A stretch of 64,000 nt of DNA from Romanomermis culicivorax. Taxonomy: Eukaryota > Nematoda > Enoplea > Mermithida > Mermithidae. The stretch is from positions 620,001 through 684,000 of the forward strand of contig CAWUHX010000004.1 in the NCBI GenBank assembly GCA_963922205.1, read 5' to 3'. The notes below the pieces were generated by a model. It was not told the DNA's origin, searched no databases, and saw only the letters and a list, made by a program, of their open reading frames with translations. Below are positions 1 through 64,000 of this stretch, piece after piece. Numbering within the stretch: the first letter of the stretch is position 1; the number at the start of each line of letters is the position of its first letter. The position numbers and the translations under genes are program-made.

Positions 1-102
1 TTTAAATTTATGAAAAAATTAGTGTATTTTGACGAAGTTTTCTAGGTTTTTTCAATAGAAATGATGGAAAATTTTACTAAAAAATTGCGATTTCTGTCAA
101 TT
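1..102. repeat. Satellite-like repeat downstream of F-box copy A
   Basis: This is part of the roughly 110-bp degenerate repeat seen downstream of other F-box copies. It is the reverse complement of sequence at about 10440-10600, with shared words such as TTTTACGTCAAAAT and GATGGAAAATTTTA. It directly abuts the truncated exon 2 of copy A, so a deletion joined coding sequence to this repeat. Confidence 0.5.
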
Positions 103-370
103 TTACGTCAAAATCAGGAAAAAATTTTCCCTCCTTGAATAGTTTTGTATAGAGAAATATTGCAAGTTGGGCGCTTTAAGGGGCAATTTCCGGATTTGTT
201 CAGCATTCAGGATGTCGACGGCAAAATAACGTAAATTTGGACATTGATCCAAAATGAGGTCGAACGATCCTGGGGAAGCAGGTCTATTGGCGTATAAATG
301 TATTCCTTCCAATGAAGAGATGGACCGCATCATTTTCAAAGCTGCAGCATGCTTTGCTGACCAACACAGA
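103..370 (-). CDS. F-box/LRR gene copy A, exon 2 (truncated 3' end)
   Basis: This is the second exon of copy A. The acceptor is a run of T followed by CAG (reverse complement of 371-378). Joining to the donor at 1282 keeps the frame: 1133 + 268 bp gives 466 residues. The start of the exon (KMMRSISSLEG, then DLILDQCPNLRYF) matches exon 2 of copies B, C and D and is leucine-rich-repeat-like. After KAPNLQYFSIQNYS the similarity stops and the frame ends within flanking repeat. Copies B and C carry about 70 more residues here, ending NEWIHL-x-C-x-ENPS. I infer a deletion that replaced the C-terminus, so the protein may be defective. Confidence 0.6.
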
Positions 371-1282
371 CTGAAAAAAATTTAAGAATTTAAAAACAGT
401 TCAGCAACATAGACAGTGTGTTAGCATACCTACTCAGAAAAAGGCATTGCAATCGATTGTTTGTTAGGATATCAAGGACGAAATGTTTGTTAAGATATCA
501 AGGACGAAATATTTTTTAGCACAAGGTTCAAAAGTCAAGCAAATGAACATTTTCCGACAGCTTACTACCTTCAACGATCGATTCAGATAAAAAATAGCAA
601 GATGCAGGTTTTTTAGCAGTTAAAAACATGCAAATTTTAGTAATGATGCACATGACACATGAATGACAGGCAATACACCGTTAGTTCATATTACTTTTCG
701 GCAGATGGTCGTTTTTCAGTTTCAAGTAGCTTGTTCTTAGGCTTAAGGGTAATTTACGCTTGTCTTTTTCGTCAGAACAGAACGGATCACCAGCAGTTTG
801 AAAAGTTCAGCTTGAAAATGCACTTTCGATCGCAAAGGACAATTGAAATTTCTTATAATATGAACTCCAACAGAACAAATTCTCCTTTTTGCCCGAAAAT
901 GCACTTCGAAAATCGCAAAGGATGACTACTATGTTCTAGAAAATCACCGACGGTAACCTCCAACCGAACGAAAATTTCGCTTCAGTTCAGTGATGTTGTA
1001 TCCATTGCATTTCGCTCCATTCTGTTGCAAAAGTCAAGCATAAATGACCCTTTAAGCTTCTTCCTGTTCATTTATGTTAATTTTATCACAAAGTCGCGCA
1101 TTTTTTTGTTTCTTGCGTTGAAATTGGCATTCCATGCGCTCAGTTTTCACCAATTCAGCATGGATGAAAAATGATCAGCATGAATTTCTGAACAAGACGA
1201 AAGACAAATTTATTCTTTCGGCTTGTCGTCACGAAAAAATAATTAAGCTGATATCGATGTAATTAGCAGAATTGGAACTTAC

Positions 1283-2415
1283 AATTTTAATTTCCTTAAT
1301 TCGCTGATCTTTTGAATATCATCCGAGTAAAAGCCGTTATGATTTATCCAAAAGCACTTCAAACGAACCATTTTTGATATTTGATTGTAAATAAACGACT
1401 GTACTTCATCTGGCTTCGGCGAATACACTAGTCTGAAAATTTCTATTTGATTGTAAAGGGGAAACTTGTCGAAAATAATGCGATAAAACGCCAAATTTCG
1501 GGGGTATGCTCTCATAGAAAATTCTTTCAACAGGGGACTACGGGATAGTAGGAAAGCAACGAATTTTGCATGACTTTCGGAGTCTTCACAGTCAACCTTA
1601 ATATTTTGCAAAGAAATGAAATACAAATCTTTCATAATTCTGTGAAAAGGTAAATCTTCATCGAGCTGGGTGTAATCGAACCGAGGAATGTGCAAAGACA
1701 AACTTTTCAATTTTGGCAAACTCATCAACTTTTCGATCAGCTGAAGATTATCATGCGATACGCGATCAATATCTAAACTTTCTAAATTCAAATTAACATC
1801 CAGCAATGCATACAATTGTTCATATTTTGGATTTGTTCCATATAATGTCAGTGTGAAATCAGTCAAATTTCGACATGATGATAAATCAATCCATGAATCG
1901 TAACGTTGAACAACTATCAATTTCGTCAAGGCGGAATGGCCAATAACAACTTTATTTATTTTCTCTCGTAGTTCATTGTTAGCTTCAATTTGCTTCAAAT
2001 TGTGAGATTTTTCCACGAAAGTCAATACACTTTCCCAGCCGAATATTTCGATAAAATTCCAATCAATGTCTAAACACATCAGTTTTTCTAAACTAGGAAG
2101 AAGGATAAGGAAATTTTTCTTAAAATTCCTAAGTATAAATGGATCAGGCGAACGCGGATCCCATCTTTTCGTGAGCATGAAAGACAAGACCTTGTGGAAA
2201 TTTTTCAAACGAAGCAGGCTGGAACAATAAGCTTCAATTTTGTTCAAAACTTTTATCCAGGAACCAGTAAATATTTGATCAAAATCGACGTATTTTAACC
2301 GATGCCATTCCCATTCGACGCAACTTTTGAAATTTGGATTTATTCGCTCCGCTATGCATAATTCTTGAAAGTTGAAATATTTCAAGATTTCTGTAATAAT
2401 GACGACGTCGTCCAT
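1283..2415 (-). CDS. F-box/LRR protein copy A, exon 1
   Basis: This exon encodes about 377 residues starting MDDVVIITEILKYFNFQEL. Residues 1-50 fit an F-box (hydrophobic helix, then F-x-F-x-E-L-C-x-A-E-R, then a W/H-R-x-K-x-V-D-F-D tail), which normally recruits substrates to SCF ubiquitin ligases through Skp1. The rest has irregular leucine-rich repeats, such as LNLESLDIDRVSHDNLQLI and LPKLKSLSLHI. The unspliced frame ends at TAA (1279-1281), but this stop lies inside a strong splice donor GTAAGT (reverse complement of 1277-1282), so splicing removes it. Copies C, D and E share this arrangement. The exon has no internal stop. Substrate and pathway are unknown. Confidence 0.75.
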
Positions 2416-2429
2416 CCGAATAACGTGAT

Positions 2430-3400
2430 CTATTCAGATTCTAAATATCTGAACAAAAGAAGCAACTTTTTCTCCAGATGACGATGATGCAAACACCAAA
2501 TAAAAATCAAAAAACTAAATTCATGAAACAAATAAATAAGAAACAATTGGGTTAAAACGAGCACAAAAAATTAATTTAAATTGAAAGAGAAAAAAATGAA
2601 AAATCAATAAAGGTAATGGAGCAAAAAACAAAAAATAGAAAATAAAAACGAATATAAATAATTAGGAAATGGTAAGAAAAAATAGGCTGGAAATGAAAAG
2701 AAAAAATGAACGTATGAAAATAAATAAGAAATGAGAAGGAAAAAACTTGATAGGAATGAAAAATGAATAAAAGCAATAGAAAATGAAAACAAAGAACTAA
2801 AAAATGAATGAAAATAATTAAGAAATTAAAAAATTTGAGAAAGTGGAAGGAAAAAAACTTCTGAAGAAAACGACCAAAAAATGGAACATTTTTGACATGT
2901 TATATATATGCACAAAGTATAAAACAAAATAGTGTAGATTTTGATAGGCCTAGAAAACGTATATAGGCCTCATACGTATGAAAAGTTATTGAGCATTCAG
3001 AAAAAATATTAAAACAAAAAATTGAAATATAAATAAGAATAATAAAAAAATTGATAAAAAAAGAAAAAATAAATAAGAAACTATCGAGGTAAAAAATGCG
3101 TACAAAAAAGTTAATATAAATTGAAAGAAAAAAAGAAAAATGAATAAGAGTAATGAAACATAAAAACAAAGTATAGAAAACAAAAAATGAATAAAAATAA
3201 TTAGGAAATGAGAAGGAAAAAGTGAATGGAAATGTTAAAAAATAGAAATCCGACTAAAGATGAATACCAATAAAAAAGAAAAAATCAATGAAAACAAAAA
3301 AAATGTGAAAAATAGTAAAAGTGACAAAAATAATGAAATAAATTTTTTTTAAATTTCTTCAATTTTGCATCCTCTGTCATAATTCATTGGAATATAATTT
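2430..3400. repeat. Purine-rich low-complexity tract upstream of copy A
   Basis: The stretch is almost pure A/G on the plus strand, with runs like GAAAAAATGAA, and so is T/C-rich in the sense direction of copy A. The same tract lies upstream of copies B (8330-9180), C (35450-36118) and D (47370-47690). Frames through it are Phe-rich and non-coding. It is part of the duplicated F-box unit. Confidence 0.65.
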
Positions 3401-3404
3401 ATCC

Positions 3405-3740
3405 CTGATTATATATGCACTAAGTTGTGGAGAATTATGAGAATTTTTTACAGAACAGTAAATATTCCCAGTCGAGTATTTGAAGAAAATCTGAATCAAT
3501 TTCCAAACTTCTAAGTTTTTGCAAGCTAGGAAGAAGGATGACGAAATTATCCCTAAAATCCCCAGGTACAAATTAATGAGTTGAAACAAAACACCTGTTT
3601 TTTCAAATGAAAGATGTCAACTCATGCAGGCCCATACAATATTTTTTGATTATTTTCATCCAAGAATCAGTGAAGATTCGATCAAAATCGATGCAACTCT
3701 GATTCAATTCAACTTTTGAAATTTGGTTATATTGGCTCCT
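3405..3740 (-). pseudogene. F-box/LRR relic next to copy A
   Basis: This is a degraded antisense match to the middle and start of F-box exon 1. The coding sense of CTAGGAAGAAGGATGACGAA corresponds to the conserved FLILLPSLEKL segment. The bases around 3660-3725 correspond to the region after the F-box (VDFDxxF and NPNFKSC). It has many indels and no open frame. It is the inverted counterpart of 8040-8310. Confidence 0.55.
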
Positions 3741-4624
3741 GCAACCTTTGCCGTTTTGGTTTGTGAGTTGGTAATGTGAGACGACCGGATCTGGACTGTG
3801 CTAAATGCAAACTTTTGTTCTGTCCCAACTTAGAAAACTCGTACAATCATGCTAATCTTATTATGATCGGCGCCAGACATGCCTGGCAAGAACTTTCCAG
3901 GAGGCAGGGTCCTCAAACTTTTGATTCGGGGTGCAAACAGTGTAAAACAACCACAAAGATGTAGGCCAGACTCAAGATGACAGCTCAAAATGAGGGAGCT
4001 CTGGAAAGCAATGCTGACTGAACAAAAAAAGTAACGACAATAATGACCAAAATCTTGACCAGTGTTGCCAGATTGGCAAATGAAAATCGGCCAAAGATGC
4101 TTTAAAAATCTGCAAAGAGTTTAAAAAACTGGTCAAAACCGGCAAATATACAATTTTTTAAAAATATTATGTTTTGGAAGAATGAAAGTTCTGCATAAAA
4201 CTGCTTCAAAAAGAAATGAAAATTAAAAAGCCAGGCATTTATGTTATCACAATACAAAAACCACTGTTCTTTCGCACAGTAAGTAATTTATGGAAAATCG
4301 ATAAAAAACAAAAATTTTCATTTCCGGCTCAAATTATGATAAGAATTTATCAAAATTCATAGTTTTAGAAACAAAAAAAACAAGGCGCGGAAAACCTAAA
4401 TTGTTTACAAATTCGACAGCTGACATATCTGTGCTTAGCAAAAATGAAGAATCATAAACTGCATCATTGTTGCTTCATATTTTCTTTTCTTTTTTTTCAA
4501 TTTTCGGATAACAATACTCCAGAACATTGGAAGATGAATTTTTTAACACTGACTTCATGATTTAAATTTGACTTTTCCGGTCCAATGATGTTCAGGCTTT
4601 AACAAAATGTGGATGTTTTCAATC
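3741..4624. other. Intergenic, no gene recognised
   Basis: AT-rich DNA in the spacer of the inverted F-box duplication. A word AGTGTTGCCAGATTGGC near 4060 resembles DNA-transposon ends seen also near 26880 and 37300. No coding sequence is supported. Confidence 0.4.
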
Positions 4625-4778
4625 AGCTAATCGAATAAAAATTTGGGTTACTGTTACACATAGGGGGAGGGTAAACCCCCATACCTGAGACCCTGGTCAT
4701 CCCCTGGCCAAAAAATCGTCAAAACACCCCCCTGAACTTTTTTCATTCATGATTTTTGTGCATATTCTGTATGAGAAC

Positions 4779-6266
4779 TAGGGATGGGCCGGATCGACTT
4801 TTTTGGCGATCTGGATCTTGGAAAATTTGGTTCAGCGGATCCAGATCTGCATCAGGATCTTGAGGGACAGACCGAGCGGATCCCGATCTTTCAATAAGTA
4901 TATGTACTATGTCTAATTTGTCTAAAATTGAGTTAAATGAATTTATATCCATTGGTGTCAATAGATTAATAGATTATTAATGATTGAGGTGTTCGTTTAT
5001 TGAAATAGTTCACATGTACTAATTGATAATTTTCATTCATTAAATTGTATTCATGTTTAGATTAATATTGGTTTCATCAGAAAAGAAATGAATAGAAATG
5101 GAAAGTTTCTTCAGAAATTATGGATTGAAGTTCTTCTTTAACTAGCAGAGTTTGGGACTACTTCACAGTGTCCCCAGATGACGAAGAAAGGGCAAAGTGA
5201 AATAAATGCAGAAAACAGTTATCCAGAAAATGTTGTGCTACTGGATGTCAGAGAAAACATTTAGAGAGGAAACATATGGCAATATATGAGTATAAGCAGT
5301 TTGCAGCTAAATGAAAAGAAGATAATGAAAATAGAAGTTATTGTGGAACAAGTTGCTACAAGTATAGTCATGTTAAAGAAGTAGTTTTTGTGTTTTCTTT
5401 GAACCTAGCAACTCAAAAATAAATTTAGAGCATGAACTTAAATCTCAAACGTCTCTGCACAATTGCTTCATGCAGAAAGTAAACTTAAATTAGCACTATT
5501 GAAAAGTGCCCCCTATGAGCAGCCATTCACTGGTTCTGGTCAAATTTATGATCCTACCAAAAATCGTTTGAAGGGTGATACTGTTGAAAAATTATTGTTT
5601 CTCAAGTATAATTTTGCTACCATTGCAGTGTTTTTTCTACAAGCCTCTTTGTACCTGTACAAAAAGTCTTTGTATGAAGGAATTTTTTTGTACACTGAAA
5701 AAACCATGATCTTTTATGAATTTTTGCACAAAGTTTCTTCCTAATAGCACTGGAGTTCCTGTCCTTCATAATCATCTTACAAATTAAGAAAATAATACTC
5801 ATAACTTTTATAAATCTGAAAAACTTCAAGTTAAACCTGAAATTTCTGAAAATTAGTTCCATGATGCTTCTCAATTCAAACTCAGCTTCATGTTTAAAAT
5901 TTAAGTTGCAAAAAAGTTGGAGTAGATTTTGACGTTCTGAAATGGATAAAAATTCGCCTTTTCCATACAGGAGGACCGCCAACATTTTTTCCTTTACTGG
6001 AAATTTATTTTCCAGGAAGCACTATTTGTTGAGAAATAGTATTGCAAAGAATTATTTAATCTGGCGTGCAGCGCCAGAAAATTTTTGGTGTTTTCTAATA
6101 CTGCAAAATTTTATGTGAATAATAATGAATAAAGATCCAATTATGACTGGATCTTAATCATTGACAACAGCGGATACGGATCTCAAAAAATTTGGTTCAG
6201 CGGACGGGATCCCGATCCTAAAATTAAGGTGGATATCTGCGGATCCGGATACCCGGCCCATCCCTA
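4779..6266. mobile_element. hAT-type DNA transposon with 8-bp target duplication
   Basis: The ends are TAGGGATGGGCCGG at 4779 and its inverse CCGGCCCATCCCTA ending 6266, a typical hAT terminus. Flanks are ATGAGAAC (4771-4778) and ATGAAAAC (6267-6274), an 8-bp target duplication with one mismatch. The empty site appears in the related repeat near 47810 (ATGAAAACAGGC). Length is 1488 bp. It encodes only decayed transposase parts, so it would depend on another hAT for movement. Confidence 0.85.
5140..5620 (+). pseudogene. Decayed hAT transposase (BED finger and C-terminal motif)
   Basis: From about 5146 one frame reads VWDYFTVSPDDEERAK, a stop (TGA where the first zinc Cys is expected), then NKCRKQ and two later His residues. 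This is the layout of a BED zinc finger, the usual DNA-binding N-terminus of hAT transposases. At about 5560-5610 the segment NRLKGDTVEKLLFLKYN matches the hAT C-terminal dimerisation motif. Most of the catalytic domain is missing. Confidence 0.6.
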
Positions 6267-6274
6267 ATGAAAAC

Positions 6275-7428
6275 AGGCTTATAGAACTTTTTTTGTTCTT
6301 TTGCTCACCTAACCCCCAACCCCCTGGGAAAAAAGTCAATGCCCTGCAAAATTCTTGCCATGCGTGTCTGTATTCAACCGACAGTATCTGTCAATTTCTC
6401 AAACTGATGATGTTTCAATCTCCGTTTTTTTCGTCAAATGGAGTGTTTTAAAAAAAATTTGGGGAATTCAAAACCAAAAAAATGCGTTTTGGTGGACATA
6501 AAAAGGACTAAAATTGAAAATTTTTTGCTCATGGATATAATTATACATTGACATAGGGGGTCAGGGGAGGTAAACCCTCCTACCTGGTAAGCTGAAACAC
6601 CCCTACCTGGCCTGAAAAAAATCGTCAAACACCCCTTGCAGAAATTTTTTGAAGTCAGTTTTTTAATGCATATTTTGTATGGAAAGCATGCTTGAAAGCA
6701 TGCTTTTTTGGCTCAACCACCCGCACCATAGTGCTTCACACTCTGAAAATTTCAGGACCAGGGTACCTGGTCTTCAGGGTATACCCGAGTTACCCAGGTA
6801 TTTGGGGTACCCAGGTGCTATATGGGAGTTGTTAAGTCAGTGAATGAACGCAATTCATGAAAACTTCAAGAAAATTTTGAGGTAAGAACATTGCAAAATT
6901 TTAAGAGACAAAAGTTATGACAGAAAAATAGCACATTTTCTTTGGACAAACACTATATTTTCAATTAAATCATGGTAGCTTGGTCACTCATCACAACTAT
7001 CACTTTCAATCAAATCATGGTTTCTTTTTTCACAGTTTTCTGTAAGATAAAGTGCGGTGACTCAAAATGACTTCCAGATCTCAAATAGTTATCGAATGCC
7101 ATACTCTGATCAAAGTCATCCCACTTCACCTTATATTTCTTGTAGAAAAAAATTTTGTGCCATTTGCACAGCGTTTATTGCACACAACAACAAAATTTCA
7201 GGCTGTGCAACCAAATTTTTTGCCAAGTTGCATGCTGCAACTTGAAGCCTGACTTTCCTTTCGATTAGGTTATAGAGTTTTCTGTCTGGAGATAAAGTGA
7301 ACATTTTCTGGTGCTTCGCATCGGGTCTTTGGGGGTGGGGGGGGGATAGTCTCCTCTCAATCCTTTCAACAACTGATGTTGTTTTTGATTTTTAATTTTT
7401 GATATACATACCTCACACCAGTGTTTTT
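6275..7428. other. Old repeat DNA in the inverted-duplication spacer
   Basis: It contains partial copies of the G-rich family (6540-6660) and a hairpin-bearing segment with a GTTGC/GCAAC dyad near 7200-7245 that recurs near 37220, 48300 and 56590. No supported gene. Confidence 0.4.
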
Positions 7429-7880
7429 TTTGTACTCGGTCCATTTGTACTGGTACAAACGACCTCTCAAAAACCCTTTGTACTCCAAAATTTGCGAAAA
7501 GATGCTGAAAAAACATTTATTGTTATAAAATGCAACAAATATGCTGTAAACATGAATACATTGGCTATTTCCACGAGAAACATGACAAGGCTACAAATTC
7601 AGACACATAAAACACTTGATCATGAGGCACATGACATGCACTAGTGAAATACTTCACAAAAAGCTTTCATTATTATGCTACAGCTGCTAAGTTTGTTGTT
7701 TTCGATGCGCACGCATAACAAACAAGTCCAACAAAGTCCTTTGATACTGAATACTGACAGCTGTTGAGTAACAAAAAAATTATTTTGTTCAAAAATTTTC
7801 GTTTGTACTGGTGCAAACGAAGCAAAAATTTTCGTTTGTACTCTGGACCGTTTCGTTTGTAAAGTACAATAAAAACACTG
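7429..7880. mobile_element. MITE with CAGTGTTTTT termini (probably hAT-like)
   Basis: Starts CAGTGTTTTTTTTGTACTCGG at 7429 and ends with the inverse (GTACAATAAAAACACTG) at 7880. Length is 452 bp. The internal word TTTGTACTGGTRCAAACGA is repeated. Flanking octamers do not match, so no target duplication is preserved. A solo end of this family is at about 48390-48442. No coding capacity. Confidence 0.55.
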
Positions 7881-8029
7881 CTGCTTGGAATTAGTTTTCG
7901 TAATTATTGCAACGTAATGTTCTCAAGTTCGAGCAACATTTTCTACTTCATAGTTTTCTAGTGGATCTAATTTCACTATTATATTCATTTCACATGGTGA
8001 CCATAATTCGCTTTTTTCTGACTTGGTAA

Positions 8030-8330
8030 AATAACGGTTACGTTGGCGAGGAACTTCTCAGTTCGATTTTGATCGAATCTTCGCTGATTCTTGGATGAAA
8101 ATAATCAAAAAATATTGTGGGGCCTGCATAAGTTGACATCTTCGATTTGGAAAAACAGGTGTTTTGTTACGACTCATAATTTGTACCTAGGGATTTTAGG
8201 TATAATTTCATCATCCTTCCTCCTAGCTTACAAAAACTGAAAAGTTTGGAAATTGATTCAGATTTTCTTCAAATATTAGACTGGGAAAAATTCCAAGCAA
8301 TTACGTCAAAGGTTAAAAAATTGAAGAAAT
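8030..8330 (+). pseudogene. F-box/LRR relic next to copy B
   Basis: This is the plus-strand counterpart of 3405-3740. It keeps the GATTTTGATCGAATCTT segment (FDRIF) and a CCTAGCTTACAAAAACTG segment (PSLQKL) with many indels. It precedes the T-rich tract and copy B in the same order as in the left arm, supporting an inverted duplication of the whole block. Confidence 0.5.
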
Positions 8331-9180
8331 TAAAAAAAATTTTATTCATTATTTTTGTCACTTTTACTAATTTTCACATTTTTTTGTTTGCATTGACTTT
8401 TTCTTTTTTATTGGTATTCATTTTTAGTCGTACTTCTATTTTTTAACATTTTCATTCACTTTTTCCTTCTCATTTCCTAATTATTTTTATTCATTTGTTA
8501 TTTTCCATGCTTTGTTTTTATGTTTCATTACTCTTATTCATTTTTCTTTTTTTCTTTCAATTTATATTAACTTTTTTTTACGCATTTTTTACTTCGATAG
8601 TTCCTTATTAATTTTTTCTCTTTTTTATCAATTTTTTATCATTTTCATTTATATTTCAATTTTTTGTTTTAATATTTTTTCTGAATGCTCAATAACTTTC
8701 CATACGTAGTGAGGCCTATATACGTTTTCTAGGCCTATCAAGATCTACACTATTTTCTTTTATGCTTTGTGCATATAACATGTCAAAAATGGTTCATTTT
8801 TTGGTCGTTTTCTCCAGAAGTTTTTTTCCTTCCATTTTCTCAAATTTTTTCTTTTAATTTTTCAATTATTTTCATTCATTTTTTAGTTTTTTGTTTTTCA
8901 TTTTCTTTCAGTTTTATTCATTTTTCATTCTTATCTTTTTTTCCCATTTATTTCTTATTTAATTTCATACGTTCATTTTTTCTTTTCGTTTCAGCCTATT
9001 TTTTCTTATCATTTCCTAATTATTTATATTCGTTTTTATTTTCTATTTTTTTGTTTTTTGCTCCATTACCTTTATTGATTTTTCATTTTTTCTCTTTCAA
9101 GTTAAATTAATTTTTTGTGCTCATTTTTAACCGAATTTTTTCTTATAAATTTTTTGATAAATTTTAGTTTTTTGATTTTT
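8331..9180. repeat. T/C-rich low-complexity tract upstream of copy B
   Basis: Pyrimidine-rich plus strand built from words such as TTTTTCATTTT, the inverse of 2430-3400. It lies directly upstream of the copy B start. Phe-rich frames here are non-coding. Confidence 0.6.
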
Positions 9181-9266
9181 ATGTGGTTTCTGCATCATCG
9201 TCATCTGGGGAAAAAGTTGTTTCTTTTGTTCAGAGATTTAGAATCTGCATCGATCACGTTATTCAT

Positions 9267-9443
9267 ATGGACGATGTCGTCATTATTACGGAAATCTTAA
9301 AATATTTCAACTTCCAAGAATTATGCATAGCGGAGCGAATAAATGCAAATTTCAAAAGTTGCGTCGAAAAAGACAAGCATAAATTACCCTTAGGCCTAAG
9401 AACTAGCTACTTGAAACTGAAAAACGATCATCCCGAAAAGTAA
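9267..9443 (+). pseudogene. F-box copy B, internally deleted exon 1
   Basis: It starts MDDVVIITEILKYFNFQELC and keeps 35 residues of the F-box up to KSCVE. It then runs directly into sequence that is intronic in the other copies (compare the complement of about 45700-45760 in copy D) and ends at 9441-9443. The LRR part and the splice donor are lost. It could at most encode a 58-residue F-box-only peptide. Confidence 0.65.
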
Positions 9444-9696
9444 CATGAACTGCAGTGTGTTGCCTGTCATTCACCTGTTATGTGCATCATTACTACAATT
9501 TGCATATTTTTAATTGCTAAAAGACATACATCTTACCATTTCTTAGTCTAAATCGATCGTTGAAGGTGGTAAGCTGAAACAAACTGTTTTTTCAAAATGG
9601 ATTTCGATGCTTTTTTCTGACCAGGTATAACATGCTGGCTATCTTATTGAACACATTTTTCTGAGAAACGAATCTCATCCTTAAATTTTCTTTCAG

Positions 9697-10180
9697 TCCG
9701 TGTTGGTCAGCAAAGGATGCTGCAGGTTTGAAAATGATGCGGTCCATCTCTTCATTGGAAGGTATAGATTTATACGCTAATAATTCTGTTTCCCCGGGAT
9801 CGTTCGACCTCATTTTGGATCAATGCCTGATTTTACATTATTTTTGCGTCACCTTCCTGAATGCCGAACAAATCCGGGAATTGCCCACCAAGGCGCCCAA
9901 CCTGCAATATTTCCTAATACGGACGTATTTTCCCCAGTTAACCGACTTATCCCCAATCGAGGACGCATTAACATACGCAGTGGAAAATTTGCCAAATTTA
10001 CGTCAATTAGTCATTCATAAGAGGCTGTACAATTCATTGTTACCACTCGAGCCGGTGAAACGTTTGTCTAGGCAAAAAAGATTATCCATCATTGCCCATG
10101 ATCTCTGCCATTGCCGTTATTCAGACGACTTCATCAATGAATGGATTCATCTTTGCTGCCAAGAAAACCCATCCATCTAA
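9697..10180 (+). pseudogene. F-box/LRR copy B, exon 2 (intact, orphaned)
   Basis: The acceptor TTTCTTTCAG ends at 9696. The exon then reads in frame through KMMRSISSLEGIDLY, DLILDQC, AEQIRELP, KAPNLQYF, VENLPNLRQL and VKRLSRQKRL to NEWIHLCCQENPSI and a TAA. It shows the full-length C-terminal exon that copy A has lost. With exon 1 deleted upstream it has no proper partner, so I call the locus a pseudogene. Confidence 0.65.
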
Positions 10181-11100
10181 AATATTGGAACATCGACAAA
10201 CGTTCGGTGTCTTTTTTTCTTTAAATCAGAATTTTTTTCCCTTAGTTAGTTCGTAAACATGTTGTTGTTCCAATTGGCATATCCCGTTATTTTTTTGCAA
10301 TTGCATCAACGTGAAGCACGATCTGCGAATTTTTCACTTTCGGAATGTGAAAAATTTTCTATAATCTTGAACTAAAATCCGGAAAAATCGTGATTGTCTT
10401 GTGTATAATTTTTTGTTTTTTCATCTTTTTTACAGAGAAACCCGGAAAATATTCTCAAGATGCAAAAAATTTTTCCTTATTTTGACGTGAAACTTACAGA
10501 AATCGCTATTTTTTAATAAAATTTTCCATCAATTCTATAAAAAAAACCTGGCTGACTTCGTCAAAATACAAAAGTTTTCTCATAAATTTGAAAATAAAAA
10601 TGGACGAAATTTGCAAATTGCTGCTATATTTTCCATTAAGCTGGAAAAATTCTCTAAAATGAAAAAAAATTTTCTCCTAGTTTTGAAATAAAATTGGAAA
10701 AAGATCGCCATTTCCTGGTACAATTTCCGGTTTTTAAATCATTTTCTCAAGAAAAACTGGAAAACATTGTTGAAATGTAAAAATTATCTGATAATTTCCA
10801 TCTCAAATTGAGAGAAATAGCAATTCATTGTTATAATTTTCAATCGTCTCTGTAAAGAAAAACCCTAGAAAATTTTTAAAGATGCGAAAAATTCAGAAAA
10901 ATCGTAAATTATTTGTGTAAAATCTGCTCTTTACTTTTTTTACAAATATCCGGATAGTTTCCTCAAGATGCGAAAATTGTATCCTGATTTTGACGTGAAA
11001 TAAACAAAAATGGCAATTTATTGATAGTATTTTCAATCGTTTCCATTTAAGAAAAAACCTGGAAAACTTTTCCAAAAATGCTGTCATAATTCCGAAGTAG
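10181..11100. repeat. Satellite-like repeats downstream of copy B
   Basis: Degenerate units of about 110 bp alternate GATTGAAAATTAT-, TTGCTATTTCTCTCAATTT-, ACGTCAAAAT- and GGAAAATTTTTCGCAT-like words. Related arrays are at 1-102, 43940-44740 and 54660-54990. No open reading frame of note. Confidence 0.55.
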
Positions 11101-11473
11101 CTTTTATATCGAGTGTGTACTCAACATCGATTCTTAGCATGTCAGTTGTTTATAGAATGATCGTGAAATTGATACTTACATAAAAGTGTCCCCATGAAAG
11201 CGTTTACTGTAGAAATTTCTCACTATTATTTTCTTTTCTTCGAACCAAAAATAAACTTACTTATTTGCTTTTCAGTTTAGTCTTTTTTAATTGTCTCTGC
11301 TAACAAATTTAATGAAGCATTAAGACGGAAGATAGAGAATATTTACATCACATTCATTTCGATCCACGTAACAAATTTTTGTAAAAAAAGACAAAAAAAG
11401 CATTGGTTAAAAATGTTGTGGACTTCACGCTCCAACTGCAGGCATGGAGGGAAATCCTAAAAAAAGAAAATTG
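11101..11473. other. Intergenic, nothing recognised
   Basis: AT-rich sequence without a convincing coding or repeat signature. Confidence 0.3.
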
Positions 11474-11747
11474 CTACAATTTTAAGCATTGAGATACAGT
11501 AAGCCTCCTGTATATTGTGTGTTTTATGTAACGATTTATGGCATTATTAGATTTCCAATGGCCTTGAGTTTTAATAAGTTCCTGTGATATTCCTGCATCA
11601 GAGGCTGCTGTGGCGCCCCCTGATCTCAAACTATGGGTGCGGTATTTAGAGGAATCTAGTCCAATATCCTTATAGAGCTTTTTCAATAGTTCTCGTGCTC
11701 TGCCATAACTTAGATTATGATCTGTCAATTTTTCTGCATTGTTCTGC
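11474..11747 (-). pseudogene. Tyrosine recombinase C-terminal fragment
   Basis: About 90 residues read on the minus strand. They include THSLRSGGATAA (the H-x-x-R box), GHWKSNNAINRYIKHT (second H/W and the nucleophilic Tyr) and a preceding helix AEKLTDHNLSYGRARELLKKL. This order is the C-terminal catalytic half of tyrosine recombinases carried by DIRS/Ngaro-type retroelements and Cryptons. The N-terminal half is absent and a stop lies just upstream, so this is a relic. Which superfamily it came from cannot be decided here. Confidence 0.65.
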
Positions 11748-11802
11748 TTACCATATCAGTTTGACCCTATTACAGTGAGTGATAAGCTGTGACTCCTGGG
11801 CT

Positions 11803-11975
11803 GGGTTGCACAACTGTTACCTTCATGAAGGTAGAACCTTCGCCGAAGGTCGTACCTTCGAGCGAAGGTAAAACCTTCCAAGGTACGACCTTCGTTCCGG
11901 TTACACAATCGGAGCGAAGGTCGAACCTTCAAAGGTCCGACCTTCACGGTGAAGGTCGGACCTTCGCTGCATTCC
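11803..11975. repeat. Palindromic GAAGGTCGAACCTTC array (MITE or foldback)
   Basis: It begins GGGTTGCACAACTGTTACCT and contains about ten alternations of GAAGGT and ACCTTC joined by short spacers. Related sequence, with an end matching in inverse, lies at 30297-30443. It is much richer in G/C than its flanks and can form nested hairpins. Confidence 0.6.
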
Positions 11976-13632
11976 GATCCACAAGTAAAGCTGTTTTTAT
12001 TATGCTGTATAGATCAGTGAGTTATACTGTATCTAATTTACTTCTGTCGTGCCGAAGAAAAATAAAACCTGCGCAATTCAGAGAGGGTTATTGCAAAAAT
12101 GAGGCACTAATTACGATTATGAACGTTTAAGTTATATGGTTATAGATGTATAATTTAAGGTTATGAATGACTGGAAGCGCAAGAATTAGGACGCCGAACT
12201 GACCAAAAAATTAAGTTGGAAATTTTTTAAAATTTTTCGCTTTTTCGTCAGAAACATACCTGTAATTGGGAGGAGGTTGGGGGAGGCACAGGCCCGAAAC
12301 GAGGAGGGGGGTGGGGGGCATGCCCCCCTCTGTAGAGATTTGAATTTTTTTTAAATAAATTTTGGGGATCGGATACAGAAAAGATACATTTTGGTGCATT
12401 TTATAAGGTCATAATCTCAAAATTTTCCGGCGCTTCGCGCCGATTATAACTTCAATAATCATTATTATGCATTACTAACCCCTGGCGCGGCTTTTAGCAT
12501 GTCTACCTTCATTTATCATATAATCTATAATAGTTTTCATCATCTTGAACGTATTATCTCATGTTTTCATTGGTAATCTTCAATATTTTTTCATGATATT
12601 TAATGAAGATTCGCATTTTTTCATTTTGAGAAAGATCAATACGTCAAGTCTCTAAGCTTTTTGATGCAATTATTTCTTTTCTTACGTAAAATCAATTCAA
12701 ATGCTTCATGGAAATATCTTTCGGAAATTTATACTCTGCTTACTCATATATTTTCGACCAAGTATGAGAGTTTACAAATAAATTATACTGGTTTTAAAAT
12801 TTTTCAAGTAAAATTCTAGAAATTTTGAACACAAAATTCGAATCTAATTCTTGAAATAAACGTTCGGACAATTGATTTTCCAGCGTCGCAGAATATCAAT
12901 ACCCAAAAAATTTTTGCTGCGCTTCGCGCCGGAAAGATTAACATCCCTTTTGGGTTCTCACTTGTCATCATAGAAGACTTAACCATCGATTTTTCATGTA
13001 ATTCAAAGTCATTATGCTTTTGGATAGTTTGCTTGAAAGTTTGTTCCAATGCTTTTAGATTAAACTTTGAACTCAAAAATTTCAATTTTTTCCTCAATTT
13101 TAATGAATTAACGGGTCTGAAAACACCAGAAGGCTTGAAAAAGCTCGAAAACACGTAAATAAAGCGTCTGTGAGCATTTTTGAGCGAAAAAAACGACTTC
13201 GGGAAAATGGGGAAAAAAATTTTGATCCCTTTCCCCATTCGGGGAAAAGGCCCGGGGGAAAAAAAACAGTGATTTGGGGTCTTTTCTTTTGTGAACCAAA
13301 ATTTTGAAATGTGGAGAAAAAATTTGGGCTTGGTTCACATTGAGGAAAATTTTTTTCAGTCAAAAAAGGAGCTGGAAATGCATTTTTAGACGTTTAGAGA
13401 CGAAAAAACGCGAAAAATTTTTGGTGCTTCGCGCGGATAATCTACTCAAAATTCAGAAAAAATTTTTCATCCCAAATATGTCTGTGTTATAGCTCATATT
13501 GTAGAGCTTGTTGAGATACGCTCGAATCTGCATTCAGATTTTTTCTATCACTAATATTGGCTGAGATATTGGCCCTGAAAAAAAGTGTGCCCCCCCCTTT
13601 GGAAAAAATCCTGGCTACGGTCTTGGGGAGGC
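11976..13632. other. Old dispersed repeats, no gene recognised
   Basis: Contains G-rich blocks of the ACCTGTAATTGGG family (12255-12330) and three copies of a GGCGCTTCGCGCC-like dyad (about 12427, 12925 and 13425), each next to AAATTTT. Short frames here do not resemble proteins. Confidence 0.4.
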
Positions 13633-13667
13633 ATACCTGTACTTGGGGGGGGGGGGGGTTGGGGGGA
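13633..13667. repeat. Left part of a G-tract repeat split by the LTR element
   Basis: ACCTGTACTTGGGG, a long G run, then GGTTGGGGGGA. An uninterrupted relative at 49765-49810 continues straight from the G tract to CCCCCCAACTTGGCCAACC, which here is found beyond the retrotransposon at 25916. The last four bases, GGGA (13664-13667), are the left copy of the target duplication. Confidence 0.75.
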
Positions 13668-14253
13668 TGTTGTGGAGCGATTTGACGTATTTGTAAAGCT
13701 CGTGTCGTTTGCGAAAAGAGATCGGCAAGTTTGAATTGGGAAGATCGCGACGAGACCACCGAAGAGGCGTGGCTATAACGTGAAGAAATTATGAAAGTGT
13801 TTTCATTAGTTTTTGCGTTGTACTGTAGCCAAACGGTTGTGTTTTTGGCGTTTGTCTGAAAAAGTGTGTGGCGGCTTTTGTACATTAGTAAATTGTGCGA
13901 AAGGTGTGTTCTAGTTTGAATCAAACTATTTGGAAAATAGTTTGAGTGAGCGAGTGAGACTCCTAAGCGACTAAGATTATACGGCGCGAGTTTCGGCATC
14001 CGAAAACCTTTGACGACCTGAGCGAAGATCCCTGGATAAATTGACACAGCGCTCTCTACGAGCCCGTCAATCTCCTGCGTTCGACTATCGTTGCGTAAAT
14101 CCGATAAACACTCCGGGTGTTTCGTCTACAGTGTTCCGCATGCTCTTCCACGTTCCGTACGTCTCTTCAAAACGCGCGATAAATCGTCGAGCTACACAGC
14201 TTAAATTCTCATCTGCGTTCCGTCGTCCATTCTTCATTTTCTCACGCACGACA
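13668..14253 (+). repeat. 5' LTR
   Basis: 586 bp, starting TGTTGTGG and ending CACGACA, thus TG...CA. Compared with the 3' LTR it has one extra G near 13875 and three transitions at CpG sites (near 14132, 14140 and 14176). It should hold the promoter and the R/U5 regions; I could not locate a convincing TATA box or poly(A) signal. Confidence 0.95.
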
Positions 14254-14275
14254 TAATTTGGTGACTGTACCAGCT
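14254..14275 (+). promoter_or_regulatory. Candidate primer-binding site
   Basis: TGGTGACTGTACCAG begins at 14259, five bases inside the 5' LTR. It starts with the TGG expected from pairing with a tRNA CCA end and loosely resembles the tRNA-Arg-type sites of some Gypsy elements. The tRNA identity is uncertain. Confidence 0.4.
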
Positions 14276-14328
14276 CGTCTAAAGGTTGAGGAAACGCCGA
14301 AATTTGTGAAAAATCGAAAATCCGAAAA

Positions 14329-15807
14329 ATGGAGGAAAACCGCACGCGTCGCTCTACTGCGCTCGGTTACGAAAAAGGTTTCTATAAGAAACTAGCGAAT
14401 ACCGCTAATCTAGAAATCGAAAATTTCGATTGCGAAAACGCGAATCTACCGCTTCTCTACGAAGCAGATAAGCGTAATTTCGATCTACCGGAAACGTCCG
14501 CTCCGCTAAAAACGCGAAAAACCTCGTGATCTCTATCTCCAAAAATCGTCGAAAACTGAAAATTCAACTTTTTAAAACCGAAACCGAAGGATACCGATCC
14601 TCGAAAAATCTTCGATAATGACGCCTACATCGACGTAATGCAAAAATGCGATGCCGAAATGATGAACTTTCGTGGCGACGCTACTAACGCGTTAAGCGAA
14701 ATCGTAACTATCGCGACTCAACAGCAAAAACTTCTCGATGAGTTTAAAACCGAAATCGAAGCGATGAGAGCTCAAAAAGAAGAGCTAACGAAACCGAATG
14801 TTCCTGAAATCGAAAATATCGCGAGACCTACGAGCTCTTACGCTCAGTCTCTGAAATTGACAAAACCAAAAAACGTCACTAGCGATCGAAAAAGTCAACT
14901 TAGTTTTCGTAGTATAATCGACGATGACGATGATCTAATCATCCCGACTCAAACGTTTGACCGCTCTAACGCGCTAAACGCGCTAAACTCTCAGATAAAT
15001 TTTCCGTCTATCCCACCTTCTCAGGTGCATAGATCTTTCGCCGATGACGAAACAAGAATTAAGACTATCTGTAAAAAGATAGCGCCGCAAAAACTAGATA
15101 ATTCGACTCGAAATCAACAAGTTTTGAAATTCTTCATTGCACTCGAAAACGAGTTCGGCCTTGATGCGTCTGAGTATGTGAAACTTCACACGTTGCGTCG
15201 CTTGACTTGCGATGGTGCTCTAAACACCATAAGAGATGTCCGATCCTACGATGAAGCGAAACAGATTTTGATGTGTATGAATGCACTGAATTGCGACCAA
15301 GATACGCTCCAATGCGAGCTCCAGTCTATCGCTCCTTTTGAAACCGAAGATCCGTCAGCTTTCTTAAATCGAATCAGCACTTACGTACATCTACTGTACT
15401 ATGACAGAAGCGCTCAGTATCGCCATAGAAAAGTTATCACAACTTTTCTTTGGAAAATGCTGGAAATTTACAGAGTCTCGATTGACGCGAGTACTCTAGA
15501 AACGATCACCGACTTAGCTATAGCCGTCGCGAAAGTTCAGAAAATCCAGCGAGCGAATAAACAGTCAACTGTCAGAGTAGAACAACCTATACTGGTTAAT
15601 ACACTCGAAAATTGGTCGGAAGAGCAACCAGCTCAATCGCGCTTCAGAGATGATTCGAAACCTCATTTCAGAGATAACTCTCAATCCCGAAACAGAGACG
15701 ACTCTAGACAGCGGAATAGCGTGAGATTTCAAGAAAATTCGACTCTAGCGAAGACGAAAGAATTGGAAGAAAGCATAAAACGAGTCCTAGAAAAGTTCGG
15801 AATCTGA
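14329..15807 (+). pseudogene. gag: Gag region (matrix/capsid-like)
   Basis: The structural protein that packages element RNA. The largest open part (14638-15807, 389 residues) has a coiled-coil-prone N-terminus (about residues 20-52, rich in E/Q/K), then a charged linker. A helical capsid-like domain follows at about residues 135-310, containing FFIALENEFGLDASEYVKL and ETEDPSAFLNRISTYVHLL. An Arg/Asp/Ser-rich tail (QSRNRDDSRQRN) may bind RNA. Upstream, 14329-14526 encodes 66 residues in the same frame, followed by TGA at 14527 and 14557, so the original Gag probably began at 14329. A TGA at 15805 separates it from the zinc knuckle. Confidence 0.7.
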
Positions 15808-17682
15808 GAAAACTCGCAAAACGCTAATAATTTCGAAAATCGAAGATCGCAATTCGATCGCAGGACAAGTCCGAACTTTCGGAATAGAGAAAACATTCCT
15901 ATACGGGATTTCTCTCAGAATCGAAACTTCCAACGAAATCAGTCACGTGAACGACCGGTAAAATATTGCACCTATCATGGTCAGTGTAAACACGACAGCT
16001 CCGAATGCTATCAATTGAAACCACAGGCTTCTCAGCCTCGGCAACAGCAACTAAATCATCAATGGCAAAACAACCATAATTGGCGTCCTCGTTTTCAACA
16101 AAATATGCGTAACTACACGCTCAATCAGAATCAAAATTTTGACCGAAATAACCGATTCTTCAATCGCGATAACCGAAACTATCAGAGAGATGTTGCAAAC
16201 ATTTCTCTTTGCGATTCCGAATCCCGACAAGAAAAGATAATCGAGAAGCACTACTACTATCCGATGAATAACTCACAGTCTATACAGACTCAGCTAACTT
16301 CTCCGAAATCTTCGCAACAAGTTTTGTCATCAGAAACCAAAACGGTGTCCAACTCACCTAAACCTTTCGTTCCGATGAAACCGACAACTAGTACAGCTAA
16401 TATGCTTGAACCAACAGAAGCTTCTAAAGCTACAAACTTCTTCGTCGCTCCCGGAATCACTGATTTCACAATCGAAAAACCTACTGAACCGTGGATCGCG
16501 AGATCTAGCGTGTGTCGAATCGAAGAATGTTCGCAAAAAGATATCAAACTGCTGAGCTTATACGCTCCTACTCGTGCTTTTCATATCGATGCCGAAATCG
16601 GAAAAACCAAAACAAAAGTGTTAATCGATACCGGTGCTCAGTGTTCAGTCATTTCCTCATGTCTAGCTCAACGCTCTTTGGGGATTGACTATGATACTTT
16701 GGAAACATCCGCGCAGATAAAAGTAGCCGACGGTGCTATCGTCGATGCCAGAGGTCCGATAATCTTCAAAATCAGTTCATCTTTCGGAACGCATCTAGTA
16801 CGATGCTGGATACTACCTACTACAGGAGAGCAATGCCTCCTAGGAACTGATTTCCTAGTGCATCCAAGCGTTCAAGCCGTAATAAACTTTCGTGAAAATT
16901 TCATCAGAATCGGAGACGTTCAACAAGAACTAAATCAAATTTTGAAACCGATCGAAAAAGCGCCCTATGACGAAGTATTTTCAAATACTTCTACGGGACA
17001 AAGTCAAACGCAAATCGTGAAAATCGACAGATCGCTACCGATTCTGAATATCTCGTCATGCTACGTAGAACCGAATTGTCAAACGTGGGTTAACGGAAAA
17101 ATCTTTCCTTTCACAAACGAAAGCTTCAAAAGCGTCATAGTTCAACCCGTGAACTTCGGAAAAGAAAACTGCGAATATCCGATCGAACTTGCGATAATCA
17201 ACATAACTGAAGGCAAATGTCCACTATTATTCGTCAATAATAGTGCGAACGGCATCCATCTACAACCTAACCAGCTCATCGCTGAGGTTAAATTCAAACT
17301 CGAAGAATCGAAAATGACCGTCGCGTCGCTAAGCGATCACGAAGAAGACTATGAGCCAGCGACGTTGGTTAAAGATCAGTCAACCATGTCCGAAGAAGAA
17401 AAACTTCAACACGCTCTCGAAAAAATGACTGAAAAGTCGAATATCGACGTTGAAGATAGAAAAATCGCTATCGAAGTCTTCAAGCAATATCGCGATGTTT
17501 TCAGTCTCCCTGGAGATCAGCCTACTCTCACACACGAGTTAACGGTCTCTATAGACACCGGTGATGCAAAACCAGTCGCAAAACACTACTATCGTGCGCC
17601 GATTGAACAAAGACCAATGGTTCATCAGAAAATCCAAGAAATGCTGGAAAAAGGCCTCATAGAACCTTCGCGATCACCGTGA
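15808..17682 (+). pseudogene. Nucleocapsid knuckle, protease and start of pol
   Basis: Continues the Gag frame. At 15961-16017 the segment YCTYHGQCKHDSSECYQL has a C-x2-H ... H-x4-C knuckle for nucleic-acid binding. A Gln/Asn-rich linker follows. The aspartic protease has LIDTGAQCSVI with the catalytic Asp codon at 16627 and a later CLLGTDFL flap-end motif near 16840. A connector of about 270 residues leads to HYYRAPIEQRPMVHQKI, the usual approach to reverse transcriptase. The frame stops at TGA 17680-17682 exactly at the start of the RT palm. Confidence 0.8.
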
Positions 17683-18636
17683 GCTGCGCCTATGTTTCTG
17701 GTAACGAAAAAAGATGGAAGTTGGAGACCCGTAGTCGATTATAGAGGTATAAATGAAGTTACTCCTAGCGATAAGTTTCCGATCCCGAGAATCGATGACT
17801 ATCTAGATGCTCTAGGCAATGCAAGATTTTTCTCAACTCTAGACTTAAAAGCAGGGTATTGGCAAATCCCTTTAGACATCGCTTCACGCGATAAAACTAC
17901 TTTCGTCAGTCAAGAAGGCTTGTTTTGTTTCAAAGTTCTACCTTTTGGTTTGAAAAATGCTCCCGCTGAATTTCAAAGACTAATGGAACGGATCCTGCAT
18001 CCATACATCTGGAAAATCTGTTTGGTCTATATCGACGATATCATAGTCTTTTCGCAAACGTATAACGATCATCTAGCACATATCCAACTGATCTTTGATG
18101 CTCTTCGAGATGCAAATCTAACGCTAAGACCAGATAAATGTGATTTCGTACCGAAACAAGTAAAGTTTCTTGGTCACTTGCTAAGCGAAAATGGAATCTC
18201 ACCTGATCCCGAAAAAGTTTCCGCAATCGTAAACTATGAAATGCCAAAAACGGTAAAAGATCTTCAAAGTTTTTTGGGCCTTGTCCAATGGTGTAGACGA
18301 TTCATACTGAATCTTGCCACTCTTTCGCGACCACTCTATCAACTTCTACGAAAAAACGCGAAATATGAGATAAGCGAAGAACATCGTACAGCGTTTAACG
18401 AGATTAAAACATCTCTAACCTCAACTCCTTTCTTGCGATATCCTGTCTATAACGACGAAAAATCGAAATTCATCATTCAAACTGATGCTACCACAACTGC
18501 TATTGGTGCGATTTTGTATCAAGAAAATGAAAATGATCAATGGGTCATCGCGTACAACAGTAGAGTTCTGTCCGACGTAGAAACCCGCTACAGTACGACT
18601 GAGCGCGAATGTCTAGCAATTGTAGAAGCTTTCTGA
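17683..18636 (+). pseudogene. Reverse transcriptase and N-terminal RNase H
   Basis: RT motifs in order: FLVTKKDGSWRPVVDYRGIN, STLDLKAGYWQIPL, PFGLKNAPAEFQRLM, LVYIDDIIVFS (YIDD codons 18028-18039) and KFLGHLLSENGISPDPEK. RNase H begins with IIQTDATTTAIGAIL (first catalytic Asp) and TERECLAIVEAF. A TGA at 18634 then replaces a probable Arg codon, and the domain continues WYRHYVYG. The sequence copies RNA into cDNA in Ty3/Gypsy particles. Confidence 0.88.
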
Positions 18637-20307
18637 TGGTACAGACACTATGTCTATGGACAAAAAGTAACGGTCAGAACTGATCATAAGCCTTTGCAAT
18701 GGATCAAAGAAGAAAAACATCGAAACTCGCGACTTCAGAACTTCGCAATAAAACTGCAAGACTATGACTACCGTGTTGAATATGTAAAAGGCAAAGAAAA
18801 TGCTTGCGCTGATTTTTTGTCTCGAAACGAACCTCACGCTAAAGTGAAGTCAAAGACTAGCGAAGAAGTAACAAATGAAATATTCAGACCGACATTTCGA
18901 GAAGGAAAAAAGACTGTCGTTGCGGCCATAACAAGGTCAATGACGCAAAAAGAAGAAAGAAGTAAAGTGCCGAAGTTCGAAGAAGACTTTCAACAGCCAG
19001 AGAAACGGCTAGTAACTATAGAAACGCCGGAAGAAATCCGAGAAGCTCAAAGAAAAGACCCGTACATCGCGAAGTTGATAAAAGTTCTGGAACAAAACCA
19101 AATCTCTACGATTTCATCTGCTTTCCATACCGAAAACGAGATAGTGTACCGAACATCGAAACAAGCTAACACAGCTTCCGCGATAGTAGTCCCAACTACT
19201 CTGATTGAAAGTGTTTTGTATCAATTTCACGGCGCGAAGATTTTGAGCCATCAAGGTCATAGACGCACTACAGCGATGATTCGTCAGCATTTCTGGTGGC
19301 CGAAAATGGAAGAATCGATAATAAAGTGGATCAAAACATGTAAAACATGTCAACAAACAACTTCTCAGTTGCGGAAACCTCCTCCGTTGATGCCGATACA
19401 ACCAAAATATCCATTTGAAATGGTGGCGACCGACATAGTAAACATATCCCCTTTGGGTGAGAAAAGATCATACGTCATCGTATTTCAAGACTACTTCACT
19501 AAATGGGTAAGCGCTCATTTGATTCCGGATCAAAAAGCAGCCACTATAGTCGAAAGTTTCGTAAACAACGTAGTATTGGTTCATGGTAGTCCGAAACATC
19601 TTCTATCAGATCAGGGTTCAGGATTCACTTCAAACTTGATGAAAGACATCGCGAAACTACTAAAAGTTCAGAAAATCAATACCACTGCGTATCACCCACA
19701 ATGTAATGGAATGGTAGAAAGATTCAACCAAACGTTGATTTCGCAACTCAAAAAATTCACCCCTGAAGACCCCGATAATTGGGAACGATATCTACCTTTC
19801 GCCACTTTCGCCTATAACGCTGTTCCTCACACAGCTACTCACTTCTCTCCGTTTCGACTTTTGCGAGGGTACGAACCCAGAATCGCTATAGATTTCGACT
19901 GCGCGAAAAGTCTAACGTTACCGCTAAACTACGATGCGTATCAGTACATCTTCACGCAAGCGCAACTAACGCTATATAACGAAGTTTTCGAAAACTTAAA
20001 AAACGCATCCGAATCGCATAAACGATACTTCGATAAGAAAGCGAAAGAGCAGAAATACGATCTAAACGATCTCATACTGTTGCTTAACAACAAAAAAGCA
20101 ACAAAAATCGATAAAGACTATATCGGACCCTTCGTAGTGGTCGAAAACTCCGAAATTTTGAAAAACGTCATAACGATCGATAGTTTAGATTGTCCCGGAC
20201 AATCTCAGAAAGTCTCACTTTCTCGCGTAAAGCCATACATGCCTCGCACGGCATCGGCAATCTTAGAAACGGAAGACAACGGTCCTCCAAAAATTTGTAA
20301 ACATTAA
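18637..20307 (+). pseudogene. C-terminal RNase H and integrase
   Basis: RNase H ends with [10 protein letters not shown] and NACADFLSR. After a charged linker, the integrase has an H2C2 zinc domain ([11 protein letters not shown] ... CKTCQQ) and a DDE core. The catalytic codons are Asp 19432, Asp 19609 and Glu 19717, giving a D-D spacing of 59 and DD35E. The C-terminal part is rich in Lys and ends TAA at 20307. No chromodomain is apparent. All catalytic residues are present, so this segment itself looks undamaged. Confidence 0.88.
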
Positions 20308-20796
20308 AATTAATAATTTTGATATATTTCAACTAACACTAATTTTTAATTTTGTTGAATAAAGTCTAACTATTTAATAATTTTGAGCAAAGCGATGAGT
20401 ACAAATTTTCGAATATTTAAAAACGCGCAAAACGCGCTCATACAGATTCTATGTGGAATGAATGAAAGGAATGCGTGTGATATTATTATGTGATTTTGTA
20501 TTTATTCACGTCCATTTCGAATAAATTGACCTTCCATAAGTAGTTGCGCAGAAGAGAGAATGAATAGAAAGCGCCCGCTGTAGGAAAATCTTCCTCTGGT
20601 CCCACCCAATCTGAACTTTACATTTTTCGCCATGTGCATGAAAATTTAAATTCGTGATTTAACAACTTTCCACTTTACACCTTCATCTTTTAGCAAGATA
20701 GTTTGGCTTATATTTTCATTTCGCAAAATTGAAACGATAGAGAACAGTCGCATCGAATTTGAAATTGTTCAAAATCAAAGTTGATAGATAAAAGCG
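20308..20796 (+). other. Leader of the third ORF
   Basis: 489 bp between pol and ORF3 without coding potential. It includes an AATAAAGT word near 20360 and a candidate splice acceptor CTTTTAG with AG at 20692-20693, which could serve a spliced subgenomic RNA for ORF3. This is inference from sequence alone. Confidence 0.35.
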
Positions 20797-23700
20797 ATGG
20801 CGAGTGAATCGGAGGCGACAACGTCGCAAGAATCGGCGATATCTACGTCGCTAATAAATCCGCCGCCGATATTTCGAAAATCTTTTAACAACCAAGACCG
20901 ATACGTGGCGTATCAGAAAAAGCAGTACCGTCAAGACGACAGATTTTTCTTTGCTGATGGTAAGTTCTGCACTGCCATATAGACTAAAGTCTCTAAAAAG
21001 AAACTCCGGGTTTCACTTCCCCAGGGAAGAGTAAAGTATCGATCCGTCGATAAGAAAATAGGAGTCGCGGTAACTTTGCTAGAAGATTTGCACGCTGCGA
21101 TTCGAATGAGTGACGTTTCCATGCGAAACTAAATCTCACAGAAATTAATCGAAATTTTATGATATTTTTTAGAATACAATATCAAAAGAATGATCCGAAT
21201 CACGGAATTCGAACATTGGTTCGAGACGGTATATGCAAGACCGCTAAACGTGCTACGTGACCCTCAATACGTTGAGAGCGGAGAGTTGAAAGGCGCCCTA
21301 TCGGCATCCGCAAAACCGAACTTCCGCGGCCACATGCTAGTCGGATTCGACGTCGAAAAGATCTCGACTACTCAGCTATACATACACAAGAAAACGAAAA
21401 TGAATATAGTGAACCAGAACGCGACCCACGTCGCTCGGTTCGTCCAGCTGGGTTTTCCCACTGGGTACACTATAATGTTCGACGCCTTAGCGGCGACACC
21501 TGAGGACTGGACGGCCTTCTACGAGTTCGTGTTGGCCCCTAAAACGATCGTAATCGGATTCGATCAAGCCGACGATTGGAAATGTCTCAAAGACATGCAC
21601 GGACGAGAGTTTTACTCATCCGATGCTCGAAAAACGCACTCTAATGTGCTCGCGCCTTGTGTACTGGTCGACGTCCAGATTATACTAGAAAATATCGAAC
21701 GCTCACCCGAAAAGTGGGAGAGAGCTCGTCTGATCGGCTTGTGCCCCGAAAATAAAAAATTGAAAGGAATCGTTGCCGACGCGTTCGCGCTAGACGTAGA
21801 ACACTACACGTTGTATTTTCCGCAAGCGAACGATCGCATCGCCCAAGCAGGCAAACCCGACGATCAAGTTTTGACGTATTCGATTCTAGATGCGTACTAT
21901 CCGATACTAATGTTTTTAGCGTACGGGCGCTACGGCTTCGTAGACAGCGTCTATGACAGCATACAAATCTTCCCGCACGATTTCTTGCCGCCCGAATACA
22001 TACACATCGCTACGCAAAATTTGTATGATAACGCAAACGTCGATCGCGAAGGCGATGAAAAGGGCGCTTTCGGCATCGTAGATCCGACGCTCTCAAAAAG
22101 TATGCTGCATGCGATCATGTGCGACGAAATCCTGGCGTTAAATCGAATCATATACTACGACTATAACGTCCCGAACATGCGATACTGCACGTATAATCAC
22201 GTAAACCTGGAGCACTCCACTAAACCGCTCGGACTGAAAATGCATCCGACAAAACTACCGACGATAAAAGGTAGCAAAAATAACACGTCTTCGTTGACCG
22301 ACGACGGAAAAACTGAACCGTACGATGACGCCGCTGTTTGCGCGAGAGTTATAGAGCGAGCTTTACGCTCCAATGACGTAGTTAGCATCCATCACGAAGT
22401 TGGCGCACCTATGTCTTTGCTATTTCTTTCCGAAATAGACCAAAACATGGTGACGAGCGACGAAGCGAAACAAATAAATTTCGAACTAGTCGTAAACGAT
22501 CCGTTCACTACCTACGGTCCTCCAGAAACGTGGCCTATCTACGAAATAAAATGCGACCATCAGATTGCCGAAAAGCCGGCTCTAACGCCGCTCTACTCAG
22601 TTCCGAACCATCATCAATGGATGAATGCTGTTCGCGGAACTATGCCGCTAGTCGCTCACGTCTGCTCCCCACATTCCGAAATGGAATTGCGAGCCATCCT
22701 CAAAAATGAGATCTCGAAACTGTTATCAAAAAGTGACAGTATCGACATAGATCTTATTTGCGAGCAAAATTGGGTGAAACGAGACGGCACGTTCGAATTC
22801 GAACTAATGGAATGGACTAGTCGCTTGCCCTACAACGAAAAGAATCGCAGCGACAGTAAACGACCGATATACGCGAATCGATATTTTATGCATCAAATCA
22901 TATTCAAAAACGACAGTATTCCTGTCTCCAACGAAACCGATCTAGTAACGAAAAAGAAGTATAGGGAAAACCCCTACTACTACTTTTCATACAATTCGCC
23001 GATTTTAACGTCGAGAAAATGCGAGCAACTCATTTGCTTTCCGCCGAGTCATACTCTAACAATGAGTTCGAATTTGCCCGTAATACCAACCGCTATATTG
23101 TCGGGAGAAAGTCCCACGAAAACGCCTACACAGGCTCCTACACAATCCACCGCGGATACCGAATTCGAGGCGGAAACGGCGATGGCCGTCGATTCGTTGC
23201 TCAAACAAACCGCTGAAGAATCGTTCACGGTAAAAACGGAACTACCGTCCGAATCCGACGTCATACAACTCGAAAGCGAAGAAGAAGACGTATCCACAGC
23301 TGATACTACTGCACCTATAATGACGACTAAAACAACGTCCTCGTTGACTCCGCTATCCCAAAACTTGTCGAGCAGTACATTCGAATTGGAATCGGAGGAA
23401 ATAAAGAAACGAAACATACAAGAGGTAGCCTCGTTGGTAAAAACCTCATCGATGTATGATGTTTCGCGTATGGAAGACGTAGAAGAAGACGAAACGAAAA
23501 TGGTACCTCCGAAAATCATACCTACGCGATACCGAATACGAAAGAAAAACGAGGAAGACACCTCTACTCCGATCAGTACCGAAACAGCCACTCCAGTTTT
23601 GGAGGTGAAAGACGACCGATTGTGCGACGAACACGGCGTACCCATTCGCAACGTCAGAGCGTATCAGTTTTCACTGTTTCGCAGACGAAATGCTATCGAT

Positions 23701-24984
23701 AAACAGCTGCGCACAATACAGGATTATCTGGACACGCACCCAGAAGATCCTAATTACGTGCCTCGATCCAAAAAACGTCGAGAATCACGAGAAGACACTC
23801 GTAGTAGAGAACGAAAAGAAACCGAATCACGGTCACGAGAACGACCCTCGCGGTCTACTGCTCGCAAGGAAAGCGACGATTATGACAGTCGAAAATATCG
23901 ACATGGTGAATACGCGTCGAATGAGCGTCCTAGAAAATTTCACCGAGATCGCGATTATAGACGAGAACATCCTAGCGAATCAAAAGATCGGCAAAAAAGA
24001 ATTGAATGGGCTAGCGCCTTGAAACGCGATCAATTGCAAAAAGAACAGTTAGAGAGCCAACAGCCTCCGACGGCTGGCTCGGAACCAATGATCGACCAAC
24101 CAACAACGTCGCAGCAAGCCGAAACAGCTAGCGAACAACAAAAGTCGCAACGAACCGTCCGAGAATACAAAGTTGCGCATCGACGACATGGTAGACAGCG
24201 TACACCGCCGGAAGAACGGTACCCTAGCGTACCTACAGCACCTATTACGGCTCAAATCCAACCGAGAACGACCGATGACGTAATTATCATTAATTACTCC
24301 AATCGTGCTCATTTGGATTTCGATCCTGTAATTTTACGTCAAGCCACCGCGGCTTCGCAACAAATAGCGCAGGACTTTCCTGACTATTTTCAAGCGCGAT
24401 ATCTGCGACGAGATCCGCATTGCACAGAAGAACTCACTGCAGTTCTTCTAAGTTGGATGTGTGATTACTATAAGTATTACGGCGCTGAAAACGCAATCGT
24501 GATAACACAGCTCACGCTGTTCCTCTTCCACGCCAGACAAGCCTACGACTACAAAACTACCGATAATTCGTATTCGATGGCTCTACGCTACATCTTGCAA
24601 TGCCTCACCGACACGCGAGCCCCGAATTATCCGGCAACTGAAGAAAGGAAGGCTATCATCCGAGATATACATCGCGAATATCAAATTGAAATGGACAAGC
24701 GAGCCGAAGAAAAGAAAAAGAAAGATGCGATGGCAAAGGCAAAAGCAGCCGTACCGCCAAAGTACCAAATGACACCGGCCCCGATCATCACTATGGCAAC
24801 GACCGCGACAACTCAACCGTCGATGGTTGGAGTGCGAACCTCACTTGGAGCCGCGCAGCGAGCTTTGGCCCCGCGAGCACTGACCACGAGTCAATCGATA
24901 CAGATGCCCCCGCCGGGTATTCTGAAAGCGAGCAAAACCCCGGTCAAAGTTTTGCCTAAAGGTCGCGGATTTCCGCCGAAATGA
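20797..24984 (+). CDS. ORF3: DEDDy 3'-5' exonuclease-like protein with RS-rich segment
   Basis: Predicted exons 20797-20959 and 21173-24984 give 1324 residues; without splicing the ORF starts at 21190 (1264 residues). Counting from 21190, an RNase D / mut-7 / EXD-like exonuclease domain covers about residues 45-245. It has exo I GFDVE (D54, E56), exo [13 protein letters not shown] (D129) and exo III YSILD (Y230, D234), which together form a complete DEDDy set. Residues 250-620 are unrecognised. A Ser/Thr/Glu-rich stretch precedes an Arg/Ser-rich basic segment (about 857-938). A helical region (about 1043-1145) and a Lys/Ala-rich tail end the protein. No signal peptide or transmembrane envelope features are seen. 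The function is unknown: perhaps RNA or cDNA trimming, or interference with host small-RNA silencing. The domain call rests on motif spacing only. Confidence 0.72.
20960..21172 (+). other. Predicted 213-bp intron in ORF3
   Basis: Donor G|GTAAGT at 20960 and acceptor ATATTTTTTAG ending at 21172. The 213 bp contain in-frame stops (20980, 21130). Removal joins ...RFFFAD to [13 protein letters not shown] in one frame. Retroelements rarely keep introns in sense ORFs unless splicing is part of expression. Confidence 0.6.
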
Positions 24985-25317
24985 GTCAAAATGGATAAGT
25001 ATCACGATGCTAACGCATCTCTTTTCCTTTCATTAGTTTATTCTTTTCCACTAGAATCTTTTTTTTGAAATCTCTAAAAATTTTAAATTTCTCGGTGCTA
25101 AATACTAGTTTTCATTTGCTCATCACTTTGTGCTGTAACATTTTTTGTGATAACATTGTTTAAATTTTCTTTGTTTGTGTAGTATGTGCCACAGAGTAGA
25201 GAAACGAGAATGACAAACCGTCGAAAGAAACTTGCCCAAAACGAGCTAAACGCTCTCATTCGATCAATACGCCAATTCACCACGACACGTCGAAATCGCT
25301 TGATGCGATTTAGAACG
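24985..25317 (+). other. Element 3' untranslated region
   Basis: 333 bp between the ORF3 stop and the polypurine tract, with no coding potential on the sense strand. Confidence 0.6.
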
Positions 25318-25330
25318 AAAGGGGGAGGAG
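25318..25330 (+). promoter_or_regulatory. Polypurine tract
   Basis: AAAGGGGGAGGAG immediately before the 3' LTR, the expected primer for plus-strand DNA synthesis. Confidence 0.85.
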
Positions 25331-25915
25331 TGTTGTGGAGCGATTTGACGTATTTGTAAAGCTCGTGTCGTTTGCGAAAAGAGATCGGCAAGTTTGAATT
25401 GGGAAGATCGCGACGAGACCACCGAAGAGGCGTGGCTATAACGTGAAGAAATTATGAAAGTGTTTTCATTAGTTTTTGCGTTGTACTGTAGCCAAACGGT
25501 TGTGTTTTTGGCGTTTGTCTGAAAAAGTGTGTGGCGCTTTTGTACATTAGTAAATTGTGCGAAAGGTGTGTTCTAGTTTGAATCAAACTATTTGGAAAAT
25601 AGTTTGAGTGAGCGAGTGAGACTCCTAAGCGACTAAGATTATACGGCGCGAGTTTCGGCATCCGAAAACCTTTGACGACCTGAGCGAAGATCCCTGGATA
25701 AATTGACACAGCGCTCTCTACGAGCCCGTCAATCTCCTGCGTTCGACTATCGTTGCGTAAATCCGATAAACACTCCGGGTGTTTCGTCTACAGCGTTCCG
25801 CACGCTCTTCCACGTTCCGTACGTCTCTTCAAAACGTGCGATAAATCGTCGAGCTACACAGCTTAAATTCTCATCTGCGTTCCGTCGTCCATTCTTCATT
25901 TTCTCACGCACGACA
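25331..25915 (+). repeat. 3' LTR
   Basis: 585 bp, TGTTGTGG to CACGACA. Nearly identical to the 5' LTR; see the element entry for the differences. Followed by GGGA, the right copy of the target duplication. Confidence 0.95.
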
Positions 25916-26500
25916 GGGACCCCCCAAACTTGGCCAACCCTGTACTCAAAATCATTTAACCCCTCCCCATCCCAACCGCCGCCAGTTTGGATAAAATTAA
26001 AAAATTTGCAAAAAAGTGTATGTTTTTTGGCCTTTTTTGGGGAAAATTTCGACTTTTTTCTACCCCCCCCCCCCCTCCAAAAAGTTCTGGATTCACCCCC
26101 CCCCCCTCACTGGTCGGAGGTCTTATTGGTATGGGGGGGGGGGAAAGGACCCCCACCCCCAACTTGGTCAACCCTATACCCAAATGTTGGGACCCCCCAC
26201 CCTCGACTTGGTCAACCCTATACCCAACCCCCACTCAATCAAACACAAAAAGTAAGAATTTCAGTTTTAAATCTGAATCTGACTGAATTAAACAAAGAAT
26301 ATTCAGAATTTCTTTTCATTCATCAGTCATTGACAGCCTATAAACTTTGCTGCAATGATACTAATACACTGTTCGAAGAGAAATCGTTCGCGTTCGGGTC
26401 AAATATACAAATAGGAAATATTATATTCATTGACTCGGTGCAAAGCGCCGAAAATTTTTGCATTTTCAGCCCCCAGAATTGTCTAAAAATCAGGGAAATT
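25916..26500. repeat. Right part of the G/C-tract repeat split by the LTR element
   Basis: Begins GGGACCCCCCAAACTTGGCC, runs through long C tracts (26064-26078, 26095-26107) and a G tract (26141-26150), and reaches CACAAAAAGTAAGAATTTCA near 26245. The same order is seen at 49795-49945. C-rich frames give Pro/Gly strings that are not proteins. Confidence 0.65.
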
Positions 26501-28005
26501 TAATGTTTGACCAGTCCAAAATTTTGTACCAATCGGCACAAAGGCTCAAAATTTTTTGTGTCATTCCAATTTTTTTGTGCAAAAAGCCATGTTTTAGCAC
26601 AAAAGAACACTGGTTGGCGAGCATTAGGTTTTTGGGTTGAGTGGTTTTTGTGGGTTAAAAAATCGAACACTTTTGGGTTTTTTTAACTAAAAAATTCTTT
26701 TTTTCCGTTTTGTTCTCAAGAATACACGTTTCTTCCTGATTTAAGAATCAAATTGAGAACTGAGCCAACTTTAGTAACTGTGATGCAGTCTTTTCTGACA
26801 CTTCAAGTGCGGCGGTTTCCACATTTCTTGTTGCGGTTTTTTCGGGTCGTTTCCCGGTTTTTCACTAAAACCATCTGGCAACACTGCTCGACCAGCTTTT
26901 TTTGTGCACAGACATACCTGTAATTAGTGGCGAGGTTGGGGGGAGGACTCCCACCGCCAACTTGGTCGAACTCTATACCCAACCCCCCCAAATTCGGAAA
27001 AATTGGAAAAAATTAGGAAAAAAGCAGCTACAGCAGCAGCATACCCATACCTGTAATTGCAGGATGGGAGATTGAGTTGAGGGTATCCTCACCTCCAACT
27101 TAGTCGAACCCTAAATCCAAATTTCGGGACCCTCTCCCGAACTTTTGGAAAAAGTAGCTTTTTCGGGATGAATTTTCCAAATTTTTGACTTTTTTTCGAT
27201 TTTTTAGGGATATCGAGCAAAATTTTGGGGAACTTAGTTGATAACCTCACCCCACAAATTTAGGATTTACCCTCTCCCAACTGGTTGGATCCACCGTTCT
27301 TTTCCTCCAAGGTTTTTTTCCACATGAGAACCAGACCCAAAATTTTGTTAATTTTCCACAAATTTTCCACATTTTTAAAAACGTTTATAATGTGGCTACG
27401 AAGCTTTTTCATGCATTTCAGGAGCATACCCAAGCATTTTGCTGTATTTGGAGTCAGAAACCTGCAAAAATCAGGAAAAAAGTTGAGCTTCCAACTTTTG
27501 AAGCAAAAATTGGACAGTTTTTAAATTTTTTCGCTAGAAAATTCATATTTTTATCAAAAATTGGTTGAAAATGTCGACCTTTTTTTAGTAGAAGATGATC
27601 ATTGTTGGCAGCAACGCTCAAGAATGTTCAGTTTTTCTAGCAAAAAATTGCTATTTTCGCTTTAAAAAAGTCGAAAATGAATTTTCATTGTAGAAAATTG
27701 GCATTTTTCGCAACTTTCAAGCAAAAATTAAAACGATAAGAGCGGATTTTTTGTAGGAAAAAAGTCATTTCTAGAAAAAAAACTGTCAGAATCTCGATTT
27801 TTTTCTATAGAAAATGCTCAAAAGTAATCAATTTTTCTAGCAAAAAATTGTAATTTTTCCTTGAAAAAAAAGAAAATGAACATTTTTTGTGTAGAAAATT
27901 GGTAGTTTTCACAAATTTTCAAGTAAAAATTAAACATTGTTTAAAATTTTTAGCTACAAAAATTGCGAAGTTATATTTTGTCTGGTGTGGCCGATTACGA
28001 AGGCC
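26501..28005. other. Old repeat DNA
   Basis: Includes two ATACCTGTAATT blocks (26912 and 27050) with CAACTTGGTCGAAC-like words, and an end-like CCATCTGGCAACACTG at 26871-26886. The stretch 27340-27960 is AT-rich with repeated GCAAAAATT / AGAAAATTG words. No gene recognised. Confidence 0.4.
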
Positions 28006-28009
28006 TTGA

Positions 28010-29165
28010 TATTTTCAACAAATTGAGAAATTTCGAATCGAAGTACCATTTCAATTGACGGTCAAAGATTTACCTTATCAAGTTGTACGGGAAGCTTGTA
28101 TGATGATCGGGTGAGAAAGTTTGCTAGATTTTTGGAACTTTTTTCCAAAAAAATGAAATAACAGAAAACATTGAAAAAATAAATAAAAAAAATTGAAAAC
28201 AAAATAAAAAATATAAATAAAAAAAACAAAATTTGAAAAAAATTTATTTAAGGAAAAATGTATTTTTAATCTTAATTTTAATCTTTTAATTTCTTTGCCA
28301 TGCTTTCACTTAAAAAGTTTTCAAATGTAATTTTTGGGCGACATACATAAAATGACAATCGATGCCTTTCAGTGCACTTTGTTATGGGAAATCAAACATT
28401 TTCGGTATTTTTTATCCTACAAAAAGTATCATCGTGATGCAGTCAGTATGGGAATGCGATCGTTGATCAGTGGACCAGCTCCTCACACCCTCGACGTCAT
28501 TTGCAAAACCCTGTCTGCATTAACTATTCAAATAACTAAAGTATGCTGGCTCGAAATTTAGAATGAAGCAAATTTTCATTTTCCAAAGTTAATCTTCTTT
28601 TGCCTCTTTATTATACATGTAATTGGGGGAAGTGCTATGGGAACCCCTACCCCCCCCCCAGAAATCGTCGACCATATGGCTAGCCATTGGGGGACTGCAT
28701 TTTCCAATTCAATGGCTAGCCATATGGCAGCCGTGAGAGCCCCATTACTTTTCGTCAGTAAAATACAAGAAAATGTCAATTTTTTTAATGAAAAATGTCA
28801 ATTTTTGGACAAAAAATGGTCAAAAAGTTTCTTGGCTCTTCACGCCATGAATACACTTTTTTCGGTCCTTCTAGAAAAATAATTACTATTTTTGAACTAT
28901 TTTTCGTGAAAAAATTGAATTTTTTTCCTGAGACCCCTTCCCTCAAATTTTGGGGATTACTGTACCACCTCCCAGACCTCAGGGCCCCGTTACATGTATG
29001 TTCTTTATCAAATTGTTCAGAAGTACTGTATTTTTAGGAATGGAAGGAGCGATTGGAACAAGTGGGAAACACTCAAATACAAATTACAGCACTGAACATA
29101 TGATCGCGCCTGGACTATCATGCAAGAGCGCTAGTTGTGATTTTTGTGTCGACGCTGGTATATAG
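28010..29165 (+). other. Possible exons of an unidentified gene
   Basis: Three short segments look exon-like. At 28010-28110 a frame reads FRIEVPFQLTVKDLPYQVV and ends at GG|GTGAGA. At about 28371-28541, after CCTTTCAG, it reads LLWEIKHFRYFLSYKK, AVSMGMRSLISGPAPHTLD and ends near AAA|GTATGC. At about 29038-29160, after TATTTTTAG, comes EWKERLEQVGNTQIQITALN or an overlapping frame. I do not recognise the protein, and no single reading frame across all three is proven. A C-rich repeat block lies between them (28614-28990). Confidence 0.25.
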
Positions 29166-29653
29166 AATAACATGCTTTGGTGGATTTTTATTCAAATTTT
29201 ATTGCTTGTACATTTTATACAATAGCGTCTCACAAATAAACAATATTCACTTAAGAACTATTTCAGTGAAAAAATCGGTTTCTAGCTTTTGAACACAATC
29301 TCCATAAAAAATTAAGCCTAAACTTTTCACACAGAGTTGCGTGAGTAAAAAAAATTCCTACACGAGTCCAAAAAGTTCACAGAAAACGAGTTTTGAAAAA
29401 GATTGCTTGGAAACTCTGGCTAGGATACAACTAACTTTGTCCTGTCTACACTTGAAAAATACATATCACAGTACAGTATGAATGGTTCTTTAGATTAACA
29501 AATTAATCTTTCGTCTAAAAGAAGGAACAACATAGAATGCTTGTGTTTTTGTTCTCGCTGCTCCAGGGGAAGCATTTCCAACGCGCTTTTGCGCGCGCAT
29601 TTTTTTCTAATTTCATTCGCACACGCGCCCGGCGCGCTCTCGCTTGCGTGGAG
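29166..29653. other. Intergenic, nothing recognised
   Basis: AT-rich, becoming unusually GC-rich at 29560-29650 just before the MITE. No supported gene. Confidence 0.3.
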
Positions 29654-30094
29654 TACACTACCAGGCAAAACTAACCATGCATGCTGGTCGCATCCAGGAC
29701 GCGTCGGGAACGCGTCCAGAACGCATCCCCGACACACCCAGGACGCGAAAAACACTATACCGACAATAAAATTGACAGGCCATGTGCTTGTGTCACACAA
29801 AGCCAAAGAATTTTGCTGAGGCTTCCTTCTTACCTCCCTATAGAAAGCACACATTATTTACCAGATATAAACGAAAGGTCAACTGTTGTCATACTGTAGG
29901 TCAAAACAAAGTGCATATCCACTACACATTATGAAAGAATCATGATTGACAGTTATTGCATGAATGTCAATCACTAAGAAAGATGAAAGTTTTCTTTGTG
30001 CTGCCGAAAAGGACCAGTTCCAGACGCGACCTGGACATGACCTGGACGCATCCCGGATGTGAATTTTTTAGGGTTAGTTTCGCCTGGTAGTGTA
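29654..30094. mobile_element. TA-flanked MITE (mariner-like)
   Basis: Inverted ends CACTACCAGGCAAAACTAAC at 29656 and the inverse (GTTAGTTTCGCCTGGTAGTG) ending 30092. TA on both sides (29654-29655, 30093-30094) fits a Tc1/mariner target duplication. No transposase. Internal GACCTGGACGCATCC-like words repeat. A solo right end of the same family is at about 54443-54480. Confidence 0.75.
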
Positions 30095-30296
30095 TAAACG
30101 GGCCATAAGAAACCAAACACATGGCACTAATCTAAGGGAAAACGCCAGCGTGACATCAATTTAACATTACGAAAGGAAAAAATCATATAAAATGCTGATT
30201 AAGCCCAACAATAAGCCATTTTCACCATGAATTAACAGTTAAATATTGCCAAAAAGCTGTGATCTTCGCATGAAGGGCAGCTCTAGCTCGAGCCTT

Positions 30297-30443
30297 GGGG
30301 TTACACAATAAATGAAGGTCGAACCTTCGATGAAGGACGTACCTCTGTTTCAAGTTTTGTTATGCAACCGTAAGGTTGCAGCGAAGGTCGAACCTAACTG
30401 GGAAGGTCGAACCTTCATCGAAGGTAACAGTTGTGCAACCGGG
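30297..30443. repeat. Palindromic GAAGGTCGAACCTTC element, second copy
   Basis: Ends GGTTACACAA and TTGTGCAACC form a rough inverted pair around several GAAGGTCGAACCTTC palindromes and a GCAACC/GGTTGC hairpin. Related to 11803-11975. Likely a small foldback-type transposon. Confidence 0.55.
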
Positions 30444-31050
30444 CCCTGATGGAGGGCTTTTCCCTGCTTGTTGGGGACCTAACCCGGCTAGTACTGGCTA
30501 TGGGAAGACCTATAGAGTACTCTGCTGCTGTCCTGGGGTCCTGCTGTAGAGTAATGGACAATGCCCCCAGGTTAGGGGTGACAATTCCTGGGTCCTGCTC
30601 AGTGAGAGTGGGGACTAGGTCACCTGTAAAATGACCTGAATTGTGGGACCCTATTATAAACCAGACAGTCTCTTTTTAGCCCAAACCCGAGTGGTGAGAG
30701 CCCTACCTATCTGAAGAAAACCAGGGAAATGGACTTGAGAAAGGTTCCCCAAAAATATCCCACAATAACAATAATCCCCTGAGAAGACTCACCTAGTCCT
30801 GTTCCTCAAAAAGATTTGATGAAGGGCATTGGGTCCCTGGTGTTTTAAGTTTTTGGTCAGCAAACAGGGAGGCCATCCACTCGATTCTTTGACGGTAGGT
30901 ACGGGAGGTTGGGAGGTGACTCTCTCTTGTATTAGGTAAATGGAGTAAGGACGGACCCAGCATGGTGCAGGTGACAGGTAGTTCAGTCGTTTTTGCGTAA
31001 CAAAAACGACGCTAATTTTTTGTGATAACAGGTGCATGGAGTGCACCAAA
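30444..31050. other. GC-richer unique stretch
   Basis: About 30444-30720 is much richer in G/C than its surroundings and has a 67-residue plus-strand frame with no recognisable family. I see no repeat partner in the window. Function unknown. Confidence 0.3.
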
Positions 31051-31052
31051 AA

Positions 31053-31742
31053 TACCGTATTTATTTCAATAAATGCCACCCTTGAATAAACGCTGCCCTC
31101 GAATAAGTGCTGCACCTTATGTGTGAAATAAAATAAACGCTGCCCTTGAATAAACGCCGTGGCGTTTATTCGAGGACTTATCATCCTTAGTTTAAAGTGC
31201 AAAAATAAGTACAGTTTGTAGTAGGTATTCTGCATAAATATAGGTACCTACTACTAATAAACTTTGTTATTGCTCTTTATCCTGTCGTTCTCAAATAAAT
31301 TCTTTGCATTGTAATGGATACGATAGAAAATTATATTGGTGTAGAAAAGAAAAAATATAGCCGTAATTACAAATAATCGGCGATCAGTGAAGCTGAAAAA
31401 ACCGGAAATAGGCCAACTGCGACTCGTTTAGGAACTGGCGAAAAACGAGTAGGTAAAAACCAAAACTTGAACTGACATTGTTGTTTGTACTTGCATTAAT
31501 TATGCTGTTTTGATTGCAGAAGTATGCTAAAATTAATATATACCTAAGTACTTATTATCAGCACTTTTATAAAAATTTGTTAATTATGTATGAATAGTAA
31601 TTGTTAAAAAAGTGAAAATTTTATTGAAATATATGTGGTGTTTAACTCAGAATTTAAATAAACGCCGCCCTCGAATAAACGCTGCACCAAAAGTACAATT
31701 GAAAAAATAAACGCCGCAGCGTTTATTTGAATAAATACGGTA
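31053..31742. mobile_element. TA-flanked MITE with CCGTATTTATT ends
   Basis: Starts CCGTATTTATT at 31055 and ends AATAAATACGG at 31740, with TA on both sides. Sub-terminal repeats AATAAACGCYGCCCTYGAATAA occur in clusters near both ends, giving long imperfect inverted repeats. Non-coding, about 690 bp. Confidence 0.7.
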
Positions 31743-33427
31743 GCCACATGTCCGTGAAGCACATTTTGGCGGAAGTTTATAGCTAAAGGGCGTACTGTAG
31801 CCCGCCTGCAGAAAAGAAATAAAACGAAACATAAAATGAATGAACAAATATAAAAACGAAAATAAAATGCATCTGCAGAGAATAATAAACAAAACGAACG
31901 GAAAACAAATGAGTTGTAAACAAAGCATGACGAAAAATGAAATATCAACATGATGTTGATCATGTGACGTTGGGGAAATTGAGCAGCACGTGACACTTCA
32001 TTCACGGCTTGTGTGCCCAATTTGTTAGCAGCGACAAATAAAAGAGACTAAACTAAAAAAAGCCATAAAGCCACGTTTGAAATTTGGTGATGGTGCCAAA
32101 ATGTGTGACAACCGGCATCCACCAGATCGAAAAAGAGGACCGAATGGGCCATGTGCCAAACCGCCTATCACGCCCAATCTCAATTTTTTATCCTAAAGAT
32201 AACTTGTTTGAAATTTCGTCATTTTGAGAATCTGTTCTGATACTTCGCTTAATTGAGTCTCGCTGTTGTGTGTTTCACTGAGAGTGAAACCGACGGTTTG
32301 GTGCATGAACTATTTGGTCTGCGATTTCGATCTAGTGGATCCTGGTTGTCACACATTTTCGTATTAATCGCCATTTTTTAGAATTATGGTTGTATGTCAT
32401 ATGTTTTCATGATATCATAGCTTTTTATTCTGGTTTGCTTATTATTAACACATCAACACGCATGTTTTTTGTTGTTTTCCTCCCTTTTATATTCTTATTT
32501 TGAGCCACTTTTTGTTTAATCTTTTTATGTTGTGTAGTTTTGTTCTATTATTCACCAACTTTTTATTGCATTATTTTACTTCTCGTTTCTTTATTATTTT
32601 TTTGTTCTGCCTTTACTGCTTAATTATTTTATTTTCATTTTATTTGTTTATTCGATCAATTTGATTTTTTTTTGCAAATTTTTCCTTTGTTTTTTCAAAC
32701 GTTTTTCTGACAGATATGTTTCTGTGATAGCCGAATGGTCCGTTCGTGTGTGTATCTACCGTAACTGCAGCACAGAAGCATGTAAAACTTAGATAGCCAA
32801 ATGCAACGAAAGATTGAGTCTCAACATAACTAATTTGCATATTTATTATAAAAATGTTGTGTGCGCTTACCCTAACGCGAAGAACTTTCTGGTATTCGCT
32901 CTTTTCAGACAAACTGTATTAAGTTTCGCTGTATTGGGGGACACGCCACACCAAACATGAGATTTTCAGGTAGGACCAACTTTTTACTTCTCGCAACTAT
33001 GTTTAGTCTTCTCCTAAATTGTGACTTAAATTTTTGAACTACAAAATTATATACATTAAATTTTCCCAAAAAAATAAATTTCGTTAAAAACACATTTTTC
33101 AGTATGTTTCCAACGAGAAATTTTTTTTGTGCCATTGCTCACAAAATCTTTCGGCCTCTCTGGCAGTTGGCACAAAAAAAATACACTGCACTGAAGGGTG
33201 CTGCAGGCAACGCAAAAAATTCACACACCGTGCTTCATGGTGCGCTGATGCAATTCCAAGGCCATATCAACATATTCGAGTACATAATGATAGGGCATGC
33301 TAAACAATAAACGCTAAACAAACAACCATCAAGCGATGCTAACCGCGAGAAATGTTTACAAAGTAACTGAGTGAAAAAAATTCTGATTTAAAAAAAGACA
33401 AAGAACGTTTCTCGATGTTGCAATACT
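31743..33427. other. Intergenic, nothing recognised
   Basis: AT-rich with a T-rich section at 32400-32700. Short frames show no family features. Confidence 0.35.
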
Positions 33428-33908
33428 TTACGTAGATGGGTTTTCTTTGCAGGAAAGATGAATCCATTCATTTATCAAGTCGTCTCGAGAACGGTGATGC
33501 CTGTCGATAATGACCAATAATCTTTTTTGCCTACACAAACGTTTTATCGGCTCGTTTTGTAAAAATGACTCGTACACTAGCCCAGGAATGGATAATTGAC
33601 ATAAATTTGGCAAATTTTCCACCAAGTAGATTAAATTGTCGACGTCGATCATTCTCCTAGAACGACTAATGAAGCGGTCGCGTAATTGCAAATATTGCAG
33701 CTTGGGCGCTTTCAGGGGCAATTTTCGCATTTTTTCATCATCATGCAGGAAGTCGACGCAGACAAAACGTAAATTTGGACACTGATCCAAGATGAACTCG
33801 AATGCTGCTGGGGAAACTGATTGAGTATCAAACAAATCTATGCCTTCCAACGAAGACCTACAACGTATCATTTTCAAAACTGTAGAGTCCTTTGCCGACC
33901 AATGCAGA
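33428..33908 (-). CDS. F-box/LRR gene copy C, exon 2
   Basis: Acceptor TTTTCTTTTAG (reverse complement of 33909-33919). The exon reads LHWSAKDSTVLKMIRCRSSL, FILDQCPNLRFVCVDFLH, KAPKLQYLQLRDRF, VENLPNLCQLSIPGLV and ends NEWIHLSCKENPST with TAG. It encodes the last LRR-like repeats and C-terminus. It is complete relative to copy B. Confidence 0.75.
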
Positions 33909-34252
33909 CTAAAAGAAAATTCAGGAATTAAATTAATTTCTCAAAAAAACGAGACCTTCCCCGCCAACATAACCAGCATTTTACCAAGTCGGAAATAGGA
34001 ACAAAAATCGAATTTCATTATCATGGTTTTCAGCATGTAAAATATCCATAACAGTGAAATTAAATCCACCAGAAAACTATGAGATAGAAAATGTTGCTCC
34101 AACTTGAGAACATTATGTTGGAATCATTGGACGAAAATCAATTCCAAATAGGTATGAGTTTATTCAAAAACTCCAAGGCTCTACAAAGTTTACCTGTTTT
34201 GTGGCTTCAAGCAGATACCCTTACTAGTATAATCAGCATAAAGGGAACTTAC

Positions 34253-35406
34253 AATTTCAATTTCCGTAACTCGGCCACCTTCGGTAGATCGAAGAAGCCA
34301 AAACAAGGTAAGACGAAGTACTTTAAATTCACCATTTTCGATAATTCGTTGTACATAAACGACTGTACTTTACCTGCCGGCTTAAAGCAAGTTGTGAAAA
34401 TTTCAATTTGATCATAAAGTGGAAATTTGTCGAAAACAATGCGATAAAACGCCAAATCACCATCCAATGGTTTCAAAGAAAGTTCTTTCAACAGGGGACT
34501 ACGAGCTAATAGAAAGGCGACGAATTTTGCGTGACTTTCGAAGCTATGGCAGGAAACCTGAATATTTTGCAAAGAAACGAAATATAAATCGTTTATAATT
34601 CTGTGATGAGATAAATCGGAATTTTCTTCGAGATGCCTGATGGTATGATGAACATCCAACGACAAGGTTTTCAATTTTGGCAACCTCATCAACTTTTTGA
34701 TCAGCTGAACATTATTATGTGATACGTAACCAATATCCAAGCTTTCTAAATTCAAATTAACATCCAACAGTGCATACAATTGTTCATATTCTGGACTCTG
34801 CATTCTTCCATCAGATTTCAATGAAAAATGAGTCAAATTTCGACACGATAAATCAATCCAATAATCACGAAATTGACAAATCTCCAATTTCGTCAAGGCG
34901 GAATGGCTAAAAATGAATTTATTTATGCTCTCTCGTAATTTATGATTGGATGATTTTGTTTCGCTTATATACGCACTAAGTTGCCGCAAATTGTGAGAAT
35001 TTTCGACGAAAATCAATGCATTTTCCCAGCCGAACATTTCAATAAAAATTGAATCAATTTCCAAACATGTCAATTTTTGTAAACTAGGAAGAAGGATGAG
35101 GAAATTTTTTTTAAAATCCTCAAATATAAATGTATCAGGCGGAACCGAGTTCATTTTCTTCCAGAGCATGAAAGGCATGACGTTATACAAATTTTTTAAA
35201 CGACGCAGACCGGAACAATATGCTTGAATTTTTCCCAGAATTTTTGTCCAGGAATCAGTAAACATTCGACCAAAATCAACGCATTTCGACCGATGCAATG
35301 CCAATTCGACACAACTTTTGAAAGTTGGACTTATTCGCTCGGCTATGCATAATTCTTCGAAATTGAAATATTTTAAGGTTTCGGTAATAATGACAACGTC
35401 GTCCAT
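34253..35406 (-). CDS. F-box/LRR protein copy C, exon 1 (apparently intact gene)
   Basis: Starts MDDVVIITETLKYFNFEELC, a complete F-box at residues 1-50, then LRR-like repeats (for example LNLESLDIGYVSHNNVQLI and LPKLKTLSLDV). The donor GTAAGT (reverse complement of 34247-34252) overlaps a TAA that would end the unspliced frame. Spliced with 33428-33908 through a 344-bp intron it gives 544 residues without interruption. It is the only copy in the window with both exons whole, so it is the best candidate for a working SCF-type substrate adaptor. The target is unknown. Confidence 0.8.
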
Positions 35407-35449
35407 ATTAATAACGTGATCGGTGGAGATTCTGACTATCTAAACAAAA

Positions 35450-36118
35450 AGAAAGGACTTTTCTGCAGATTACAATGATGAAGGAATGAAATAAAAGTCA
35501 AAAATGAATAAAAATGATCAAAAAAGAAAAATGAATAAAAAATAAACAATAAAAGAAAAAAGAAGTAAAAAAAGAAGACATAAAATCAAAAATCGAAAAA
35601 TAAAAAACGAAAAAAGGAATAAAAAAAACAAATAGAAAGAAAAAACGTAGAATCAGAAATGAAAACAATAAAAAAAATAATAAAAACGAAAAAAGGGGTA
35701 AAAATGAATAAAAATGAAAAATATAAAACTTAAAATCAAAAACGGAACAAGGAACAAAAGGAAACAAGAAGAAAAATTAAACATAAATAAAAATAAAAAA
35801 TGGAAATTTTAAATCTAAAACGGAAAAGAATAATATAATAATAGTACCACTTCAATGTTCCACTATAACTATCAATTGAACAACATGTGAACATTCCAGT
35901 ATAGCCACTGTCTCAATATAGCCACAGAGGAAACGACAAAAATAAAAAATGGACATATGCACAAAGTACAGAGAAAAATAGTGTAGATTTTGAGACCTGA
36001 TGCATATGGAAAATGACTGAACATTTAGAAAAAATTATAAAAAAAAATAAAAAAGGAGAAAAAAAGAAACAATTGAGTTAAAAAACGAGTAGAAGAAAAA
36101 TTCACATAAATTGGAGAA
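35450..36118. repeat. A-rich low-complexity tract upstream of copy C
   Basis: Plus-strand A/G-rich sequence equivalent to the tracts beside copies A, B and D. It ends in a short unique part (35840-35940). Confidence 0.55.
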
Positions 36119-36120
36119 AA

Positions 36121-36183
36121 AAAATTTTATACAGATCAGTTAAGCATACCTACAGTATGCTTAACTGATCTGTATAAAATTTT
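36121..36183. repeat. Perfect palindrome, 29-bp arms
   Basis: 36121-36149 and 36155-36183 are exact reverse complements around the loop CTACA. The arm contains TATACAGATCAGTTAAGCAT. It marks the point where the adjacent hAT fragment folds back on itself. Confidence 0.9.
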
Positions 36184-36696
36184 ATTATTGTCGTCTCATT
36201 TATATTTCGAAATTTCGAGCTAAGAAAATTAAAAAGCTTACCGTAACAACAAAATCAGTTATTAAACTCAATCATGTTTTATAACATTTTGATGATGATA
36301 TGGATCAATGGATGTCACCCCGTATGGGCGGAGTGCACTCCACAAAAGATTTAGTGTCTACTTTTTTGTGAGCAAATTATAGCAAAGTTGACTCATGTGC
36401 TAATTGAGTGGTTGCAAGATGGATACAAAGGATATCGATTGATTTATATTACATCTTTTGAGTACGAAATGTATCATAAAAATACGACTTTTTTCTACTT
36501 TGTAGTGAAGTCAATTCAACTCAATTAATAGTTTTGTTGATTTAGATAGACATCAATACATGCCTAGAACATCGACTAATGTGAAAAAACACTTTCCCAA
36601 TGATTTTGGAAAAAAAACCAAAAAACCAGAGATTTTCCAATGTTTTGGTTTTTTTAGAAAACCAAAAACCAAAAAACCAAAGCCTTGCCAACCCTG
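36155..36696. mobile_element. Truncated hAT fragment related to 37551-38110
   Basis: Reverse complement of the left part of the nested hAT element, with about 500 bp of close similarity. It ends in CCAAAAACC runs and GCCTTGCCAACCCTG at 36696, the hAT terminus. The other end is missing. Non-coding. Confidence 0.75.
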
Positions 36697-37475
36697 CTGG
36701 GAAATAAAAGGTGAAATTGTGAAAACATTCATTTTCCAGCATTCTAGAATATTGAAAGCCTGAAAAATTTTCGGCGCTACGCGCTGAACACATTACTATA
36801 GTCTAGTTATATTAATCATTTTATTTTCTCTCCAAATATCAAAAAATTGGGTTTTAAATGCCTAAAACTGACGCGGATCAAATGAAATCACAAGAAAAAT
36901 ATAGTCTGTTTTTTGTTAATTGCTTCCAAATAGAGAAGTGACACAAATCAGTACTGTCGTCAAAAATGTTTACATAAAGCTCTCGCTGTAAAACTTTTCG
37001 CTCGAAATATTGTTAAAGGTAGATCAGTATGTCCACAAAGTTCCAGAATCCAGTCCTATATGATTTATTGTTTATCAGAAAATCGTGAAAATCTGAAATA
37101 CTACTTGCTTTTCACTTGCATTATTTAGAAGCATTTCACGAAAAACACACTGTAGTTTGCGATGGTTTTTCCGATAAATTCGAGCAAATTTATCTATTTC
37201 AGAGTGAGCAACCAAATTTTTTTCCCAGGTTGCACAGTGCAACCTGGCCTGTGCAAAAAAAACCCTGGTCCGATCCACTATTTTTTCCGCATTTGCATTC
37301 AGTGTTGCCAGATGCGGCTATTTCCCGCCATTTTCGCGGTTTTCAGTCCCCTCTGGCGGTTTTTGTGGTGGTTTGACTATTTGGCTGTTTTTGGGGTTTT
37401 CAATTTTTTGATTACCGCATGAACGCAAGATCAGGGTTGGCGGGCATTGGGTTTGTGGGTTGATGGATTTCTTTG
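36697..37475. other. Old repeats, no gene
   Basis: Includes a GGCGCTACGCGCTG dyad (36769) with downstream sequence shared with 56400-56500, and a GCAACC/GGTTGC hairpin near 37235. No supported gene. Confidence 0.4.
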
Positions 37476-37550
37476 GGCAGTGTCTATTAGCCGGATACGG
37501 CGAATATAATATTTTATATTTGCAGTATACTGTTAATAGTGCCTGCTATA

Positions 37551-39193
37551 CAGGGTTAGCAAGGCTTTGGTTTTTTGGTTTTTTTAAAAAACCAAAAAAA
37601 TTGGAAAATCACTGGTTTTTTGGTTTTTTTGGTTTTTTTTCCAAAATCATTGGGAAACTGTTTTTTCACATTAGTCGATCTTCTAGGCATGTATTGGTGT
37701 CTATCTAAATCAACAAAACAATTAATTTAGTTGAATTGACTTCATTACAAAGTAGAAAAAAGTCGTATTTTTATGATACATTTCATACTCAAAAGATGTA
37801 ATATAAATCAATCGATATTGTTTGTATCCATCTTGCAACCACACATTTAGTATATGAGTCAACTTTGCTAGAATTCGCTCACAAAAAAGTAGACACTAAA
37901 TCTTTCGTGGAGTGTACTCCGACCATACGGGGTGACATCCATTGATCCATATCATCTTCAAAATGTTATAAAATATGATTCAGTTTAATATACTGAATTT
38001 ATTGTTACAGTAAGCTTTTTAATTTTCTTAGCTCGAAATTTCAGAATATAAATGAGACAACAATAATAAAATTTTATACAGATCATTTGAGCATACTGTA
38101 GGTTAACAAAGAGAAGAGCTTTTGAGTGGCTCATTTTTACATGACTTGACGTTGCTACTAAGTAGAAAAAATCGTACAAAAATATGTATCTATCATGCAA
38201 GCGAGAATTGTATATATATAATGAGACCCATTTGCTGTAGTTATAGCTCGCAGACAGGTTTGAAAAGCAGAAATTTGGAAACATCTGTAATGTCTATGTG
38301 TGACCTTCAACTGCAGTTTGTAATATTAATAACATATGTAATAATCTATCAATTTAAAACCCTCTTATCGAAAACGGTATACCTGAAAATTGTGTCATTT
38401 CAACTTCTCTGTGCATATGTATATATGTGATGCATTGATACAATTCTGTAGTTGATTTCTTTTGAGTTTTGATTAGGTACATTGTGTATTGTATATTTCT
38501 CTTTATTTGTAATTTTTCATCTTTTCCTTGAATTTGCCTCTTACATATCACATGCTCTGTTCCATTTTTACTTTTCTTGTGTTCTTCACTCATAGTTCCT
38601 TTTTTATGTGCCCACTAATACTGTATTTCTATTGCTAAATAGGGATTTCCTATAGCATAAAATAATGACACTTCTGATAAGATTAATACTTCTAGCTGTC
38701 ATTTTACAGCTCCCTAACTAGTCTTAGATGATACAGGGAGCTTCCAGCACTTTTTTACATAGTTATTTTGATGTAGCAAACATTCTAAAGAATTAAACCA
38801 GAAAAAAACCACTAAAAAACCAAAAAACCAAAAAGTCGAAATTTCAAAAGTTTGGTTTTTTCCAACCCTGCTAATGGTTCCTTTCTTATGTTCCCACTAT
38901 TACTGTATTTCTATTGCTAAATAGGGATTTCTTATAAGCATAAAATAATGACACTTCTGATAAGATTAATATTTCTAGCTGCCATTTGACGGCTCCCTAA
39001 CTAGTCTTAGATGATACAGGGAGCTTCCAGCAGTTTTTTACATAGTTATTTTGATGTACCAAACATTCTAAAGAATTAAACCAGAAAAAAAACATTAAAA
39101 AACCATAGAAAAACCAAAAAACCATTAAAAAACCATAAAAAACCAAAAAACCAAAAAGTCGAAATTTCAAAAGTTTGGTTTTTGCCAACCCTG
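37551..39193. mobile_element. hAT element nested in the left MULE repeat
   Basis: Starts CAGGGTTAGCAAGGC and ends TTTGCCAACCCTG. Perfect 8-bp target duplication CTGCTATA at 37543-37550 and 39194-39201. The right MULE repeat has the intact site without the element. Length 1643 bp, no transposase. The ends are rich in AAAACCAAAAAACC words. Confidence 0.9.
38594..39193. repeat. Tandem duplication of the hAT right end
   Basis: About 38594-38875 and 38876-39193 are near-identical direct copies, sharing for example GGGATTTCYTATA and GATGATACAGGGAGCTTCCA. Each ends in CCAACCCTGCT, so the element has two consecutive right termini. Confidence 0.8.
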
Positions 39194-39583
39194 CTGCTAT
39201 ATAAGACCTACTATTAGCCGTACGAAAAGTACAGTATATCTCATCTCACTAATTTTTCATTGATATTTCCATCTTGCAGATCAGATTGCATATTTGTCAG
39301 CTTTTGCCTATTCAGCCTGGCACATTGCATACAGTTTATATTTTCATAATTATCCTAATTTGTGAACAAATTTGTTGAAATCCATTCGATTTACATGGTA
39401 AACTGCTCGATATCAATATATGAGGAAACTTTTGTGCACAATATAGCTTAATTTTTCGATGATTCTCAGGATGGATTGTTATGTACAAGCCATTGAACTT
39501 CATAATTTGCACAAAACCGCCATTTTGTTTTTTCAAATGTTTGGTTGGTGGAGATGGATAATCGCTGTTGAAAAATAGTCGGA

Positions 39584-39865
39584 TCAAATACTTTGCCTCT
39601 CTGTCAAACCCTTTACATTACCCATGATCTTACGCTGTTTTCTAAAAGAAAGTAACTGATCTGGTGAGTCTTGATCATTTTTGAGCTCGGAAGCCTCATT
39701 AAAATCATCAGATCTCGTCTCAACATTGTGGTTTGACATTGATGGTAAAAGATTACTCATGATGCTTCCAGTTTTCGACATGCTAACATCAGTTTCTGCA
39801 TTTGCTGTTTCCAAATCGAGGCTTTTTTCCACCAGTTCATCAGTTTTTGAAATAACCATCGACAT
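39584..39865 (-). pseudogene. Possible C-terminal tail of the MULE transposase
   Basis: A 93-residue minus-strand frame downstream of the SWIM finger, Ser/Asp/Glu-rich, ending with SFRKQRKIMG. It has no domain. Its position suggests the transposase tail; evidence is weak. Confidence 0.35.
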
Positions 39866-40136
39866 AGGCTCAGATGTATTCAGGCTATTGAAAGATTTTT
39901 TTACTGTTCATATTGCTTTTCAAATTCTGTGAAACTTAATTTGCTGCAGACGTCACAAACTCACTGGGCTAGTTTCAACATTTTGTTGTATTTTTCATTT
40001 ACAGACAAAATTCCATTTTTTGAACTATCTATTGCGATAGAATTTTCGAGAATTTTTTCCAACAATGGATCATGACTGAAGTTATCAGGAACAGACATAA
40101 GGAATTTAAACCGTTGGAAAGGTTGTGAAATAAGGT

Positions 40137-42344
40137 TCAAATCAAATATTTCTGAATTTTCCGAATTTCAAACAGCCATAATGTGACGACAAGGCAACTA
40201 AAAATGGCAGAAAAATTCACAAGAACATTTGCGATCCTGTATAATGGTATATTTGGAGTCAAGATCCGTTTTGGAAACATTAGTCGCTCCATCATTGTTG
40301 ATGATCTGAAATTTTCGAAGGTATATTTTGCACTGAGCTTAGAAGCAGCAAAATTGGTGAAATGTTTGAACAGAAATTCTTTTTGTTCTAATGAAGGAAT
40401 GTTGGGAATAATTTTGCCTTTACATTTTTCCACGTATTCCCGATGCTTTACATTGAACGTATGCATAGAAATAAATTTTATCAGATTTTTGATGCATAAC
40501 GACATCCGCAAATACAGATTTATTACGTCTTTGATATGTTTATTTTGTGCTTCAATCTGATTAGTATCATTAATTCCAAAATTTGTGAGATTTTTCCGAA
40601 AGACATACAAGCCCACATTTCCTTACAACTCATCCAGTTAGATGTGAAAATTTCTTTGAAATGACTTGGGATTAATTTATCATTCAGGAGCTCAGTCCAA
40701 CTGTCATCAAAGATGTCAAACTTTCTAGCGTGTAATAGTCTTTTCAGCAACGTGAATGCACATTCTTTGATATTCTGTAAAGTCAAATTAGACTTGCCTA
40801 TCTCACATGACTCTCTAGGGGTAAACTTCATTTTCCGAACAATCTCCTGAAAATTTCGCTCGAAATGAACCATACTTAGTAAAACAGTTGCATTCTGGAA
40901 AGTGTTCTGAGCCGCCTTAACGGACTCAAAATATTTGTCCAAAACAACAATTTTAGTTTTGTCTATGCTATCCTGATTACTGATTTTAAACTGTTCGAAA
41001 CAAGATGTCACTAGATATTCAGTCTCCGAGCTCAAAAATGCTGCAGCAACAATGCGACTGATACGATTCTTATCTAGCGCAGTGAATAAAAAAAGAACAT
41101 AGTTGATGTTGTTTAAACGTTAAGTTCCATCTACTTCAACTAATTCTGGAAATTCAATAAACCATTGACGCATGTTGAGGCAACCTTTCCCCCTACTCGG
41201 GGCTTCAGTAAAAGTTAGGCTCGGTCTAGGACTTGAACCCAGGACCTTGCGGCTACTGTCCGCACGCTCTAACCAACGGAGCAACGGGAAAGGTGCTCTC
41301 TTTTTTTGCAACAATTCGTAGTTGAGGTGGTTGTTGTGACCACTCTCAACATCCCTCCGCTGTCGAGTTTGATGGACCGTCAAGGGCCACCAGTGTTGAG
41401 GTGACCTGTTCCCGCTACTCGGGGCTTCAGTAAAAGTTAGGCTCGGTCTGGGACTTGAACCCAGGACCTTGCGGCTACCGTCCACATGCTCTAATCAACT
41501 GAGCCAACCCAGCAACGGGAAAGGTGCTCTCTTTTTTTGCAACAATTCGTAGTTGAGGTGGTTGCTGTGACCACTCTCAACATCTCTCCGCCGTTTGAAA
41601 AACTAGTTTGAAAAAAGATTATATCCACAACATTCGATTGTGGGTCTGATATAACCTTGAGATACGGGCCTGGATCAGTCTTTTTCACATTTTCAAGAAA
41701 AGTAAATGGTTTTTAGAAACTTCGTTGGCTTTCTCAGAACTGCGAGCAGCATCTATGATGTTTCTAATATTATGATTAGTCACCTGTTTACCTTCAGTGG
41801 AGCGAATTTCCTCAGCAATTAATTTTACATTAGCTCCCAACTGGGCTGCTTTCATAATGAAATCTCTTGCATCTCTGTCTAATCTTCTTTTATGTTGGAA
41901 ATGAGACAATAATTCTTCAGAAACTTCGTGATTATGTTTAAAATTTGAGCGGGTGACTTTCAGTTTATTTTCTGCATTACTGAAATTAATATTCAAAGGA
42001 CAGCTACACCCCACAGCTCCGAAATGACTTTGATTGGGTCGTAGACCTATGGCAGTTGCCCTACAATGAATACCATTCCTGCAAACTAGAACAAGCTTTG
42101 AAAAAACAAATTTCTTCTCATCGTTGTGAAAACGTTTACTGGACTCGATTGAAAATGACTGAATAGTTTCACTTTCTAGCTGTTCGATGGCTTTGGCGAG
42201 ATCTTGGAAGCAACCAAAAACCGAACCAGCTACTAAAGCTTTCGAAGCATTTACAGTTGACAGGTCAATGATCTTCGGATGCAGCATTTTGTGCAAATTA
42301 TGAAGTTCAATGACTTGTACATAACAATCCATCCTGAAAATCAT
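40137..42344 (-). pseudogene. Decayed MULE transposase
   Basis: In coding order from 42344 to lower coordinates: an N-terminal FAR1-like zinc domain (CRNGIHCRATAIGLRPNQ, GCSCPLNI, then FKHNHEVSEELLSHF); a frame change near 41690; interruption by SINEs; MRQWFIEFPELVEVDGT with a stop near 41120; a MULE core around IVVLDKYFESVKA and ATVLLSMVHFERNF; FGINDTNQIEAQNKHIK; and a SWIM zinc finger (CSC ... LPCRHIMA, about 40160-40260) containing a stop. Domain order FAR1-MULE-SWIM is diagnostic. Several stops and frameshifts make it non-functional. Confidence 0.8.
41174..41592 (-). mobile_element. tRNA-derived SINE doublet inside the MULE transposase
   Basis: Read on the minus strand, two tRNA-like heads (41441-41510 and 41221-41285) carry an A box (TGGCTCAGTTGATTAGAGC) and a B box (GGGTTCAAGTCC). 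Both are followed by the same body (CTAACTTTTACTGAAGCCCC) and tail (ACCTCAACTACGAATTGTTG). They interrupt the transposase frame between FQTSFSN and MRQWFIEF. RNA polymerase III promoters are therefore present, but these are not tRNA genes. Confidence 0.75.
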
Positions 42345-42615
42345 CGAAAAATTATGCTATATTGTGCGCAAAAGTTTCCTCATATATTGATATCGACCAG
42401 TTTATCATGTAAATCTAATGGATTTTAACAAATTTGTACACAAATTAGGATAATTATGAAAATATAAACTGTATGCAATGTGCCAGGCTGAATAGGTAAC
42501 AGCTGACAAATATGCAATCTGATCCACTAGATGTAAATATCGATAAAAAATTAGTAAGATGAGATATACTGTACTTTTCGTACGGCTAATAGTAGGTCTT
42601 ATATAGCAGGCACTA

Positions 42616-43564
42616 CCCTTAAACGGTCAATAGGGTCAAATTTGACCCGACCCAAAAAAGATCGAAGAATCATCATGTACCATGATTCTCCGATCTTTCG
42701 GATGATTCTTATGGTTTAACGCTTCACCAGAGGTAGAGGATGTTGAAAAATCAGTTAAGGAGGGACCCCCCCCAACTCGGCCAACCCTGTACCCAAAATC
42801 ATTTCCCCCCAACCCCCCCCCGCAGTTTGGAAAAAATTAAAAAACTGCTATTTCTGGCCATATTGTAGCCTTTGAGGGATATAGAAGTTGTCCGCCTGGG
42901 GTAAAAAAGGACGAAGAATGTCGAGAGACAAGCGTCAATACTTATACACCTCGCCTCAGGTCAGAAAACCAACGAACGTCAAGTTTCCGCGCGCAGCGCC
43001 GAAAAATGAAAAACGCAAAACATTTTCAAAACCGGAAAAATTTCCGACGCTCGTCAATTTCTCAGCGAAAACTGATTCAATTCACTCGCGGTTTGTTTTA
43101 AAAGATGCACGAGAGTTTCTAGTTTCTAAATATATAATTTTATCTTCGCTCCTCCGGTGAAATACACCGCGCAAAACCGCGCGAAAAGATAAAAAAAAAA
43201 TTTTTTTTCGGCGTCGCCACAAAAAAAAATTTATGTTTCGCTCGCTTTTTTTCGCTAAAAGCGAGCGATTCCTATGTTCTCCGTATTTTATTCAGGAAGG
43301 GCGTACCTGATTTAGTAAGGTACGACCTTCGTCAACCTTATCTTTTGAGGAGGGGGGCCGCAAAGCGACCGGACGAAAAAATTTTTTTTCCGAACTTTGA
43401 CGACGAATTTCGGGTCTTTTCTACAGTAATTTTAGCGACTTTGACACATTTGTAGAAAGCGCAAAAACGTGCGAATCAGATAAAGAAAAGACACAGAATT
43501 TCATGCAATTTCATGTTATTTAATTTTAAAAAAAGTGTACATTTTTTGCATGACCGTTCAAGGG
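42616..43564. mobile_element. piggyBac-like non-autonomous element in the right MULE repeat
   Basis: Ends CCCTTAAACGGTCA and TGACCGTTCAAGGG, followed by TTAA at 43565-43568. The left MULE repeat shows the empty target ...CTATTAACAG. TTAA is expected on both sides, but the left copy is missing. A GGGTCAAATTTGACCC palindrome (42633-42648) follows the left end, as in many piggyBac-like elements. It contains a C/G-tract repeat (42760-42835) and a small 90-residue frame without family. Confidence 0.7.
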
Positions 43565-43625
43565 TTAACAGTATACTGCAAATATAAAATATTATATTCG
43601 CCGTATCCGGCTAATAGACACTGCC

Positions 43626-44794
43626 ATGTCCAACCCGTGATTTTATCATTTCACAGTAACTTCCGAGAAAATGCTACAACTTGTCCGCGAGGTTAAACAT
43701 GGCCGCTAGAACCGAATTCCGACAAAGTAATATCGACCCAACTAAAAATTCTACTAGATGATTCTATATTTTCATACAATGATTTCCCAAAGGCGACAAG
43801 ATTGGTACCTCTCGTCATGAACATTTTTTTATACAGGGTAAAACTGTAAAATTTTCACTCTGAAAAATGTTGAATTTTACTTCATAGAAACGATTACTGA
43901 AAATTATAACAATAAATTGCTATTTCTCTCAATTTTAGATGGAAATTATCAAATAATTTTGCATTTTAAAAATGTTTTCCAGTTTTTGTTGTAAAAATGA
44001 TTGAAAAACAGAAAATTGTAGCAGGAACTGGCTATCTCTTTCCAATTTTACTTCAAAACTAGGACAAATTTTTGGCGTTTTAGAGAAGTTTTCCAGCTTA
44101 ATGGAAAATATTGCAATAATTGGCGAATTTTTTCTTATTTTATTTTCAAATATATCAGGAAAAAAATGTTGCCAGGTTTTCTTAATACAAATGATGAAAA
44201 ATTGCACTAATAAATTGCGATTTTTATCAATTTTACGTCAAAATCTGGAAAAACCTTTCGCATCTCGAGAAAGTTTTCCTCGTTTTTCTGCAAAAAAACA
44301 TAAAAAAAAACAGAAATTATACACAAATAAACTACGATTTTTCCGAATTTTAGTTGAAAATTATGGAAAATTTTTCGCATTCTGAAAACATCTTTCAGCT
44401 TCCTTTATAAAAACGATTGAAAATTATGGCCAGAAATTCAAATTTCTCTCAATTTGACATACAAATTATAATAAAATTTTTACTTTTCAAAAATGTTTTC
44501 CTGTTTTTTGTGAAGATGAAGAAAAGACAGCAAATCATGGCAGGAAATCTCTACTTTTCTAGGTTCAACTTTAATTTAATGAGAAGAATTTTGCATTTTA
44601 AGAAAGTTTTCTTGGTGAAAAGGATAACAAAACTGGACCATTCGGTGAAAAATTCGGAGTACATTGATGCAATTGCAAACAAAATAACGGGATATATGCC
44701 AATTGGAATAACAACGTGTTTACGAACTAACTAAAAGAAAAAGTTCTGATTTAAAGAAAAAAAGACACCGAACGTTTTTCAATGTTCCAATATT
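43626..44794. repeat. Satellite-like repeats downstream of copy D
   Basis: After about 300 bp of unremarkable DNA, units begin near 44202, 44317 and 44424 (about 107-115 bp), sharing TTTTTATCAATTTTACGTCA, GGAAAATTTTTCGCAT and AACGATTGAAAATTAT-like words. It is the inverse of the array downstream of copy B. Confidence 0.6.
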
Positions 44795-45345
44795 TTAGGT
44801 GGATGGGTTTTCTTGGCAGGAAAGATAAATCCATTCATTGATCAAGTCCTGATGAGAACGGCAAGGCCAGTGGGCAATGATCGATAATCTTTTTCGCCTG
44901 CACAAACGTTTCACCGGCTCGAGTCCTAACAATGAATTGTACAGCACCTCAGGAATGAATAATTGACGTAAATAAGGCAAATTTTGAACTGCGTATGTTA
45001 AAGCGTCTTTGATTGGGGATAAGTCCCTCGTTGAACACTCGCCTATTAAGAAACATTAAAACATTAAATTAGAAACATTAAACCTATTAAGAAACATCGG
45101 AATAGGAATACGTGCATAGTAGGAAACGTTGCAGGTTAGGCGCTTTGATGGGCAATTTCCGGATTTGTTCGGCATTCAGGTTCAGGAAGTTGACGCAGAA
45201 ATAACGTAAATTTGGACATTGATCCAAAATGAGGTCGAACGATTCTGGGGAAGCAAATTTATTGTTGTATAAATTCATACCCTCCAAAGAAGAGTTGGAC
45301 CGCATCATTTTTAAAGCTGCAGCATGCTTTGCTGACCAACGCAGA
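44795..45345 (-). pseudogene. F-box/LRR copy D, exon 2 (disrupted)
   Basis: The acceptor is a T run ending CAG (reverse complement of 45346-45352). The start (MMRSNSSLEGMNLY, DLILDQCPNLRYFCVNFL) and the end (VKRLCRRKRLSIIAH, NEWIYLSCQENPST) match copies B and C. The middle (about 45043-45110) is replaced by tandem CCTATTAAGAAACAT and ACATTAAA words that shift the frame. Confidence 0.65.
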
Positions 45346-46206
45346 CTGAAAAAAATTTAAGAATTAAAAAACAGTTCAGCAACATAGACAGTGTGTTAGC
45401 ATACCTACTCAGAAAAAGGCATTGCAATCGATTGTTTGTTAAGATGTTTGTTAAGATATCAAGGACGAAATGTTTGCTAAGATATCAAGGACGAAATATT
45501 TTTTAGCACAAGGTTCAAAAGTCAAGGAAATGAACATTTTTCGACAGCTTACCACCTTCAACGATCGATTTAGATTAAGAAATAGCAGGATGCAGGTTTT
45601 TTAGCAGTTAAAAATATGCAAATTGTAGTAATGATGCACATGACAGGTGAATGACAGACAATACATCATAGTTCATGTTACTTTTGGGCAGATGGTCGTT
45701 TTTCAGTTTCAAGTAGCTAGTTCTTAGGCTTAAGGGTAATTTATGCTTGTCTTTTTCGAGGGAACAGAACGGAACGCCAGCAGTTTGAAAAGTTCAGCTT
45801 AAAAATGCACCTCGCAAATCGCAAAGGATGACTACAATTTTCTAGAAAGTGACCAAGGGTAACCTCCAACCGAACGAAAATTTCGCTTCGGTTCAGTGAT
45901 GTTGTGTTCATTGAATTCTGCTTCGTTTTGTTGGAAAAGTCAAGAAAAGTCACCCTTTAGGCTTCTTCCTGCTCATTTATGTTAATTTTATCACAAAGTC
46001 ACGCATTTTTTGTTTCATGGGTTGAAATTGGTCACCCTTCAGCAGCATTTCACGCTCTCAGGAATCGTTTTTGCTGATACAGCATAGATGAAAAATGATC
46101 ACCATGATTTTCTGAACAAGACGAAAGACAAATTTATTCTTTCGGCCCTTCATCACGAAACAAAAATTTAGCCAATATCAATATAATTAGCAGAATTGGA
46201 ACTTAC

Positions 46207-47336
46207 AATTTTAATTTCCTTAATTCGCTGATCTTTTCAATATCATCGGAGTAAAAGTTGTTACGATTTATCGAAAAGTGCTTTAAATTAACCATTTTTG
46301 ACAGTTCGTTGTAAATAAACGACATCTGGCTCCGGCGAATACACTAGTCTGAAAATTTTCATTTGATTGTAAAGGGGAAACTTGTCGAAAATAATGCGAT
46401 AAAACGCCAAATTTTCGTGGTATGATCTCAAAGAAAATTCTTTCAACAGGGGACTACGGGATAGTAGGAAAGCAACGAATTTTGCGTGACTTTCCGAGTC
46501 TATACAGTAAACCTCAATATTTTGCAAAGAAACGAAATACAAATCTTTGATAATTCTGTGATAAGGTAAATCCGAATCTCCAGTGGAAATATGTAGAGAC
46601 AAACTTTTCAATTTTGGCAACCTCATCAACTTTTCGACCAGCTGAAGATTATTGTGTGATACTGTAGTAATGTCCAAACTTTCTAAATTCAAATTAACAT
46701 CCAGCAATGCATACAATTGTTCATAATATGCACTGTCCATTGATCTATATAATTCCAGTCCAAAATGAGTCAAATTTCGACATGATGATAAATCAATCCA
46801 TGAATCGTAACGCTGAACAACTTTTAATTTCGTCAAGGCGGAATGGCCAATAACAACTTTATTAATTTTCTCTCGTAGTTCATTAGATATTTCATGTACG
46901 ATAGCAACACCAAGTTGCTTCAAATTGGGAGCATTTTCCACAAAACTCAATGCACATTCCCTAATGTTTCGATAAAATTCCAATCAATTTCTAAACACGT
47001 CAGTTTTTCTAAACTAGGAAGAAGGATAACGAAATTTTTCTTGAAATTCCCTAGTATAAATGGATGAGGTGAACGCGAATCCCATCTTTTCGTGAGCATG
47101 AAAGACAAGACCTTGTGCAAATTTTTTAAACGAAGCAGGCCGGAACAATATGCACGAATTTTTGCCATAATTTTTGTCCAGGAAACACTGAACATTCGAT
47201 CGAAATCAAAGCATTTTAACCGATGCAATTCCCATTCGACGCAACTTTTGAAATTTGGATTTATTCGCTCTGCTATGCATAATTCTTCGAAGTCGAAATA
47301 CTTTAAGACTTCCGTAATAATGACGACGTCCTCCAC
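46207..47336 (-). pseudogene. F-box/LRR copy D, exon 1 (frameshifted)
   Basis: Starts MEDVVIITEVLKYFDFEELC, so the F-box is intact. Against copy A it lacks 4 bp near 46965 (after NFIE) and 8 bp near 46315 (after YSPEPD), each causing a frameshift. The LRR part is otherwise well conserved, and the GTAAGT donor (reverse complement of 46201-46206) remains. It is a recent pseudogene or has two assembly errors. Confidence 0.7.
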
Positions 47337-47369
47337 ATGAATAAAGTGATCGATTCAGATTCTAAATAT

Positions 47370-47690
47370 CTGAACAAAAGAAGCAACTTTTTCTCCAGAT
47401 GATGATGATGCAGAAACCAGATAAAAATCAAAAAGCTAAAATTCGTGAAAAAAGTAAATAAGAAACAATCGGGTTAAAAATGAGCATAAAAAATTTATTT
47501 AAATTGAAAGAGAAAAAAATGAAGAATCAATAAAGGTAATGGAGCAAAAAACAAAAAAAAAAATAGAAAATAAAAATGAATATAAATAATTAGGAAATGA
47601 GAAGAAAAAATAGGCTGGAAACGAAAAGAAAAAATGAAGTATGAAAATAAATAAGAAATGAGAAGGAAAAAATAGATAATTTGGGTTACA
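47370..47690. repeat. A-rich low-complexity tract upstream of copy D
   Basis: Equivalent to 2430-2750 beside copy A and closely similar to it. It is cut off at 47690 by the G-rich dispersed repeat. Confidence 0.6.
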
Positions 47691-48230
47691 CATAGGGGGG
47701 GGGGGGTAAACCCCCATACCTTGGACCCTGGCCACCCCTCTGGCCAAAAAAATCGTCAAAACACCCCCCTGAACTTTTTTCATTCATGATTTTTGTGCAT
47801 ATTTTGTATGAAAACAGGCTTATTGAACTTTTTTTGTTTTTTTGCCCACCCCCCCCCTACCCCCTAGGAAAATAGTCCATGGACCCTCCCCTGGAAAATT
47901 CTTGCCATGCATGTCTGTATTCAACCGGTAGTATCTATCAATTTCTCAAACTGATGATGTTTCAATCACCGTTTTTTTCCTCAAATGAGGTGTTTTAGGA
48001 AAAATTTGGGAAAGAGCAAAAAGATTTTGAGTATGGCTCTCATTGTGGAAAAAATTTTGGCGAATTCAAAACTGAAAAAATGCGTTTTGGTGGACATAAA
48101 AAGGACAAAATCTCAAAATTTTTTGGCGCCTCACGCTGCTTGTAGGTATAATTACACATGCACGTCAGGGGAGGTAAATCCGCCTACCTGAGAACCTGAG
48201 CACCTCTATCTGGCCTGAAAAAATCACTTT
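47691..48230. repeat. Uninterrupted copy of the GGGTTACACATAGGGGG repeat
   Basis: Matches 4640-4778 continued by 6267-6660, thus showing the pre-insertion form of the hAT target. Contains GGGGGGGGGGGGTAAACCCCC and a GGCGCC dyad at 48124. Non-coding. Confidence 0.7.
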
Positions 48231-49640
48231 TCTGATCGAACTAAGCAGGTTTATAAATTTTAGCATGAGCAACTAAAAATGTATCTGTGCAGCCAAAGTT
48301 TTTCCTCAGGTTGCATATGGCAACCTGGCTTTTTAAAAAAATGACTCTGATGATTGATTTGAATATATAATGACTGATCTAATATGTGGGCTGTCTTTTG
48401 TACTCTGGACCATTTTGTATGTAAAGTACAAAAAAACACTGCCTGCATGCAGGGATTTTTTTCCATGCAGTGCGAATTTTTTCGGGTCATGCAGAAAACG
48501 GAAACTTTTTAATGCTTTTAGTGATTTTTAATGTGGGTGCGGAAATTTTTTTGACCAATTTCCGCATTTAATCTCAAAATGCCGAACAAGCAGTGCAGAA
48601 AAACCCTATCGGCATGAGGTTGGACCAGTTGTGCAGGGTATAAACCCAACATTTTGAGGTGGTGTCCCTAAATTCTGAAATATTTAGGGTGTCACAAAAG
48701 TCTCAGAAAATTATGAAAAAGGCTGAAAATTTCAAAAATATATGGAAAAAAGCCAAAATAGCCACTTTTTATCAAATTTTTCGAGTTGCCGAACGTCCCA
48801 ACATTTGTGTGTAGAGTTTCGTGACATTGGGGACTACCTCAATGACATGTATGAGCTTCAAGAGAGAAAATTTAAGAAAAAACTCAATTTTACAAAATAA
48901 GACAATGTAACTGATTGAAACTGTTGAGGGTTAATTAGCAAATGGGAGCAGATATATCTACTTCTACTAAACGGCCATTAAGATGTGCATATAATACTGG
49001 CTTTGTCAGATAGAAAATAATTATTCCCAAAATTTTCTATACAGGCAGGGTCGAAATGTGCAACTTGGGGAAATTAGTTTTCTTGTATTACATTTGATTT
49101 GCTCCAGTTTTCGACTTTTAAAATTCGTTTTCTCCGATTTTTGGAATTTCGATATTCTAGAATGCAATGAAACGATTTCAATAAATTTTCAGTTGGGCAG
49201 ACTACAATTCGAAAACTAGACAATCAAGCAGGAATTTGGATTTTTCGACCAGCAAGAATTTCTCCTTGAACTGAAAATCTTTTTATCAAACAAAAGTCGA
49301 TTTTTTTTAAGATGGCAAAAAGATATAAGATCAAACTATTATTTATCCATAATATCTTGATCATTAAAAGATTCATATGGACATTAGCTAGAATGACATT
49401 TTTTAATTGCGCACTAGAAAATATATAATTTTTTTAATGAATTAAAATCTACTTTATTTCATTATCCTTCATTATCACGAATCTTCATTAAATATAAAGA
49501 TATAATATGCAAGCATGATCGCCAAATAAACATGAAATAATACGTTCAGGATGATAAAAACTATCAAAAATTGAATGGTAAGTGAAGGTAGACATGCTGA
49601 AAGTTGCACCTGAGCTCAGTAATAAATAATAATGATTTGG
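48231..49640. other. Old repeats, no gene
   Basis: Includes a solo CAGTG-MITE end (about 48390-48442) and a segment (48600-48840) sharing ACCAGTTG ... TATAAACCCAACATTTTG order with 60430-60640 and 51900-52060. No gene recognised. Confidence 0.4.
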
Positions 49641-50045
49641 ATCTTTTAAAATGCCCCAAAATGCATCTTTTCAATATGGAATGAAAACCTAAAATTTTTC
49701 TTCCACATTTGTGGAAAAACCTCAAAAAAATTTTTCCACACTCCAGATTTTTTCACATTATACATACCTGTACTTGGGGAAGGGGTTGGGGGAAACCCCC
49801 CCAACTTGGCCAACCATATACCCAACATCACCCACCCCCCCCAGTTCGGAAAAATTAAAAAACTTGCAAACAAGTGTATGCTTTTTGGCCTTTTTTGGGA
49901 AAAATTTCGACTTTTTTCGGAAACACAAAAAGTAAGAATTTCAGTTTTAAATCTTCTGAAATTCTTACTTTTTGTGTCTGTAAGAATTTTCTGTACAGAA
50001 ACATGGTTCAACAGTTGTATAACTGATATAACGTCCTGTTTCCCT
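49641..50045. repeat. ACCTGTACTTGGGG repeat with 22-bp palindrome
   Basis: A full copy of the G/C-tract family. The arms 49923-49944 and 49956-49977 are perfect reverse complements (ACACAAAAAGTAAGAATTTC...) around 11 bp. A second partial copy starts at about 50627. Confidence 0.7.
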
Positions 50046-50625
50046 ATGTTCAGTCCCATACAAAATTATGGAAAAAATTATTAATAATAAAAGTTTAAGT
50101 TTCCTTCATCAGCATAACCTTTTAGCATATCAATAGTTTGGTTTCCTAAAACATAGATCCTGCGAACTACAGTTACTCAAGTGTAAAAACTCATGGCTAA
50201 ATCAGGTGGACAAAGGACACTCCTTAAGACATGGTGTACATTGACTTTGCCAAGGCCTTTAACTCAGTTTCCCATTCTAAGCTCCTTCTCAAACTTTCTA
50301 AGTATGGTCTTTCTAGTCCCCTTTTAGGCTAGATATCAAATTTTCTTAAGAATAGATTTCAAAGGGTCAAAATTGGAAACTCCCTATCATCTCAGCTCAA
50401 AATGTCTAGTGGTGTGCCCCAAGGTAGTGTATTAGGTCCAACTTTGTTTCTTTTGTACATAAATGACATTATTTACAATATCAAAAGTGAAATTTTTCTT
50501 TTTGCAGATGATCTAAAAATTTTCAATGTCTCAACAAATTTTATTATTCTTCAACAAGATCTTGATACTCTTTCAAATTGGTCTGCCATCTGGCAATTAT
50601 TGACAATATCAAAAGTGATGTACAA
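50046..50625 (+). pseudogene. LINE (non-LTR) reverse transcriptase fragment
   Basis: With frameshifts, the plus strand reads MVYIDFAKAFNSVSHSKLL, then FLKNRFQRVKIGNSLSSQL, SSGVPQGSVLGPTLFLLYIN and FLFADDLKIFN. These are RT motifs of Jockey/CR1-type LINEs, including the catalytic ADD. Stops at about 50195 and 50329. The ends are missing on both sides. Confidence 0.75.
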
Positions 50626-53113
50626 CATAATCCACAAAAAAATTTTTCCACACTTCAGATTTTTTCCACATTATACATACCTGTACTTGGGGAGGGGTTG
50701 GGGGAGACCCCCCCAACTTGGCCAACCATATACCCTATATCAGATATTCATGAATAGAAGTTCTAAAATCGCAGTCTAGAATGATGTCTTCAATTTCCAT
50801 CCTCAATAAACGCAAAAGTTCGGGTTGCAAACGTTTAAAAAATTCCAAGCATCGAGAGGGAAAATTGAGAGAATTTATGAAAAATCTCAATTTTGGGCGA
50901 CATAATGGTCTGTTAGCAATTAGAAAATGAAACGAGCTAATTAATGGAAACTGTTGAGCATTAATTAGTAAGTCGAAGTAGATATGCTAACGGCCGCGTC
51001 TGATACAAACTAGTTAAGATTATACCCATACCTGTAAGACCTACGACCAGTTGGGGAAGGGGGTAAATCCGAATTTGGGGGGGGGGGTGGAAAAAAGACG
51101 AAATTTTTCCCAAAAAACATAAGGTAAAGTGGGGTAACTGTGGCTAATTTCACTTGAAACATCGCCGAATTTTTTCTCTGTAAGATATGCAGATACAACT
51201 TGGCACACTAATGTCTAAGTGATCAGTGCATGTTACTGTGGAAGGAAATCGAAATCCAAATAAAATTGAAAAATTTGTGGGTTAATTTTTTAGTAACTCA
51301 TTTTAAATATGGAGTCCAGTTTGAATTCATGATCATAATGGAGGTAATTTTCATAAATTTCAAGTTTAATTTGAATTTTTCACACTTATGAAAGTATGGA
51401 CATATTTTTTAACTTGTAAAATGATACATTTTCTCCAACGTTGTACGTTTATTGAAAAAGCTATCCTTGAATTGATTTTCCAGTGTTTAGAGTGTCAAAA
51501 TCTAGAAGAAAAATTTCGTTGTGTAGCATAGGAAAGATATAGGAAACAACAGAACAATAAGAACAGCAGCTGCATTTTCAAACCCTATACTTTTGAGTCA
51601 GGAGGAAATGAACTCAAGTGCTATCTTGGAAGAAAATTTGTGTAAAAATTAACAAAATATCATGTTTCTTGGATAATATTTTCTTTGCCTAAAAAGAAAA
51701 GTCGGCCGAACTTTGCATACATATGTAGAAAAAAGCCTGTAACTGAAAACGCTGCTGGTTGGAAATTTGGAAGGGTAATTTTTTTAACACATATCAACTG
51801 ATTGAGTATCTATATAATTTAAATTATACATTACTGTGTGTTACAATATTCTTCAATCAAAAATTTTTGGCTCCCAAAATTTCATTTGGCCCCTAAAAAT
51901 TTAGGCTTAGAGATTTGGCCCCTGGTTTTCAAACCAGAAAAAAATTTTAATTGGGGGACATCCCAAGTCCGAACTTCCAACATTTGTGTATAAGGTTCTA
52001 CCAAGTTGGCGGCTACCTCAAAAACAGGTTTGAGCCGCCAGAGAGAAATTGAATGAGAAATCTCAATTTTCAGGGAAATACTGACTACTAATGATTACAA
52101 AAAAAGACAACATAAATCAATTGATAGAAACTGTTGATGGTTGATTCGGAAATGGAAGTAGACATGATCATTTTTGCATCTTGGGAAAACATTTTGGCTG
52201 CTCGCTCTTAGATTAAAAAATTTGCTTAACTTCATCAGAAATGCTAAAGCTAGTTTTCTCGAATTTCATTCTATTCACATCAGTTTTAAGCTTTCAAAAC
52301 CCAATTCTCTCAGTTTTGGAGATAAAAAATAAAGTAAGCAATCCGGTGCGTAGCTCGACGACAGTTCTTTTGGGATTCGGATATTCTGGAACACTCGAAA
52401 ATGATTCCACACAAAAGTAACAATTTGTGCAAAGATCCCTGAAAAATGTTTCTTCTAAAAAAGAAATGAGAACTGAAATAAGAGTATAACATAATAAAGG
52501 AAACGATGGATAATATAAAATGGAAAAAAATGTATGGGGAAAAATGGGGAGTACCGGCATTTGCAATATTTTACATTTTCATTTTGTGTTGAAAATGATG
52601 CCTTATGTACATGCAGCACATTCATGAGTCAAGTTTGTGAATTAAAAATTCGTATTTCAATAACCCTTCAGTAATAATATTATATTTTAAATGGCTAAAA
52701 ATTCGTGTCACAAGTTACAGTATCCATCAAAATGCACATCATCAACCAAATCATTAGCTTAACCAATTAAAACCTGCAAGAAAAAATTCGAGTAGACACA
52801 AAATTTTACGCCGAAAACAGAAGTATACTTAGTACATTATGCCTTGTGTTGATATTTTAAATCAATAGGTAAATACACACACAGAGCATAAAAAATGTAG
52901 GGGTTCCAGTGCAATTCTTTCTTTCAAAATGTTTAACATTTCCACATGAAACTGATAAATTTCCATGTAAATTCTCATGAAACAACAATCTTTGACTTGC
53001 TGCAATTGTGCATTAAAAAATAAAATATGAAACCATAAAACTGGATTTGTTTATCATTTATCAATTCATAAGAAGCATTACTGGCTTAATTTAAAATTCG
53101 CTTCCTTCTACAG
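50626..53113. other. Old repeats and intergenic DNA
   Basis: 50627-50735 and 51027-51110 are G/C-tract repeats; 51880-52060 is related to 48600-48840 and 60430-60640. The rest is AT-rich without recognisable genes. Confidence 0.4.
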
Positions 53114-53892
53114 GTAGCCCACCAGCATCAACTTTCAGTGATGACTCTAACCTGGCTTTATCAGTCTTTGGTGCCTACAAAAGTCTGATCGAAAACTCGA
53201 CTTTCATTCCCTCAAAATCAGCATTGGTATCAGAGGATTTATTGAAGCAAGTAAATTCAAATCTGATTGAAACGAAAAATATCATGAAAGAAATTTTGGA
53301 GTACACTAAAATATCTGCAGAAAATACAAAAGCTTTGTCGGAAAATTTTGAACGAGTCTAGTAGAGAAATGATTCAAATTAATACGAAAATTTTGAATAT
53401 TTTCAACGAGATGAGAAACACGCTCACAATTCCCTGTACAACAACCAATAATCACAACAGTCCTCCAATAGCGGCCAACTCTCTAACAGACGCTCTGGCC
53501 GACTTTTACCATAATGAAGATGACTATTATCCCATTTATATGCCAATTACTCAACCTCCACCTGCTTCAACCGTCTTTTGTTCGCCATCGGTACAGGTAC
53601 CTCAAACAATGACGATCCAAAATTTCCTTTCTCAAAGCGAAATTGGACTTATTAGACAAACAGCATTCATTTTGTACAAAAATGTTACAAAAGCTATATA
53701 CACCTCATGAATTAATGAACAATAATGTATGGGGTGTGCAAGGAAAAGAACCATTGTATTCAGCATATCAAAGAAACTGTTATGACTTGTTTTCCACCCC
53801 AAACAAACGAAAAATATGCTGACCTTTGGAGAACATGCCACAAAGCAGTTGATGCTTTCCTACGAAAATCGGGGAATAAAAGTGCTCAGTAA
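53114..53892 (+). pseudogene. BEN-domain gene remnant (terminal exon)
   Basis: An acceptor TTCCTTCTACAG ends at 53113. The reading frame has a coiled-coil-like stretch (SALVSEDLLKQVNSNLIETK, MKEILEYTKISAEN) and changes frame near 53350. It then has a Thr/Pro-rich linker and QSEIGLIRQTAFILYKNVTK. After another shift it gives LYTPHELMNNNVWGVQGKEP and HIKETVMTCFPP, then EKYADLWRTCHKAVDAFLRK and a TAA. The last part fits a BEN domain, a DNA- or chromatin-binding module. At least three frameshifts are needed, so it is probably a pseudogene. The upstream exons are not found. Confidence 0.5.
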
Positions 53893-54659
53893 ATTTTTTG
53901 TGCATAATGTACAGTAATCTTTTGTTTTTCATTCCATGTATAAATAATTCTCTTCATGAGAGAGAAATTGTATCGCACCAAAATAAAAATAGTAATTTGT
54001 GAGGGAAAAAATGGTAAAACTGAAGAACTTGTAGTGATTTGGTCTTGAATTCATGTTCACATTCAGTACACTATGAAATATTCATGTGCAATCTCTTTAA
54101 TGAATTATTTCTCGTTTAAATTTTTCCACACTTAGTAATGGTCACACTTGTTCACCACACTTTCATGATCACACTTGTTCACCACACTTTCATGACTTTC
54201 ATGATGAATAATTTTCGGATATTTCAGCCGGACATGGAGAAAATCGTGATCAATATTATTTCCATTATCATGATGCATGAATATAAATAATGTGCATATA
54301 CAGTATGCTTAGCCAAATGTTGGGAATAATAGACTTTGCATCCTGTGACTGAAAGAACAGGCGCAAATATCTTTAGCACACATACTAGAAAGAAAAAAAT
54401 GACATATCCAGTATCTTTGTGCATTTGCTGAAAAAAATTCTGGACGCGAATTTTTGAGGGTTAGTTTCGCCGGGTAGTGTACCTGCAGAAAAACACCCTG
54501 AATATCTGATAATTTATATGAATAATTTGCTAGAAAGATTGATGATCAAAAATTTATAGAAAAATTTACTTGAGTGAATGCTTGAATTATTCACTATTTA
54601 TTTTGAAATGATCGACGCAGTAGGGTCACAGCCAAACTGCCATCTAAAATAAAACAATA
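53893..54659. other. Intergenic with a solo MITE end
   Basis: 54443-54480 (GGGTTAGTTTCGCCGGGTAGTG) is a single right end of the mariner-like MITE found at 29654-30094. A short direct repeat CACACTTGTTCACCACACTTTCATGA lies near 54150-54195. No gene. Confidence 0.5.
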
Positions 54660-54990
54660 AGAACTTATTAGCCGAATTTTTTGTCAATTTTACGTCAAAA
54701 TTTTTTTCTGCCAATTTTACGTCAAAATCTGGAAAAACTTTTGCATCTTGAGGAAATTTTCGTGGTTTTTTTGTGTAAAAAAGATTAAAAAACAGAAAAT
54801 TCTACGCAAATAAATTACGATTTTTCTGAATTTAAGTTTCAAAATTATGGGAAATTTTTCGCAATTCGAAAAAATTTTTCAGGTTTTTCTTTATAGAAAC
54901 GATTGAAAATTAGGGCAATCAATTGCTATTTCTCTCAATTTGACATCAAAATTATCCCAAAATTGGTCGAAGCCAAAATGCCATCTAAAA
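54660..54990. repeat. Satellite-like repeat block away from any F-box copy
   Basis: Contains the same TCAATTTTACGTCAAAAT, GGAAATTTTTCGCA and AACGATTGAAAATTA words as the arrays behind copies B and D. Here there is no neighbouring F-box exon within about 2.3 kb. Confidence 0.6.
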
Positions 54991-57300
54991 TTATGGAATG
55001 CACGTTGGCTGTATTCGATAAATTTTTCTTCATCGTACTGACTTGATAATAAGTATTTCCAATCAATCCAAGATCATTAAAGTTGATTTGCTAATTTTTC
55101 GAGTAAAGTTGCATTTGTCAAAATTTTGAGCACTACATTGATCATTCTTGAATCAATGGATCATAGTGCAAATAAACTATTAGGCAGTATCAACAAACAT
55201 CATATCTGAAACTATTTACGTCAGTATACATTCATACTGTACTAATTTGACCTTATCAACCAGAGAAATTATTCTTTGTCTGGTTGATAAGATAAAAGGA
55301 GTACAGTATGAACTATGGGATACGGACAATTCGCTCCCGGTAATTGGCCTCCAATCCACTGTTTTCTTAATTTAAAAAATTCAGATTTAAAAATAATTCC
55401 ACTAGGTTGTTAGCAGTTATGTAGTGGCATTTCTACACATCCATACACAAAACCTGGAGATTTTTCCGAAATAGTCATGTTTATTTATGAATTCTGCATG
55501 TCGAGTGCAAGTATTATGCACAAGAAGAAAAAGATTCACAGCAATGTTCCAAATAAAGGTCGACAAATATTTTTTTTAATTTTGTTTAATATATTATTTT
55601 TTTACTGGATAGCTAAGTCAATATAAGCATTTTGTACTCTTACAGTGTGCAATACAGGCGTCTGAGCAGTAGTTCCCTAGCATTGAAGTGGCCGGTGGTT
55701 TTTTCACTTGAAACAAAATGTGTGGCCGAGTTCAAAATGAAAGCTTGCAGCTATAGTTAATCTGACGGTCAGAAAAGGTCATCGTAGCTTATGCTTATAG
55801 CTTTCAGAAACCAGCATGTTATTCATGATTGTGTGATCTTAGATTGTTTTTTCCACGTATTTTCAAGCATTTTTCTACATAGTTTTCACAAAATCGTTTT
55901 GTAGCGCTTTAGAAATTATAGCTTTGGCTTAGCATGGGAAATAGCAGAGGTTATTGCTATTTGAAAAAGCCATTCAGATTCACTGTTGCTTGCCTAATTT
56001 TTGAATTTTAGTTGCCCCACAGAAAACACGTTGAATTCTTTGAAAAAATTGACCCTTCATGCAGGAAAAAGATATTAAAAGTGTGCATTTTTCAACGCTA
56101 TAGAATATTATAATCTAAAATATTTCTTTCAGTGCTAAGCGCCAGAGATCAAGTCTGAAGTCAAATACCTATCGCGCTTCTTCATATTATAGATCATGTA
56201 AACAATCGCTTTTGATAAATAACTGTGATTGCTAAATTACTGGCTCCAAATATATAAGATCCAAAATGGATGTAAAATGTTTGACCTCTTCCGCCAATCA
56301 AATGGTAAAAAGATCATGATCAGTCATCGTCAGTTGCTGTAGAATATGCTGAGAAAATGCATTTTCCCACATTTTAGAGTCCTGGAAATCAAAATTTTTC
56401 GGCGCTGGGCACCGAACAAGTTACTTTGGCTAGACTCTTGATTTCTCACTTAAAACTCAAGAAATTCAATTTTAAAAGTCAGGAACTGACGCGATGTGAA
56501 TGAAATACAAGGAAAGTGTTTTTCAATCATTTTTCTGATGAAATTGAGCGAATTCAATTTTAGATTGAGCAACTAAAAATCTGTGCAACCAAATTTTTCC
56601 CCAAGTAACAGATCAATCTGGCTTGTGCAAAAAATCCCTAATCCTTGATTTGAATAATGAGTGATCTCATTTGTGAGCCTTATTATTCAGTGTGTGATTA
56701 CGAATGTATTAAAAATTATTGATCTGTGATGTGGGCTTCTACTGTGATTTCGAAGAGTGTTTTCAACTAAATTTGTTGAAAAAAACATTGTTTTTCACTG
56801 CCACATTTATTTACAAACTTTTTAATTTTGGCTTGTTGGAATTCCCGCTGACCTGTAAAATTTTGACCTTATGAGCCAAATGGCCTACGTAGAAAAAACC
56901 AAAAAAAACCCTGGTGGCACCTAATAGGAGGGTGCCGAAAAAGCCTCAAATGACTCTTTCATGTTATTTCGAAATTTTCAAGTTTTTTACAAAACTCAAA
57001 ATTTTGGACCCGGAACTGGACCCGATATTCTTAACATTTTGGACCCGATACGTCTCTACTGGTCAGCGAGCAAAAAAACAAAAAAAAGTTGCACGAGCAT
57101 ATTTTTTATTCAAAATATGCATAAAAATAATCAAAAGAGCTGTCTAGAGAAAGTTCAGTGTGGTGTTTGACGATTTTTTTTTGGCCAGCGGGTGTGTAGG
57201 GTCTCAGATAGAAGGTTCTACCCTCAACCCGCCTTGTGCATGTCATTCTGATCTGCAAATGAAGTTCTCTTTTTATTAATGTATTTAGAATTTCCATTGA
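54991..57300. other. Intergenic and old repeats
   Basis: A two-step inverted repeat lies at 55232-55311 (outer arms TCATACTGTACT, inner arms CTTATCAACCAG). A CGGCGCTGGGCACCG dyad at 56400 is shared with 36769. No supported gene. Confidence 0.4.
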
Positions 57301-57313
57301 TCGCTTCATCAAT

Positions 57314-58436
57314 ATGGACGAAGTCATCATTATTACGATGATCTTGAAAGTCCAAATCTTGAAAGTCCAATTGAGTCCAAATTTCAAAAGTTGCGTCGAA
57401 TGAGAATTGCATCGGTTAGAATGCTTTGATTTTGATCGAATGTTCAGTGTTTCCTGGACAAAAATTATGGCAAAAATTCGTGCATATTGTTCGGGCCTGC
57501 TTCGTTTAAAAAATTTGCACAAGGTCTTGTCTTTCATGCTCATGAAAAAATGGGGTTCTCGCCTGATCCATTTATACTTGGGAATTTTAAGAAAAATTTC
57601 CTTATCCTTCTTCCTAGTTTAGAAAAACTGACATGTTTAGACATTGATTGGAATTTTATCGAAATATTCGGCTGGAAATGTACATTGAGTTTTGTGGAAA
57701 ATGCACGCAATTTGAAGCAACTTAGTGCAGCTATTTGCGGAAAGAAAAAAGTCAAGAATCAAGCGCGAGACAGGATAATTCAAGTTATTATTGGCCATTC
57801 CGCCTTGACCTAATTGAAGATTCATCAAAACTTTTGGATTGATTTATCATCATGTCAACATTTGACTCATTTTGCACTGAGATTATATAGAACAATGGAC
57901 AGTGCAGATTATGAACAATTGTATGCATTGTTGGATGTTAATTTTTATTTAGAAGGTTTGTACAGTATCACATGATAATCTACAGCTGGTCGGAAAGTTG
58001 ATGCGGTTGCCAAAATGGAAAAGTTTGTCTTTGTGCATTCGTCACACCCAGGTCGATGAAGATTCCGATTTATTTTATCATAGGATTATAAAAAATTTAT
58101 ATTTCCCTTCTTTTCAAAATATTAAGGTTGACTGTGATCCGAAGGTCATGCAAAATTCGTTGCTTTTCTACTATCCCATAGTCCCCTGTTGAAAGAATTT
58201 TTTTTGAAAGTTTACGCCACAAATTTGGCATTTTATTGCACACTTTTCGACAAATTTCCCCTTTACGATCGAATTGAAATTTTCAAATTAGACTATTTGC
58301 CGGCGCCAGATGACGTACAGTCGTTTATTCACAACGAAATATCAAAAATGGTTAATTTAAAGTACTTTTGGATAAATAACAACGGGTTGTACTCCGATGA
58401 TATTGAAAAGATCAGCGAATTAAGGAAATTGAAATT
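57314..58436 (+). pseudogene. F-box/LRR copy E, exon 1 (degraded)
   Basis: Starts MDEVIIITMILK. The F-box core is lost and replaced by a tandem ATCTTGAAAGTCCAA duplication. An in-frame stop follows KSCVE, and frameshifts occur near 57560, 57810, 57960 and 58185. LRR segments such as LYALLDVN and the final SELRKLKL remain. The GTAAGT donor at 58437 is conserved and overlaps TAA as in other copies. Confidence 0.65.
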
Positions 58437-58644
58437 GTAAGTTCCAGTTCTGCTAATTATAGTGATATCGGCTAAATTAATAAGTATAGCTACTTGAAAC
58501 TGAAAAACGACTATTTGCCGAAAAGTAAGAAAAGTAACATAAACTATGGTGTATTGCCCGTCATTCACCTGTCATGTGGATTATTACCACAATTTGCATG
58601 TTTTTAACTGCTAAAAAACCTGCATCTTGCTATTTTTTAATCTG

Positions 58645-59270
58645 TGTAACATGTGTCCCACCGGGTGATAGCATGCGCTACCACCAACTGCACAGCCCTG
58701 CATCGCCTGAGCGAGTGCAGCAGTGCCCATCACAAATATCTGAGTGTGGGGCCCTGACTTGTGCGTGAAACATCAAGTCTACGGGTTCAGTGGAAAACAC
58801 ACAATGGCAGCATGTGGGCATGGTGACATCACGTAATGGGTGCCATCCTAACCATGGCCAAACACTGTTCGAAAAATAATGCTCGACCGGGATTCGAACC
58901 CAGGTCTCTGTGACTATAGTGCAGCATTCTTCCAATTGAACTACCGAGCCAGTGTTGCAATTGCTATGAAGGGGTGATGTACGGCCATGGGACATGTGGC
59001 ATTCCCCCTTGAAAGAAGGACGACCTCATCCATTGAAGATGCAGGTTCTGCGGCCGACCAATGTGGGACCAATCCAAGCCTCGCCAAGACACATAATGGG
59101 TAAATGCGTTGCCATCGTAACCATCGCCAAACACTGTTCGAAAAATAATGCTCGACCGGGATTCGAACCCGGGGTCTCTTTGACTATAGTGCAGTGTTCT
59201 TCCGATTGAACTACCGAGCCAGTGTTGTGATTGCTAGGAAGGGGTGATGTACGGTCGTGCGACACATGAC
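58645..59270 (-). mobile_element. tRNA-derived SINE doublet in the copy E intron
   Basis: Two minus-strand tRNA-like heads (58881-58957 and 59150-59227) carry A box GGCTCGGTAGTTCAATTGG and B box GGGTTCGAATCCCGG. The bodies share ATTATTTTTCGAACAGTGTT. The whole unit is flanked by ATCTG (58640-58644 and 59271-59275). The introns of copies A and D lack it. This family differs from the 41-kb SINE. Confidence 0.75.
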
Positions 59271-59496
59271 ATCTGAATCGTTCATTGAAGGTGGTTAGCT
59301 GTCTAAAAATGTTTATTTTATTGAGTTTTGAACCTCGTTGCTGAAAAATATTTCGCCCTTGATATCTTAACAAACATTAGAAATAGATTTTTTTATAAAA
59401 CTGTTTTTTTAAAATCGATTTTGATGTCTTTTTCTGAGTAGGTAATAGATGGGCTATGATGCTGAACTGTTTTTCAATTCTTAAATTTTCTTTCAG

Positions 59497-59573
59497 TCTG
59501 AATTGGTCAACAAATGATGCTGCAGCTTTGAAAATGATGCGGTCCATCTCTTCATTGGAAGCATACCTGGACA
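59497..59573 (+). pseudogene. F-box/LRR copy E, exon 2 remnant
   Basis: After TTTCTTTCAG the first 77 bp match other copies (LKMMRSISSLE). The sequence then switches abruptly to unrelated DNA (CATACCTGGACAATGGG), so the rest of the exon is gone. Confidence 0.65.
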
Positions 59574-59719
59574 ATGGGTTGAACTGGATGCAACTTGGTG
59601 CCATATGAAGCGACCTATGTACCAGATGACTTGATTCGCAGCACCAGATCATGTTTTGTGTGTGTGAACCGATTTTAACCAAGAAAATGCGATCAAGAAT
59701 CCAAAGGTCAACCAAGCAA

Positions 59720-60245
59720 ACAGGGAATCAGTCAATCAACCATAAAATCAACTAACCAAACAATCAGTCAGGGAATCAGTGAACCAATTAGTCGGGGAAT
59801 CAATGAACCAGTCAACCAGGAAATCAACCAACCAACCAGGGGATTAGCCAACTAACCAGAGAATCAATGAATCAACCAACTAAGCAATCAATGCACCAAT
59901 CGACTAGCTAATTGGAGAATCAACCAACCAACCAACCTGTCAATCAATGCACCAACCAATCAAGCAATAAGGGGATCAATGAACCAACCAATCAGGAAAT
60001 CAACCAACTAACCAGGGAATCAGCTAACTAACCAGAGAATCAACGAATCAACCGACTAACCGACAGAGGCATCAATCAATCAACCAGGAAATCAATGAAC
60101 CAACCGATCAGAGAATCAATAGACCAGGGAATCAATGAACCAACTAATTAGCCAATCATGGAATCAATCAACTAACCACTAATCTGGGAATAAACCAAAA
60201 TCCAACTCTGGGAGATCAACCAACCAACAAGGAAATCAATGTAAG
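59720..60245. repeat. Imperfect minisatellite (AATCAACCAACCAACCAGGG)
   Basis: Over 500 bp built from CAACCAACCAGG, GGAATCAATGAACCAA and related words. Strongly G-poor except for GG pairs. Non-coding. Confidence 0.75.
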
Positions 60246-60419
60246 TTGTTTGTTAGTTGGATGATTAGACATGAATAAAGGTAATAATAGTAATTATAAT
60301 TTGCTGGTAATTAACTTAAGAATCAAGCAATCAGCAAAAAAGAAATCAATCAAACATCCAGGAAAGGAAACCAATAAATTAAAGAAGGATCACCGACCAC
60401 CAATGAAATCCAGCGAAGC

Positions 60420-60656
60420 ATTTAGGCATGACTTAGTGGTGATGAGGTCCGACCAGTTGATGGGGTTAACGCCAAATTTTTGGGATGGGGGTCCAAAAAC
60501 TTCCTAAAATTTTAGGGGTTCCTAAAAATCCTGAAAAAGTTGAAAATTTTCCCAAAAAAGACCAAAAAGCTACTTTTTCGCAAATTTTTCCGTGTTAGGG
60601 GGGCAACTTTTGGGTATAGAGTTCGACCAAGTTGGGGCCCCCTAATTACAGGTATT
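60420..60656. repeat. Dispersed repeat ending CCCCCTAATTACAGGTA
   Basis: The inverse orientation of the TACCTGTAATT family. Contains GGGTATAGAGTTCGACCAAGTT, the complement of words at 26960 and 27100. Confidence 0.55.
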
Positions 60657-61402
60657 TGCTTAAGCAGGCGATTATTTATATTTTTATGTCATGATTCAGT
60701 TTTTGCTCATGTGGTTGGATTATCACTTCGCAAACTGGCTCATTGAGCAGTATATTTTTTGGATTGAAATTTTGAATTGGTGGACCATTGATTTCGATCC
60801 TCATGAATTCGTCAGGGTGCGCAAGGCTTGATCCCAATCTAGTTATTATCTTGTTTATAATTCAAAAATAGGTGCAGCTCCGGCATTTTATTTGTACTAG
60901 CCGTTTTGCACATGTACAAAGGTTGGCCAAAAATTTTTTGTACGTGCACGAACCTTCTTCTGGATCATGGTTTTTTCCGCACGCTTTCATCCGAGCCTTG
61001 CAGAAATGATTCACAAATTTTTCTGCACACGAATTTTAAAAATGCGTAAAATTGTCCAGCTCAAAAATATTATTTTAGATTGATTCAGTAAAATTAATAG
61101 TAACAGCTGTCATTTCTGTGATTAGAGCTGAAGATTTATAGATTTCAATTGATTTTGAAACTGATTCAATTTCTAGATTTCGATGTTCTAGAACGTTGGG
61201 AAATGAGTCTTTTCAACCCTTATCCCTAAAATAAAATCTTTACGTTTTCAATTGAAAATCATGTATTCATCATTTCCCAATGAGAAAAAAATCTCAGTTT
61301 CCATCAAAATCCGAACCGAATAACCAGAGGTTACCAATTGATAAATGGGATGAGGAACTTCAATTCATGAAAACCATGCACGTTCAAGTTTTCTGGTACG
61401 TA
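60657..61402. other. Intergenic, nothing recognised
   Basis: AT-rich. A GTACTAGCC ... GTACAAAGG dyad near 60890-60925 resembles the CAGTG-MITE interior. No gene. Confidence 0.3.
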
Positions 61403-62788
61403 AAGCCGATGTATAGTCATCCCGATCCTTAAAAATGGCCTTTCCTGAGTCAGGAAAGCTCGTTCCCTAAATTTTCGATCCTGACGCAATCCGTAATCCT
61501 GGAATCAGGATCGGGGTAGCGTTCCCGACCTGATAAGGAAAGGTGTTCCCGATGTCTTCCTGATCGGGAAAGGATCGGCTTTCCTGACGTTGGGAACAAA
61601 GTACAAGCCTTCCGTACTTTTTAAAGATCGGGAAAGCTACAGGCTTCAGATACTCATCAAATGCGAAACGGATTTAGCCTGCGCATAATCCTAGTTACAT
61701 TTTCCGGTAATTGGAATGTAAAATGAAGTGAAATTAGCAAAAACTAAGAATTCGCTACCAGATAAGATAGAGTAGTCAGCTGAGAAATAGATTTTTCATG
61801 TTTTTCGGTGAAATATGCGCACTTTACGCAAATGCAATACTTTGCAACTACAGCGCCTTGTAATACTGTAGCCATGTTTGTTTACAACAAAATGGCAGAT
61901 TTGCGGCTTTTGTTGATTGATTAGAGCGTTTTTATTTATTAAAAAATTAACTTTCTAAAAAATTAATTAATTTTAATGCCAAACTTAATTAATTTAAAAA
62001 AATTTAAAATTAAAATATTTGAAATTAAAATATTTAAAATTAAAATATTTAAAATCAGAATATTTAAAATTAAAATATTTAAGATTTAAAATTAAAAAAA
62101 TGAAAGTTTAAAATAAGAAAATTTTAACATTTTAAATTGAAAACTTTTTAAATCAGAAAATTCAAAATTCAAAAATTCAAAATTAAAAAATTTAAAATTA
62201 AAAAATTATAATTAAAAAATTTTAAGTTGAAAAACTTAAAATTTAAAAATTTAAAATTTAAAAATTTAAACTTCAAAAATTTAAACTTTAAAAATTTATA
62301 ATCAAAAAATTTTAAAATTTCAAACAAACACATTTCAAAAAAATCTAAAATTCAAAAGTAAAAATTTTAAAATTTCAAATAAAAAAATATCAAAAAAATA
62401 TAAAATTCAAAACTGAAAATTTTAAAATTTTAAATTAATTAAGGGGGCATTGCAATATGACAAATGAACAAAAAACACCGAAACAAAATAATGTAAACGT
62501 ATCTATGTAAACATGTGCAACGTGAACGAAAACAAAAAATAATCAGAATAATGTATAAGATCAATAAAATGTATAAAACCTACTGTCTGGTGTAGTCTTC
62601 ATTTTTACAACTTACGCATCTCAATATATAATCTTACTGTAAAATATTTGTCATGTAGTCGTCCCGATCCTTAAATTTAGGGACGTTAAGGACGACTTTA
62701 CCTGGTCCTATCCTTTCCTGATCCTTATCGGATCAGGAACTCAGGATTAAGGAACAGGATTATGGATTACTATACATCGGCCTTAACA
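61403..62788. mobile_element. Putative non-autonomous DNA transposon with GCCGATGTATAGT ends
   Basis: The left end AGCCGATGTATAGTCATCC and right end GATTACTATACATCGGCC are inverted. The sub-terminal part is filled with alternating TTCCTGA / TCAGGAA and GATCGGGA words that can fold. The centre (61975-62440) is low-complexity ATTTAAAATTAAAA. No transposase and no clear target duplication. Confidence 0.5.
61975..62440. repeat. A/T simple-sequence block
   Basis: Repeats of AAAATTAAAATATTT and AAAATTTAAAA over about 465 bp, with almost no G or C. Confidence 0.85.
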
Positions 62789-64000
62789 CTGGAGAATTTT
62801 TGAACACACGAGTTATTGAAATGTTGGAAAATGTATTCTAGGGATAATTTGTGATACTCTCAGTCAAGATTTTCCCTGGAAAAAAGATGGTATCAAATAA
62901 ATGTATGGAGAAATGTGGGAAAAATCAACAAATTCATATTAATCATGAAAATTATGTTCTCAAAATAAAGTGACGAGTTTTACTCATTCTAGCAGAGACG
63001 TCGCAGATTCATGGAAACAATCAAGGATGACTGAGAAATGAAACTTGACTTCTTTTTGACTGTGCTTCAACTTAGTCGCAGTGAATTGCGGGCGCGGAGC
63101 GTCGAAAAAATTTCAGATTGTTAATTCTTCTAAATTGTACCAAAATGTACTTTTTTATCAATGCTAGCAGTAGAAACGCCCAAAAAATGTATATTCTGCG
63201 GGAAAAATGCCAAAAAAAATTTCCGCACAGCCCAAAGAAGTCCGCACTGTGCGGAAAACACGCCGTTCCTGATAGCACTTGAGTTCATCTATTATAATAG
63301 CACATAAGTACGCAGTATTGAAGAATGCAGATTCATGCTGGAAAATCAATTTCTCGATAACTTCAAGAAACATAAGGTTCGTTATTTTCTGTTTAGAAAC
63401 ATGTCTCATTTTAAAATTGAAAAATATACTCATACTTTCATGAGTTTGAAAAACTTCCATTCACATATGAAATTTCTAAAAATTACTTCCCTGATGCTTT
63501 TAAATTCAGACTCGGCCCCATATTCAAAAGTATATTTACAAAAAGTGGGAAATTGAGACTTTGGTTTTTTAATATGCACCACAATTCATATTTTTTCACG
63601 TCGAACCCCTAACATAGTTCCAAAGGTTTTTGTTCCAGAAAGTACGAGAAAATATTGAATGGACCATTCTGAAGAATTATTAAGTAGAAACTGCGCCAAA
63701 AAAATGTTCAGTGTTTTCTGATTTTAGCGCCTGGAGAAGCATTTTCCGGCCAGGAAATGCTGACATCTTTTGGTACGTTGAACAAAGATATCAAAAAGAT
63801 CCTTGGACGAAGCCAAGAATGTTTGTCTCGGACACAAATTTTCAATGTGAAATTCTGAGGCTTCTTGGGTCATTTCCCCAAAATTTTCTTGTTTTTTCAA
63901 ATTTACCTTTTTTTTACCAAATCGTAAAATCGTAAGAGGGTCTATCATGATTTATAACACTCATTGAGTGAGAAAACAAGTAAATAAGAAAAATTGAATC
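62789..64000. other. Intergenic, nothing recognised
   Basis: AT-rich. A GGGCGCGGAGCGTCG dyad at about 63089 belongs to the recurrent CGCG-dyad motif. Short frames have no family features. Confidence 0.35.

Follow-up and report, generated by a model that had tools for sequence, protein, structure and literature searches.

The window, a stretch of 64,000 nucleotides from the genome of the mermithid nematode Romanomermis culicivorax, harbors what appears to be a Ty3/Gypsy-type LTR retrotransposon of roughly 12.2 kb, and its sequence points to a recent insertion (Table 1). The element is bounded by LTRs, and its protease, reverse transcriptase, RNase H and integrase follow one another in the order of the Ty3/Gypsy group. 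Alignment of the LTR pair covers 592 bases, about 7 flanking bases included, with four mismatches and two 1-base gaps. The tetranucleotide GGGA, found by eye before the 5′ LTR and after the 3′ LTR, is a candidate 4-bp target-site duplication, a weak one because the left flank is G-rich. The pol frame matches the Pfam families gag-asp_proteas (E-value = 7.8e-12), RVT_1 (E-value = 5.9e-38), RT_RNaseH_2 (E-value = 9e-25), Integrase_H2C2 (E-value = 7.2e-19) and rve (E-value = 4.8e-12), and is broken in the window copy by in-frame stops at 17680 and 18634. No Pfam match above the cut-off was obtained for the ORF at the gag position, so its identity as gag is taken from position. Among the best 120 of 593 matches of the integrase ORF, the nearest relative is a R. 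culicivorax protein (57% identity over 55% of the query), while the remaining 119 present identities of 26-41%.

Table 1. Features of the retrotransposon, in positions of the window.
Feature	Position	Strand	Basis
5′ LTR (TG...CA)	13668..14253	+	Direct repeats
gag-position ORF, 389 aa	14638..15807	+	Position and open frame
pol: protease, reverse transcriptase, RNase H, integrase	16015..20307	+	Pfam matches
Candidate acceptor (TTAG) for cis- or trans-splicing, ahead of exon 1	20690..20693	+	Use inferred
Predicted ORF3 exon 1, opening with ATG	20797..20959	+	Open frame, codon-position diversity
Predicted ORF3 intron, G/GTAAGT...TTTTTTAG/A, phase 1	20960..21172	+	GT..AG intact
ORF3 exon 2	21173..24984	+	Open frame
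ORF3 frame of the original prediction, 1264 codons	21190-24984	+	Open frame, inside exon 2
DEDDy exonuclease-like domain, residues 46-250 of the ORF from 21190	21325..21939	+	Motifs, profiles, family C, dN/dS 0.106
3′ LTR	25331..25915	+	Direct repeats; GGGA directly after

The third ORF (ORF3) had been picked out from the letters of the DNA by an original prediction, which read in it the complete signature of a DEDDy 3′-5′ exonuclease. Translation of 21190-21950 returns GFDVE (D54, E56), D129 and YSILD (Y230, D234) at precisely the residues named there; DxE, D and YxxxD stand in the order and spacing of the DEDDy group (PF01612). The motifs are therefore in place, and it is the numbering from 21190 that needs revision: the gene very probably begins upstream, in the exon at 20797, so that splicing would yield a protein of 1324 aa in which the five residues become D114, E116, D189, Y290 and D294. 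Motif spacing by itself is weak evidence for a DEDDy identity. When the 1264-aa ORF was shuffled 20000 times, the bare pattern DxE-60..90-D-80..120-YxxxD appeared 8782 times, and in as many shuffles of the first 260 aa it appeared 868 times. A stricter motif, which was composed with the sequence known and guided by a family consensus, was met in 0 of 20000 shuffles of the whole ORF and in 0 of 20000 of the first 260 aa.

PF01612 was absent from the Pfam search of the window ORF3 at E-values up to 10, which makes this protein a probable distant relative and not a Pfam-level member of the family, and Pfam, NCBIfam and PHROGs gave no exonuclease match. The exonuclease region matched no PDB sequence, nothing was found by the exonuclease search of phages, and viral contigs matched neither this region nor the joint alignment of the window family (A) with family C, one of two other element families (B and C) of the same genome. 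Against a collection of 5.8 billion proteins, the whole ORF3 had no match at E-values up to 0.01 among candidates of 0.55-1.75 times its length. Single-sequence AlphaFold2, run with no alignment, gave a mean pLDDT of 28.5, too low a value to inform on the fold.

Support for the exonuclease assignment came instead from relatives. Family C came to light through weak matches to PF01612 that fell within open frames some 1230-1400 codons long. It is a sister element to that of the window, sampled by two loci (L116 and L117), and its integrase is 48% identical to the window integrase over 384 positions. The family C ORF3 aligns with that of the window at 23.5% over 651 positions (E-value = 3e-32); all five catalytic residues are identical between them, as are the GFDVEK, CPE..KLKG and DAY blocks. 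For the profile comparisons (hhalign), five RNase D/NrnC-type sequences served as the reference set; a search with RNase D for diverse homologues, which returned only close enterobacterial ones among the 120 matches listed, was set aside. Family A alone, entered as a single sequence, scored 23.0 over 52 columns (best of 100 shuffles, 19.7) with D129 placed on the exo II aspartate of RNase D, and three other parts of ORF3 scored 14.1, 11.7 and 10.1 against the same set. The A+C profile reached a score of 31.2 over 121 columns (E-value = 6.4e-4; best of 200 column shuffles, 23.35), where the exo II D and the exo III Y/D are in register when the alignment is read by eye, and a score of 32.9 over 56 columns against family B (best of 200 shuffles, 24.9). 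Since hhalign assigns modest probabilities (4% to A alone; 28% and 31% to A+C) and exo I falls outside the aligned stretches of the A-alone and A+C alignments, we regard the domain as a distant but real relative of RNase D/NrnC.

Searching the genome with PF01612 led to 116 matches at E-values up to 1 among 119 scored candidates, many of them above the cut-off. Eight of these loci (L108-L115), grouped by eye, form family B, a multicopy family of DEDDy-bearing elements. Its ORF3 frames are open for up to 614 codons and carry GLD(A/T)EF, GFASNCDL-like and EYA(A/T)LDA-like motifs (read by eye), with the exceptions of L111, which is without the first motif, and L112, which is broken. Upstream of ORF3, six of the eight loci contain an integrase-like stretch, often frame-broken; in both loci tested against Pfam it stayed below the cut-off, and the best rows shown for each of two loci present 31-38% identity with retroelement integrases taken from the matches of the window integrase. 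As this integrase is not especially close to that of A or C, two lineages appear to carry ORF3s of the DEDDy type. In family B, matches to PF01612 above the cut-off were obtained for two ORF3s (E-values of 5.2e-11 and 1.4e-10), and the PDB matches of family B ORF3 are weak (E-values of 0.0029-0.27) and comprise BAD_0989, WRN, a mut-7 homolog and Rrp6. A homology of the C-terminal domains of A, B and C, suspected by eye, was dropped, as shuffles reached the observed score in 18, 59 and 23 of 100, in a weak test where the B set consisted of two sequences and one single-residue row.

Sequence comparison by way of families B and C shows the domain to be homologous to the RNase D/NrnC group, and the window ORF3 very probably carries an RNase D/mut-7-like 3′-5′ exonuclease. 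With the cellular exonucleases of PF01612 (RNase D, NrnC, mut-7, WRN, Rrp6) it shares the motif order and, via families B and C, a profile alignment, whereas it differs from them in lying below Pfam detection and in the long inserts between its motifs, which include a conserved G(L/I)CPE..KLKG block. A chance match of the motifs in a protein of unrelated fold would agree with the frequency of the bare spacing among shuffles, the lack of Pfam and PDB hits for the window ORF3, the low pLDDT and the profile alignments that stop short of exo I, but it is made very improbable by the retention of all five residues in family C, by two profile comparisons that each beat all 200 shuffles and by the PF01612 match of the family B ORF3 in the same genome.

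ORF3 is, in all likelihood, also spliced. Joining exon 1 to 21173, directly after TTTTTTAG, continues the ORF3 frame. Across 40 sequences of the family, window included, the GT and AG of the intron are intact in 40/40, and exon 1 has neither a stop nor a length change in any of them. Diversity in exon 1 is 0.0130, 0.0146 and 0.0677 at codon positions 1, 2 and 3; the stretch directly upstream has a diversity of 0.0684 and length changes in 35 of the 40. At the candidate acceptor, TTTTAG was found in all eight loci L001-L008, the window copy among them. Pairwise diversity within the intron is low (0.0174, with a length change in 4 of 40), and splicing control is a possible reason. A coding exon within the intron, in the frame from 21025, is not claimed, the variable sites being without a codon-position pattern by eye. 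In both position and phase, the family C intron (L116:2062-2699) coincides with that of the window. Its junction reads MGTPNN...RQNNRYFLVD/DHNIRRAMRIAEL, with an exon 1 end resembling the window's, and both introns open with GTAAG after G and close with TTTTTTAG. The spliced ORF3 of L116 is predicted at 1399 aa and ends, by eye, in an RGG/glycine-rich tail. Given that the intron is retained in every one of the 40 window-family sequences, reverse transcription must have used unspliced RNA.

The genome searched comprises 359,112,060 bases in 595 contigs. A DNA search with the exonuclease region located the window and 39 further places at 96-98% (all 40 scored, of 229 candidates), and a protein search recovered it in all 150 places scored (of 3123 candidates) at 100-74%, some of these being partial or containing stops; both counts are lower bounds, and the third-ORF exonuclease region is present at no fewer than 150 genome places. 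Two of the copies, L012 and L013 (G000:C36), are 11,654 bases apart, the LTR-to-LTR distance of the window element being 11,662, and do not differ in divergence or frames, in keeping with a tandem pair that has one LTR in common. Because of this spacing and their equal statistics they are not independent.

The catalytic residues are kept in the other copies too, in agreement with the original prediction: D54, E56, Y230 and D234 in 39 of 39 and D129 in 38 of 39. Retention alone is little better than chance, since the copies are so similar that about 1.7 changes were expected where one was seen. The single change, D129 to N in L031, is a natural active-site variant in an ORF3 frame that is still long (1297 codons). 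An open stretch of at least 1273 codons (exon 2) exists in 12 of the 39 other copies; on aligned columns, in alignments that keep the reference length and leave insertions uncounted, exon 2 is uninterrupted in 14 and the exonuclease-like domain in 35 of the 39.

The exonuclease domain is under purifying selection in the window-family copies. Variants were compared over 37 of the 40 sequences, including the window (L009, L026 and L030, with 30 or more gaps, were left out), and multi-change codons were set aside, three of them in the domain and none in four or more sequences. Domain variants present in four or more sequences were 18 synonymous and 0 nonsynonymous, those in two or three sequences 12 synonymous and 6 nonsynonymous, and singletons 34 synonymous and 47 nonsynonymous, with 3 stops. 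Such a spectrum fits a gene that is constrained in the transposing lineage and decays after insertion. For all of ORF3, variants in four or more sequences numbered 36 nonsynonymous against 164 synonymous. In the same 37 sequences dN/dS was 0.106 for the domain, 0.139 for all ORF3 and 0.108-0.161 for other segments, the last reaching 0.245; other segments being similarly low, the domain is among the most constrained parts of ORF3, and constraint is not unique to it. A simpler count gave pN/pS of 0.062 for RT/RH (20 sequences) and 0.102 for the exonuclease region (19 sequences), and in the smaller set 0.160 for residues 251-640 and 0.239 for residues 641-1264. For this count 20 of the 39 copies were fetched; L105 (no RT match) was left out of them, and L009 and L026 were left out for ORF3, and the alignments, of reference length, leave insertions uncounted. 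Copies were picked as the best matches of the exonuclease region, which biases its diversity downward, an effect from which the ratio should suffer less.

DEDDy ORF3s of LTR retrotransposons were described in 2017 from Juno and Vesta of bdelloid rotifers (Rodriguez, Kenefick and Arkhipova, PMC5408684), elements that likewise possess gag, pol and a third ORF with an RNase D-like DEDDy domain, and, according to that report, bdelloid LTR elements acquired such an ORF3 at least twice. As in these elements, the DEDDy-domain ORF of the window lies between pol and the 3′ LTR. Unlike Juno and Vesta, the window element resides in a nematode; its ORF3 is long, at a predicted 1324 aa, and contains an intron that two families conserve, and selection was measured on copies of its family. 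A DnaQ-like exonuclease has been called a well-known accessory domain of LTR transposons (PMC6338049); the statement concerns the same kind of domain and element and is a general one, with no nematode case named in that passage. Terminons, the bdelloid Athena Penelope-like elements, are also retroelements with DEDDy 3′-exonuclease ORFs, but they are Penelope-like, telomeric, up to 40 kb long and not LTR elements, as reported for them (PMC6431247). Dada DNA transposons similarly encode a DEDDy exonuclease with its catalytic residues kept, although these are DDE DNA transposons described from two non-animal hosts, with the domain inside the transposase and no separate ORF (PMC3706591). Among the titles and abstract starts listed in searches of open-licence full texts, none reported a DEDDy ORF3 from a nematode LTR element. 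A DEDDy ORF3 in an LTR retrotransposon is thus known, and the present case differs in phylum, in its intact catalytic set, in the evidence for selection, in having a conserved intron and in ORF3 size. The bdelloid precedent and the intron, both missing from the original prediction, are added here. Beyond bdelloid rotifers, these data would add nematodes to the hosts of LTR retrotransposons with an enzyme-bearing third ORF, and they provide evidence, from a multicopy family, that selection maintains the exonuclease domain. That two dissimilar integrases of one genome are each followed by a DEDDy-type ORF3 suggests a repeated benefit, as argued for bdelloids.

The best explanation as a whole, namely an exonuclease under selection, produced from a spliced ORF3 and acting as a replication auxiliary, is one to which we give an even chance of being right. 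As regards expression, a clear prediction follows from the conserved intron: full-length unspliced genomic RNA, with the intron kept, would serve gag-pol and reverse transcription, and spliced RNA would make the ORF3 protein. This protein would then bind element RNA through its basic part (by eye, an Arg/Ser-rich basic linker in the window and an RGG-rich tail in family C), and its nuclease could trim element RNA at the 3′ end, or else cDNA or the ends of tRNA primers, and so help replication as an auxiliary enzyme. For the bdelloid DEDDy ORFs, too, a part in processing the 3′ ends of retrotransposon RNA has been proposed (PMC5408684). We favor this particular role, 3′-end trimming in aid of replication, in a tentative manner and at slightly less than an even chance.

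A serious rival is an export role, because the spliced gene in this position of the C. elegans element Cer1 has one: the ORF between pol and the 3′ LTR is part of that gene, and its product CERV is needed for the export of unspliced genomic RNA (PMC10309623). The spliced ORF3 product would, accordingly, act mainly in the nucleus, binding unspliced genomic RNA so that it can be exported or packaged, its exonuclease fold serving RNA binding and catalysis being secondary. Like the window element, Cer1 is an LTR element of a nematode, and it has a spliced gene that ends where env would lie (PMC10309623); ORF3 is predicted to be spliced as well with an intron kept in 40/40 sequences and varying little, and both the linker and the tail would suit an RNA-binding protein. 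What makes such a role rather unlikely is that family C, at an overall identity of 23.5%, retains all five catalytic residues, for which a protein that only binds would have no need. CERV itself differs in being described as without obvious homology outside nematodes and as the product of five exons, of which the gag frame holds the first three, and no exonuclease is named in the passages on it (PMC10309623).

Marginally less probable is counter-defence, in which the exonuclease would degrade or trim host siRNAs, or compete with a host mut-7-like factor, and the element would escape RNA silencing. Proteins of the mut-7/EXD type act in small-RNA pathways, and it was in nematodes that mut-7, an enzyme of this class, was linked with the silencing of transposons, a link by which the choice between replication enzyme and counter-defence becomes testable. 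A part in such pathways has been raised for the bdelloid ORFs as well (PMC5408684); the multicopy state of the family, the nearly identical window LTRs and the DEDDy-type ORF3s behind two dissimilar integrases of one genome would all accord with it, but copy number does not show escape and a small-RNA substrate is a supposition. Furthermore, sequencing of clade V, II and I nematodes is reported to have found piRNAs and 5′-triphosphorylated small RNAs absent outside clade V (PMC4323106), so the C. elegans context of mut-7 may not apply to this host. It is more doubtful again that a lineage of nematode Gypsy elements encodes a spliced, active exonuclease that acts both on the element's own retained-intron genomic RNA in the nucleus and on host silencing RNAs, the intron being a switch between genomic RNA and enzyme; if true, a mut-7-like enzyme carried by the element itself would have been turned from defence to counter-defence. 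The idea that ORF3, by its env position, helps cell-to-cell spread as an envelope substitute and is not a nuclease is highly improbable, for its retrovirus-like predicted splicing is outweighed by homology and catalytic residues that indicate a nuclease and by the absence of any Pfam env match for the window ORF3.

Apart from the retrotransposon, the window bears on its minus strand three similar F-box/leucine-rich-repeat-like proteins (1279-2415, 34249-35406 and 46288-46983), by eye a locally repeated host family, and, at 40137-42344 of the same strand, open stretches that resemble by eye the remnant of a MULE/FLYWCH-type transposase.
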